This document shows positions 1 to 41,493 of a DNA stretch of 41,493 bases, piece after piece; the first letter of the stretch is position 1; every line of letters begins with the position of its first letter. The notes beneath the pieces are model-generated. The model ran no database searches, was not told the origin of the DNA, and saw nothing but the letters and a program-made list of their open reading frames with translations. A program made the translations under genes and the position numbers. Location of the stretch: NCBI GenBank assembly GCA_030130125.1, contig JARZZM010000011.1, positions 1 to 41,493 of the forward strand. Reading direction: 5' to 3'. This DNA comes from Thermoproteota archaeon. Lineage in GTDB: Archaea; Korarchaeota; Korarchaeia; Korarchaeales; Korarchaeaceae.

Positions 1-431
1 AGCGAGTGGCCCAGCTCGTGCACCAGCAGGAAGGCCAGTATCCCGAGCGAGTGGGAGATCGTGGAGCTGAGTACATCCACCTGCATCCCTAATTCTCTCA
101 AGAGAGAAGCTGTCCCATCCGAGATAATCCAAGCAGAGAACAGGACGGTAGCGACGGTAACCGCCGAGGGGGGGTACCTACGCTTAACACGGACACCCCG
201 CCTCCCGGGAATGGAGAATACGAGCAACTTGAGATTCTCCCCATCGTGAAATAGCTTGGGGAGAAGGCCCATTCCGGTTAACTTCATATACAGACTCTTG
301 AAAAGGGGCCCGGTCTCGGAGGGGCTTATCTCCTGCAGTAAGAACTCCACCTTATCCTTATAGTAGACTACATCTTTCACTTCAAAACTCTCGGCCACTA
401 CATCTTCTACTAAGGGTGGTATTTTCGACAT
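1..431 (-). CDS. Site-2-protease-like (M50) membrane metalloprotease, 5' part only
   Basis: This reading frame is open from an ATG at 429-431 to the window edge, giving 143 residues with the C-terminus cut off. A soluble N-terminal region of about 90 residues is followed by a hydrophobic segment and then a second hydrophobic stretch ending in the zinc-protease motif HELGH near residues 137-141, visible as the complement of bases 6-20. HExxH inside a membrane segment is the hallmark of site-2 proteases, which cleave transmembrane substrates in regulated intramembrane proteolysis. The first part of the active site is therefore present and the second (NPDG-type motif) lies outside the window. 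The ATG sits about 26 nt from the TATA-like block at 452-463, so translation is probably leaderless. The gene diverges from the acetyltransferase. Substrate is unknown. Confidence 0.75.
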   Translation of the reverse strand, partial: MSKIPPLVEDVVAESFEVKDVVYYKDKVEFLLQEISPSETGPLFKSLYMKLTGMGLLPKLFHDGENLKLLVFSIPGRRGVRVKRRYPPSAVTVATVLFSAWIISDGTASLLRELGMQVDVLSSTISHSLGILAFLLVHELGHS

Positions 432-451
432 AGGAGATCCTGCACCATTCG

Positions 452-463
452 TTTAAAATATAT
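452..463. promoter_or_regulatory. Shared divergent TATA-like block
   Basis: The AT run TTTAAAATATAT lies about 26 nt from the M50 protease ATG (431) on the minus strand and about 26-29 nt from GTG 483/ATG 486 of the acetyltransferase on the plus strand. That spacing suits an archaeal TATA box for leaderless transcripts in both directions. It is a sequence-based prediction. Confidence 0.55.
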
Positions 464-485
464 GATCCCGTTGAAATTCCATGTG

Positions 486-1016
486 ATGCTCCAAGGCTAC
501 AGGATAAGACCCTTCAAGCCCGAGGACTTGGAGGAGGTTGAGCGCATCAACAGGGTCTTCCTGCCTGAGAACTACCCCAGCTACTTCTTCATAGAGAACT
601 ACAGGAGGTTCCCGAACAGCTTCTTAGTGGCGGAAAACGATGACGGTAAGGTCGTTGGATACGTGATGTGCAGGGTCGAGAGCTATTACACTAGGGATCA
701 GACTATCCTGCTTGGCCACGTCCTCTCCATAGCTGTGAGCAAGAAGCACAGGAGGAAGGGTATAGGCAAGGCACTAATGGAGGGAGCGGAGAAGGGTCTG
801 AAGGGATACGGGGCTGACGCGGTTTACCTCGAGGTAAGGGTCTCCAACGAGCCCGCGATAAAGCTGTATGACGATCTGGGCTACAAGAAGCTCGGGATAA
901 TTCCCGCCTACTATGCTGATGGGGAGGATGCCTACCTGATGTACAAGATGCTAGATGAGGAGGTGGAGGGGGCCCTCGTTGAGGAGGTGCTTGGGAGGAG
1001 GGTTGTGAGAATATGA
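486..1016 (+). CDS. rimI: Archaeal N-terminal acetyltransferase (Ard1/RimI-like GNAT)
   Basis: A GNAT-fold acetyltransferase of about 176 residues that should acetylate protein N-termini using acetyl-CoA. The acetyl-CoA pyrophosphate loop appears as RRKGIGKAL, preceded by the beta-strand HVLSIAV. The stretches LPENYPSYFF and YLEVRVSN, and the end segment YYADGEDAYLM, match what I recall of Sulfolobus Ard1, an archaeal NatA-type enzyme of broad specificity. The frame is open from an ATG at 462, but that codon overlaps the TATA-like block at 452-463. The predicted transcript start is near 483-486, so I chose the ATG at 486 (GTG 483 is possible). The last codons overlap the TusA-like gene by 4 bp (ATGA), indicating co-translation. 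Confidence 0.9.
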   Translation: MLQGYRIRPFKPEDLEEVERINRVFLPENYPSYFFIENYRRFPNSFLVAENDDGKVVGYVMCRVESYYTRDQTILLGHVLSIAVSKKHRRKGIGKALMEGAEKGLKGYGADAVYLEVRVSNEPAIKLYDDLGYKKLGIIPAYYADGEDAYLMYKMLDEEVEGALVEEVLGRRVVRI

Positions 1017-1234
1017 GAACCATCGATCTGAGGGGTAAGAGGAGCCCCTATCCGATAATACAGATAGCGAAAGCCGTGAAGAAGGCCTCCCCGGGTGAAA
1101 CGGTAAACTTCCTCATCAATGATAAGGAATCGGTAGACGAGGTTTACGACTGGATAAAGAGGACCGGTCACATATTAAAGGCCGTCGTGAAGAGAGGGGA
1201 TCACTGGCTGATTCAGATAGCAAAGAGGAAGTGA
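1013..1234 (+). CDS. TusA/SirA-like small protein lacking the catalytic cysteine
   Basis: A 73-residue protein with the whole TusA (SirA/YeeD) layout: an N-terminal strand IDLRG, the helix-start motif, then a strand, an acidic loop and the late IKRTGH segment. TusA proteins carry persulfide sulfur on the Cys of a CPxP motif to serve tRNA thiolation or cofactor assembly. Here the motif reads SPYP, so the sulfur-carrying Cys is replaced by Ser, and no other Cys is present. It therefore cannot act as a classical sulfurtransferase and may be a binding or regulatory paralogue. It overlaps the acetyltransferase stop by 4 bp and is probably in its operon. The fold assignment is firm; the function is not. 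Confidence 0.8.
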   Translation: MRTIDLRGKRSPYPIIQIAKAVKKASPGETVNFLINDKESVDEVYDWIKRTGHILKAVVKRGDHWLIQIAKRK

Positions 1235-1244
1235 TTTTTATTTC
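1234..1244 (+). promoter_or_regulatory. TATA-like/T-rich element before SAH hydrolase
   Basis: The run ATTTTTATTT directly follows the TusA-like stop and lies about 30 nt upstream of the ATG at 1271. It could be a poly-T terminator for the upstream operon, the TATA box of the SAH hydrolase gene, or both. Confidence 0.4.
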
Positions 1245-1270
1245 CTCAGCTACTAGCCAAGCGATGCGCT

Positions 1271-2509
1271 ATGCCTAAGGTCAAGGATCCCGGTCTAGCT
1301 GAGAAGGGCGCGTTGAAAATAGAATGGGCCAAGGCCCATATGCCCGTATTGGGCACAATATCGGAGAGATTCTCCAAGGAGAGGCCCTTAGAGGGCATCA
1401 GAATAGCTGCGTGCCTCCATGTCACCAAGGAAACGGCCGTCTTAGTATTGACATTGAAGGAGGGTGGGGCGGAGGTCTGCCTGTCGGCATCGAACCCTCT
1501 CTCCACACAAGATGACGTCGCGGCGGCCCTCTCAGAGGAGGGAATAGATGTGTACGCTTGGAGGGGGATGAGCGAGGATGAGTACTTCTGGGCCATAGAG
1601 AGAGCGTTGAGCTGCAAACCTCACATCACGATGGACGATGGTGGGGACATTACGGTGATGGCCCACGAGAAGGGATTCGCTGACGGTGTGATCGGTGGGA
1701 CCGAGGAGACCACCACGGGCGTCCTCAGGATAAAGTCCCTAGCTAGAGATGGGGTGCTCAAGTACCCGGTTATAGCGGTTAACAACGCGGAGACTAAGTG
1801 GAACTTCGATAACGTCTATGGGACCGGACAGAGTACGATCGACGGCATCCTGAGGGCGACGAATGTTATGATAGCCGGTAAATACTTTGTGGTAGCCGGA
1901 TACGGACATGTCGGTCGGGGAATAGCCATGAGGGCCCGCGGAATGGGCGCCAAGGTCATAGTAACGGAGATCGATCCCATAAAGGCCCTGATGGCTGCCA
2001 TGGACGGCTACCTAGTTATGCCAATGAAGGAGGCGGCTAAGGTAGGGGACATCTTCGTAACCGCCACGGGAAACAAGGATGTGATCAAGGCGGAGCACAT
2101 AAGCCTGATGAAGGACGGGGCCATTCTGGCTAATGCAGGGCACTTCGATGTGGAGGTATCGGTCAAGGACTTGGAGCTAATGGCCCTCTCTAAGAGGGAG
2201 ATGAGGGATAACGTGAAGGAATACCTGCTTCCCAACGGAAGGAGGATCTACCTGTTGGCGGAGGGCAGACTCGTGAATCTGGTTGCTGCGGAGGGGCATC
2301 CAAGCGAGGTCATGGACATGAGCTTCTCCAATCAGGCCCTAGCTGTCGAGTACCTGATCAAGGAGGGGAGGAACCTCAAGCCAGAGGTGCACCCGGTTCC
2401 GAGGAGCATAGATGAGGAAGTGGCCAGGCTGAAGCTGGCGTCCATGGGGATAGAGATAGACGCTCTGACGGAAGAGCAGGAGAGGTACCTCAAGAGCTGG
2501 CGTGGATGA
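1271..2509 (+). CDS. ahcY: S-adenosylhomocysteine hydrolase (adenosylhomocysteinase)
   Basis: This 412-residue enzyme splits S-adenosylhomocysteine into adenosine and homocysteine, removing the product that inhibits SAM-dependent methyltransferases. Length fits archaeal and thermophile-type enzymes that lack the insertion of mammalian forms. The substrate-binding segment [10 protein letters not shown] and the [17 protein letters not shown] region (about residue 170) precede the NAD-binding Rossmann motif [10 protein letters not shown] near residue 207. The ANAGHFDVE block follows, and the C-terminal extension reaching into the neighbouring subunit is present. The ATG at 1271 lies 36 nt after the TusA-like stop. 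A radical SAM gene follows after 3 nt, so they are probably co-transcribed. With metK at 18329-19531 it covers both ends of the SAM cycle. Confidence 0.97.
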
Positions 2510-2512
2510 TCA

Positions 2513-3595
2513 ATGGAGGAACTTCCTCTAGGTGCGCTCAGGGTTAGGGGCTGGAGCAGGGGCTGCGGGCTCTGCTGGGAAGGGGCTAAGATAGTCCTAT
2601 TCGTGACCGGTAAGTGTCCCCTCTACGAATCCTGTCCATACTGCACGATCTCCGAGTGGCGCCGCGACAAGGACTTGGTGCTGGTGGACGAGAACCCGGT
2701 ATCTAGCGATGAAGATGTGATCAGGGAGGCGGAACTCGTTTCCGCTCTAGGTGCGGGGATCACCGGCGGAGAACCCTCGCTAGTGGTGGACAAAGTGGCC
2801 CACTACGTCCGGATCCTGAAGGGCAGGTTCGGCGACTCCTTCCACATACACATGTACACCAACGCCGTGGGAATAAATGAGAGAAGTCTGTCCATTCTGA
2901 GGGATGCTGGGTTAGATGAGATCAGATTTCACAGCTGGGATAGGAGGATCTGGGAGAGGATGGTACTAGCCTTAGACGAGGGATTCATCGTGGGAGCGGA
3001 GATGCCCTCCATACCTGGCGAGCCTTGGGTGTCGAAGCTGAAGGAACTCGCCTCCTACCTAGACAGGATAGGCGCCAGCTTCATAAACCTCAACGAGCTG
3101 GAGTTCACGCCATCGAACAGGAATGGATTGCTAAAGATGGGTTTCAGGCCTAAGATGGACAGCGAGGTTGCTGTTCAGGGAAGTGCGGAGGCCGCGAGAG
3201 AGGTGCTGGAGTTCGTCGAGAGGGAGACGGGCATCATGGGTTACTACTGCCCGGCCCTCCAGAAGGAATATCAGGTGAGGATGAGGTGGGCTAGGAGGGC
3301 TAAGAACGTCGCGAAGGAGTATGAGGAGCCGACTGATGAGGGCACCCTCATCTACGGGGAGATCGAGGGTCCGGAGGAGGCTCTCCTATATCTCTCAACC
3401 AAGTACAGAGGCGTGATCTCCGGAGGTAGGCTCCTCATAGATCCGTATACCTTCCAAGATATCGCCAAGGAAGTTTGGGAACTCGGTTTGAATGGGAGGC
3501 TCGTGGAGGTCATGCCCACAGACGACAGGAAGGTGTTGCAGATCTTTCCCCTAGATTTCATCCTGAGGGAGATGAGGAGGAGTGAAAGAGATTGA
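2513..3595 (+). CDS. Radical SAM protein, COG2108-like, function unknown
   Basis: A 360-residue radical SAM protein. The cluster-binding cysteines are C35, C41 and C44, spaced Cx5CxxC rather than the standard Cx3CxxC, followed by the SAM-binding GGEPS motif. Two more cysteines (C18, C21, written CGLC) lie upstream, and a YYCPALQKEYQ segment lies near residue 245. This pattern resembles the archaeal family annotated as related to pyruvate formate-lyase activating enzyme (COG2108), whose substrate I do not know. The last 100 residues form a separate alpha/beta tail. The ATG at 2513 is 3 nt after the SAH hydrolase stop. The 3' end overlaps the MIP18-like gene by 14 nt, suggesting translational coupling with an Fe-S assembly factor. 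Confidence 0.8.
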   Translation: MEELPLGALRVRGWSRGCGLCWEGAKIVLFVTGKCPLYESCPYCTISEWRRDKDLVLVDENPVSSDEDVIREAELVSALGAGITGGEPSLVVDKVAHYVRILKGRFGDSFHIHMYTNAVGINERSLSILRDAGLDEIRFHSWDRRIWERMVLALDEGFIVGAEMPSIPGEPWVSKLKELASYLDRIGASFINLNELEFTPSNRNGLLKMGFRPKMDSEVAVQGSAEAAREVLEFVERETGIMGYYCPALQKEYQVRMRWARRAKNVAKEYEEPTDEGTLIYGEIEGPEEALLYLSTKYRGVISGGRLLIDPYTFQDIAKEVWELGLNGRLVEVMPTDDRKVLQIFPLDFILREMRRSERD

Positions 3596-3833
3596 GAGGA
3601 AGGTATGGGAGGCTTTGAGGAAGGTCAAGGATCCGGAGCTCAAGGTGAGCATGGTGGATGCTGGCCTGATAAAGAAGGTAGAGGAGAAGGATGGTGTAGT
3701 GACGGTGGAGTTCACCCTCACAACTCCTTTCTGCCCTTATGCCGATCTTCTCGCGTTAGCAATAAAGAAGGCGGTGGAGAGCATTGAGGGGGTGAAGGAG
3801 GCCAAGGTTAGGATAGTGGGGATAAGGGTGTGA
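3582..3833 (+). CDS. MIP18/DUF59 (SufT-like) Fe-S assembly protein
   Basis: An 83-residue single-domain DUF59 protein. It shows the family pattern: an N-terminal helix ending in VKDPEL, the VDAGLI segment, a beta strand, the conserved TTPFCPYAD loop with its single reactive Cys, and a closing helix and strand. DUF59 proteins (MIP18, SufT) act in maturation of iron-sulfur proteins. It starts with GTG at 3582 inside the 3' end of the radical SAM gene, with GGAGG just upstream but unusually close. The overlap suggests that this protein may supply or insert the cluster of its neighbour, an inference from position. It is the last gene of the operon and is convergent with aCPSF2. Confidence 0.9.
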   Translation: MKEIERKVWEALRKVKDPELKVSMVDAGLIKKVEEKDGVVTVEFTLTTPFCPYADLLALAIKKAVESIEGVKEAKVRIVGIRV

Positions 3834-3835
3834 TT

Positions 3836-5107
3836 TTAGAATATGACCTCCTCGCCTAGCTCTGGAGAGAAGGCCGCCATTCCCATCTTATCCTCTAGCT
3901 CGTTGGCGAACTCCTCCGATTCCTCCCCGTGGACCACCATTATGCTCTCCGGCCTCAATTCCCTGATGAGTTTTAGTATACCGGACCTACTGGCATGAGC
4001 AGAGAAGTTGAGCTGGTTTACCTTCATCATTATCCACGTTTCTTCTCCCTCTATCTCCATCTTGCCCTCCTCTATCAGCCTCCTTCCCTCGGTTCCGTCC
4101 ACTTGGTAGCCTGTCAGGGTTATGGTGCTGTTCTCGTCCTCCTTCCTCTCTCTCACATAATAGTGAACCGGGCCGCCCTCGAGCATACCCGAAGTGGTCA
4201 GCACCACATTGGGCCTCTTGGTTATCTTCTTCCTCATGTGCCAGTTCCTCACGGAAGTTATGGTCCTCACGGCCAGCTTCAAGTCGTTAGCGTCCCTAAC
4301 CCTGTTCGAGAAGTACTCCGTTATCTCCGTGCTTTTCCGGGCCATCCCATCTAGGAAGAGCCTTCCCTTGAACCCCCTAGCCCTCAGAGCCATGGCGACC
4401 TCCAGAAGCCTGCCTATCGCGAATCCAGCGACTATGGCCGTCCCGCTGGACTTCAGGGTCTCTATCACTATCTCCTTGAGTAGGAGTTCCTGCTTCGCTC
4501 TGGGCGGGTGCTCTTTCCTAGCATAGGTGGATTCCGTTATGAGTATGTCCACCGGCGGTATGTCATCGATGCTAGCTGGAGGCATCAACCTGGAAGGTAC
4601 TGTATTGAAGTCTCCCGTGTACAGGACGCTCGTCCCGTCGTACTTTATGTGGAACATGGCGCTGCCGGGTATGTGGCCAGCATTTACGGCGGTGACCTCC
4701 AAGTCGCCCACCCTGAAGGGAACATTGAATTCCACTGGCCTGAAGTTGTTCAGGATCCTCCTCACCTCTTTCGGTCCGTACCCTATGTGATGGCCCTTCA
4801 GCTTCGCCACCTTTATGGCATCATACAGCAGGAGCTCGGAGTACTCCCTAGTTATGTCTATCCCGTAGATGGGTACATCGTGTCCATGGCTAACCAGCCT
4901 AGGCAGCGATCCAGAGTGATCCAAGTGCGCGTGAGTCAGAAGGACAGCATCCACTTTCTCAGGTATAGGAGGGAACTCGGGGTGCTCCTTGGGTATTAGC
5001 TTCATGCCGTAATCCAGCAGCACCCTCGTACCTCCTGCCTCAAGCAAGAGCGCGCTCTTGCCTACTTCACGGGTTCCACCCAGCGCAGTCACAGATATCT
5101 TTCCCAT
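3836..5107 (-). CDS. Beta-CASP metallo-beta-lactamase ribonuclease, aCPSF2 type
   Basis: A 423-residue nuclease of the CPSF73/RNase J superfamily. The metallo-beta-lactamase part carries HAHLDH (motif 2, metal ligands), a later NAGHIPGS and TGDF. The beta-CASP insertion follows, including GFAIGR and TTSGMLEGGP, and the terminal segments FSAHAS and VVHGEE complete motifs B and C. There are no N-terminal KH domains, so it corresponds to archaeal aCPSF2 rather than aCPSF1/FttA, which terminates transcription. aCPSF2-type enzymes process RNA. The frame also allows a GTG at 5119, but the ATG at 5107 has a GAGGTGA ribosome site 7-9 nt upstream and gives the natural start MGKISV, so I chose it. The leader contains a hairpin at 5130-5148. 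Confidence 0.93.
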   Translation of the reverse strand: MGKISVTALGGTREVGKSALLLEAGGTRVLLDYGMKLIPKEHPEFPPIPEKVDAVLLTHAHLDHSGSLPRLVSHGHDVPIYGIDITREYSELLLYDAIKVAKLKGHHIGYGPKEVRRILNNFRPVEFNVPFRVGDLEVTAVNAGHIPGSAMFHIKYDGTSVLYTGDFNTVPSRLMPPASIDDIPPVDILITESTYARKEHPPRAKQELLLKEIVIETLKSSGTAIVAGFAIGRLLEVAMALRARGFKGRLFLDGMARKSTEITEYFSNRVRDANDLKLAVRTITSVRNWHMRKKITKRPNVVLTTSGMLEGGPVHYYVRERKEDENSTITLTGYQVDGTEGRRLIEEGKMEIEGEETWIMMKVNQLNFSAHASRSGILKLIRELRPESIMVVHGEESEEFANELEDKMGMAAFSPELGEEVIF

Positions 5108-5129
5108 TCTCTTTCTCACCTCTTATCTC

Positions 5130-5148
5130 GGACCGTCTCTAGCGGTCC
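5130..5148 (-). other. Hairpin in the leader of the aCPSF2 gene
   Basis: A perfect 6-bp stem (GGACCG with CGGTCC) closes a 7-nt loop. It lies between the predicted promoter at 5177-5187 and the ribosome site of the beta-CASP nuclease gene, so it would sit in that gene's 5' leader. It might be a cleavage or binding site for the encoded RNase, but this is speculation. Confidence 0.35.
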
Positions 5149-5176
5149 TTTACAGGAGTAACGTCCTTCTTACTGA

Positions 5177-5187
5177 TTTAAAAATAG
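5177..5187. promoter_or_regulatory. TATA-like block between aCPSF2 and CsaA-like genes
   Basis: TTTAAAAATAG is centred 26 nt upstream of the GTG at 5207, the expected place for a leaderless plus-strand transcript. Read on the minus strand it is also TATA-like and would give the aCPSF2 gene a leader of about 50 nt. Confidence 0.55.
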
Positions 5188-5206
5188 TACCTTTCACGTA
5201 GAGTGG

Positions 5207-5545
5207 GTGGGTTCCATGGGTTACATCTCGTTTTCAGACTTTAAAAAACTGGATTTGAGGGTTGGAGAGATAATAGAGGCAGAGAGGGTTGAAGGCAGCA
5301 GGAAGCTCGTAAAGCTGATAGTGGATTTAGGCAATGAACGAAGACAGCTGGTCGCGGGCCTGGCAGAGCACTACGAGCCCGAGAGCCTCGTGGGTAAGCA
5401 GATAGTCGTCGTGACGAATCTGCAACCTAGGAAGTTCATGGGCATAGAGTCGCAGGGTATGCTACTCGCTGCGGTGGTGGGGGAGGGTAGACCCGTTCTG
5501 CTGACCCCTGAGGAGAAGGTCCCGCCGGGCACACCGGTCTCATGA
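5207..5545 (+). CDS. CsaA/MetRS-C-like tRNA-binding (EMAP/Arc1p) domain protein
   Basis: A 112-residue protein that is a single OB-fold tRNA-binding domain. The motifs are KLDLRVGEI at the start, the KLVKLIVDLG strand, VVVTNLQPRKFMGIESQGMLLAA in the core, and the closing PPGTPV. The family includes the C-terminal dimer domain of methionyl-tRNA synthetase and the free-standing CsaA/Trbp111 proteins. In archaea a free copy may assist a short MetRS or act as a general structure-specific tRNA binder. GTG 5207 lies exactly one TATA spacing from 5181, and ATG 5216 is the alternative. It is monocistronic and its tail overlaps the convergent membrane winged-helix gene by 6 nt. Confidence 0.9.
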   Translation: MGSMGYISFSDFKKLDLRVGEIIEAERVEGSRKLVKLIVDLGNERRQLVAGLAEHYEPESLVGKQIVVVTNLQPRKFMGIESQGMLLAAVVGEGRPVLLTPEEKVPPGTPVS

Positions 5546-5947
5546 TTCCTCATCGGAACTGCTGGTACCCAGTATCCTGTACACCTCCACCCCCTCATCT
5601 CCTATCCTTTCGAAGTCCAGAAACGCTAGGCCCTTCCTCTCAAGCCTCTCCAAGACCTGCTTGGCCGTGTCGACTGGGAGGTTCAGGTCGGCTGCCACAT
5701 CTGCAATGGTCACGTACCCTCCTTTCCTCCTAGCGAGCCTTATTACCCTCGCCTCGAGGAGTTCCTCGGATACCTGGGCTCTTTTAACCATCATATTAGC
5801 GTATATGGCCGCTCCTCCCAAGAGCAGCATGGTAAATCCGGACACGGTCCTAGAGGGGTTGTAGGAACTTGCTATCAGGAAGACCAAGCCGAAGAAGATC
5901 AGGATAGCTCCCGCTCCGTAAGCTAAAAAATTCCTGAGAGAGGGCAA
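5540..5947 (-). CDS. Membrane-anchored winged-helix protein next to PspA
   Basis: A 135-residue protein with two N-terminal transmembrane helices (about residues 7-28 and 34-53) separated by a short SYNPSR loop, then a cytoplasmic winged-helix domain (about 62-125). The helix-turn-helix is in the region GGYVTIADVAADLNLPVDT, and the recognition helix is followed by RLERKGL. The tail is acidic. I do not recognise a named family. It starts with TTG at 5947, only 6 nt after the PspA-like stop, so the two are almost certainly co-transcribed and translationally coupled. This suggests a membrane-stress module in which a membrane-bound DNA-binding or interaction domain works with PspA. That role is inferred from context. 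Confidence 0.75.
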   Translation of the reverse strand: MPSLRNFLAYGAGAILIFFGLVFLIASSYNPSRTVSGFTMLLLGGAAIYANMMVKRAQVSEELLEARVIRLARRKGGYVTIADVAADLNLPVDTAKQVLERLERKGLAFLDFERIGDEGVEVYRILGTSSSDEES

Positions 5948-5953
5948 CTGGGA

Positions 5954-6664
5954 TCAGCCCCCAACTTCCTCCCTCAGTCTCCTCAATTCTTCCTCGAGCT
6001 CGCTCTGGAGCTCGATCTTACCCAGTTCCCTCTCAATCTCGTCCTTCTCCTCAGGTTCCAAGACATCTAGAGCCCCTCCGGTGGCAACCAGCTCATCCAG
6101 AGCTGCGGCCCTAGCCTTCATCTCGTTGACCTTGCCCTCGGCCCTCTCTATTATCTCGGCAGCCGATGTGAAGTCCTCGGAAAGTCCGGTGACCATCTCC
6201 TGAACCTCCACCTGAGCCTTGGAGGCCTCGTACTCCGCCTTGAGCTGCTCCTTCTTTGCCTTGAACAGGTCTATCTTCGTCTTGAGCTTGTCCCTCACCT
6301 CAAGCAGTTTCTCCTCGTCCTCCTTCATGTCAGCTATCCTCTCCTCCAATATCTTCTTCTGTCTGACCAGAACGAGCTTCCTCTCTAGGGCCTTCCTAGC
6401 CAGATCCTCCCTACCGGCCTTGAGGGCCCTCTTGGCCTTATCATCGAGGTCCTCTATCTTCTCATCTATCCTCTCTAGCTCGAACTCCAGCTTCTTTCTA
6501 GCGGTGATCGCCCTAGATAGGGCCATCTCCACATCGTGGAGCTGCTGTACGAGCTTGTCGTACGCGTAATCCAGTTGCTCTCGGGGGTCCTCGAAGTTGT
6601 CCAACAGCTTATTCAACTTGGCCTCGATGCTCGTCTTGAGTCTCTCCCAAAAACCGGGCAACAT
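5954..6664 (-). CDS. pspA: PspA/IM30 (Vipp1)-family membrane-stress protein
   Basis: A 236-residue, almost entirely coiled-coil protein. The N-terminal amphipathic helix FWERLKTSIEAKLN is followed by the diagnostic PspA segments DNFEDPREQLDYAY and then long charged helices. Length and order match bacterial PspA and Vipp1, members of the ESCRT-III superfamily that coat and remodel stressed membranes. A C-terminal helical extension (EEELRRLREEVGG) is also present. The ATG at 6664 is preceded by GGTGAT, an archaeal ribosome site, though close. It is followed by a membrane-anchored winged-helix gene. No PspF, PspB or PspC homologue is in the window. Confidence 0.92.
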   Translation of the reverse strand: MLPGFWERLKTSIEAKLNKLLDNFEDPREQLDYAYDKLVQQLHDVEMALSRAITARKKLEFELERIDEKIEDLDDKAKRALKAGREDLARKALERKLVLVRQKKILEERIADMKEDEEKLLEVRDKLKTKIDLFKAKKEQLKAEYEASKAQVEVQEMVTGLSEDFTSAAEIIERAEGKVNEMKARAAALDELVATGGALDVLEPEEKDEIERELGKIELQSELEEELRRLREEVGG

Positions 6665-6694
6665 GCATCACCGTGAATCCTCGAGGGACGGGAT

Positions 6695-6701
6695 AAAAAA
6701 A
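6695..6701 (-). terminator. Poly-T terminator after the acyl-CoA synthetase gene
   Basis: Seven consecutive T on the minus strand begin 5 nt after the stop of the acyl-CoA synthetase gene. Archaeal RNA polymerase stops at such T runs without a hairpin. The same AT stretch may serve as the TATA region of the PspA-like gene, about 30 nt downstream. Confidence 0.5.
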
Positions 6702-6705
6702 TTGT

Positions 6706-8088
6706 TCATCGGGATCGGGCTACTGAGCGACCGTACTGCCTGAGCCCGTAAAGTGCGGCAGCCGCCCTCTCTGGGGTCGGGTAGATCGGTATTCCCCCCT
6801 TCTCCATCCTGCGAAGTACCTCCTCGACATCAGGGGTTGTAGGGACTGCGGTGGCCACCACTGGTATATTGGATCTCTCGACCAACTCCAGCAATAGCCT
6901 CTCGGTCTTGTCCGGAACCATCCCGGGGACCCCGAACAGGGGTATGAGGAACAGGGCATCATATTCGCTGCTCTCAACGAAGGCCAGTCCAGCCTCCAAG
7001 AACTGCTCCGGTGTTGAGTCGCCGGTAAGGTCCGTCGGATTGCCTACTGGGTAGTACGAGGGAAGCATTTCCCTCAATTTCCTCATCAGCTGCTCGGAGG
7101 GGGGAGTTACCCTGAAGCCCCTGATTTCTAAGGCATCCACCGCCAGTATCCCGAATCCGCCACCATTCGTCAGCACTGCCACCCTGTCCCCGAACATGGG
7201 TGGCTGGGTCGCTAGGGCCACCGGAACGTCCACAAACTCGTTCAAAGTGTTGACCAAGATCCCGCCGCTCTGAAGGACCGCTGCCTGGAATATATCGCTC
7301 CTCCCGGCTAAGGATCCCGTGTGGCTCCTCACGGCCCTGTCTCCTGACGAGGTCCTTCCACCTTTAAGGACGACCACGGGTTTCCTCTTTGAAGCCTCCC
7401 TTATAGAGTCCATGAACTTCCTCCCGTCGGCCACACCCTCTATGTAGGCCGCGATGACCCTAGTGTCATCGTCCTCCGCCAAGTACAAGATCAGGTCCCC
7501 CTCATCCACGTCCAGCCTGTTGCCGTAGCTCACGAACTTGCTTATCCCCCTCCCCTCCTTCCTGATCATCGTGAGGAGGGTGCTTCCCAAGCTTCCGCTC
7601 TGCGTAATTATCGAAACCTCCCCGAGGCGCGGCCGGGGTATAACCTCCTCTGGGAGGAACAAGGTATCTATCCTGTCCTTGGGGTCGAATACCCCCAAGC
7701 AGTTCGGGCCTATCACCCTCACACCATGCCTCTTCGCCACCTCAAGCAGTTCCCTCTCCAATTGCTCATTCCCTATCTCGGAGAATCCTCCAGACACCAC
7801 GATGGCGCCCTTGGCCCCCTTTTCAGCCGCCTCCTCTAGGGCTGAGGGAGTGAGGTCGGCCCTCAAAGCTATGACCGCCAAGTCGATGTCGCCGGGTATG
7901 TCCGTGACCCTAGGGTAGCAGTTGAGCCCCAGTATCTCGTTAGCCTTCGGATTCACTGGGTATATCCTCCCCGGGAACCCTATCTCTATCAGCCTCTTCA
8001 GAATGATGTGTCCAACTCTCTCAGGGTTCCTAGATGCGCCTATGACAGCCACAGATCTCGGCTTGAAGAAGACGTCCAGCTCTCCCAA
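6706..8088 (-). CDS. Acetate/acyl-CoA synthetase (ADP-forming), alpha subunit
   Basis: A 460-residue protein with the three domains of the alpha chain of archaeal ADP-forming acyl-CoA synthetases: a CoA-binding Rossmann domain at the start (SVAVIGASRNPERVG, about 13-27), then two succinyl-CoA-ligase-like domains. The phosphohistidine segment reads RSHTGSLAGR near residues 255-264, so the His that carries the phosphate is present. GGFSEIGNE and ITQSGSLGS are further ligase motifs. The enzyme makes ATP from acyl-CoA, ADP and phosphate, the main energy-conserving step of peptide or sugar fermentation in such archaea. The beta (ATP-grasp) subunit is not in this window. The start is TTG at 8088; no in-frame ATG lies nearby. 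Exact acyl substrate cannot be told. Confidence 0.9.
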   Translation of the reverse strand: MGELDVFFKPRSVAVIGASRNPERVGHIILKRLIEIGFPGRIYPVNPKANEILGLNCYPRVTDIPGDIDLAVIALRADLTPSALEEAAEKGAKGAIVVSGGFSEIGNEQLERELLEVAKRHGVRVIGPNCLGVFDPKDRIDTLFLPEEVIPRPRLGEVSIITQSGSLGSTLLTMIRKEGRGISKFVSYGNRLDVDEGDLILYLAEDDDTRVIAAYIEGVADGRKFMDSIREASKRKPVVVLKGGRTSSGDRAVRSHTGSLAGRSDIFQAAVLQSGGILVNTLNEFVDVPVALATQPPMFGDRVAVLTNGGGFGILAVDALEIRGFRVTPPSEQLMRKLREMLPSYYPVGNPTDLTGDSTPEQFLEAGLAFVESSEYDALFLIPLFGVPGMVPDKTERLLLELVERSNIPVVATAVPTTPDVEEVLRRMEKGGIPIYPTPERAAAALYGLRQYGRSVARSR

Positions 8089-8117
8089 ATTATCCCCTAG
8101 GTAATCACGGGAACACG

Positions 8118-8127
8118 TTAAAATTTA
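8118..8127. promoter_or_regulatory. Palindromic TATA block between acyl-CoA synthetase and nurA
   Basis: TTAAAATTTA is nearly self-complementary and is centred 26 nt before the nurA ATG (8148) and 34 nt before the synthetase TTG (8088). It is the likely core promoter of the whole nurA-herA-mre11-rad50 cluster, giving a leaderless nurA mRNA. Confidence 0.6.
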
Positions 8128-8147
8128 GCAGTCGTGAGTTAGCTGGA

Positions 8148-9275
8148 ATGGTGGTTGAGTCAGGGCTGCCCTTTGAGTCAATAGAGGAGGCATTGATCGA
8201 GGCCAGATCACGGGTGTCCTCCTTTCTCTTCCCGAAAAGCGGAGTGGAAGGTGACGCCCTGCTCTCGGTGATAAGAAGGGAGTGGAGGAGCGGTATAGGG
8301 CGGGGGGAGATGGAGAGGATAGCTGCCATCGATGGGAGCAACAACAGCGACTACCTCACCCTAGGCCAAGTGATCTTCGTGGTCTCAGCTTCCCTCTTCA
8401 TGAGGGATAGCGAGCCTGTGATCGGTAGAAAGTACCAGATAGGGGTGATGGACGATTATCACTACAGGGAGAGGATCTCCTTCTGCCGAGAGACCATGGA
8501 GATCAAGATGGCCCTCAGATCCTTAGAGCTAGAGCCGGAAATCCTGCTCATGGATGGCTCCTTCTTGGCCATGGTCGACAGGGGGTTGTGGTCCACTCCT
8601 TACGGTCAGAAGGTGCCCTACCCCATGAGGAGGATCTTGAGGGAGGTTGAGTCGGCCTTGGGGGTGGATCTCACCCAAGGATTGGTCTCCCACACGCACC
8701 TCATGGACATCTCGAGCAGGATAGAGGAGATCGTGACCTCGGTGCTGGAGGATGAGAAGGGGAGATCTCCCGAGAGGGACGAGGTTAGGAGGGCGGTGGC
8801 CTTCATAGAGAGGTATGAGGTGCTCTCCAGCCTGAACGAACTTATGAGGAGAGGAAGGGGTATTCTGGTGGCTGTGGCGAAGAGATCAAGCGGCAGGCTC
8901 TACTTTAACTCGCGCCTACCCGATATGGAGGTTGTGAGGAGGTATACCAGCCTGGAATCTGGCTACCTGAGCCCGAAGTCAGCCGAACTTCGATTCCCCG
9001 AGTACTCGGGTATCGAAGATACCTACCGGATCACGCTGACCTATGCTAGGCTCGAGAGGGCTACCAACCCGCTGAGGGTAGAGGTGGTCGGGGATGCTGA
9101 TGATTCTTTCTTGGAAGAGCTGCGGGGTTCTCTAGCTAGATACTCCGTGAGGGGGTACCCCTATCACCTTAGGAGGGTACACGAGCTCGCCAAGATAGGG
9201 AGAGATCTCATGTCCCACCTAGCGAGGAACCTCCTAGTTCCGGAGGTGAGTGGGAGGGAGAGAATTGGAGAGTGA
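8148..9275 (+). CDS. nurA: NurA 5'-3' nuclease
   Basis: A 375-residue NurA nuclease, first gene of the archaeal end-resection operon. NurA trims the 5' strand of DNA double-strand breaks together with the HerA translocase. The two metal-binding strands of the RNase H-like core are visible as IAAIDGSNN (about residues 61-69) and EILLMDGSFL (about 135-144), with the catalytic Asp in each. The conserved late His helix appears as YPYHLRRVHELAKIG. ATG 8148 lies at TATA distance from 8118-8127 and has no ribosome site, consistent with a leaderless start. The 3' end overlaps herA by 11 nt. Confidence 0.95.
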   Translation: MVVESGLPFESIEEALIEARSRVSSFLFPKSGVEGDALLSVIRREWRSGIGRGEMERIAAIDGSNNSDYLTLGQVIFVVSASLFMRDSEPVIGRKYQIGVMDDYHYRERISFCRETMEIKMALRSLELEPEILLMDGSFLAMVDRGLWSTPYGQKVPYPMRRILREVESALGVDLTQGLVSHTHLMDISSRIEEIVTSVLEDEKGRSPERDEVRRAVAFIERYEVLSSLNELMRRGRGILVAVAKRSSGRLYFNSRLPDMEVVRRYTSLESGYLSPKSAELRFPEYSGIEDTYRITLTYARLERATNPLRVEVVGDADDSFLEELRGSLARYSVRGYPYHLRRVHELAKIGRDLMSHLARNLLVPEVSGRERIGE

Positions 9276-10866
9276 CGTTTTGGGAAGAATTGCTCCCAAC
9301 TCTACGCCCGTGCAGGCCGAGATGATAGCCTATGCTGGTGTGGTGCCTAGGGTGGGGGACTACGTTGTGATAGACAGCGAGGAGTCCCAGCTGCTGGGTA
9401 TGGTCAGTAACGTGGTTAGAGGGGCGTTGGAGCTGGCTAGGAGTGATCTCCTCCAAGCGAACTACTACGATACGATACTAGAAGTGGTGGGATCACCATC
9501 CGACTGGTTGAAGGCGACCATAAGGATGATAGGGGTGCTCTCGGGGAGCGAGCTAGCTGGCCTCCCCAGGGCGCCTCCTCCAACGGGGGCTCTCGTGAGG
9601 AAGGCCCCGGCAGACCTCTTGAGGAGGATATTCGCCCCTCCTGAGGGTAGAAAGGGGATAAAGCTGGGGAATCTCCTGACGAGGGGAGATGTAGTCGTCC
9701 ATTTGGATCCAGATGAGCTTATCTCGAGACATCTAGCCGTGCTGGCCGTTACTGGTGGCGGTAAGTCCAACTCGGTGGCCGTGATCTTGGAGGAGATAGT
9801 CAGGATGGGTGGCGTGGCCATACTATTCGATGTGCACTCGGAGTATACGGGCATGACGTTCGGATGTCCCCACTGCGAGGTAGAGACAGTGGATCCCGTC
9901 CTAGATCCCAACACTCTCACCGTCGAGGAGCTAGGTGGTCTGCTGGGAGTTACCTACGATAATGCACCCAAGCAGTTCATCTACCTGAAGGCCGCTTACA
10001 AGAGGGCAAAGGAGCTCCTCATTAGGGAAAGGCTTGGAGAGTACCTGAGGAGGGCTGAGATCGAAGCTGAGATGGATGACCTCTTGGCCGGCATGCAGGC
10101 CATAATACAGCTGTCCTTAAGGGAGAAGGATTCCGATGACAAATTCCTCATAGCATTTCCTAGCAGCGACAGGGGGAGCGTTGAGAGCCTCCTAGCCAAG
10201 GTGGACTTCGTGAGGTCGAAGTACGGGAGGGTCCTCAGGCCAGCTGCCGGCGAACTGGTGGACCACCTGAACTACGGGAAGTTGGTAATAGTGGATCTAG
10301 GTCAGTTGGATTCGGATCTCACCGACGTCGTGGTGGGGAAGACCCTGTACACCATCCTCATGAGGGCGAAGCTGAAGAGGATACGGAAGGGGTACGAGGA
10401 CTTTCCAACACCAGTCTTCGCGGTCTTAGAAGAGGCTCATGCCCTCATACCATCGGTGGAGCATACCTACACGTCGTCAGCTGCTGCATCCATAGCCAAG
10501 GAGGGCAGGAAGTTCGGGGTCGGTCTGTGCCTCGTCAGCCAGAGGCCCAAGAGGCTCAACTCCGATGTCCTCTCCCAGATGGTCAACAAGATCATACTGA
10601 GGGTCGTGGAACCCGAAGACCAAGCATACGTGAGGAGGGCAACCGAGTTCCTGAGTGAGGAGATGGTCTCCTATCTACCCTCCCTCGATGTGGGCGAGGC
10701 CGTGGTGGTGGGGCCCATGGTGAGGATACCAGCATTAGTCAAGGTGAGGCTGTTCGAGGGGAAAAGGGGAGGAGAGAGCCTGAAAGCCTATGAGATGTGG
10801 AGGGAAGGCTTGAGGAAGAGGTTAAGCGCATCTACCGACGAGTACTACGACTCCATAGGGGGGTAA
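9265..10866 (+). CDS. herA: HerA bipolar DNA translocase
   Basis: A hexameric FtsK-like ATPase of about 533 residues that pumps DNA for NurA. An N-terminal HAS-barrel (about 1-110) is followed by the DUF87 motor: Walker A AVTGGGKSN (about 160-170), Walker B with the glutamates of VLEEAHALIP (about 385), and the sensor/arginine-finger stretch FGVGLCLVSQRPKRL, then KIILRVVEPED. GTG 9250 is also in frame, but TTG 9265 has GGAGG seven nt upstream, so I prefer it. The overlap with nurA and the 2-nt gap to mre11 show one transcript with coupled translation. No unusual insertion is visible. Confidence 0.95.
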   Translation: MESDVLGRIAPNSTPVQAEMIAYAGVVPRVGDYVVIDSEESQLLGMVSNVVRGALELARSDLLQANYYDTILEVVGSPSDWLKATIRMIGVLSGSELAGLPRAPPPTGALVRKAPADLLRRIFAPPEGRKGIKLGNLLTRGDVVVHLDPDELISRHLAVLAVTGGGKSNSVAVILEEIVRMGGVAILFDVHSEYTGMTFGCPHCEVETVDPVLDPNTLTVEELGGLLGVTYDNAPKQFIYLKAAYKRAKELLIRERLGEYLRRAEIEAEMDDLLAGMQAIIQLSLREKDSDDKFLIAFPSSDRGSVESLLAKVDFVRSKYGRVLRPAAGELVDHLNYGKLVIVDLGQLDSDLTDVVVGKTLYTILMRAKLKRIRKGYEDFPTPVFAVLEEAHALIPSVEHTYTSSAAASIAKEGRKFGVGLCLVSQRPKRLNSDVLSQMVNKIILRVVEPEDQAYVRRATEFLSEEMVSYLPSLDVGEAVVVGPMVRIPALVKVRLFEGKRGGESLKAYEMWREGLRKRLSASTDEYYDSIGG

Positions 10867-10868
10867 AC

Positions 10869-12056
10869 TTGAGGATAGTCCATATGTCCGATAACCACCT
10901 CGGGAAGGCCCAGTTCCATCTGGCCGAGAGGGAGGAGGACCTCTACAAGGCGTTCGACATGGCTGTGGATCTGGCGCTCCAGCAGGACCCCGATCTGGTG
11001 ATACATACCGGAGACCTCTTCGACAGCTACAGGCCCCATCCCAGGGCCTTCGTTAGGGCCTTCGAGGGCTTGCTGAGGATAGTGGAGAGGGACATCCCCA
11101 TCGCGATAATAGAGGGGAACCACGAACTGGGACCGGATACCGTCAGGAGGAGGATGGCCTCACCTCTGATAAACCTGAGGAAGCTCTTCGAGAGGTTAGG
11201 GTACGGGAAGCTTTTCGTGAGGCTGGGGCCCGGCGCGGCTAGGATCGGTGATGTAGTGGTGGCCGGCGCCCCCTACGCCAGCAGGGGAGTCAAGATAGCT
11301 GATACGGTAGAGAGCTTAGATAGGAAAGCCAAGAATCTCTGTGAGAGCTGCCCCAAGGTCTTGATGCTCCATCAGGGCGTGAGAGGGATGATAAAAGCCA
11401 TCTACCCGGAGGTCGATTTCTCTGAGATAGCCAAGAGCTCCTTCGACTACGTGGCCATGGGTCACTACCATAATAAGGTGGTCAGGAGGAGTGGTAAAAG
11501 GGTATTCGCCTATTCGGGATCCACGGAGGTCATAGAGACTAGGGAGATCCCCCTAGCTGGAGAGGGGAAGTACGTGCTTTCCGTGAAGATCGACAAGGAC
11601 TGCATCGAAATGGAGGAGCTGAGGTTGAGGACCAGGCCCTTCCTATACTTCTCAGAGACCCTGAACAATACCCAAGACCTATACGTCCTGATAGAGGGAT
11701 TGAAAAATCAGTTAACGTCCCAAGAGTTCGATAGAAGGCCCGTGGTGTATGGAAAGCTCTCGTTGAAGGGAGACGTGAGGCCGGGCATGCCTACCCTCGA
11801 GATCAGGAGGGCTCTGATGGACCTCTCCCTCTACGTGATCGTCAGGGAGAGCAGGATCACTGAGGAGGGTGAGGACAAGGACCTCCTCACCGGAGTTGGC
11901 TTGGAGGAGCTGGTCCAGAACGCAGTAGCATCCCTAGATCTGGACGAAGGGGTAAGATCTTTGGCCCTGAGGATATTCGATCTTTGGTACAGGGAGGGCA
12001 AGAGGGGGGAGGCGTTCGTCAAGGGAGTCCTCGGCCTCATGGAGGAGGGATCATGA
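10869..12056 (+). CDS. mre11: Mre11 nuclease
   Basis: A 395-residue calcineurin-like phosphoesterase, the nuclease subunit of the Mre11-Rad50 complex that opens DNA ends before HerA-NurA resection. The phosphoesterase motifs appear in order: SDNHLGK, HTGDLFDS, EGNHE, LMLHQG and GHYHNK, supplying the two-metal site. The frame is open upstream to 10797, but Mre11 proteins begin directly with the RIVHMSDNHLG-type strand. The TTG at 10869 has a GGGGGG run five nt before it, so I chose that start just after the herA stop. The C-terminal region should form the capping and Rad50-binding helices. The stop overlaps the rad50 ATG (ATGA). Confidence 0.95.
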   Translation: MRIVHMSDNHLGKAQFHLAEREEDLYKAFDMAVDLALQQDPDLVIHTGDLFDSYRPHPRAFVRAFEGLLRIVERDIPIAIIEGNHELGPDTVRRRMASPLINLRKLFERLGYGKLFVRLGPGAARIGDVVVAGAPYASRGVKIADTVESLDRKAKNLCESCPKVLMLHQGVRGMIKAIYPEVDFSEIAKSSFDYVAMGHYHNKVVRRSGKRVFAYSGSTEVIETREIPLAGEGKYVLSVKIDKDCIEMEELRLRTRPFLYFSETLNNTQDLYVLIEGLKNQLTSQEFDRRPVVYGKLSLKGDVRPGMPTLEIRRALMDLSLYVIVRESRITEEGEDKDLLTGVGLEELVQNAVASLDLDEGVRSLALRIFDLWYREGKRGEAFVKGVLGLMEEGS

Positions 12057-14770
12057 GGATAAAGCGGTTAGTACTGGAGAACTTCGGTCCGCACGAGAAG
12101 ACAGAGGTGACGTTCTCGGACGGGATAAATGCGATAATAGGGGAGAACGGCGCGGGTAAAACGACCATATTGGAGGCGATGGCTTATGCCCTGTATCCTA
12201 GGAGCGTGAGCAAGCAGGAGAACCTGATCAGATCCGGCGCGCGTAAGATGAAGGTTCAACTCGAGTTCGAGCTGGACGGCCGGAGGTACCTCCTGATTAG
12301 AGAGAGGGAGAGGGGAGGGATTTCATCGGCCTCCATATACGACGTGACAGATGGGAGAAGGCTCCTCCAGAGGGATCAAAGTAAGGTGAACAGGCAGATC
12401 GAGGCCCTGCTGGGTATAAGCAGAGAGACGTTCCTCCAGGCCATCTACGTCAGGCAGGGCGAGATAGCCCAGCTCCTTGAACAGACTCCTTCGAGAAGGA
12501 GGGAGGTGGTGGGGAGACTCCTCGGCATAGAGATGCTGGAGAGGATATGGGAGGGGCTGAGGGATGTGATAAGTCGTTTGGACGCCGATCTCCAGTCGAT
12601 AGATAGTGAGATCAAGGGTATCGGGGATGTCTTCAAAGAGAGAGCTTCCCTAGAATCCGAAAGGGAGGAACTGCTGGAGGATCTTCAGAAAACTTCAAAG
12701 GAGGAGGAAATACTAAATAAGGAGATGGAGAGACTGGAGAAAATTAGAGAAGAATTGGAACGCAAGAATCTAAAGTATAGAGAGCTCAAGACTAGGGAAG
12801 AGTCCCTAAGGAGGAGACTAAGCGAGGTATCGAAGCAGCTCAATGTTAAGAAGAAGAGGTTGATGGATCTTGAGCGTGAGCTCCTTAGAATAAGAGATCT
12901 GGAGATCAAGGCCTCCAAGTACGAGGAGCTCGAGTACGTGAGGGGTCTCTTGGTTGAGATCGCTCCGCTAGAGGAGGAGATCAAGCGTTTAGAGAGGATG
13001 CGACGAGAACTCGCGAAGTACGAGGAAAGGGTCTCCTCTTTAAGCATCCTTAGGGAGAAGGTGTCCAAACTCAGCCGGGAAATTGAAAGGCTCCAGCGGG
13101 AGGAGGTCCTCCTAGCTAGCATGGAAGAACGCCTCAGGCAGTTAGAGAGTAAGAGATCTCAGCTAGAGCGCAGGATGTTAGAGTACAGGCGTGAGATCAA
13201 GGATACCCTCTCAAACCTGTCCGAGCTGCTTGGCAGGTGGATAAAAGATCCGGAGGAGGGTGAAAGGAACCTCTCCAAGGAACTTTCCAAGTTAGAGGGT
13301 GAGTTGGACTACTTGGATAAGGAATTAAGCAGTATCGTTGAGGAGAGGTCTAGACTACTTCAGAGGAAGGAACAGGCATCCCGGTATCTTTCGGATCTAG
13401 AGGGGGATGTGGACAGATGTCCCCTCTGCGGGTCCAAGCTGGATCCCGGTTCCGTGGAGAGGCTGAAGGACGAATTAAAGCGGGAGATAGGGGAAATAGA
13501 TTCTCTAATAATGGATAAGGAGAGGGAGCTTAGGTCCATCAGGGAGAGAAGGGAAAACATCTTATCGAAATATAAGGGGCTGAGCTCCTTTAACTTGGAA
13601 GGGACTATCGCCAGGGAGAATGAGTTGAAGTCCTTGGAGAGGGAGATATCAGAGATCAGCGACCAGATTACCTCCCTCAGGGAGGAGACAGTCCCGCTTA
13701 GGGAGAAGGTATCTCGCCTGAGCGCGTTGAGGGCCGAAATAGAGATCCTAAGGAGGGATCTCGCGGAAAGGGAAGCCCTGCTAATCAGGATAGAGGAGAT
13801 TAGAGATGAGCTAAGTGAGAGAGACGTGGATAAATTGAGAGAAAAGTTGAAGAGGTTCAAGAAGGATTTAGAGGAAAAGCTCACGTCCTTGGGCTTGGAA
13901 CTGGAGTCAGTTGATGGGGAATACAGGGAGGCTCTTTCCGCCGTGAAGGAGGTACAAAGGCTCAGAGGTATCCTGTCCACAAAAGACGGACTTGCCTCCG
14001 AGGTAAAAGAACTGGAGAGGAGGAAGCTTGAATTAGAAGGAGAACTCTCGTCCATACATAGAGAGATAGAGGGGCTTTCCTTTGATCCCTCCGAGCTTGA
14101 GATCATCAAGAGAGAGATAGATTACCTGAAGAGTAAGCTTAACTCCCTCACGCAGAAGAGGAGCAGGATTCAGGGGAAGATTGAGGAGATAGATAGGAGG
14201 ATGGAGATCCTCAAGAAGAAGGAATCCAAATTGAGGGAGTTGATGGGGAAGAGAGAGTCGTTAGAGGCCTTCAGGTTGAAGATCCTTAAGGTCAGGGAGG
14301 TCTTCAGCAGAGATAAGGGGATCCAGCCTCTGATAAGGGACAGGGCGAGACCCGCCGTGGAGGAGGAACTTAACATCATATTCAGCTCTTTCAACTTCGA
14401 CTACGACTCCGTGACGCTGGATGATGACTTCACGCCAAGCCTGAAGCGGGGAAGAACGGTGTTCTCTTTCGACAGGTTAAGCGGTGGGGAGAAGATATCC
14501 CTTGCCTTGGCGTTAAGGCTGGCGATAACCCGATTTCTCATGATGTCGAAGGTAGAGACATTCCTCCTAGACGAGCCGACCATTCACCTAGACGAGGAGA
14601 GGATCGATGCACTAGTTGAGACCATGTCCTCCCTCAACGTACCCCAGCTGATAGTGGTCACGCACTCTCCTAGGTTCAGGGACATAGCCTCCCACTCCAT
14701 ACTGGTCAGCAAGTCTGGAGAGGTGTCATCAGTCGAGGTCGTCGATGAGGGCACCCATGTTAGTGATTAA
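12053..14770 (+). CDS. rad50: Rad50 SMC-like ATPase
   Basis: A 905-residue SMC-family ATPase. Walker A GENGAGKT is at residues 30-37 and the Q-loop region YVRQGEIAQ at about 138. Two long heptad-rich coiled coils (about 180-440 and 470-740) are joined by a zinc hook CPLC at about 455-458, which dimerises Rad50 through shared zinc. The ABC signature LSGGEK lies near 809 and Walker B FLLDEPTIHLDEE near 836. It tethers DNA ends and drives Mre11 by ATP-dependent closure. The frame extends upstream to 11984, but ATG 12053 has GGAGGAGG seven nt before it and gives the canonical start MRIKRLVLENFG. Confidence 0.97.
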   Translation: MRIKRLVLENFGPHEKTEVTFSDGINAIIGENGAGKTTILEAMAYALYPRSVSKQENLIRSGARKMKVQLEFELDGRRYLLIRERERGGISSASIYDVTDGRRLLQRDQSKVNRQIEALLGISRETFLQAIYVRQGEIAQLLEQTPSRRREVVGRLLGIEMLERIWEGLRDVISRLDADLQSIDSEIKGIGDVFKERASLESEREELLEDLQKTSKEEEILNKEMERLEKIREELERKNLKYRELKTREESLRRRLSEVSKQLNVKKKRLMDLERELLRIRDLEIKASKYEELEYVRGLLVEIAPLEEEIKRLERMRRELAKYEERVSSLSILREKVSKLSREIERLQREEVLLASMEERLRQLESKRSQLERRMLEYRREIKDTLSNLSELLGRWIKDPEEGERNLSKELSKLEGELDYLDKELSSIVEERSRLLQRKEQASRYLSDLEGDVDRCPLCGSKLDPGSVERLKDELKREIGEIDSLIMDKERELRSIRERRENILSKYKGLSSFNLEGTIARENELKSLEREISEISDQITSLREETVPLREKVSRLSALRAEIEILRRDLAEREALLIRIEEIRDELSERDVDKLREKLKRFKKDLEEKLTSLGLELESVDGEYREALSAVKEVQRLRGILSTKDGLASEVKELERRKLELEGELSSIHREIEGLSFDPSELEIIKREIDYLKSKLNSLTQKRSRIQGKIEEIDRRMEILKKKESKLRELMGKRESLEAFRLKILKVREVFSRDKGIQPLIRDRARPAVEEELNIIFSSFNFDYDSVTLDDDFTPSLKRGRTVFSFDRLSGGEKISLALALRLAITRFLMMSKVETFLLDEPTIHLDEERIDALVETMSSLNVPQLIVVTHSPRFRDIASHSILVSKSGEVSSVEVVDEGTHVSD

Positions 14771-14787
14771 ATAGGTCCTCCGGCTCA

Positions 14788-15264
14788 TTGTTGGCGGGGA
14801 ATCCCTTGGGCGACGAAAAAAAGAAGAAGCCTTACGACGATCCCTTCGATCACTTCATAAAGGACATGATAGATCTACTCAAGAGGATGGATGAGGACCT
14901 CTCAAGATTTGTCAATGGCGATGTATCCGGCTGGAGCGAGGATCTCCCATCAGGGGGGTTCGATGTGGGATATCCCTCCGACACGGGTGGTCTCGGTGGT
15001 GAGAGTGTTGAGGGGGGAGGTGCTCCTTTGGAGCTGGAGGAGCAGAGGGTTGATGTGATCGAGCTTGATGAGGAGATAATAATAGTCGCTGATGTCCCAG
15101 GCATAAGGAAGGAGGAAATCTCGGTCAGGGTGAAGGGAAGGGAGATCGCTATAAGGGCCGGTGACCTCCACAAGAGGTTCCAGCTTCCTATCGAGATAGA
15201 TCCCAAGAGAACAAAGGCCACCTACAGGAATGGCATCCTAGAGGTGAGGATCTCCAAAAGGTAG
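14788..15264 (+). CDS. Hsp20-like (alpha-crystallin domain) protein
   Basis: A 158-residue protein placed 17 nt after rad50. The N-terminal third is charged (KKKKPYDDPFDHF, then an acidic helix). A Gly/Ser-rich linker (about 50-80) leads to a small alpha-crystallin domain starting at VDVIELDEE. The hallmarks VADVPGIRKEEI and the final NGILEV are present. The usual beta5-beta6 loop that makes the dimer in classic small heat-shock proteins is shortened, and there is no C-terminal IxI tail. It may be a chaperone or a p23/CS-like interaction domain for the repair proteins. The start is uncertain: TTG 14788, TTG 14791 or TTG 14806 (GGGGA before it). Confidence 0.75.
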   Translation: MLAGNPLGDEKKKKPYDDPFDHFIKDMIDLLKRMDEDLSRFVNGDVSGWSEDLPSGGFDVGYPSDTGGLGGESVEGGGAPLELEEQRVDVIELDEEIIIVADVPGIRKEEISVRVKGREIAIRAGDLHKRFQLPIEIDPKRTKATYRNGILEVRISKR

Positions 15265-15269
15265 ATCCC

Positions 15270-18200
15270 TTGGCTCGCGTATCCTCCTCAACCCTCTTGG
15301 AGATCCTGGGTTACAACTATAGGACCTATTCAGAGGAAGAGGTCAAACCCGAGAGGATTGATCTCACTTTCGGGGACCTAGCCCCCTCCCTTAAATCCTA
15401 CCCCGGTAAACCCTCGGAGATCGCTGAAATGAGGCTCTACTCGCACCAAGCCGAAGCTCTCAAGGCACTGGAGGAGGGTAAGAACGTCATCCTAATTTCC
15501 GGAACCGGTAGCGGTAAGACGGAGGCTTGGTTCTTCTACGCGGCTAAGGGCAAGCGGGCGCTGGCCATATACCCGACCCTAGCGTTAGCTAACGATCAGA
15601 TAAGGAGGCTCGAGGAGTACTCCAAGGCGCTGGACATCAGCTCCCAGGTGATAGATGCGAGGAGGAGGACCATCCTGATCAAAGAGTTGGGAAGGAGCGG
15701 CTTACGGATCAAGATCTCGAGCGTCGATCTCCTGATAACGAATCCAGCTTTCCTCATGACGGATTTGAAGAGGATAGCCACGAAGGGATCCTACTTATCT
15801 GACTTCGTGAGAGGTATGGACCTATTGGTGGTGGACGAGCTCGATTTCTACGGACCTAGGGAGCTCGCCCTCGTAATCTCCATGATGAGGATAATTTCCC
15901 TTTTAGCGAAGAAATCCCCCCAGTTCGTGATCCTCACCGCGACACTGGGAAATCCAGAGGAACTTGCAGAGTGTTTGACGTCGATAAACGGTAGGGAGAC
16001 CGTGATCATAAGGGGAAAGCCGTTCAGGGTGAGAAACGAGGTCTACCTCGTCCTAGGCAAGAACATGAAACGGATCTGGGAGGTCGTTCAGAGACATAGG
16101 GACGAGCTCCTCAGCCTTCCAATAGGTGAGGACCTGAGGGAAGCGATCACCGATTATGAGAGGTTTGAGAGGGATGTGTATCGAGTGGTTGAACTCCTAA
16201 GATCCGTCGGTGTTGAAGCTCCCCAGCCCGAGATCGATCCGGCTGAGGTGATATACCATTACGCTGAGGACGATGGGGTCACTCTGGTCTTCACTAGGGG
16301 TATAAGGTCTGCGGAAAGTCTGAAGAGGAGGCTCAAAACGGAATTTGGAATGGAGAATGTCGCCTCGCATCATCACCTAGTTTCTAAGGAGGAGAGGGAG
16401 GAGATAGAGGAAGCAGCTCGGAGGGGAGGGATCAAGGTCCTGATAAGCCCCAGAACGCTATCTCAGGGGTTGGACATCGGGACGGTGGTGAGGGTAGTCC
16501 ACTTGGGCATGCCAGAGAGCGTCCGCGAATTCAAGCAGAGGGAGGGCAGGAAGGGCAGGAGGGAGGAGTTGGGTTGGACGGAGACAGTGATCTTTCCCAT
16601 GCACAGATGGGACAAGGAGCTCCTTCTGAGGGGAGTGGAGGCCGTGGAGCAGTGGCTCCAGCTCCCCTTGGAGGTCGCCCTCGTCAACCCGAAGAACAAG
16701 TACTCCATACTATTCGAGGGGCTCTACAAGTTCGTCCATCCTAGGCTCCGGGATCAACTGAATCAGGAAGAGATAGATCTCCTCAAGGAGTTAGGGCTCG
16801 TTTCCCCATCAGGCCTCACCCAGCGTGGGAAGAGGGTCTGGGATAACCTTAACTTCTATGAGTTCGGGCCGCCCTACGGGTTCAAGCGAGCGCTGAGGGA
16901 GGGCGGTAATCTTCGGTACTTGGAGGACATAGGGCACTGCGACTTGGTCGAGAGATTTCAGCCGGGATCCATAGACTATAGCAACGATTCTGTGGTGGTT
17001 GACTTCCTCAGGAGGGGGAGGGTCATAACAGGGATAATAGAGGAGCCCCTGAACTACTCTACAATATACTCCTTCGATCCGCTCGCCTTCGTAATAGAGG
17101 AGTACGAGAGGACCAAGACGGAGTGGGGAGAGAGGGCGGACCTGATAGACGATTATTATAGAGGGAGGATCGGGAGTGAGGTGGTGTGCGTTGTGGATCC
17201 TCCCACCGACGGGTTCGGGGTGAAGACGAAGGTCCCTAACAGGGTCTACTGGAAGGTGACCTCCTCCAAGGTTAGGCCCATCCCCCTAGATGATAAGACC
17301 CTGTTCATAAGGGAGAGCAGGTCCCTTCCGGTCATGGGACCCACCGGAGGTGTTTATAGGGATTACACCTATGGGCTATCGATCGAGCTCGATCCCGGCG
17401 AGGATCTGACCTGGCTGAGGATAGGCCTAGCGACGCTCGTGCTGGTCATGAGGGTCTCGAAGGGGATACCCATAGATGCAATAGCCTACGAGGTAACGAA
17501 CATCGGGGATAAGAAAATTTTGCTTCTCCACGAACCTGAATCAGCTGGTCTTCTCGAGCAGTTAGATTGGTCAGCGGTGCTCAAGGATGTGGAAAGGTTC
17601 CAGCCAGACGATCTATCTGAAGTTTTGATGATGCTGATAGATGATCAGGCCCATTACGAGCTAGTGGTCTCAGGGTTGAGATGGGATCTGGCCATTAAGT
17701 TCGCCAAGAGGGCGGTTAGCTATCTCCTGTTGAAGCAGAGGATACCTTTGATCCTAGAGGGAAGAGAGTTCCTCGTTCCGAAGCCGTCTAGGGCCCACAA
17801 GATCCTGACGATGGATTCTGTGGTTATGCCCCTCTCCGACGCGGTGACCCTCGGGGTTATAGCCGTGTTCGACGGTGAGAATGTGGGTATCCAGACGATA
17901 GCCAAGGAGTTCTTTGAAGGGCAGAGCTATGATCTATCTGAGTTGGAGAAAGCCGTTAACGATGGTTTCGCACTGATATGCTGGGACTTCGCTTCCCTCA
18001 CTAGAGACCTCACCATGCTGGGACAGAAGACCCTAGTCTACGTGCTCCAAGGACTGAGATCCGAGGGAAAGGTAGTTGAGCTGAGACCGTTGGTGGAGGA
18101 CTTCTTGGGAGTCTCGCCTGTCTCCCTAGAAGAGGTAGCGAAGGGTATGTGGGGGATAAAGCGGTCCCTAAAAGATGCTCTGGTTGAGGCCAAGAGGTCC

Positions 18201-18335
18201 ATGAGTAAGATTGAGGAGAGAAGTGAGGTGGATTGGAGGAGATACACCAAGTACTTGAGGGAGAAGGTCAGGGAAATAGTGGAGGATAGAGTGAGGTCTC
18301 TCTACCTCACCTACTTGGCGCTGAGCGGTCAGTAG
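15270..18335 (+). CDS. Large SF2 DEAD/DEAH-type helicase with uncharacterised C-terminal half
   Basis: A 1021-residue superfamily 2 helicase. The motor motifs are GTGSGKTEAW (Walker A, about 77-86), VVDELDFYG (motif II as DELD, about 190), TATLGNP (III, about 226), TLVFTRG (IV), LISPRTLSQGLDIG (V) and QREGRKGRR (VI, about 428). The organisation recalls YprA/Hrq1-like and other DUF1998-linked helicases (COG1205), but no C-terminal cysteine cluster is visible. Residues about 560-1021 are not recognised; a stretch LLLHEPESAGLLEQ resembles the DUF1998 region, and VIAVFDGENVG begins a possible further domain. It starts at TTG 15270, with AGGT seven nt upstream and 5 nt after the Hsp20-like stop, so it belongs to the resection operon. 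Its 3' end overlaps convergent metK by 7 nt. Confidence 0.85.
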   Translation: MARVSSSTLLEILGYNYRTYSEEEVKPERIDLTFGDLAPSLKSYPGKPSEIAEMRLYSHQAEALKALEEGKNVILISGTGSGKTEAWFFYAAKGKRALAIYPTLALANDQIRRLEEYSKALDISSQVIDARRRTILIKELGRSGLRIKISSVDLLITNPAFLMTDLKRIATKGSYLSDFVRGMDLLVVDELDFYGPRELALVISMMRIISLLAKKSPQFVILTATLGNPEELAECLTSINGRETVIIRGKPFRVRNEVYLVLGKNMKRIWEVVQRHRDELLSLPIGEDLREAITDYERFERDVYRVVELLRSVGVEAPQPEIDPAEVIYHYAEDDGVTLVFTRGIRSAESLKRRLKTEFGMENVASHHHLVSKEEREEIEEAARRGGIKVLISPRTLSQGLDIGTVVRVVHLGMPESVREFKQREGRKGRREELGWTETVIFPMHRWDKELLLRGVEAVEQWLQLPLEVALVNPKNKYSILFEGLYKFVHPRLRDQLNQEEIDLLKELGLVSPSGLTQRGKRVWDNLNFYEFGPPYGFKRALREGGNLRYLEDIGHCDLVERFQPGSIDYSNDSVVVDFLRRGRVITGIIEEPLNYSTIYSFDPLAFVIEEYERTKTEWGERADLIDDYYRGRIGSEVVCVVDPPTDGFGVKTKVPNRVYWKVTSSKVRPIPLDDKTLFIRESRSLPVMGPTGGVYRDYTYGLSIELDPGEDLTWLRIGLATLVLVMRVSKGIPIDAIAYEVTNIGDKKILLLHEPESAGLLEQLDWSAVLKDVERFQPDDLSEVLMMLIDDQAHYELVVSGLRWDLAIKFAKRAVSYLLLKQRIPLILEGREFLVPKPSRAHKILTMDSVVMPLSDAVTLGVIAVFDGENVGIQTIAKEFFEGQSYDLSELEKAVNDGFALICWDFASLTRDLTMLGQKTLVYVLQGLRSEGKVVELRPLVEDFLGVSPVSLEEVAKGMWGIKRSLKDALVEAKRSMSKIEERSEVDWRRYTKYLREKVREIVEDRVRSLYLTYLALSGQ

Positions 18336-19531
18336 ACGGGGACCATCCCGTCTATGAGCCTGTTGACGAACTCCCCTATGTTATCGAGTTCCGACGCAAT
18401 GATCTCCTCTATCTGCCCCTTTATGTCCTCAAAGTTCGCCTCGGTGTACACCTCCGCCGCGGCCAGCGCTGGCTCATTTATCGGTTTTCCTATCCTGCTC
18501 AGTAGCCAGACGTAGACCTCCTGAACTTCTTCCACTTCCTTAACTATCTTCTTGGCTATTTCGTGGGTATATGCATTGTATATCTTACCCACATGACTGA
18601 CGGGGTTCTTCCCGGCAGCTGCCTCCGAGCTCCTAGGTCTCATCAGGGGGATGACCCCGTTGACCCCGTTCCCCCTGCCGACCTGGCCAGAATCGCCTCC
18701 CTCGGCAGAAGTGCCTAGGACGGTTAAGTATACACCGTGTACTCCCCTGCCCTCCACATCTAGCGTGTTAATGTGAACATCAATCCTATCGAAGTAGTTC
18801 GTGAACCTCTCCTTCAGGAAGGAGTTGATCCTGTCCAAGACCTCCTGCTTACTTCTGAAGTACTCAGACTCGCTGGAGACGAACCTGTCCACGAAAGCGA
18901 GCGCTATGGTCAGGTCCAAGTGGTTGTTGTGCCGGCTCCCCATGACCTTTATATCCTCACCGGTCTCTTCAAATTCCTTCTTAAACTCCGGGGAGTTCAG
19001 ATACTTCTCCAGCTCCAAGACCACCCTCTCAGTTTTGGAGAGTGGAGCGTAGCCCACAGCTGCTGATGTATCGTTGGCGCCCATTATCTCGGAGCCTCGC
19101 CTGAATATGTCTGTCAGCTCAGCACTCCCCTGTTTTAGCTCTATCTGGTAGCGGACATGCTCGTCTGGATCGACGAACCGGAGGTTCTCCCTTATCCAGC
19201 TCTTGGCTGCGCTCATGACGATCTTCTCCAAGTCTATGGACTCTCCCGCGTAGGAGACAGTGGCTCTGTCACCGAAGACGATCAGCATAGGTTCGATTAC
19301 CTTGCCTCCACCGAACTGTGGCTCGGTAACACCTGCAGCCAATAGCGATTTATCCGCGTTGTAGTGGAGGATGCCACCGAACTTCTTGAGATACTCCTTG
19401 TTCAGCTCCAAAGCTACCCGCTCCATTATACCATCTGTGATCGTATCTGGATGGCCCTTACCCTTTCTCTCAACAATCTCAATGGGTTGCCTGTCCATAG
19501 GGAGCTTGTTACATTTGGAGACCTTCAGCAT
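18329..19531 (-). CDS. metK: S-adenosylmethionine synthetase, archaeal type
   Basis: A 400-residue methionine adenosyltransferase of the archaeal family (Pfam AdoMet_Synthase), which makes SAM from ATP and methionine. It is clearly distinct in length and motifs from bacterial MetK. Diagnostic segments are VERKGKGHPDTITDG near the start, HYNADKSLLAAG, EGGDSGQVGRGNGVNG and SEAAAGKNPVSHVGKIYN. The ATG at 19531 is preceded by AGGTGAT four nt upstream. A TATA-like GATTTATCAA at 19562-19571 would give a short leader. SAM made here feeds the five radical SAM enzymes and the methyltransferase of this window. The large gap upstream contains a foldable GC-rich segment. Confidence 0.97.
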   Translation of the reverse strand: MLKVSKCNKLPMDRQPIEIVERKGKGHPDTITDGIMERVALELNKEYLKKFGGILHYNADKSLLAAGVTEPQFGGGKVIEPMLIVFGDRATVSYAGESIDLEKIVMSAAKSWIRENLRFVDPDEHVRYQIELKQGSAELTDIFRRGSEIMGANDTSAAVGYAPLSKTERVVLELEKYLNSPEFKKEFEETGEDIKVMGSRHNNHLDLTIALAFVDRFVSSESEYFRSKQEVLDRINSFLKERFTNYFDRIDVHINTLDVEGRGVHGVYLTVLGTSAEGGDSGQVGRGNGVNGVIPLMRPRSSEAAAGKNPVSHVGKIYNAYTHEIAKKIVKEVEEVQEVYVWLLSRIGKPINEPALAAAEVYTEANFEDIKGQIEEIIASELDNIGEFVNRLIDGMVPVY

Positions 19532-19561
19532 GAAATCACCTACTAAGGGCCAGATAAGAAA

Positions 19562-19571
19562 TTGATAAATC
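19562..19571 (-). promoter_or_regulatory. metK TATA-like box
   Basis: GATTTATCAA on the minus strand lies about 35 nt from the metK ATG, predicting a short leader that includes the AGGTGAT ribosome site. Confidence 0.4.
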
Positions 19572-19590
19572 TTCCATCGGCCAAATTACC

Positions 19591-19704
19591 CGAAAATGCT
19601 GATGCAGAGAGGAGGAGTGGAAGGGTAGGATCACCCCGAGAGGAGATCTAAGGCCCGATCCCCCTCCCCGGGATCATCCTCTCACCCCCCATTTCTCCTC
19701 CACA
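19591..19704 (+). ncRNA. Candidate structured RNA
   Basis: A GC-rich island in an otherwise AT-rich gap folds into one long imperfect hairpin: GGAGGAG (19611-19617) pairs with CTCCTCC (19695-19701), TGG with CCA, GGGT (19623-19626) with ACCC (19684-19687), GAGAGGA (19638-19644) with TCCTCTC (19677-19683), and CCCG with CGGG at the tip. The basal stem is directly followed by ACA (19702-19704), as in archaeal H/ACA guide RNAs, and the ACA lies 14 nt below the upper stem, but no clear kink-turn is visible. AATTGATAAATC near 19559-19570 could be its TATA box. On the minus strand the same structure would lie upstream of metK. Strand and function are uncertain. Confidence 0.3.
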
Positions 19705-19886
19705 GTTATTAGCCAGAGCTTGTATTTAAGATTTTCGTTATATCTCGTAAATTTAGCAAAATAAAGACATGATAGATCGGTAAATTCGATTTATAATATG
19801 GATATCTGACTATTAAATTAAATTATTTTCAGAGAGTAAGCAGTACACCATTTCACCATCCATTCGGCCCATTTCCCTCGAAAAAC

Positions 19887-19899
19887 TAAGCAAAGCTTA
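19887..19899 (+). promoter_or_regulatory. Inverted repeat overlapping the TATA region of the radical SAM operon
   Basis: TAAGC-AAA-GCTTA forms 5-bp arms around a 3-nt spacer and runs into the TATA-like CTTATAG (19896-19902), about 26 nt before the expected transcript start. A repressor bound here would block TBP. The HTH gene at 21004, in the same operon, is the obvious candidate, which is inference. Confidence 0.35.
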
Positions 19900-19932
19900 T
19901 AGTTATGTGGGGAGGACTTGGAGCGTTCGATT

Positions 19933-20994
19933 ATGGCGCTCCTAATAGTGACCACAACTGGACTCTGTAATCTAAAGTGCTCCTACTGCGGGGGCAGCTT
20001 CCCCCCACATCTGGTCCCCCCGAAGGAGCAATACGGACTAGAGGATCTGGTAGCCCTAGTCAAGAGCTTGGATGCGGATGTCGCTTTTTATGGCGGAGAG
20101 CCCTTGATCAACCCCGGACTGATCGAGAATGTCATGGATGCCCTAGGGCCTGGGAGGCGTTACATAATTCAAACCAATGGGACGCTCTTCGATAATCTGC
20201 CGGAGGATTATTGGTTGAGATTCGATGCCATACTTCTCTCCATAGATGGCAGAAGGGAGGTTAACGACCACTATAGGGGTAAAGGGAACTACGATACCGT
20301 GTTGAAAACAGCCAGGCGCTTGAGGGAGCTCGGGTATAGCGGTGACCTAATAGCCAGGATGACTGTCTGGGACCGCAGCGATATATACGAGGAGGTAACT
20401 CATTTGCTCGAGCTAGGTTTGTTTGACCATGTCCACTGGCAATTGAATGTTATATGGACCGAGCTGTGGGATTTCAGGAAATGGGCTGATGACTCATATC
20501 TTCCTGGAATAAGGAGGCTGGTCTCCCTCTGGGTTGAGAGGATGAGGCAGGGAGAGGTCCTAGGAATAGTCCCGTTTCTAGGGATAGCTAAAGTGGCCCT
20601 TTTCGGCGAGTGGAGGAGCCCTCCTTGCGGTGCAGGATCTGAGACCTTCACCCTACTCCCAGATGGGAGGATAGTGGCTTGTCCTATCGCTGTTGACTCC
20701 GAGTGGGCAGTTGTGGGAGATGTGAAGAGCGGTGTCTTGAGGAAGGTCCTCATAGGAGAACCCTGTACGAGCTGCAGCTACTTCAAGTACTGTGGAGGGA
20801 GATGCCTCTATACCTATATGGAGAGACATTGGGGTGAGAAGGGTTTCAGAGACGTGTGCTTCGTCACTAAAGCGACTATAGAAGAGATCTTGTCGAGAGT
20901 AGGTGAAATAAGATCTCTCATAGAGGAAGGCGTGGTGAAGCGAGAGGAGATATATTATCCTCCCTACGATAACACTACGGAGATAATCCCGTAA
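19933..20994 (+). CDS. SPASM-type radical SAM enzyme, AF0577-like putative peptide maturase
   Basis: A 353-residue radical SAM enzyme. C12, C16 and C19 (in GLCNLKCSYCGG) bind the SAM cluster, followed by YGGEP. The C-terminal part has a SPASM-like set of cysteines near 232, 250, 277, 280, 286, 290 and 309 (CTSC, then YCGGRC), enough for auxiliary Fe-S clusters. The CGG after the cluster motif and the ending TEIIP resemble the archaeal family known as putative peptide-modifying radical SAM, AF0577 family. TTG 19918 is also in frame, but the ribosome site would be too close to it. ATG 19933 has the natural MALLIVTTTGLC beginning, so I chose it. Operon with HTH, methyltransferase and hydrolase genes. 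No precursor peptide gene was found. Confidence 0.82.
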   Translation: MALLIVTTTGLCNLKCSYCGGSFPPHLVPPKEQYGLEDLVALVKSLDADVAFYGGEPLINPGLIENVMDALGPGRRYIIQTNGTLFDNLPEDYWLRFDAILLSIDGRREVNDHYRGKGNYDTVLKTARRLRELGYSGDLIARMTVWDRSDIYEEVTHLLELGLFDHVHWQLNVIWTELWDFRKWADDSYLPGIRRLVSLWVERMRQGEVLGIVPFLGIAKVALFGEWRSPPCGAGSETFTLLPDGRIVACPIAVDSEWAVVGDVKSGVLRKVLIGEPCTSCSYFKYCGGRCLYTYMERHWGEKGFRDVCFVTKATIEEILSRVGEIRSLIEEGVVKREEIYYPPYDNTTEIIP

Positions 20995-21003
20995 GGTGAT
21001 CCT

Positions 21004-21297
21004 TTGAACTGGGACGATCTCTTGGTCGAGGCCTTCTCGAACAGGATCAGGGTTAGAATACTTAGACTTCTGTCTTCGACTAGAGGCGGTATGAACATAA
21101 GTAAGATAGCTAGGACGCTAAATGTATCGTACAGCTCGGCTGAGAGGAACCTTGAAGCGTTAAGATCGGTGGGAATATTGGAGGAGGTCAGGCTGGGGAG
21201 GGTTAGAATATATAGGCTATCGGGTAAGAGGGAGGTTAGAGCCGTACTGAGGTGCTTGATGCCCCATGAGCTGGAGGGCCTTCGAGAGGATAGCTGA
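21004..21297 (+). CDS. ArsR-like winged-helix regulator
   Basis: A 97-residue winged-helix DNA-binding protein. The first helix reads LLVEAFSNRIRVRILRLL, the helix-turn-helix is ISKIARTLNVSYSSAERNLEALRSVGIL, and the wing is EEVRLGRVRIYRL, an ArsR/HTH_20 pattern. There is no metal-binding CxC motif, so it is not a classical metal sensor. TTG 21004 is preceded by AAGGTGAT at normal spacing and lies 9 nt after the radical SAM stop. The gene overlaps the methyltransferase by 32 nt. It probably regulates its own operon, possibly through the inverted repeat at 19887-19899. Confidence 0.82.
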   Translation: MNWDDLLVEAFSNRIRVRILRLLSSTRGGMNISKIARTLNVSYSSAERNLEALRSVGILEEVRLGRVRIYRLSGKREVRAVLRCLMPHELEGLREDS

Positions 21298-21859
21298 GCG
21301 TTATGACAAGTGGTATGAGGAGAACGAGGACATCTATCTAGCTGAGCTCTCGTGCTTAAAGGACCTACTCAGAAAGGACGGTCCGTGCTTGGAGGTGGGC
21401 GTCGGAACGGGGAGATTCGCCGGACCCCTCCAGATAGATGTTGGATTGGATGCCGCTTATTCTCCCCTGCTGTTGGCGAAGGATAGGGGTTTAGAGGTCG
21501 TTCAGGGTAAGGCAGAGTCTCTTCCCTTCAGAGATTCATCGTTCTCCTGCGTTATCCTAGTGGTCACACTCTGCTTCCTAGAGGATAGGGAAATGGCGCT
21601 TAAGGAGATCGCTAGGGTGCTAAATAAGAGGGGTCTTCTTTACGTATGCGTGATCCCCTCGGAATCGCCGCTGGGAAAGCGGTACTCTGAGAAGAGGGGA
21701 TCGGGATCCATATACTCTTACGCTAAGTTCGTCAGCAGAGAGGAGCTCCTCTCCCTCCTCAGAAGCAGAGGTTTCCTCCCCATGAGTGAGTGCCACACCT
21801 TAATAGAGGGAGGGGTTCCGAACTTCTTATGTTTGGAAGCAATCTACCCGGAAGGCTAG
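21266..21859 (+). CDS. Class I SAM-dependent methyltransferase
   Basis: A 197-residue Methyltransf_11-type enzyme. Motif I is CLEVGVGTGRFA (about 41-52). The next acidic strand reads IDVGLDAAYSPLLLAKDRG, motif II region KAESLPFRDSSFSCVILVVTLCFLED, and motif III EIARVLNKRGLLYVCV. The substrate part (after about 130) is short and gives no clue. It begins inside the regulator gene with ATG 21266 and no ribosome site. Later starts would remove the conserved AERYDKWY helix. It overlaps the hydrolase gene by about 31 nt, so all four genes are translationally coupled. Substrate unknown; possibly the product of the radical SAM enzyme. Confidence 0.88.
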   Translation: MSWRAFERIAERYDKWYEENEDIYLAELSCLKDLLRKDGPCLEVGVGTGRFAGPLQIDVGLDAAYSPLLLAKDRGLEVVQGKAESLPFRDSSFSCVILVVTLCFLEDREMALKEIARVLNKRGLLYVCVIPSESPLGKRYSEKRGSGSIYSYAKFVSREELLSLLRSRGFLPMSECHTLIEGGVPNFLCLEAIYPEG

Positions 21860-22425
21860 ATCCTGAGAACACGTTCCTGCTAGTTATAGACATGCAAGAA
21901 TCTTTTTCCAAGATAATAGTGGATTTTGACTCGATAGTCGACTCCATAACTTTGCTGGCTAGGATATCCAAGCTCCTAGGCATGCCCGTGGTGGGGACTG
22001 AACAGGCCCCAGATAAACTGGGCAGAACCGTTCGAGAGGTGGATGAGTTACTGGACGAGAAGATGGAAAAGACTTCCTTCGATGCGTTCAGGGATGAGAG
22101 AATCAGGGAGAGGTTAATCAGCTTGGGAAGGAGAAAAGTCCTGCTAACGGGCATAGAGGCCCATATATGCGTGCTTCAGACCGCATTGAGTGCGACATCC
22201 CATGGTCTAGAGGTCCACTTAGTCAATGACGCCACTGGATCGACGTTCCCTGAGGATAAGGAGGTTATCCTAGCTAGGTTGCTAAGGGAGGGGATCCACG
22301 TAACGACCTCTGAATCTGCGGTGTACGAGCTCTTAGGTAGCTCGGAACACTACAGGTTCAAGGAGGTGGTGCCTCTGGTGAAAGAGTACAGAAGTAGAAG
22401 GTGGAGAAAGATGAGGGGGGAGTAA
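21829..22425 (+). CDS. Isochorismatase-like cysteine hydrolase
   Basis: A 198-residue isochorismatase-superfamily hydrolase (nicotinamidase/YcaC-like). The catalytic triad is present: Asp in VIDMQES (about residue 19), Lys in MEKTSFDAF (about 81) and Cys in GIEAHICVLQTAL (about 113). The usual cis-peptide position precedes the nucleophile. Family members hydrolyse amides or isochorismate; the specificity loop does not identify the substrate. The frame opens at 21790, but the ATG at 21829 gives the natural start and is preceded by GGGAGGGG (13 nt away). It is the last gene of the radical SAM operon and is convergent with the PKD gene (3-nt gap). Confidence 0.87.
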   Translation: MFGSNLPGRLDPENTFLLVIDMQESFSKIIVDFDSIVDSITLLARISKLLGMPVVGTEQAPDKLGRTVREVDELLDEKMEKTSFDAFRDERIRERLISLGRRKVLLTGIEAHICVLQTALSATSHGLEVHLVNDATGSTFPEDKEVILARLLREGIHVTTSESAVYELLGSSEHYRFKEVVPLVKEYRSRRWRKMRGE

Positions 22426-22428
22426 ATT

Positions 22429-23934
22429 CTACGAGGCTGGCCAGGGCCTCCTCCTCTTTCTTACAACGCTAGACCTGTCTCTCTTATTTCTCCTCATTGC
22501 TGGTCTTTTCACTGTCACCTTACGATATCTCTTAGCTTTCTCCTTGGACCTCTCAATGAATGCGTTACTCTTAGACTCCCTGTACGCCAAGTAACCGGCT
22601 CCTACTACTATCAAGGTACCCAAGCCCGCGGCGATCTCCAAGTTGCTGAAGTCGAAGCCGGCCCACGAGGCGGAGCTGACCCTTCCTTGGACTGAGGCCG
22701 TGACTCTTTTAGAGATCCAAGAGGACCAAGCACCTTTGTCATCCTTGACCCTGAACTTGACGGTGTAGTTACCGCTGGAGACATAGGTGTGGCTGATGAA
22801 CCTGTGGGGTATGGAGTTCCCCTTTAACTCACCCTCGGTCTTCTTCCCGTCGCCGAAGTCCCATTCGTACGCGAGTACTTGACCATCTGGATCTATACCC
22901 ATACCTTGGAACATGAAAGTGATGTTATCCCTAGTTCTCACCTCAACTATAGATGCCTGAGGGGGCTTGTTTCCCCTCACAGCCACACTGACCGTATAGG
23001 ACGTGGAAGAAGCGCCTTTGGAATCCACTGCTCTCACTTTAACTGTGTAAGCCCCTTCCTTCTTGTAGGTATGGGACATTCTAGGGCCTCCGCTCTTTAC
23101 AGTTCCATCTCCAAAGTTCCACTGAAATGTGAGCTTGTCCCCCTCGGGATCAGATGCAGTAACCCTGAACGTTACAGGAACCCCTATGGAAGGCTCTACT
23201 GGGGTGAATTCCACTTTAACTATAGTGGGTGGCTTGTTCTCAGGCTTCGGCTTGGTCTGAGACCGTATGTACACTTCCTCGGTAACCGGATCTGAGTAAG
23301 CACCTTTGTCGTCCTTCACCTTCACCTTAACGACGTATGTCCCTTCCTTAGAGTAAGAGTGCGTCACTCTAGTTAGATTGGCTCCCTCGGTCTTCTTCCC
23401 GTCGCCGAAGTCCCATTCGTACGCGACTACTTGACCATCTGGATCTATACCCTCTACTTCGAATACTACCTCCTTACCAGGTTGAGCTGGATTAGGGGAG
23501 ATCCTCTTGAGCCTCACTATAGGCCTATAATTGGACTTCTTGATAGTAACGAGCTTAGTTTTGACACTGGACTCCTTGAGCCAGTCATCTATCACTTGGA
23601 GTTTGACCGTGTAGCTCCTATAATCGCTGTAGGTGTGTTTCACCACCATCTTGTAGGTTGAGTTCCCTGTCTTAGACCATCCACCAGTCTTCTTAACTAT
23701 AGTTCCATCGCCGAAGTCCCAGATCCACTCCCTTAAGCCGCTGTCAGGATCCTCAACCACTCCTATCAGCTCCACCGTTCTCCCGTTGATCTTGTATACA
23801 GCTATTTCCACTACTTCAGGTGCCACATCGGTGGAGGAGTCTACGGCGGGGCATCCTGTGTCGGCCGAAACGGCGACTGTCATTAGCATGAGCACTAACA
23901 GGGCTAAGATAAGTGTTATTTCTGTTGCTCTCAT
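22429..23934 (-). CDS. Four-PKD-domain surface protein with C-terminal membrane anchor
   Basis: A 501-residue secreted, membrane-anchored protein. A signal peptide (about 1-25, ending VSADTG) is followed by four PKD domains, each with the WDFGDG/WNFGDG core and HTYxxxGxYTVK strand. A transmembrane helix near 440-460 (AAGLGTLIVVGAGYLAY) and a very basic cytoplasmic tail of about 45 residues (RRNKR, RKRRRP) follow. PKD domains are rigid Ig-like modules in archaeal surface layers, proteases and adhesins; no enzymatic domain is seen here. The frame opens earlier at 23997, but ATG 23934 has GGGGGGAT eight nt upstream and begins the signal peptide, so it is the start. PKD domains 2 and 4 share a nearly identical DNA block. 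Confidence 0.88.
   Translation of the reverse strand: MRATEITLILALLVLMLMTVAVSADTGCPAVDSSTDVAPEVVEIAVYKINGRTVELIGVVEDPDSGLREWIWDFGDGTIVKKTGGWSKTGNSTYKMVVKHTYSDYRSYTVKLQVIDDWLKESSVKTKLVTIKKSNYRPIVRLKRISPNPAQPGKEVVFEVEGIDPDGQVVAYEWDFGDGKKTEGANLTRVTHSYSKEGTYVVKVKVKDDKGAYSDPVTEEVYIRSQTKPKPENKPPTIVKVEFTPVEPSIGVPVTFRVTASDPEGDKLTFQWNFGDGTVKSGGPRMSHTYKKEGAYTVKVRAVDSKGASSTSYTVSVAVRGNKPPQASIVEVRTRDNITFMFQGMGIDPDGQVLAYEWDFGDGKKTEGELKGNSIPHRFISHTYVSSGNYTVKFRVKDDKGAWSSWISKRVTASVQGRVSSASWAGFDFSNLEIAAGLGTLIVVGAGYLAYRESKSNAFIERSKEKAKRYRKVTVKRPAMRRNKRDRSSVVRKRRRPWPAS
22832..22899 (-). repeat. 68-bp internal repeat, copy in PKD domain 4
   Basis: This block matches 23384-23451 at 67 of 68 positions (one G/C difference in GCGAGTAC versus GCGACTAC). 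It encodes the DPDGQV..AYEWDFGDGKKTEG part of the PKD fold. Confidence 0.9.
23384..23451 (-). repeat. 68-bp internal repeat, copy in PKD domain 2
   Basis: Partner of 22832-22899. The flanking PKD sequence of the two domains is far less similar, so the identity points to recent duplication or gene conversion rather than constraint. Confidence 0.9.
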
Positions 23935-23995
23935 CAGTTGATCCCCCCTAGTAGCCCTAAATAAAGGTTGATGCGAGCGAACCTCGGATTTACCC

Positions 23996-24010
23996 ATGAA
24001 ACCGTTTCAT
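23996..24010. promoter_or_regulatory. Perfect palindrome at the PKD gene promoter, candidate operator
   Basis: ATGAAAC-C-GTTTCAT has 7-bp perfect arms around one base. On the minus strand it lies just downstream of the AT-rich TATA region (24014-24028), between TATA box and expected transcript start, a normal place for an archaeal repressor. The cognate protein is unknown. Confidence 0.5.
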
Positions 24011-24013
24011 TTG

Positions 24014-24028
24014 TAATATTATATTAAT
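24014..24028 (-). promoter_or_regulatory. TATA region of the PKD protein gene
   Basis: TTAATATAATATTAC on the minus strand predicts a transcript start near 23995 and a leader of about 60 nt carrying the GGGGGGAT ribosome site. Confidence 0.5.
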
Positions 24029-24086
24029 ACTCCGGTACTACCAACCTATATGGATGATATCTGCGATATTTTAATATAATTTTAAC

Positions 24087-24092
24087 AAAAAA
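24087..24092 (-). terminator. Poly-T terminator after citrate synthase
   Basis: Six T on the minus strand, 25 nt beyond the citrate synthase stop, followed by further T-rich sequence. Confidence 0.5.
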
Positions 24093-24116
24093 GAGAGGAA
24101 AATTCCATCCTGATCC

Positions 24117-25283
24117 CTACAGCCTCTCATCCAGAGGTATGTACTTGGCCTCCATCGGACCTATGTATAGGGCCCTCGGCCTTATCAGGACGTTCTCCTC
24201 CCAGTATTCGAACACATGACCTATCCATCCGGAGGTCCTAGAGATAGCGAATATAGGGGTGAATATATCTATGGGAATCCCCAGCATATGATATACCTGT
24301 CCAGAGTAGAAGTCCACGTTCGGGAATATGCCTTTCTTCCCGAGGAGCTCGATCATTACCTTTTCCACTTCCAGAGCAGTGTTGAACAGGTTCTCCTGGC
24401 CGGTTTCCTTTGCGAGCATCTCCGCATATCTCTTGAGTATCCTAGCCCTCGGATCATAAGCCTTGTATACCCTGTGCCCAAACCCCATTATCCTCTCCTT
24501 CCTCTCAAGCTTGGCCTTCACATAATCTCTAGCCCTTCTAGGATCTCCTATCTCCATCAGCATCTTCAATGCCTGCTCGTTGGCGCCCCCATGGAGCGGA
24601 CCCTTGAGAGTCGATATGCCAGTTACCACTGCCGAGTATAGATCTGACAAGGTCGATGCGGTAACTAGACAAGCGAAGGTCGATGCATTAAATCCGTGAT
24701 CCGCGTGCAATATGAGGGCCACATCCATGAGCTTAGCTTCAATATCCTTGGGCTCCCTCCCCCACATCATGTACAGGAAGTTCGCTGCGTGACCGAGATC
24801 GGTCCTAGGATGTACTACCTCCTTACCTTCCCTCATTCTATGGAAGTATGCCATTATAGTCGGCATCTTGGAGAGTATTCTCATAGCTATCCTCAGGTTC
24901 TCTGCCCTCTTCTCGTGTATATGCTGGCCCCATATTTTCGGCAGATCGGGATCGAAGGGGCCTAGGGCGGCCACTCCCGTCTTCAGGACATCCATCGGGT
25001 GGGAGCTCTTAGGAAGCTTTCTCAGGATCTCGATGATCTCTTCAGGTATCTCCCTCTCCTTGGAGAGGTTCTCCCTGAATTCATCCAGCTCCTTCCTATT
25101 GGGTAGCCTACCGAACCACAGTAGGTATGTGACCTCCTCAAAGGATGAGTACTCAGCTAGGTCCTCTATGGAATAGCCCCTGTAGATGAGCTTTCCCCTC
25201 TCACCGTCTATATAGCTGAGAGCTGTCTTAGCGACATAGATGCCCTTAAGACCTATGTATACAGGGGGAACCTCCGATGCCAA
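24117..25283 (-). CDS. gltA: Citrate synthase
   Basis: A 388-residue citrate synthase of the short archaeal/Gram-positive type, condensing acetyl-CoA and oxaloacetate. The catalytic triad is present: His in GPLHGGANE (about 231), His in IMGFGHRVYKAYDPRA (about 268) and Asp in PNVDFYSG (about 323). The substrate-contacting LHADHGFNAS segment lies near 193-202. The start is TTG 25283; no ATG is available nearby, and GGTGGTG precedes it. A TATA-like AT run at 25316-25327 lies at suitable distance and a poly-T run follows the stop, so it is probably monocistronic. 2-methylcitrate synthase activity cannot be excluded. No other citric acid cycle gene is in the window. Confidence 0.95.
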   Translation of the reverse strand: MASEVPPVYIGLKGIYVAKTALSYIDGERGKLIYRGYSIEDLAEYSSFEEVTYLLWFGRLPNRKELDEFRENLSKEREIPEEIIEILRKLPKSSHPMDVLKTGVAALGPFDPDLPKIWGQHIHEKRAENLRIAMRILSKMPTIMAYFHRMREGKEVVHPRTDLGHAANFLYMMWGREPKDIEAKLMDVALILHADHGFNASTFACLVTASTLSDLYSAVVTGISTLKGPLHGGANEQALKMLMEIGDPRRARDYVKAKLERKERIMGFGHRVYKAYDPRARILKRYAEMLAKETGQENLFNTALEVEKVMIELLGKKGIFPNVDFYSGQVYHMLGIPIDIFTPIFAISRTSGWIGHVFEYWEENVLIRPRALYIGPMEAKYIPLDERL

Positions 25284-25315
25284 GCAGCACCACCATTAAT
25301 GCTGGAGGCCCGTTT

Positions 25316-25327
25316 TCTTTTAATCAT
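25316..25327 (-). promoter_or_regulatory. Citrate synthase TATA-like box
   Basis: ATGATTAAAAGA on the minus strand is about 38 nt from the TTG start, predicting a leader of about 12 nt. Confidence 0.45.
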
Positions 25328-25399
25328 ATGTGGGTGAGAACGGGAGGATAGGAGAACTTCAAATGATGGAAGGGGGAACTTCTCTGTGATAGGAGGTTA

Positions 25400-26227
25400 T
25401 TACGCCTCGGTCAGGTGATCCTCTATCCTGTCTACTATCTCCTTGAATGCCTTGGACACCATATTCTCCGGATCGGCTAGTACTATAGGCATCCCCCTGT
25501 CCATGAATTCAACTACTTTCGGATCTATAGGTATCTCCCCCAAGAAAGGCACTTTCTCCTCCTCGGCGAGCCTCCTTCCACCACCCTCACCGAAGATCCT
25601 GATCTTTTCACCGCCGGGACATACGAAGTAGCTCATGTTCTCTACTATACCTAGGGGCTTGTACTCCATCTTCCTCACCATGTGAAGGGCCCTCCTCACA
25701 TCCATTAAGGCGACCTCCTGAGGAGTAGTCACCAGAACGACGCCATGGAGGGGGATCAGCTGCATGACGCTAAGCGGCTCGTCTCCAGTACCGGGCGGCA
25801 AATCCACCACTAAATAGTCTAGGTCTCCCCAGTTGACGTTCTCTACGAACTCTTGAATTGCCTTAGCTTTGAGGGGTCCCCTCCATATGACAGGATCTCC
25901 ATCCCTGACCATCAATCCTAAAGACATGACCTTCATCTTAAGGGGACCCTCCGCGGGAATGATCCCTTCGTTAGTGGCGTAAATAGGGACGTCTATGAGG
26001 CCTAATGCCTTTGGAACGTTAGGTCCGGTGAGATCGGTGTCCAATATGCCGACCGAATACCCCCTCTTAGCCAGTTCCGCTGCTATGTTAACGGATACGG
26101 TAGTCTTGCCGACGCCTCCCTTGCCACTCATGACGGCTATCCTTCTCCCTATCTTCTTGACATTCTCAGGTGGTTGTGGGATACCAGCGGCTCTAGGGGG
26201 GGTGAAGTGCGCCCTTATGTTGCTCAT
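25400..26227 (-). CDS. Mrp/NBP35 (ApbC)-type Fe-S carrier P-loop ATPase
   Basis: A 275-residue MinD/Mrp ATPase. It has the deviant Walker A GKGGVGKTT (35-43) and the Mrp signature stretches DTDLTGPN, VDLPPGTGDEPLS and VTTPQEVALMDVRRAL. Archaeal Mrp/NBP35 proteins hold a transient 4Fe-4S cluster between two subunits and pass it to apo-proteins. That cluster is normally bound by a CxxC motif at the dimer interface; here the region reads YFVCPGGEK, so the second Cys is missing. It may carry the cluster with one Cys per subunit plus another ligand, or have a different job. The ATG at 26227 precedes a natural N-terminus; the kinase gene ends 39 nt upstream on the same strand. Confidence 0.92.
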   Translation of the reverse strand: MSNIRAHFTPPRAAGIPQPPENVKKIGRRIAVMSGKGGVGKTTVSVNIAAELAKRGYSVGILDTDLTGPNVPKALGLIDVPIYATNEGIIPAEGPLKMKVMSLGLMVRDGDPVIWRGPLKAKAIQEFVENVNWGDLDYLVVDLPPGTGDEPLSVMQLIPLHGVVLVTTPQEVALMDVRRALHMVRKMEYKPLGIVENMSYFVCPGGEKIRIFGEGGGRRLAEEEKVPFLGEIPIDPKVVEFMDRGMPIVLADPENMVSKAFKEIVDRIEDHLTEA

Positions 26228-26266
26228 GATCGATCGATGCCACCTGATTAGACTTGGGTAAAAAAG

Positions 26267-27364
26267 TTACCTTAAGTAAACTCTCGCCGGGATGTAGGGG
26301 AGTACGTCTCTTCCCCTTCTCCTCAGGCCGAATGATATCAACTGACCGTGTTTCAGCGGATAATCCAGCACTTTGACCCATTTACCTCCTTCATAGACCC
26401 ACACCCCTCCAGGAGACCCTCTATCGCTGATCCAATACTCGCCCCCTACCCTCACTATCTCTATCCATCCCCTAGGTGGGCCGGGAGGCAAGGATCTCCT
26501 AGATCCCACCTCCTGTAGATTTACATCCGCTCTTCCTGTTCCTCCCTGTCTCCTTATCCTTCCTATGGTTATCTTATCCCTTAGGGGTATGCCCCTCCCT
26601 TGAACAACTATCCTAGGTCCGGATTCGGAGGGAAGCTTCATCCCCATGAGGGCGAGCGACATATCTCTCGCGCTGCTGAACCTGTTCCTAGGATCGGGAT
26701 CTAAGGCTCTACTCAAGACATATCTGAGATTCCCTGAGAGGTTCTTAGGGAGCTCTTCAGGTCTTATAGGTTCTCTAGGATCGATTCCGTAAACTAAAAA
26801 GATGATTAGAACCCCAACTGAGTATATGTCCGCTTCTGGGGATACCTCTCCCTCTAGAAATTCGGGAGCACTCCATCCTGGAGTACCTGCCACGGATCTC
26901 TTTCCCACAGCCCTAGCCACACCCAGATCTATGAGGACGGGATGCAGAGAACGTGGTAGGATTATGTTATCTGGCTTGACATCCCCATGAACCACGCCCA
27001 ATGAATGCATCCTCTCCAGCGCGGAGAGGACGCCTAGGGATATCCTTATTGCATCATTCTGAGTGGCTCTTCTATCCCCATAGGCTTCACCTACCGTAGG
27101 GCCTGGGACATACTCCTCCACCAAGGCGGGTACCCTATCGATCCATTCGATGAAGGAGACTATATGTTCATGAGGTGAGGGGATGGATAGCTCCCTCAGG
27201 AGGGAGGCTTCCTCCTTGAGCAGAATCTTGGACATCTCGTCATCCTTAGGTAGCTTTACGACGACTAGCTCACCGTTAGTTCTAGCTAGAAGGATTTCAG
27301 CGAATCCTCCCCTCCCCAGTCTCTTTATCACGTGATAAGAACCATGGGATCCTTGGATCTTCAT
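26267..27364 (-). CDS. Serine/threonine protein kinase with C-terminal FHA-like domain
   Basis: A 365-residue soluble Hanks-type kinase. The glycine loop is GRGGFAE (18-24), the ATP lysine K37 (VVVKLPK), the catalytic loop HGDVKPDN (126-133), the metal-binding motif DLG (146-148) instead of DFG, and the activation segment ends SAPE (165-168). HRD is changed to HGD, so the Arg that depends on activation-loop phosphorylation is absent. Residues about 250-360 look like a divergent FHA domain: ITIGRIRR, a strand EYWISDRGSPGGVWV and a final LISFGL, where the SNG of typical FHA is altered. The ATG overlaps the FHA membrane gene stop by 4 nt, so both are made together. Confidence 0.88.
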   Translation of the reverse strand: MKIQGSHGSYHVIKRLGRGGFAEILLARTNGELVVVKLPKDDEMSKILLKEEASLLRELSIPSPHEHIVSFIEWIDRVPALVEEYVPGPTVGEAYGDRRATQNDAIRISLGVLSALERMHSLGVVHGDVKPDNIILPRSLHPVLIDLGVARAVGKRSVAGTPGWSAPEFLEGEVSPEADIYSVGVLIIFLVYGIDPREPIRPEELPKNLSGNLRYVLSRALDPDPRNRFSSARDMSLALMGMKLPSESGPRIVVQGRGIPLRDKITIGRIRRQGGTGRADVNLQEVGSRRSLPPGPPRGWIEIVRVGGEYWISDRGSPGGVWVYEGGKWVKVLDYPLKHGQLISFGLRRRGRDVLPYIPARVYLR

Positions 27365-28506
27365 AGGGATGGGACACCCAAGTCCTCCGGTTCATTTGAG
27401 ATGAATCTCAGCCTGACAACCTCGGCTACATCTATCACTGCTCCATTAACGAGCCTGACCGACTCCCCTCTGGTCAACCTCCTGCCATTCACCCAAGTGC
27501 CATTTAGGCTCCCTAAGTCCCTTATGAAGTATCCCTGCTGAGTTCCCCTTATCTCGAAGTGTCTCCTAGAGATGTAGTCGAGGTCCTCTTCTGGGACAAA
27601 GCCAGCGAAGTCCCTCCTTCCGAAGGTCCTTATTCCCGGGCCGAGCCTAGCAATAAACCCGTTGGGCCCTACCAGTTGCGCTCTCACTTCCCTGCTCCTA
27701 GGAGTGGGGGGAGGGGCTTCCATCAATTCCTCAGGTTTGGGCCTGCGAGGCTCTTTCCCTTCCTCGTAAACAGGCATACCCCTCTGATTAGGTGTCCTCC
27801 TACTAGGGGGCCTCATCTCCCCTCTTTCGAGCAGCTCTTCAAACTCTTCATCGATCTCGCCCTCCTCCACCTCTATCTCAGCGTATACCATCCTATTTAT
27901 AGTGATTGACAGGAGTATGAGTCCCAGTATCGTCAATCCAAAGGGTAGGATCATCATATTCGAAAATAATGATAAAGGACCTATTAGAAGTAGCGCAGCT
28001 CCTACTCTGAGGTTACCGCTTCTCAAGATCACCCCTAACTTATAGAAGGCGTATACTATAGTTAGAAAAACCACTAAGCCAGTCAAGATGGACACTGCGA
28101 GTAGGGGATACTTTGAAGCGACTATAGAGAGGAATCCAGCTGAGCTTTCCCTCAAACCTCTAGTGAGAGAGGAGTACCCGTCCTTGAGGGAGATCAGGAG
28201 GAGAGCTAGGGAGGCTACGGTACCATATTTTACCACCCTACTCACTTTGCAGAACAGCTCTTCCAGTCCGAAGCACATCTCGATCCATCCCCTGTACATG
28301 AACAGTAGTGATGCCAAGATCAAGACGCCCGAGAGAGCCATAGCCACCACTGCCTCAGATAGGGCCGTTATGAACTGCTTGAAGCTGAGAGAGCTCAAGT
28401 CTCCGACTCCTGAGATCCCTAGGGATATCAAGGGTATTATAGTAGCTACCAAGGATAGGATAAGGGCGTTTCTCAGCAGCTTGAATCCTTTGGAAGGGTC
28501 TTCCAT
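27361..28506 (-). CDS. Multi-pass membrane protein with cytoplasmic FHA domain
   Basis: A 381-residue protein. Five to six hydrophobic helices fill the first 215 residues, followed by an acidic linker (EEGEIDEEFEELLERGE), a Pro/Arg-rich linker, and a canonical FHA domain at about 285-370. The phosphothreonine-binding residues are visible: GRRDF, then ISRRHFEI, then GSLNGTWVNG. FHA domains bind phospho-Thr, so this is the likely membrane docking partner or substrate of the overlapping kinase. No extracellular ligand-binding domain is seen. ATG 28506 is 31 nt from the AT block 28531-28542, giving a very short leader. It heads the kinase operon. Confidence 0.88.
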   Translation of the reverse strand: MEDPSKGFKLLRNALILSLVATIIPLISLGISGVGDLSSLSFKQFITALSEAVVAMALSGVLILASLLFMYRGWIEMCFGLEELFCKVSRVVKYGTVASLALLLISLKDGYSSLTRGLRESSAGFLSIVASKYPLLAVSILTGLVVFLTIVYAFYKLGVILRSGNLRVGAALLLIGPLSLFSNMMILPFGLTILGLILLSITINRMVYAEIEVEEGEIDEEFEELLERGEMRPPSRRTPNQRGMPVYEEGKEPRRPKPEELMEAPPPTPRSREVRAQLVGPNGFIARLGPGIRTFGRRDFAGFVPEEDLDYISRRHFEIRGTQQGYFIRDLGSLNGTWVNGRRLTRGESVRLVNGAVIDVAEVVRLRFISNEPEDLGVPSL

Positions 28507-28530
28507 AGGAGATCAAGAGGTATGGAATCA

Positions 28531-28542
28531 TTAAGTAAAAAA
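28531..28542. promoter_or_regulatory. Shared divergent TATA-like block, FHA gene and B12 radical SAM gene
   Basis: TTAAGTAAAAAA lies 31 nt from the FHA gene ATG and about 36 nt from TTG 28573 on the plus strand. It is downstream of the in-frame ATG 28522, which argues against that codon as the plus-strand start. Confidence 0.45.
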
Positions 28543-28572
28543 GCATTTAGTCTGGCCTCGGGTGCTGCGGGC

Positions 28573-30240
28573 TTGAAAGTGGACGTGGCGCTAATTCATG
28601 CACCTAGCGTCTATGACTTCAGGGACCGCTACCTCTACGCGACTGTCATAAGCGAAGTGGTGCCTTCCCTCTTCGTCTTCGACATGGTACCCTATGGTTT
28701 CCTTACGCTAGCCACCTACTTAAGCAGAAGGGGGTACAAAGTCGGGATATTCAATCTGGCCTCTAAGATGCTGAGAGACAGGGAGTTCAACGTAGAGAAA
28801 TTCTTGAAGGACTTAGAGGCCGATGTCTATGGGATAGATCTCCACTGGCTTGTCCATGCGCATGGGGCCTTAGAGATAGCTAGGATATTAAAGAGATATC
28901 ATCCAGGCAGCAAGGTCGTGTTGGGCGGTCTATCCTCTACATTCTTCAGAAGGGAAATCATGACCAGCTACAACACCGTGGATGCCATTCTACTCGGTGA
29001 CAGCACTGAAGTACCTTTCCTCAAGTTCTTGGAGGAGGGTCCTTCAAGGGCACCTAACGTAATATGGAGAGATAACGGGAGGATCAGGGAGAACAAGCTC
29101 GGTTGGATCCCTGACAACTTAGACGAATTTATCGTAGATCACGGGGTCCTAGTGAAGAATTTGATGAGGTGTAGGGATCTCTCGCTGGGGATCCCCTTCT
29201 GCTCCTTCATAGAGGCGCCTATCGCGGGGATCATTACCGTCAAGGGATGCTCGTTCGATTGTGTTACATGTGGCGGTTCAAAGTTCACCTACTCTAGGTT
29301 CTTTCGGAGGGACAGGCTGGCGCTGAAGTCTCCTAGGGCGATAGCTGACGAGGTAGAAGGAATAGCGAACCTTTCCTCCATGCCAATATTCTTTGTCGGA
29401 GATCTCAGGTACGGAGATAGGGTCGAGGAGGTATCTAAGCTCCTCAAGGAGTTAGAATTGGAAAACGAACTGATATTCGAGTTCTTCTCTCCCCCACCGA
29501 AGAGAGTGTTAGAGCAGTTGAGGAGGACTTCCCATAAGGTTTACCTTCAGATATCGCCTGAGAGTCCTCTGGAAGAAGTTAGAAGGGCGTTTGGAAGACC
29601 TTACAGCAATGAGCAGCTGGAAAAGATGGTTAGGTATGTGGAGGAGCTGGGATTCGAGAGGTTAGATCTGTACTTCATGATGGGTCTTCCGAGGCAAACC
29701 CCGGATCAGGCCCACCTAGTGGCCTCCTACTTCCTCAAATTGAGGGAAATCTCGAGCAAGGTGGACGCATTCGTCTCACCCCTAGCACCCTTCGTGGATC
29801 CGGGCAGCAGGGCCTTCGTCAACCCCGAGGTGCACGGATATGAGATCCTATTCAGAGACCTAGAGAGTTACCGGAGGGCATTAACCTCCTATCACTGGAA
29901 GTACTCGCTGAACTACCGGACCGCTTGGATGGATCGACAGGATGTAGTATCTTCATCCCTGACCGCGTATGAGGAATTGAACAGAGCTAAGCTCGAGGCG
30001 GGACTCATAGATGAGAGGGCGTATGAATTGGCAAAGAGGAGGGTTCAGTTGGACAGAGAGGTCTTGAAATATGTCGAAATGGGGCTTTCGCTGGATAAAA
30101 TGAAGGAATCCATCGAGGAAGTGGCGATAAAGCTGGACGCTGAGGTGAAGAAATCCCTCTCACTCTACCCCACTAGGGACCTCGTTCACTGCATCAAGAA
30201 CCCGTTGCTGAGGGGAGTAGTCAGTTTCCTTACTCGTTGA
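28573..30240 (+). CDS. B12-binding-domain radical SAM protein, Ta0216-like
   Basis: A 555-residue protein with an N-terminal cobalamin-binding-like Rossmann domain (VDVALIHAPS, then YGIDLHWLVHAHGALEIARIL and VVLGGLSS) and a radical SAM domain with C225, C229 and C232 in GCSFDCVTCGGS. The C-terminal 150 residues are helical and specific to the family. No DxHxxG cobalamin-ligand motif is visible, so B12 may bind base-off without a His ligand. The layout resembles an archaeal family of B12/radical SAM proteins (Ta0216 type) of unknown substrate. ATG 28522 is in frame, but it lies upstream of the only TATA-like block. TTG 28573 begins the natural MKVDVALIHAPS strand, so I chose it. Confidence 0.8.
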   Translation: MKVDVALIHAPSVYDFRDRYLYATVISEVVPSLFVFDMVPYGFLTLATYLSRRGYKVGIFNLASKMLRDREFNVEKFLKDLEADVYGIDLHWLVHAHGALEIARILKRYHPGSKVVLGGLSSTFFRREIMTSYNTVDAILLGDSTEVPFLKFLEEGPSRAPNVIWRDNGRIRENKLGWIPDNLDEFIVDHGVLVKNLMRCRDLSLGIPFCSFIEAPIAGIITVKGCSFDCVTCGGSKFTYSRFFRRDRLALKSPRAIADEVEGIANLSSMPIFFVGDLRYGDRVEEVSKLLKELELENELIFEFFSPPPKRVLEQLRRTSHKVYLQISPESPLEEVRRAFGRPYSNEQLEKMVRYVEELGFERLDLYFMMGLPRQTPDQAHLVASYFLKLREISSKVDAFVSPLAPFVDPGSRAFVNPEVHGYEILFRDLESYRRALTSYHWKYSLNYRTAWMDRQDVVSSSLTAYEELNRAKLEAGLIDERAYELAKRRVQLDREVLKYVEMGLSLDKMKESIEEVAIKLDAEVKKSLSLYPTRDLVHCIKNPLLRGVVSFLTR

Positions 30241-30242
30241 AG

Positions 30243-31064
30243 CTATAGAAATCTCCCTATCAGCTCTCCTGGGATCGAACAGCACGCATGGACTATATCA
30301 AGCCCTAGGCTGGGATGGGGGTTTGCTATCCTATCCACCAGACCCTTCAAAGCACTGTCCAACCTCTTCTTCATCCAAGGGGGTCTCATGCACCCGAGGC
30401 TGACCTTCGAGGATCTGCTGAGCACACGAGTTACCCCGACCACCCTGTCCAGTGAGGGAGGATCGTGTCCCTCGAAGGGGGTGTCTGGGGTGGGTATGAA
30501 AACCAGTACAACTGATCTCCTTATTCCGAGTTCCCTGATTATGTTAGCTGCATCCTCGAACCATTTCTCTCGGGAGCCAGGCAGTCCCACGGTGATGTGG
30601 GGAACCACCTCTATAGACGATTCAACTAGAAGCTCCATGCCCCTCACGAAGTCTTCAGGTGTGAGTTTGAGCGACTTTGCCGTTCTTATGGCCTCTTCGT
30701 CCAAGATCAACTCGTAGTCGGCCAAGTCCACCCGAGCCGTGGAGAGCAGCTTGGCCTCCTCCTCACCAACCACTCCGGTGTGAACGCTGATGAAGAATCC
30801 CATCCCCTTAAGTTCTCGGATAGCCGATGCGAATGGTCTTAGCGGCAGTTTTCCGTCAGTCCCCAAACCACCGCTTATCAAGATACCCTCTATTCCCTTC
30901 TTTCTCAAGCTGCGACCCAGCCGGACTAATTCGACCGGGGAAGTAGCTGGCACCATCCCCCTGAGCCATTTTCCACGGCACATTGGGCAATTCAGGGGAC
31001 AATGGTGTCCAGTTATGCTCACCTCAGCGAACTTTCCCGTAGGAATGAACCCTAAGGTCTTCAA
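30243..31064 (-). CDS. Radical SAM protein, COG1856-like, probable half of archaeal lipoyl synthase
   Basis: A 273-residue biotin-synthase-like radical SAM protein. C22, C26 and C29 (HHCPLNCPMCRG) bind the SAM cluster. The block KWLRGMVPATSPVEL and the ISGGLGTDGKLPL stretch are typical of the archaeal family COG1856. Extra cysteines near the C-terminus (HACCS) could ligate an auxiliary cluster. In Thermococcus kodakarensis two radical SAM proteins, LipS1 and LipS2, together insert sulfur into octanoyl groups to form lipoyl; this gene and its overlapping partner resemble that pair, by memory and not by search. It overlaps the upstream gene by 41 nt, strong evidence for a shared function. Confidence 0.75.
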   Translation of the reverse strand: MKTLGFIPTGKFAEVSITGHHCPLNCPMCRGKWLRGMVPATSPVELVRLGRSLRKKGIEGILISGGLGTDGKLPLRPFASAIRELKGMGFFISVHTGVVGEEEAKLLSTARVDLADYELILDEEAIRTAKSLKLTPEDFVRGMELLVESSIEVVPHITVGLPGSREKWFEDAANIIRELGIRRSVVLVFIPTPDTPFEGHDPPSLDRVVGVTRVLSRSSKVSLGCMRPPWMKKRLDSALKGLVDRIANPHPSLGLDIVHACCSIPGELIGRFL

Positions 31065-31974
31065 CGGCAGTCATCACCTCTTCCCTAACCTTCTCCCAGT
31101 CCTCCTTCAGCAGGTCCATGCTGGGGAAGTTGTATATCGGGCCTTTAGGGCTCTCGTTGTAAAAGGGCCTGTTGCAGGAGGGACATCCGCTAGTCAGGAA
31201 AGCCTCCCTGTACTCGTCGGGATCGTAAGACTTGATCTCCTCGATGGGGATCCCCTCGCTCAGGAAGTGCCGTATAACTTGAAGCTGCCTGTAATACCTG
31301 ATATCTGGCTTAGGGTGGGATTCCATGGGTGTTCCGGGAACGGGGGTGAACGAGAAGAGAGCTACCTCAGCCCCCATCCCATATAGAGAGGACATGATAT
31401 GTATAGCCTCCTCGAGGGATTCCCCCATCCCGGCTATCAGGTGAACGTGTACCCTTCCCCTGCCGAATATATTGATGGCGTTCTCAATGAACTTGATGTA
31501 CGAGTTCCATGATCCGGGCTTATTCACTCTACGGAATACCATTGGGGACATGGCATCGAGCCCAATTCCTATCCTCTCAGCGTACCTCCTCAGGCGCTGC
31601 AGTACATCTCGATGCACGGGATTTATGGAGATGGAGACAGGACCCCTGAACAGCGATGCTAGGCTCTCTACTTCGGATGGAAATCCCCTTCTAAGAGTTG
31701 ATTGGATGCATATCCTCTCGAAGAGTCCTTGGCCCCTGACCACGCTATCCACGTCAACTAGCGGCCATCTCAGCCTAGCCAATCTGGCCTCCTCGATCCA
31801 TTGAGGGCAGAAGGCGCACTTGCCCAAACACCCGCCTGGGAGCAGTAGATAAGCCGTTTTAGGAGCTGCAGCCATCTTCATGTGAAGGAGCCCGAGTCTC
31901 ACTAGAGTCCCTACCGAAGCCCTTACAGTGCTGGAATCCCCCGCCAAACCTGTGTGGAGCCGCACGGGATTCAT
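31024..31974 (-). CDS. Radical SAM protein, COG2516-like, probable partner half of archaeal lipoyl synthase
   Basis: A radical SAM protein of about 316 residues. An N-terminal helix leads to the cluster motif PGGCLGKCAFCPQW (Cys about 49, 53 and 56), an unusually gentle Cx3CxxC followed by PQ, typical of the biotin-synthase-related COG2516. A C-terminal GCPSC pair (about 275) is suited to an auxiliary Fe-S cluster, as lipoyl synthases need a sacrificial cluster. It is the first gene of the two-gene operon. ATG 31980, ATG 31974 and GTG 31965 are possible starts; the TATA block at 31987-31997 puts transcription near 31966-31972, so the shorter forms are more likely. The lipoate assignment is inference from resemblance and pairing. 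Confidence 0.75.
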   Translation of the reverse strand: MNPVRLHTGLAGDSSTVRASVGTLVRLGLLHMKMAAAPKTAYLLLPGGCLGKCAFCPQWIEEARLARLRWPLVDVDSVVRGQGLFERICIQSTLRRGFPSEVESLASLFRGPVSISINPVHRDVLQRLRRYAERIGIGLDAMSPMVFRRVNKPGSWNSYIKFIENAINIFGRGRVHVHLIAGMGESLEEAIHIMSSLYGMGAEVALFSFTPVPGTPMESHPKPDIRYYRQLQVIRHFLSEGIPIEEIKSYDPDEYREAFLTSGCPSCNRPFYNESPKGPIYNFPSMDLLKEDWEKVREEVMTAVEDLRVHSYGKVR

Positions 31975-31986
31975 ATACATTAAAAC

Positions 31987-31997
31987 CTTTTAATTTT
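31987..31997. promoter_or_regulatory. Shared divergent TATA-like block, lipoyl-like and AOR genes
   Basis: CTTTTAATTTT (plus) and AAAATTAAAAG (minus) both read as TATA boxes. The plus-strand ATG 32024 is about 31 nt away, and the minus-strand starts at 31965-31974 are 18-27 nt away. Confidence 0.5.
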
Positions 31998-32023
31998 CAG
32001 CTGCTGTGAATCCCGGTGGTCGA

Positions 32024-33886
32024 ATGAAGGGTGGTTGGACTGGCAAGATACTCAGGGTGGACCTCACCCGGGGAAAGACTGTGGTACAGGATCTGGACCC
32101 TAAAGTTGCCGTAGATTTTCTCGGTGGAAGGGGCCTCGCCATAAAGACGCTCTGGGAGGAGCTTCCACCTGGCGTGGATCCCCTCTCCCCAGAAAACCTG
32201 CTCATATTTGCTACCGGGCCCCTCACTGGACTGACGCTCCCGAGCAGCGGGAAGATGGTCATAGCTGCCAAGTCCCCCCTAACAGGAGGCTACGGGGACG
32301 GTAATATAGGCACTAAGGCTTCAGTTCAGCTGAAAAAGGCAGGTTATGACGCAATTATCGTCTCGGGGAAGGCTGAGGAGCCGTCCATGATAGTAATTGA
32401 GGACGACAGGGTGGAGATAAAGTCGGCTAAGGACCTGTGGGGGCTGGACACCTACAAGGCTCAGGACGAGTTAGAGTCCCAGTATGGTAAGAATGCTGGG
32501 ATCCTAGTGATAGGGCCCGCCGGGGAGAACCTAGTAAAGATATCCGTGGTCACCTCGGAGAAAGGGAGGGCTGGCGGAAGGCCTGGAATGGGTGCGGTCA
32601 TGGGTTCAAAGAATCTGAAGGCCTTGGTAGTGAAGGGGAGCAGAGAGATACCCCTCGATAATCCGAAGGAGGTTCTCAGGCTGGGGGCTGAGGCCTACAA
32701 GGATGTGAAGTCCAAGGACAACTACGATTTCTGGGTGCGGCAGGGAACCATGTTCACCGTGGAATGGGCCAACGAGAACAGCGCGCTCCCCACCTACAAC
32801 TTCAGTGAGGGGGTATTCGATGGGTTTGACAAGATAGGAGGTAACGCCATGGAGAAAATATACAAAGTCGCCCAAAAGGGCTGCCCCAACTGTAACATGC
32901 CCTGCGGTAACATAACTGAGATAAAGGAAGGCCCGTATCAGGGAAGGAGGACTGAGGTTGACTACGAGAACATAGCAATGAACGGTTCTAACTTGGGAAT
33001 CGACAACATGAGCTGGGTAATGACTCTGAATCTCTTCTCTGATGAGACCGGTCTGGACGCCATAAGCATGGGCTCGGCCTTGGCGTTCGCGACCGAGGCG
33101 GTCCAGAGGGGTATACTGAGTAAAGAGGAGGTTGGCGTAGACCTAGAGTGGGGCAACGCCCCTGCCATGCTGGAACTGGCCAAGAAGATCGTGGATAAGG
33201 AGGGATTCGGTGCTGTGCTGGCTGAGGGGGTGGCTTACGCTGCCTCCAAGCTAGGAAACGGTGCTGAGAAGTTCGCGATGCACGTTAAGGGGCTGGAGAC
33301 TAGTGCATACGACTGCCACGCATACATAGGGATGGCCCTAGCCTATGGAACGAGCCCCATAGGAGCCCATCATAAAGACGCGTGGTTCATCTCGATAGAA
33401 GTCAGGGAGGGCAGAGGAGTAGCCAGCAGGGAGAGGGTGGAGAAGCTCGTCTGGATGCAGAACGTGAGGGGAGGATTCTTCGAGAGCGCTGTGGCCTGCA
33501 GATTGCCATGGATCGAGCTCGGCTTCGATCTTGAATGGTACACCAAGTTCCTGAAGGCCGCTACTGGACTGGAGTACACTTGGGACGACCTCTACAGGAT
33601 CTCCAACAGGATCTACTCGCTGATAAGGGCCTTCTGGATAAGGGAGAAGGGTGGTTGGAGCAGGACCATGGACTATCCACCAGCGAAGTGGTTCGAGGAG
33701 CCTCTGACCAAAGGACCGCTTGCAGGCACCAAGCTTGACAGGGACTCTTACGACAAGATGCTCTCATGGTACTACGAGCTCAGGGGATGGGACATCAACG
33801 GCGTCCCGAGAAAGGGCACGCTCAGGTCCTTAGGATTGGAGAGCGTCATACCTCAGCTGGAGAAAGTGGCGAGCCTCTCGGAGTAA
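32024..33886 (+). CDS. Aldehyde:ferredoxin oxidoreductase family tungstoenzyme
   Basis: A 620-residue member of the AOR family, which oxidise aldehydes to acids with ferredoxin using tungsto-bispterin and one 4Fe-4S cluster. The N-terminal domain has the usual GGWTGKILRVDL, LGGRGLAIK and GDGNIG segments. The three-Cys cluster motif reads CPNCNMPC (about 290), with the fourth Cys probably in VACRLPWIE near 490. Domains 2 and 3 contain NGSNLGIDN and the later GLDAIS. GTG 32006 is in frame, but ATG 32024 lies at TATA distance and matches the usual family start, so I use it. Which aldehyde (AOR, FOR, GAPOR or WOR type) cannot be told. The MoaD-like gene follows 11 nt later. Confidence 0.93.
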   Translation: MKGGWTGKILRVDLTRGKTVVQDLDPKVAVDFLGGRGLAIKTLWEELPPGVDPLSPENLLIFATGPLTGLTLPSSGKMVIAAKSPLTGGYGDGNIGTKASVQLKKAGYDAIIVSGKAEEPSMIVIEDDRVEIKSAKDLWGLDTYKAQDELESQYGKNAGILVIGPAGENLVKISVVTSEKGRAGGRPGMGAVMGSKNLKALVVKGSREIPLDNPKEVLRLGAEAYKDVKSKDNYDFWVRQGTMFTVEWANENSALPTYNFSEGVFDGFDKIGGNAMEKIYKVAQKGCPNCNMPCGNITEIKEGPYQGRRTEVDYENIAMNGSNLGIDNMSWVMTLNLFSDETGLDAISMGSALAFATEAVQRGILSKEEVGVDLEWGNAPAMLELAKKIVDKEGFGAVLAEGVAYAASKLGNGAEKFAMHVKGLETSAYDCHAYIGMALAYGTSPIGAHHKDAWFISIEVREGRGVASRERVEKLVWMQNVRGGFFESAVACRLPWIELGFDLEWYTKFLKAATGLEYTWDDLYRISNRIYSLIRAFWIREKGGWSRTMDYPPAKWFEEPLTKGPLAGTKLDRDSYDKMLSWYYELRGWDINGVPRKGTLRSLGLESVIPQLEKVASLSE

Positions 33887-33897
33887 GGAGGGCCCTC

Positions 33898-34149
33898 ATG
33901 AGACTCAAGCTGCTGGGAAAGCCGAGGGAGCTCATGGGCAAGGAGGTAGAGCTGAACCTAGGCAGGACCACGCTGAGGAAGGTGCTTGAAGCTCTTCCAG
34001 AGGAAGTAAGGGAGCTCGTGACTGATGGCGAGAGGTTCAAGATGATAGTCCTGATCAATGGGGTATCCGCGGAGTCAAAGGGCGGGCTGGATGCGAAGGT
34101 GGGGCCTGAGGACGAGATCACCATAATGCCCGAGGTGGGAGGGGGTTAA
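33898..34149 (+). CDS. moaD: MoaD/ThiS-like sulfur carrier protein
   Basis: An 83-residue beta-grasp protein ending in Gly-Gly-Gly. The first strand is MRLKLLGKPREL, the middle has the LRKVLEALP helix and VLINGVSAESKG turn, and the end is DEITIMPEVGGG, the diglycine tail that becomes the thiocarboxylate donating sulfur to precursor Z in molybdopterin synthesis. Here an extra Gly follows the usual GG. The frame is open far upstream, but ATG 33898 has GGAGG six nt before it. It is co-transcribed with the AOR gene, fitting pterin supply for that enzyme. Ubiquitin-like modification (SAMP-type) is an alternative role. Confidence 0.85.
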   Translation: MRLKLLGKPRELMGKEVELNLGRTTLRKVLEALPEEVRELVTDGERFKMIVLINGVSAESKGGLDAKVGPEDEITIMPEVGGG

Positions 34150-34791
34150 CTAGAACACCTTAGATACCTTGGCAATGGACGAGTATAGGGTCCCAAAGAT
34201 CATGGGAGGCCACCCGTTCCCCTCCACTTTTATCGGCTCTATTTTTCCTTCATCCAACCTGGAAACCAACGTCCTGACCTTTCCTATCTCTCTAGGCCAG
34301 TGGGCATCACTTCCCCCTATACCCGGTATGCCGTGCCGTTTAGCGAACTCCTCGGCCTTCCTGTTATTCCAAGAGGGAGTCCTTCCATTCATCACCTCTA
34401 TGTAGTCTATCTTTTCCAGGATATCCAAGACCGCATTTCCCAAGGCCCCCCTCATCTTCCTGTCAAAGGGGTGAGGCACCACCACCAGACCTCCCTGCTC
34501 TTTTATTCTATCCACGGTTTCCGAGGCGTCCATGCCTTTGGGTATTCTCTCGTTTATGAAGAGCCCTATGACATCGCCCTGTACCGTCTTCACCTCCTCC
34601 CCCGGGATGATAGTCAGATCCACACTCAGCCTCCTGACCTCTTCTAGCACCTCTTGGGCCCCTATCACCTCATTGTGATCGGTTATTGCTATGGCGCTCA
34701 GTCCCTTCCTCACAGCCAATTTCACCACATCCCTAGGAGAGGCCATCGAGTCCCGGGATCGCCTAGTGTGCACATGAAAGTCCACCCACAT
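34150..34791 (-). CDS. PHP-domain phosphoesterase
   Basis: A 213-residue single PHP-domain protein. All metal ligands of the PHP fold are visible: DFHVHTRRS (1-12 region), ITDHNE (about 37), the Glu of PGEEVK, PHPFD (about 110) and GGSDAH (about 163). PHP proteins hydrolyse phosphate esters, including histidinol phosphate, 3',5'-nucleotide phosphates and, in trpH/YciV types, RNA ends. The length suits a stand-alone phosphoesterase and not the PHP-PolX or histidinol-phosphatase forms with extra domains. ATG 34791 begins directly MWVDFHVH. The 9-nt gap from the SecB-like gene's stop suggests one minus-strand operon. Substrate not predictable. Confidence 0.88.
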   Translation of the reverse strand: MWVDFHVHTRRSRDSMASPRDVVKLAVRKGLSAIAITDHNEVIGAQEVLEEVRRLSVDLTIIPGEEVKTVQGDVIGLFINERIPKGMDASETVDRIKEQGGLVVVPHPFDRKMRGALGNAVLDILEKIDYIEVMNGRTPSWNNRKAEEFAKRHGIPGIGGSDAHWPREIGKVRTLVSRLDEGKIEPIKVEGNGWPPMIFGTLYSSIAKVSKVF

Positions 34792-34800
34792 AGGGATCCC

Positions 34801-35226
34801 TCACAGTGAGTATTCCATTCCCTCTGCCTTACCTTTGACCTCGGGCTGCGGCTGGGGTAGCGGCGGCAAGGGTGGAGGCACACCCACCGATCTACACAGC
34901 ATAACCGCCTCCGCGAAGCCCGCCGCGTATACAGCTTGGACCACAGGCTGAGGCATCTTACCGTTCCCTATATCCCTCAGCATCCTCTCTATCTCGTCTT
35001 TCTTGCCGGTTATGATGACCCTGCCCTCCACAGTTATTCTGGCCACGGAGGGTTGGTAGCTCACATCTATGAGGAACCTACCTTTGGCCCTCTCCTTGGA
35101 TCCCTCCATCTTCCCTAGGTTCATGTTAACGGAGATCTGTAGGTTAGGCGGCAGCGGATCCTCTGGCTCCACGTATCTCTCGGCCTGAACCCTCATTACC
35201 CTCACGGCTATGTTCATGGTGATCAT
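34801..35226 (-). CDS. SecB-like fold candidate, archaeal
   Basis: A 141-residue protein. The first 95 residues look like four beta strands (IAVRVMRVQAERY, ISVNMNLGKM, GRFLIDVSYQPSV, ARITVEGRVIITG), then a short linker and a helix QAVYAAGFAEAVMLCRSVG, ending in PPPLPPLP. Strands plus a helix with a terminal Pro-rich LPP segment is the SecB/DUF fold pattern (beta sheet, long helix, then P-L-P-P), and I recall archaeal SecB-like proteins with the same ending. This is pattern resemblance only. The frame opens to 35382, but that upstream part would run into the divergent gene region. ATG 35226 is at TATA distance from 35246-35254 (ATG 35217 also possible). Confidence 0.6.
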   Translation of the reverse strand: MITMNIAVRVMRVQAERYVEPEDPLPPNLQISVNMNLGKMEGSKERAKGRFLIDVSYQPSVARITVEGRVIITGKKDEIERMLRDIGNGKMPQPVVQAVYAAGFAEAVMLCRSVGVPPPLPPLPQPQPEVKGKAEGMEYSL

Positions 35227-35245
35227 CTCGGCCTTCCCGCACCCC

Positions 35246-35254
35246 CTTTTAACC
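35246..35254 (-). promoter_or_regulatory. TATA-like box of the SecB-like/PHP operon
   Basis: GGTTAAAAG on the minus strand is 24-33 nt from the ATGs at 35226 and 35217, suggesting a leaderless transcript. Confidence 0.45.
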
Positions 35255-35312
35255 GTACCCCTAGGGAGTGAAAGTTTTTCGTATTCAGGTCGCCAGCTCC
35301 CCAGGTGATGAC

Positions 35313-35573
35313 ATGAAGGTGAGGAAGAGAAGCACCGGGACCGAGGAGGAGTTCCTTCCCGTAAAGATAGTTGCGGCCGCAATTAAGGCCGGAGCTTCCG
35401 TTAAGTTGGCTGATGAGGTTGCCAAGGCGGTGCAGGAGAAATTCAAGGGTAAAGAGGTAGTGGATAGCTCAGAGATCAGGGAATTCGTGCTTAACTACCT
35501 CAAGGAGAGAGAGCCCTCCGCCTACGAGAACTGGCTCAGGTTTGACAGTCGGGTGAAGGGCATCTCCTCCTAA
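35313..35573 (+). CDS. Stand-alone ATP-cone domain protein
   Basis: An 86-residue protein consisting only of an ATP-cone: MKVRKRSTGTEEEF, FLPVKIVAAAIKAGA, the middle EVAKAVQEKF and the end EIREFVLNYLKEREPSAYENW. The ATP-cone senses ATP/dATP and usually sits at the N-terminus of class I/III ribonucleotide reductases or in NrdR. There is no NrdR zinc ribbon here, so it might regulate a reductase or another enzyme in trans. The frame opens at 35268, but ATG 35313 has AGGTGAT eight nt upstream. The T5 run at 35578-35582 directly after its stop could end the transcript before the phosphatase gene. Confidence 0.8.
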   Translation: MKVRKRSTGTEEEFLPVKIVAAAIKAGASVKLADEVAKAVQEKFKGKEVVDSSEIREFVLNYLKEREPSAYENWLRFDSRVKGISS

Positions 35574-35577
35574 CACC

Positions 35578-35582
35578 TTTTT
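35578..35582 (+). terminator. Short poly-T after the ATP-cone gene
   Basis: Five T follow the stop by 5 nt. If it works, the following phosphatase needs its own promoter, yet none is visible; readthrough is therefore likely. Confidence 0.25.
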
Positions 35583-35596
35583 CGGGGGGTTCGGGG

Positions 35597-36361
35597 ATAG
35601 ACCTGAGGGAGCTAGTTGACCTCACCCTGAAAATAAAGGAGAGGGCTCTTCCCTTCATAGGAGCTGACAGGGAATATTCCTACGTTAGCGCTGGAGGGGA
35701 CACCGCTAGAGCAGTGGACGAGGCCGCGCAGGAGGCTCTCTCTGCATGGTTAGAGGAGAGGGAAAGATATCCGAGCATACTCAGCGAGGAGAGCGGACTT
35801 ATCGAGGGACAAGAGAGGGGAATCGTCCTCATCGATCCCGTGGACGGTAGTTCCAATGCAGACAGGGGAATTCCTTTCGCCTGCGTCTCCGTGGCCTATT
35901 CCTCCTCCTACTCTCTGAAGGATCTCGAGATGGCGGTTATACTAGACCTGTTCAGGGGAGACCTCTATCACGCCATCAAGGGAGGAGGTGCCTTCAAGAA
36001 CGGGAACAGGGTGAGAGTGAGAGACTTCAGGGGTACACCAGTTATCTACTCACCTTGTCAAAGGAACAACTCGGTAACCAAGGAGAGGCTGGGATTCAAG
36101 CATATAGCGAGGAGGGATTTGGGATCTGTGGCCTTGGGCTTAGCTCTGGTGGCAGAGGGTAGGATAGACGCACTCATCGATCTCAGAGGGGACTTGAGAA
36201 TAGTGGATCTGGCCGCTGGCCTTCTGATGGTTAGGGAGGCAGGAGGAACCGTTTTGGTGAACAAACACCGAATAGAGGGTCTGAGTAGGGAGTACTCCAT
36301 CGTAGCCGGGATCCGTGAGGTCGTCAGGAGAGTAGAGATAGAGGGCATGATAGAGCTGTGA
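35597..36361 (+). CDS. Inositol monophosphatase/fructose-1,6-bisphosphatase family, non-standard start
   Basis: A 254-residue archaeal-type IMPase/FBPase, which removes phosphate from inositol 1-phosphate or fructose 1,6-bisphosphate. Metal-site motifs are LSEES (about 62-66), IDPVDGSS (about 79-86) and IVDLAAG (about 201). The first usual start codon in frame is GTG 35714, which would delete 39 conserved residues including helix 1 and the AGGDTARAVDEAAQ segment. The frame is open back to 35546 with no ATG, GTG or TTG. GGGGGG (35584-35589) sits seven nt before ATA 35597, and CTG 35603 is next. I place the start at ATA. Full length then equals the family's usual 250-255 residues. A sequencing error is the alternative. 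Confidence 0.85.
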   Translation: MDLRELVDLTLKIKERALPFIGADREYSYVSAGGDTARAVDEAAQEALSAWLEERERYPSILSEESGLIEGQERGIVLIDPVDGSSNADRGIPFACVSVAYSSSYSLKDLEMAVILDLFRGDLYHAIKGGGAFKNGNRVRVRDFRGTPVIYSPCQRNNSVTKERLGFKHIARRDLGSVALGLALVAEGRIDALIDLRGDLRIVDLAAGLLMVREAGGTVLVNKHRIEGLSREYSIVAGIREVVRRVEIEGMIEL

Positions 36362-36437
36362 TGGAGCCCCGGGGGGGTCTCGAACCCCCGACCTGCCGCT
36401 TACAAGGCGGCCGCTCTGCCAACTGAGCTACCGGGGC
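36362..36437 (-). tRNA. tRNA-Thr (anticodon TGT), with encoded CCA
   Basis: The minus strand gives a complete 76-nt cloverleaf. The acceptor stem is GCCCCGG paired to CCGGGGC, the D arm is GCTC/GAGC, and the anticodon stem GCCGC/GCGGC closes loop CTTGTAA with anticodon TGT. The T arm is GGGGG TTCGAGA CCCCC, and discriminator U is followed by a genomically encoded CCA. TGT reads ACA (Thr), and U73 agrees with archaeal tRNA-Thr. No intron is present. The CCA ends one base from the convergent phosphatase stop. Confidence 0.95.
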
Positions 36438-36459
36438 CAAACATGAGAGATGGCTCACC

Positions 36460-36468
36460 TTATATAAG
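36460..36468 (-). promoter_or_regulatory. TATA box of tRNA-Thr
   Basis: CTTATATAA on the minus strand is centred 27 nt upstream of the tRNA 5' end, inside the 45-nt gap after aspartokinase. It is a textbook archaeal tRNA promoter. Confidence 0.75.
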
Positions 36469-36482
36469 TTTTAGAGGGAGGC

Positions 36483-37865
36483 TCAGAGGTCCTCTCCTTC
36501 CTTCCCCAGCTCGAATTCGTCATGCAATGCCCTCACAGCCTCTTCTCCATCGGTTTCATCGACCACGAACGATATATTGACCTCGGAGGATCCCTGAGCT
36601 ATCATCTTCACGTTTATGCCCCTCGCGGAGACTGCTCCGAAGACACGGGAGGCAACACCGGGGGTGCCCCTCATCCCGGATCCTATGGCAGCCACTACGG
36701 AGCACCCCCTATCCAAGAGGACCTCTTTGAATATGGGCCCCAAGAGCCTAGCCTCCATTATACCCCTCGCCCTCTCAGCCTCTTCTGCCTCCAAGACTAT
36801 CGAGATGTCCGACTCTGAGATGCTCTGGGAGATCATGAGCACATTGATCCCATTATCCCCCAAGAGTGAGAACAGCCGACCGGCCGTTCCGGGACGCCCG
36901 ATCATCCCGACGCCCCTGACCGTTATTATGGATACTCCTCTCCTCAGACCCACGGCCTTAACCACTTCCCTGCTCCTCACCTCCCTGCTGGAAATGAGGG
37001 TGCCTGGGGACTTCATGTTACGGAAGTTCCTTATCCTCACAGGGGTGGAGGTCGCCATAGCTGGCTCCAAGAACCTAGGGTGCATCCTCTTAGCACCGAA
37101 GTACGCTAGCTCTATGGCCTCTCTGTAGGAGACCTGCTTGATCAGGCGGGCGTCCTCAACTATCCTCGGGTCGGCGGTAAGCAGACCGTCCACATTAGTC
37201 CATAGCCAAACCTCCCTAGACCCTAAAGAGGATCCGAGGAGGACCGCAGTCAGATCACTCCCTCCTCGCCCTAACGTCGTGACTCTACCCTCTTGGGAGA
37301 GACCAGAGAAGCCAGCCACAACGGGCAGTGTGTCTTCGAGAAGTGGGAGGAGCCTGCTCCTCACGTAAACGCGAGTGGCTTTGAGGAGCGGATTAGCCTC
37401 GCCATGAGAGTCATCCGTGACTATGCCAGCCTCTCCTCCCGTTAGGAACCTAGATTTAACGCCCTCCTTCTGGAGCAGCTCGGACAGAATGCTTCCAGAC
37501 AGGTTCTCTCCCATAGAAGCTATTAGATCTTTCAGTCTGGGTGTGATCTCCCCAATATAAGTTATCCCGATCACTATCTTCTCAAGCCTCTCCAACTCCT
37601 TCCTGACAGCTTGACAAGTCAGTCCTAAGTCTCCACATATACTCAGGTGCTTCTCACTCAAGGATTGTAGCTCTTTCGTGACCGCAAGCTCGTCTCCTAA
37701 CGCAGCTAGCTCACCTATCTTGAGTAGATGGTCAGTGACCCCCTTAATGGCGGAGATTACAGCTACTACCCTCTCCTCCTCCAGCGAACCCTTCAGATAA
37801 TCCGCTATGGATCGGAGATCCCCAGCCCCCTCAAGTATGGACCCTCCGAACTTCATTATGAGCAA
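36483..37865 (-). CDS. lysC: Aspartokinase with two ACT domains
   Basis: A 460-residue aspartate kinase, first step of the aspartate pathway to Thr, Met, Ile and Lys. The amino-acid kinase domain begins MKFGGSIL and contains FSGLSQEG, TLGRGGSDLTA and TNVDGLLTADPR. Two C-terminal ACT domains start at ITVRGVGMIGRPG and VAAIGSGMRGTPG, the usual allosteric site for Thr or Lys. TTG 37865 has GGAGGTG exactly seven nt upstream; ATG 37856 overlaps the homoserine dehydrogenase stop as TAATG but is 16 nt from that site, so I prefer TTG. It lies downstream of and overlaps homoserine dehydrogenase, so feedback control is likely shared. Confidence 0.95.
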   Translation of the reverse strand: MLIMKFGGSILEGAGDLRSIADYLKGSLEEERVVAVISAIKGVTDHLLKIGELAALGDELAVTKELQSLSEKHLSICGDLGLTCQAVRKELERLEKIVIGITYIGEITPRLKDLIASMGENLSGSILSELLQKEGVKSRFLTGGEAGIVTDDSHGEANPLLKATRVYVRSRLLPLLEDTLPVVAGFSGLSQEGRVTTLGRGGSDLTAVLLGSSLGSREVWLWTNVDGLLTADPRIVEDARLIKQVSYREAIELAYFGAKRMHPRFLEPAMATSTPVRIRNFRNMKSPGTLISSREVRSREVVKAVGLRRGVSIITVRGVGMIGRPGTAGRLFSLLGDNGINVLMISQSISESDISIVLEAEEAERARGIMEARLLGPIFKEVLLDRGCSVVAAIGSGMRGTPGVASRVFGAVSARGINVKMIAQGSSEVNISFVVDETDGEEAVRALHDEFELGKEGEDL

Positions 37866-38866
37866 GGCTCGACACCTCCCAGGTACATCTTCAGTTCCAC
37901 CAGATCCCTCATCAGGGCAGCGGCGGTTTCCCTCCCGCCCGCTCCCTTGCCTATCAAGGTGTGCCTCCCGGATATCTCTGCGATGAAAGAGACGGCATTT
38001 AGGGCACCTGGAACCACCAGCGGATCCCTCCTATCGATCTCCTCCGGTTGGACCCTGAGGCCAGATTCATCGGCTGTGGCTATCAACCTGACGGTCTTTC
38101 CTCTGGAGAGCATATCCTCCGTTATCTCCACATCCCTGATGCCACGGACGGACACATCCTTCAACGTCACGCCTAGATCCATGGCCCAGTTCGAGAGTAT
38201 AACTAGTTTGGCGGCGGAATCCCACCCATCCACATCGTTACTCGGATCTGCCTCGGCGTATCCCTTCTCTTGAGCCTCTCTCAGCGCCTCTCGGAACGAT
38301 ATTCCGTCCTCCATCCGGTTGAGTATGTAGTTCGTGGTTCCGTTGATCACTCCCCTTATCGATACTATCTTCTCACCGGACAGGCACTTCCCAACGAATC
38401 TGAGGAAGGGCGTACCTCCCCCAACCGTCCCGCTGAAGAGAAGTCTGAGACCCTTGTGTTGAAACATCTCCACTAGTGCGGGCATTTCTAGGGCTAGAGG
38501 GCCCTTGTTTGCTGTTATAACGTGTTTATCGGTCTGCAGTGCCGCCCTGAGGTGTGAGATCCCTGGTTCTCCTGTCCTGAAGTTGGATGGTGTGACATCG
38601 ATGACGACCTCCGCTTCCACCTCCCTCACCAAGTCCATACCTCGAACCTCATAGGGAAAGCCGTGCAGAGTTCCTTTGGACCTCTTATGATTCAAGAGCC
38701 TCCGCACATCCAACCCCCTAGGATTGTATACCATCGACTTGGAGTCCGCCGCTGCCACCACCATAGGATGGAGGCCGTATTTCCGGTAGAGATCCGCCTT
38801 TTCAAGCTCAAGCAGCTCTAAGAATGCTTGTCCCACGACTCCCATACCCATCAGGATTATACGCAT
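37856..38866 (-). CDS. hom: Homoserine dehydrogenase
   Basis: A 336-residue monofunctional homoserine dehydrogenase without the C-terminal ACT domain. The NAD(P)-binding loop reads MGMGVVGQAF at the start. The catalytic domain shows TANKGPLA, GTVGGGTP, GVINGTTNYIL and EAQEKGYAEADPSNDVDGWDSAAKL, the aspartate-semialdehyde site with its Lys and Glu/Asp residues. The frame is open to 38950, but ATG 38866 has GGAAGAG before it and starts exactly at the Rossmann strand, so I use it. It is the first gene of the hom-lysC operon, with a TATA-like box at 38901-38910. Confidence 0.95.
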   Translation of the reverse strand: MRIILMGMGVVGQAFLELLELEKADLYRKYGLHPMVVAAADSKSMVYNPRGLDVRRLLNHKRSKGTLHGFPYEVRGMDLVREVEAEVVIDVTPSNFRTGEPGISHLRAALQTDKHVITANKGPLALEMPALVEMFQHKGLRLLFSGTVGGGTPFLRFVGKCLSGEKIVSIRGVINGTTNYILNRMEDGISFREALREAQEKGYAEADPSNDVDGWDSAAKLVILSNWAMDLGVTLKDVSVRGIRDVEITEDMLSRGKTVRLIATADESGLRVQPEEIDRRDPLVVPGALNAVSFIAEISGRHTLIGKGAGGRETAAALMRDLVELKMYLGGVEPCS

Positions 38867-38900
38867 CTCTTCCACACGAGGAAGCATACAAAAAGTTTGA

Positions 38901-38910
38901 CTGTATATAG
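38901..38910 (-). promoter_or_regulatory. TATA-like box of the hom-lysC operon
   Basis: CTATATACAG on the minus strand predicts transcription near 38880 and a 14-nt leader with GGAAGAG. Confidence 0.5.
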
Positions 38911-38967
38911 GCCTTTGTCCATGAGGACGCTTAGGAACCGTGACGACCATTCCACTGGGGAAAAAGA

Positions 38968-38975
38968 GATATATG
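38968..38975 (+). promoter_or_regulatory. TATA-like box of tatA
   Basis: GATATATG after a purine-rich AAAAAGA (BRE-like) predicts transcription near 38998, about 20 nt before the tatA ATG. Confidence 0.5.
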
Positions 38976-39017
38976 TGTCATGTGGGGTATGGTTCGGGTG
39001 ATGCTTTGCTCTCTGGA

Positions 39018-39344
39018 ATGGCGGGCTTGACCCTTAAGCTAATGCAGTTCGGGCCGATAGGGTGGACTGAGCTCCTGATAATAATAGTGATCGCTCTACT
39101 TCTCTTCGGGCCCAGAAGGCTCCCGGAGCTGGCTAGATCCATGGGAGAGGCCATAAACGAATTCAGGAAGGCCAGCAGCGGAGTGACCTCCAAGGAGGAG
39201 AAGGAGGAGAAGACCAAGAAGAGCAGCAGTGAGATCAGAGAGCTTGCCTTGAGCCTAGGGATAGAAGTAGCTGGCAAGACTGACGAGGAGCTAATGGAGG
39301 AGATAAAGGCCCTAGCAGCTAAGAAGAAGGGGTCGGAGGAGTAA
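39018..39344 (+). CDS. tatA: Twin-arginine translocase TatA
   Basis: A 108-residue TatA. After a short N-terminus the transmembrane helix ELLIIIVIALLLF is followed by the FGPRRLPELARSMGEAI hinge and amphipathic helix, and a charged Lys/Glu/Ser-rich tail. TatA forms the pore-like assembly that moves folded proteins across the membrane. ATG 39018 is the first in-frame start after the predicted transcript start; ATG 39042 (MQFGPIGWTEL) would give a more typical short N-terminus and is a real alternative. It faces tatC, which is convergent 35 nt away. Confidence 0.92.
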   Translation: MAGLTLKLMQFGPIGWTELLIIIVIALLLFGPRRLPELARSMGEAINEFRKASSGVTSKEEKEEKTKKSSSEIRELALSLGIEVAGKTDEELMEEIKALAAKKKGSEE

Positions 39345-39379
39345 CCCCTCATCCACCTTTTCGCTGCATTTCTCAACTT

Positions 39380-40195
39380 TCAGCTTTTCCTGTGCATTTT
39401 CTTGGCCAGTAGATAGGAGAGCACGTATAGCGCTAGGAACGGGATAGCCAGCGCTATCATGGAGACTGGGGTGGGATCTGGAGTTATTACGGCGGTCACA
39501 ACCATTATCACGAACACCACGTACCTCCAGTTCTTCTTCAGGGTGTCTGGGGTTATTATGTCCAAGTAAGATGCCAAGGCGACCACTAGAGGGAAGGTAA
39601 ACGATAGCCCGGTAGTGAGCATCCCCACTATGGCGAATGAGTAGAATTCCTTGACGGAGAATATGAGCTTAACCCCGCCCAAGAGGTAAAGCCAAGAGAG
39701 GAAGAAGAACGTCAATGGGAGGATGACGAAATACGCGTACACGACACCCAAAGCGAACAGCAGGAAGAAGAGGAGTGAAAACGGAACGAGCACCTTCTTT
39801 TCTCTCTCTTCGAGGGCCGGCTCCAAGTACTCGTATATCTGCTTAGCCACGTAAGGAGATGCCATAACTAAACCCATCAGGAGGGAGAGCTGGAGAATTA
39901 CCTCTATGGAATCAAGCCAGCTATGGGCTATGAGTTCAACAGGAAGCTCCTTTATACCGAAAAAGGAGGCTATAGGCTCCACTACTGGGTTATGGACGTT
40001 GGTGAGATCCTCCTGCATTTTCTTCATTACGTAGAACACTAGAGGAGTGTACCCATCCCACTTCCACTCCACCAGCTGAGAGGGGATAACGACTACGATA
40101 CCCGAGGTTACTATGAGGGCTATTAACACCCTCCTCAATCTCTCAAGCAGCTCGATGATGTGTTCCTGCAGCGGCGCCTCCTTATCCTCCGCCAA
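39380..40195 (-). CDS. tatC: Twin-arginine translocase TatC
   Basis: A 271-residue TatC, the receptor for twin-arginine signal peptides. The N-terminus has the conserved HIIELLERLRRVL segment where the signal binding glutamate lies. Six transmembrane helices follow, with FALGVVYAYFVILPL, the Pro-rich SFTFPLVVALA region and ITPDPTPVSMIALAIP near the end. The periplasmic loop between helices 1 and 2 is long (about 60 residues), as in many archaeal TatC. TTG 40195 has GGAGG seven nt upstream, so it is the start. Unlike bacterial operons, tatA lies convergently on the other strand. Confidence 0.95.
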   Translation of the reverse strand: MAEDKEAPLQEHIIELLERLRRVLIALIVTSGIVVVIPSQLVEWKWDGYTPLVFYVMKKMQEDLTNVHNPVVEPIASFFGIKELPVELIAHSWLDSIEVILQLSLLMGLVMASPYVAKQIYEYLEPALEEREKKVLVPFSLLFFLLFALGVVYAYFVILPLTFFFLSWLYLLGGVKLIFSVKEFYSFAIVGMLTTGLSFTFPLVVALASYLDIITPDTLKKNWRYVVFVIMVVTAVITPDPTPVSMIALAIPFLALYVLSYLLAKKMHRKS

Positions 40196-40225
40196 AGTGC
40201 ATCCTCCCGGATGTGGGCGAAAGCT

Positions 40226-40234
40226 AATTTATAG
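40226..40234. promoter_or_regulatory. Shared divergent TATA-like block, tatC and moeA
   Basis: AATTTATAG is centred 25 nt before the moeA ATG (40255), ideal for a leaderless transcript, and 35 nt from the tatC TTG on the minus strand. Confidence 0.55.
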
Positions 40235-40254
40235 ATTACACACCCTTCCCCCCG

Positions 40255-41493
40255 ATGACCCGCATCTTCAAGAGGCTAACTCCCGTGGGGCAGGCGCTTG
40301 CTACCTATCTAAACTACCTTCACCCAACCTCACCCGAGGAGGTCGCTCTGAATGAGGCAGGGAATCGGGTTCTAGCAGAAGATGTGATCTCTCCCATTGA
40401 CATTCCCCCCTTCCATAGGGCCGCTTTCGATGGATACGCGGTCAGATCATCCGACACTTTCGGCGCGACGGCATCCAATCCGGTTGTGCTGAAGGTTGTT
40501 GGGAGGCTCGGGCCCGGAGACGAGTCGGAAGTGAGTATAAGAGAGGGAGAGGCAGTGGAAATAGCCACTGGCTCGTACCTACCTAATGGGGCTGATGCCG
40601 TAGTACCGCTTGAGTTCTCGAAGGGATCGGGGGATCATGTCGAGATAATAAGGCAGGTTCCCCCCGGTGCGAACGTCGACAGGAAGGGCAGCGATGTGTC
40701 GAGGGGAGATACCGTTCTGAGGAGGGGCACGGTCATAGGTCCGTTCGAGATGCTCCTCTTGGCCTCCCTGAACATTACCGAAGTGAGGGTGTTCAAGAAG
40801 CCCACGGTCTCGATAATCAGTACGGGAAGCGAGCTTGTGGAGCTTGGATCCCCTCTCGGTAAGGGTAGAATAGTCAACTCCAACAGGTATGCCCTAGAGT
40901 CTATGATCTCGGATCTAGCCGTTCCTCGATACTTGGGTATAGCTAAGGACGATGAAGGGGAGCTAAGGGAAATGGTAGAGAGGGGAATGGATGGAGATCT
41001 AATAGTCACGATAGCCGGTACAAGCGTCGGAGAGAGGGATCTAGTCCCCAAGATCGTGGGGTCCTTGGGTGGGGAGATAGTGTTCCACGGATTGAGCATA
41101 ATGCCGGGAAAGCCCACTCTCCTAGCTATGATCGACGGAACCCCGTTGGTAGGGCTTCCGGGGAGCCCTGTTGCGGCCATGGTCGCGGCCATGGAGGTGC
41201 TCCTCCCGGTATTGGCGAGGCTTTCAGGTGTGGAAGGGGTTCTCCAGTGGCCGAGGGTTAGGGCTCGTCTGGACAGGAGGATAGCTTCGAGACCTGGCGT
41301 CAGACATTACGTGAGGGTCAAGCTCAGGCGGGAGAGTGATGCCTTACTAGCTACGCCCGTGAGGGTCGGTGGCTCGGGAATAATTTCCTCGCTTACCCAA
41401 GCCGATGGATTCGTGGTGGTCCCAGAGGATGTGGAGGGATATGAGGCTGGCAGTGAGGTTGATGTGCTCGTTTACAGGAGGTGGCTCAAGTTA
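40255..41493 (+). CDS. moeA: Molybdopterin molybdenumtransferase MoeA, 3' end cut by window
   Basis: The frame is open from ATG 40255 to the window end (413 codons, no stop yet). The protein has the MoeA order: an N-terminal helix and domain I/II (PPFHRAAFDGYAV, EIATGSYLP), the MPT-binding domain with STGSELVELG (about 195-205), TIAGTSVGERD and IMPGKPTLLAMI, then GLPGSPVAAMV and domain IV. MoeA inserts Mo or W into adenylated molybdopterin. Usual length is about 400, so the stop is close to the window edge, unless it is one of the archaeal MoeA-PBP fusions, which need 200 more residues. Together with MoaD and the AOR enzyme, it places pterin cofactor metabolism here. Confidence 0.93.
   Translation, partial: MTRIFKRLTPVGQALATYLNYLHPTSPEEVALNEAGNRVLAEDVISPIDIPPFHRAAFDGYAVRSSDTFGATASNPVVLKVVGRLGPGDESEVSIREGEAVEIATGSYLPNGADAVVPLEFSKGSGDHVEIIRQVPPGANVDRKGSDVSRGDTVLRRGTVIGPFEMLLLASLNITEVRVFKKPTVSIISTGSELVELGSPLGKGRIVNSNRYALESMISDLAVPRYLGIAKDDEGELREMVERGMDGDLIVTIAGTSVGERDLVPKIVGSLGGEIVFHGLSIMPGKPTLLAMIDGTPLVGLPGSPVAAMVAAMEVLLPVLARLSGVEGVLQWPRVRARLDRRIASRPGVRHYVRVKLRRESDALLATPVRVGGSGIISSLTQADGFVVVPEDVEGYEAGSEVDVLVYRRWLKL

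Follow-up and report, generated by a model that had tools for sequence, protein, structure and literature searches.

A probable AUA start codon in a phosphatase gene, and in a small set of further genes, of Korarchaeum

Natural AUA start codons have previously been shown in a few bacterial genes. ATA and CTG are both listed starts of NCBI translation table 11, but the gene callers in common use look for ATG, GTG and TTG only; therefore, AUA-started proteins can be expected to be annotated short or missed. In Staphylococcus aureus, infC, ccpN and citZ are started at AUA with approximately 10% (up to 30%) of the yield of AUG, and the low-yield initiation of ccpN and citZ has been shown by reporters (PMC13009471). 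A separate peculiarity of AUA decoding is known from archaea, in that tRNA-Ile(UAU) replaces the agmatidine tRNA-Ile2(CAU) in Korarchaeum cryptofilum and Nanoarchaeum equitans (PMC8450103, PMC6000648). An archaeal AUA start was not found in the literature searched, in which subscription papers are poorly covered.

Here we analysed a 41,493-nucleotide stretch of archaeal DNA (the window) belonging to a genome of 1.5 Mb in 66 contigs. Comparison with related genomes makes it very likely that a phosphatase gene in the window starts at ATA 35597. The features of the locus, in window positions, are as follows.

35268..35573, plus strand: upstream gene, a stand-alone ATP-cone protein of 101 aa from GTG 35268 (PF03477, 30.5 bits), with stop TAA at 35571-35573
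35543..35545, plus strand: upstream in-frame stop TGA; in relatives at other positions, the nearest at -24 (G008)
35584..35589, plus strand: GGGGGG, predicted Shine-Dalgarno-type ribosome-binding site, invariant in six species and always 7 nt before ATA
35597..35599, plus strand: ATA codon at which the phosphatase gene probably starts, invariant at the homologous position in six species and the only shared start-like codon from the upstream in-frame stop to codon 40
35597..36361, plus strand: coding sequence of an IMPase/FBPase-family phosphatase, 254 aa plus stop (PF00459, PH1897-type relatives), with purifying selection on codons 2-39
35714..35716, plus strand: GTG, the first canonical in-frame codon (residue 40), internal and rejected as a start, since 39 selected codons would be deleted and the codon is absent in G006

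The initial annotation had reported that the phosphatase frame contains no ATG, GTG or TTG from the TGA at 35543-35545 down to GTG 35714, and that GGGGGG lies seven nt before ATA 35597; all of these coordinates hold, and the second arrangement is identical in six species. ATA 35597 and GTG 35714 lie 117 nt (39 codons) apart, giving proteins of 254 and 215 aa respectively, and CTG 35603 occurs in the same frame downstream of the ATA. The stop of the ATP-cone gene ends 23 nt before ATA 35597. This gene keeps its place upstream of the phosphatase in related species, and its end, TCCTCCTAA, is conserved in 5 of the 6 species with the ATA. On the other side, a convergent tRNA-Thr(UGU) on the minus strand (36362-36437) abuts the phosphatase stop (36359-36361) with zero spacer.

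Judged by its sequence, the gene is one for an inositol-monophosphatase/fructose-bisphosphatase-family phosphatase. A profile search with the translation matched PF00459 (inositol monophosphatase family) at 96 bits against a gathering cut-off of 27, and the metal-binding motifs SEE and DPxDGSxN are present as SEESG and DPVDGSSN. Among solved structures the best relatives are PH1897 (1vdw), the phosphatases 1dk4 and 1lbv and an extragenic suppressor protein. The equivalog for bifunctional FBPase/IMPase (NF009321) was not reached, the score being 169 bits against a curated NCBIfam cut-off of 264.

The gene was found in 15 further genomes of the same genus, in one of them (G005) as its 3′ part only. 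Whether the ATA is kept in close relatives was a check named at the outset, and the homologous codon is ATA, with no canonical start at the N-terminus, in 6/6 members of what we call the ATA clade (G000, which is the window's genome, G015, G001, G008, G004 and G006; 76–95% amino acid identity to the window's protein). Four of these genomes are distinctly named GenBank records of metagenome-assembled genomes. A TTG occurs 10 codons (G004) or 5 codons (G006) downstream of the ATA, far from the Shine-Dalgarno sequence. Both GATAGA and GGGGGG are identical base for base in all six, and the GGGGGG-N7-ATA spacing is invariant, whereas the stretch from the upstream stop to GGGGGG varies in length. 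Thus, counting from the first base of the stop, the ATA lies 26 nt away in G000, G015 and G004, 25 in G001, 24 in G008 and 22 in G006. In G008 an in-frame TAA lies eight codons before the ATA, and the upstream codons left are TCT TTT TCG GGG GGT TCG GGG. In nine other species of the genus an ATG stands in place of the ATA (G009, G012 and also, outside the genus, G023), one codon before it (G003, G007, G010, G011, G013 and G014) or one codon after it (G002). A single branch (support 92/93) separates the six ATA rows from the others, and the simplest history would be a single origin of ATA from an ancestral ATG start, with retention since then while synonymous sites diverged, to saturation between G000 and G006.

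Invariance of the ATA codon is by itself weak evidence for a start, because ATA is an ordinary isoleucine codon and 3 of the 10 other invariant isoleucine columns of the phosphatase likewise keep one codon. In pairwise comparisons within the ATA clade, dN over codons 2-39 was 0.02–0.15, with synonymous sites diverged up to saturation; between G000 and G008 dN was 0.048 and dS 0.25, between G000 and G004 0.088 and 1.2, and between G000 and G006 there were 7 non-synonymous against 22 synonymous changes. Codons 2-39 are under strong purifying selection at the protein level, which bears out the earlier view that the frame is conserved back to about 35597.

Translation might instead begin at the internal GTG 35714, with the preceding region serving as a leader; this GTG is the first canonical codon and is present there in 5 of the 6 ATA-clade species. 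However, such a start would remove the 39 conserved residues, as the initial annotation had argued, and their codons are selected as strongly as the remainder. Moreover, these residues have counterparts near the N-terminus of archaeal homologues with solved structures (in PH1897 from residue 12 onwards), G006 is without the GTG, and the ATG of sister species stands at or beside the ATA position. An N-terminus at 35714 is contradicted by this comparative evidence and we regard it as highly unlikely. Since the genomes are metagenome assemblies, a base error at 35597 concealing an ATG, GTG or TTG must also be weighed. Here, six separately assembled genomes share the ATA without a canonical start and agree in GATAGA and GGGGGG, four of them under distinct GenBank isolate names; therefore, this is not a sequencing error, and the probability we would leave to a sequencing or assembly fault is vanishingly small.

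A further possibility is that the phosphatase is fused to the ATP-cone protein by frameshifting or stop read-through, for which the six-G run or CTCCTCCTAA might be slippery and for which the gap to the upstream stop is suitably short. A single recoded fusion would keep a constant phase, but distances of 26, 25, 24 and 22 nt cover all three frame relations and so rule it out; sister species, moreover, carry two separate genes, the phosphatase with its own ATG. We consider any such fusion extremely unlikely. Another near-cognate codon, CTG 35603 or ATA 35633, is very unlikely to be the start. CTG is the better known non-AUG start and further genes of the genus seem to be CTG-started, yet CTG 35603, previously offered as an alternative, reads CTA in G015, G001 and G004, which excludes it as a shared start, ATA 35633 (codon 13) gives way to ATT or ATC in two species, and both lie outside the usual Shine-Dalgarno spacing. 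ATA 35597, which had been named as the likely start, is the only start-like codon in the allowed interval that is common to the six species.

Initiation at ATA 35597 is also consistent with the ribosome-binding site. The 16S rRNA of G001 ends GGATCACCTCC, from which the anti-Shine-Dalgarno sequence ATCACCTCC was read. In G001 the predicted duplex between this sequence and the GGGGGG region is -12.0 kcal/mol, where the median is -5.5 kcal/mol at first canonical starts and -3.1 kcal/mol inside genes. The commonest Shine-Dalgarno spacing at canonical starts of G001 is 7 nt, the same as that between GGGGGG and ATA. The phosphatase thus has a strong Shine-Dalgarno sequence at the proper spacing, of the kind seen in S. 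aureus ccpN and infC. A hairpin between CTCCTCC at the upstream gene end and GGGGGG, which could have coupled translation of the two genes, was rejected, as folding was no better than that of shuffled sequence (z +0.4 to +2.5).

We surveyed all of G001 and 860 kb of G009 for further ATA starts by comparing frames. The sites of the resulting genes in the window's genome are given below.

G000:C29:40636: pyrF (orotidine phosphate decarboxylase)
G000:C43:3717: polyprenyl synthase
G000:C13 near 93140: Orc1/Cdc6

In pyrF the ATA is present in 14/14 same-genus genomes where the gene was found, and a conserved AGGGTTC-type sequence immediately precedes the codon. An in-frame stop lies four or five codons upstream in 10 of the 14, and in some genomes (e.g. 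G005) no codon other than the ATA resembles a start from the stop down to the conserved LDSRLILALDF. Across the 14 species 29 columns are invariant in amino acid, of which only 3, ATA among them, are also invariant in codon; pN/pS, 1.13 before the ATA, drops to 0.53 for codons 2-11 and to 0.30 after. The Shine-Dalgarno pairing of pyrF is weak (-5.8 kcal/mol). A TATA-like box, nearly fixed, lies ~31–36 nt before the ATA in most of the 14 genomes; the leader is therefore probably very short and the Shine-Dalgarno sequence may be only partly transcribed. The depth of conservation of the pyrF ATA suggests that it has been retained by selection or is at least well tolerated.

In polyprenyl synthase, GAGGTGA or CAGGTGA is followed by N6 and ATA in 8 species, the TGA inside the Shine-Dalgarno sequence being itself an in-frame stop, and for the five closest species pN/pS drops across the ATA from 1.00 to 0.16. 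The corresponding gene of G009 has GGGGGG-N6-ATA together with an in-frame ATG upstream. An Orc1/Cdc6 gene, with GGTGATGTGAA-ATA in G000, G001 and G004, is likely to be a fourth ATA-started gene. The initial annotation had considered the phosphatase a rare case of non-standard initiation in an archaeon; the non-standard start is supported, but not its confinement to a single gene, as ATA is very probably the start in at least three genes of the genus (phosphatase, pyrF and polyprenyl synthase), judging from these comparisons. There was no general excess of ATA downstream of Shine-Dalgarno-like sites in G001 or in half of G009. ATA therefore does not serve as a start codon in general, and its use is selective, confined to certain genes.

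Many upstream-extension candidates of the survey proved to be shadow frames, overlaps or frameshifted genes and were discarded. One gene of G001, G1_10719, is a further candidate for an ATA start. Likely candidates for CTG starts were noted on the minus strand of G001:C9 and G001:C6 (G1_14036, G1_14234 and G1_11292), comprising lactate/malate-dehydrogenase-type (ATG in G009), methyltransferase-like and alkyltransferase-like genes. A glycerol-1-phosphate-dehydrogenase gene (G009:C1 66861-67956) has no canonical start close to its conserved N-terminus in G009, and a CTG is common to G009 and G001 (G001:C6 113884). An acetolactate-synthase-like gene (G1_6905, G001:C4 minus strand; G9_5107, G009 minus strand) is preceded by a near-identical GGTGGGATTGTTGATCCAACTAG, which is more conserved than the adjacent coding sequence and is a possible regulatory element. 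Lastly, carA (G001:C6 217284-218358) has an apparent frameshift near its start, either an assembly error or real.

As to mechanism, the 30S subunit would be positioned by the strong Shine-Dalgarno sequence GGGGGG (pairing with CCUCC, one G-U) seven nt upstream of the AUA, and the ordinary initiator tRNA-Met (anticodon CAU) may then read AUA through a C-A mismatch at the third position. The product would be a Met-started protein of 254 aa at lowered yield, and the AUA start might conceivably bring some regulatory benefit to the phosphatase. Lax start choice through loss of aIF1 was rejected, since all same-genus genomes searched have a SUI1-family aIF1, apart from G005, which is 63% complete. 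In G001 we identified one tRNA-Ile(UAU) with an intron and two convincing CAU tRNAs, one of initiator type with GGG:CCC in the anticodon stem and the other taken as elongator Met. As no other convincing CAU tRNA was found in G001, a second initiator-like tRNA reading AUA was likewise dismissed. No same-phylum genome searched yielded TiaS, the agmatidine enzyme, which four archaeal controls do have; the association of its loss with AUA initiation is so far only a coincidence of lineage. We tentatively hypothesise, with somewhat more doubt than conviction, that AUA in Korarchaeum is an evolutionarily maintained low-output start for a small gene set (pyrF genus-wide, polyprenyl synthase, the phosphatase and perhaps orc1/cdc6), tolerated through a lineage-specific feature of initiation such as the initiator tRNA, aIF1 or the shift to tRNA-Ile(UAU). 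The pyrF AUA offers a clean system for asking how much latitude archaeal aIF1 and initiator tRNA allow at the third codon position.

An AUA start combined with a Shine-Dalgarno sequence appears to be of a known kind; its archaeal setting, in several biosynthetic genes and genus-wide in pyrF, was not found described in the literature searched. The protein itself shares its fold family, the DPxDGSxN motif and a length of ~252–254 aa with archaeal FBPase/IMPase-type phosphatases (PH1897 1vdw, 1dk4, 1lbv), and differs from them in its ATA start and in scoring below the NF009321 cut-off. The tRNA-Ile(UAU) of K. cryptofilum is an AUA-decoding peculiarity of the same lineage that is present here too, although it concerns elongation (PMC8450103, PMC6000648). 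In S. aureus the starts are bacterial, controlled by IF3 and proven by ribosome profiling and reporters, (PMC13009471), whereas here they belong to an archaeon with aIF1 and are predicted from sequence comparison. Nevertheless, S. aureus infC and ccpN are the closest precedent, combining AUA with an extended Shine-Dalgarno sequence as does the Korarchaeum-type phosphatase (PMC13009471). As expected of a start of the ccpN and infC kind, there is no canonical in-frame start at the conserved N-terminus and the AUA is kept, in 6/6 species for the phosphatase and 14/14 for pyrF. The AUA of ccpN is conserved between species, and also in Bacillus, just as the AUA of the phosphatase and of pyrF is kept across species (PMC13009471).
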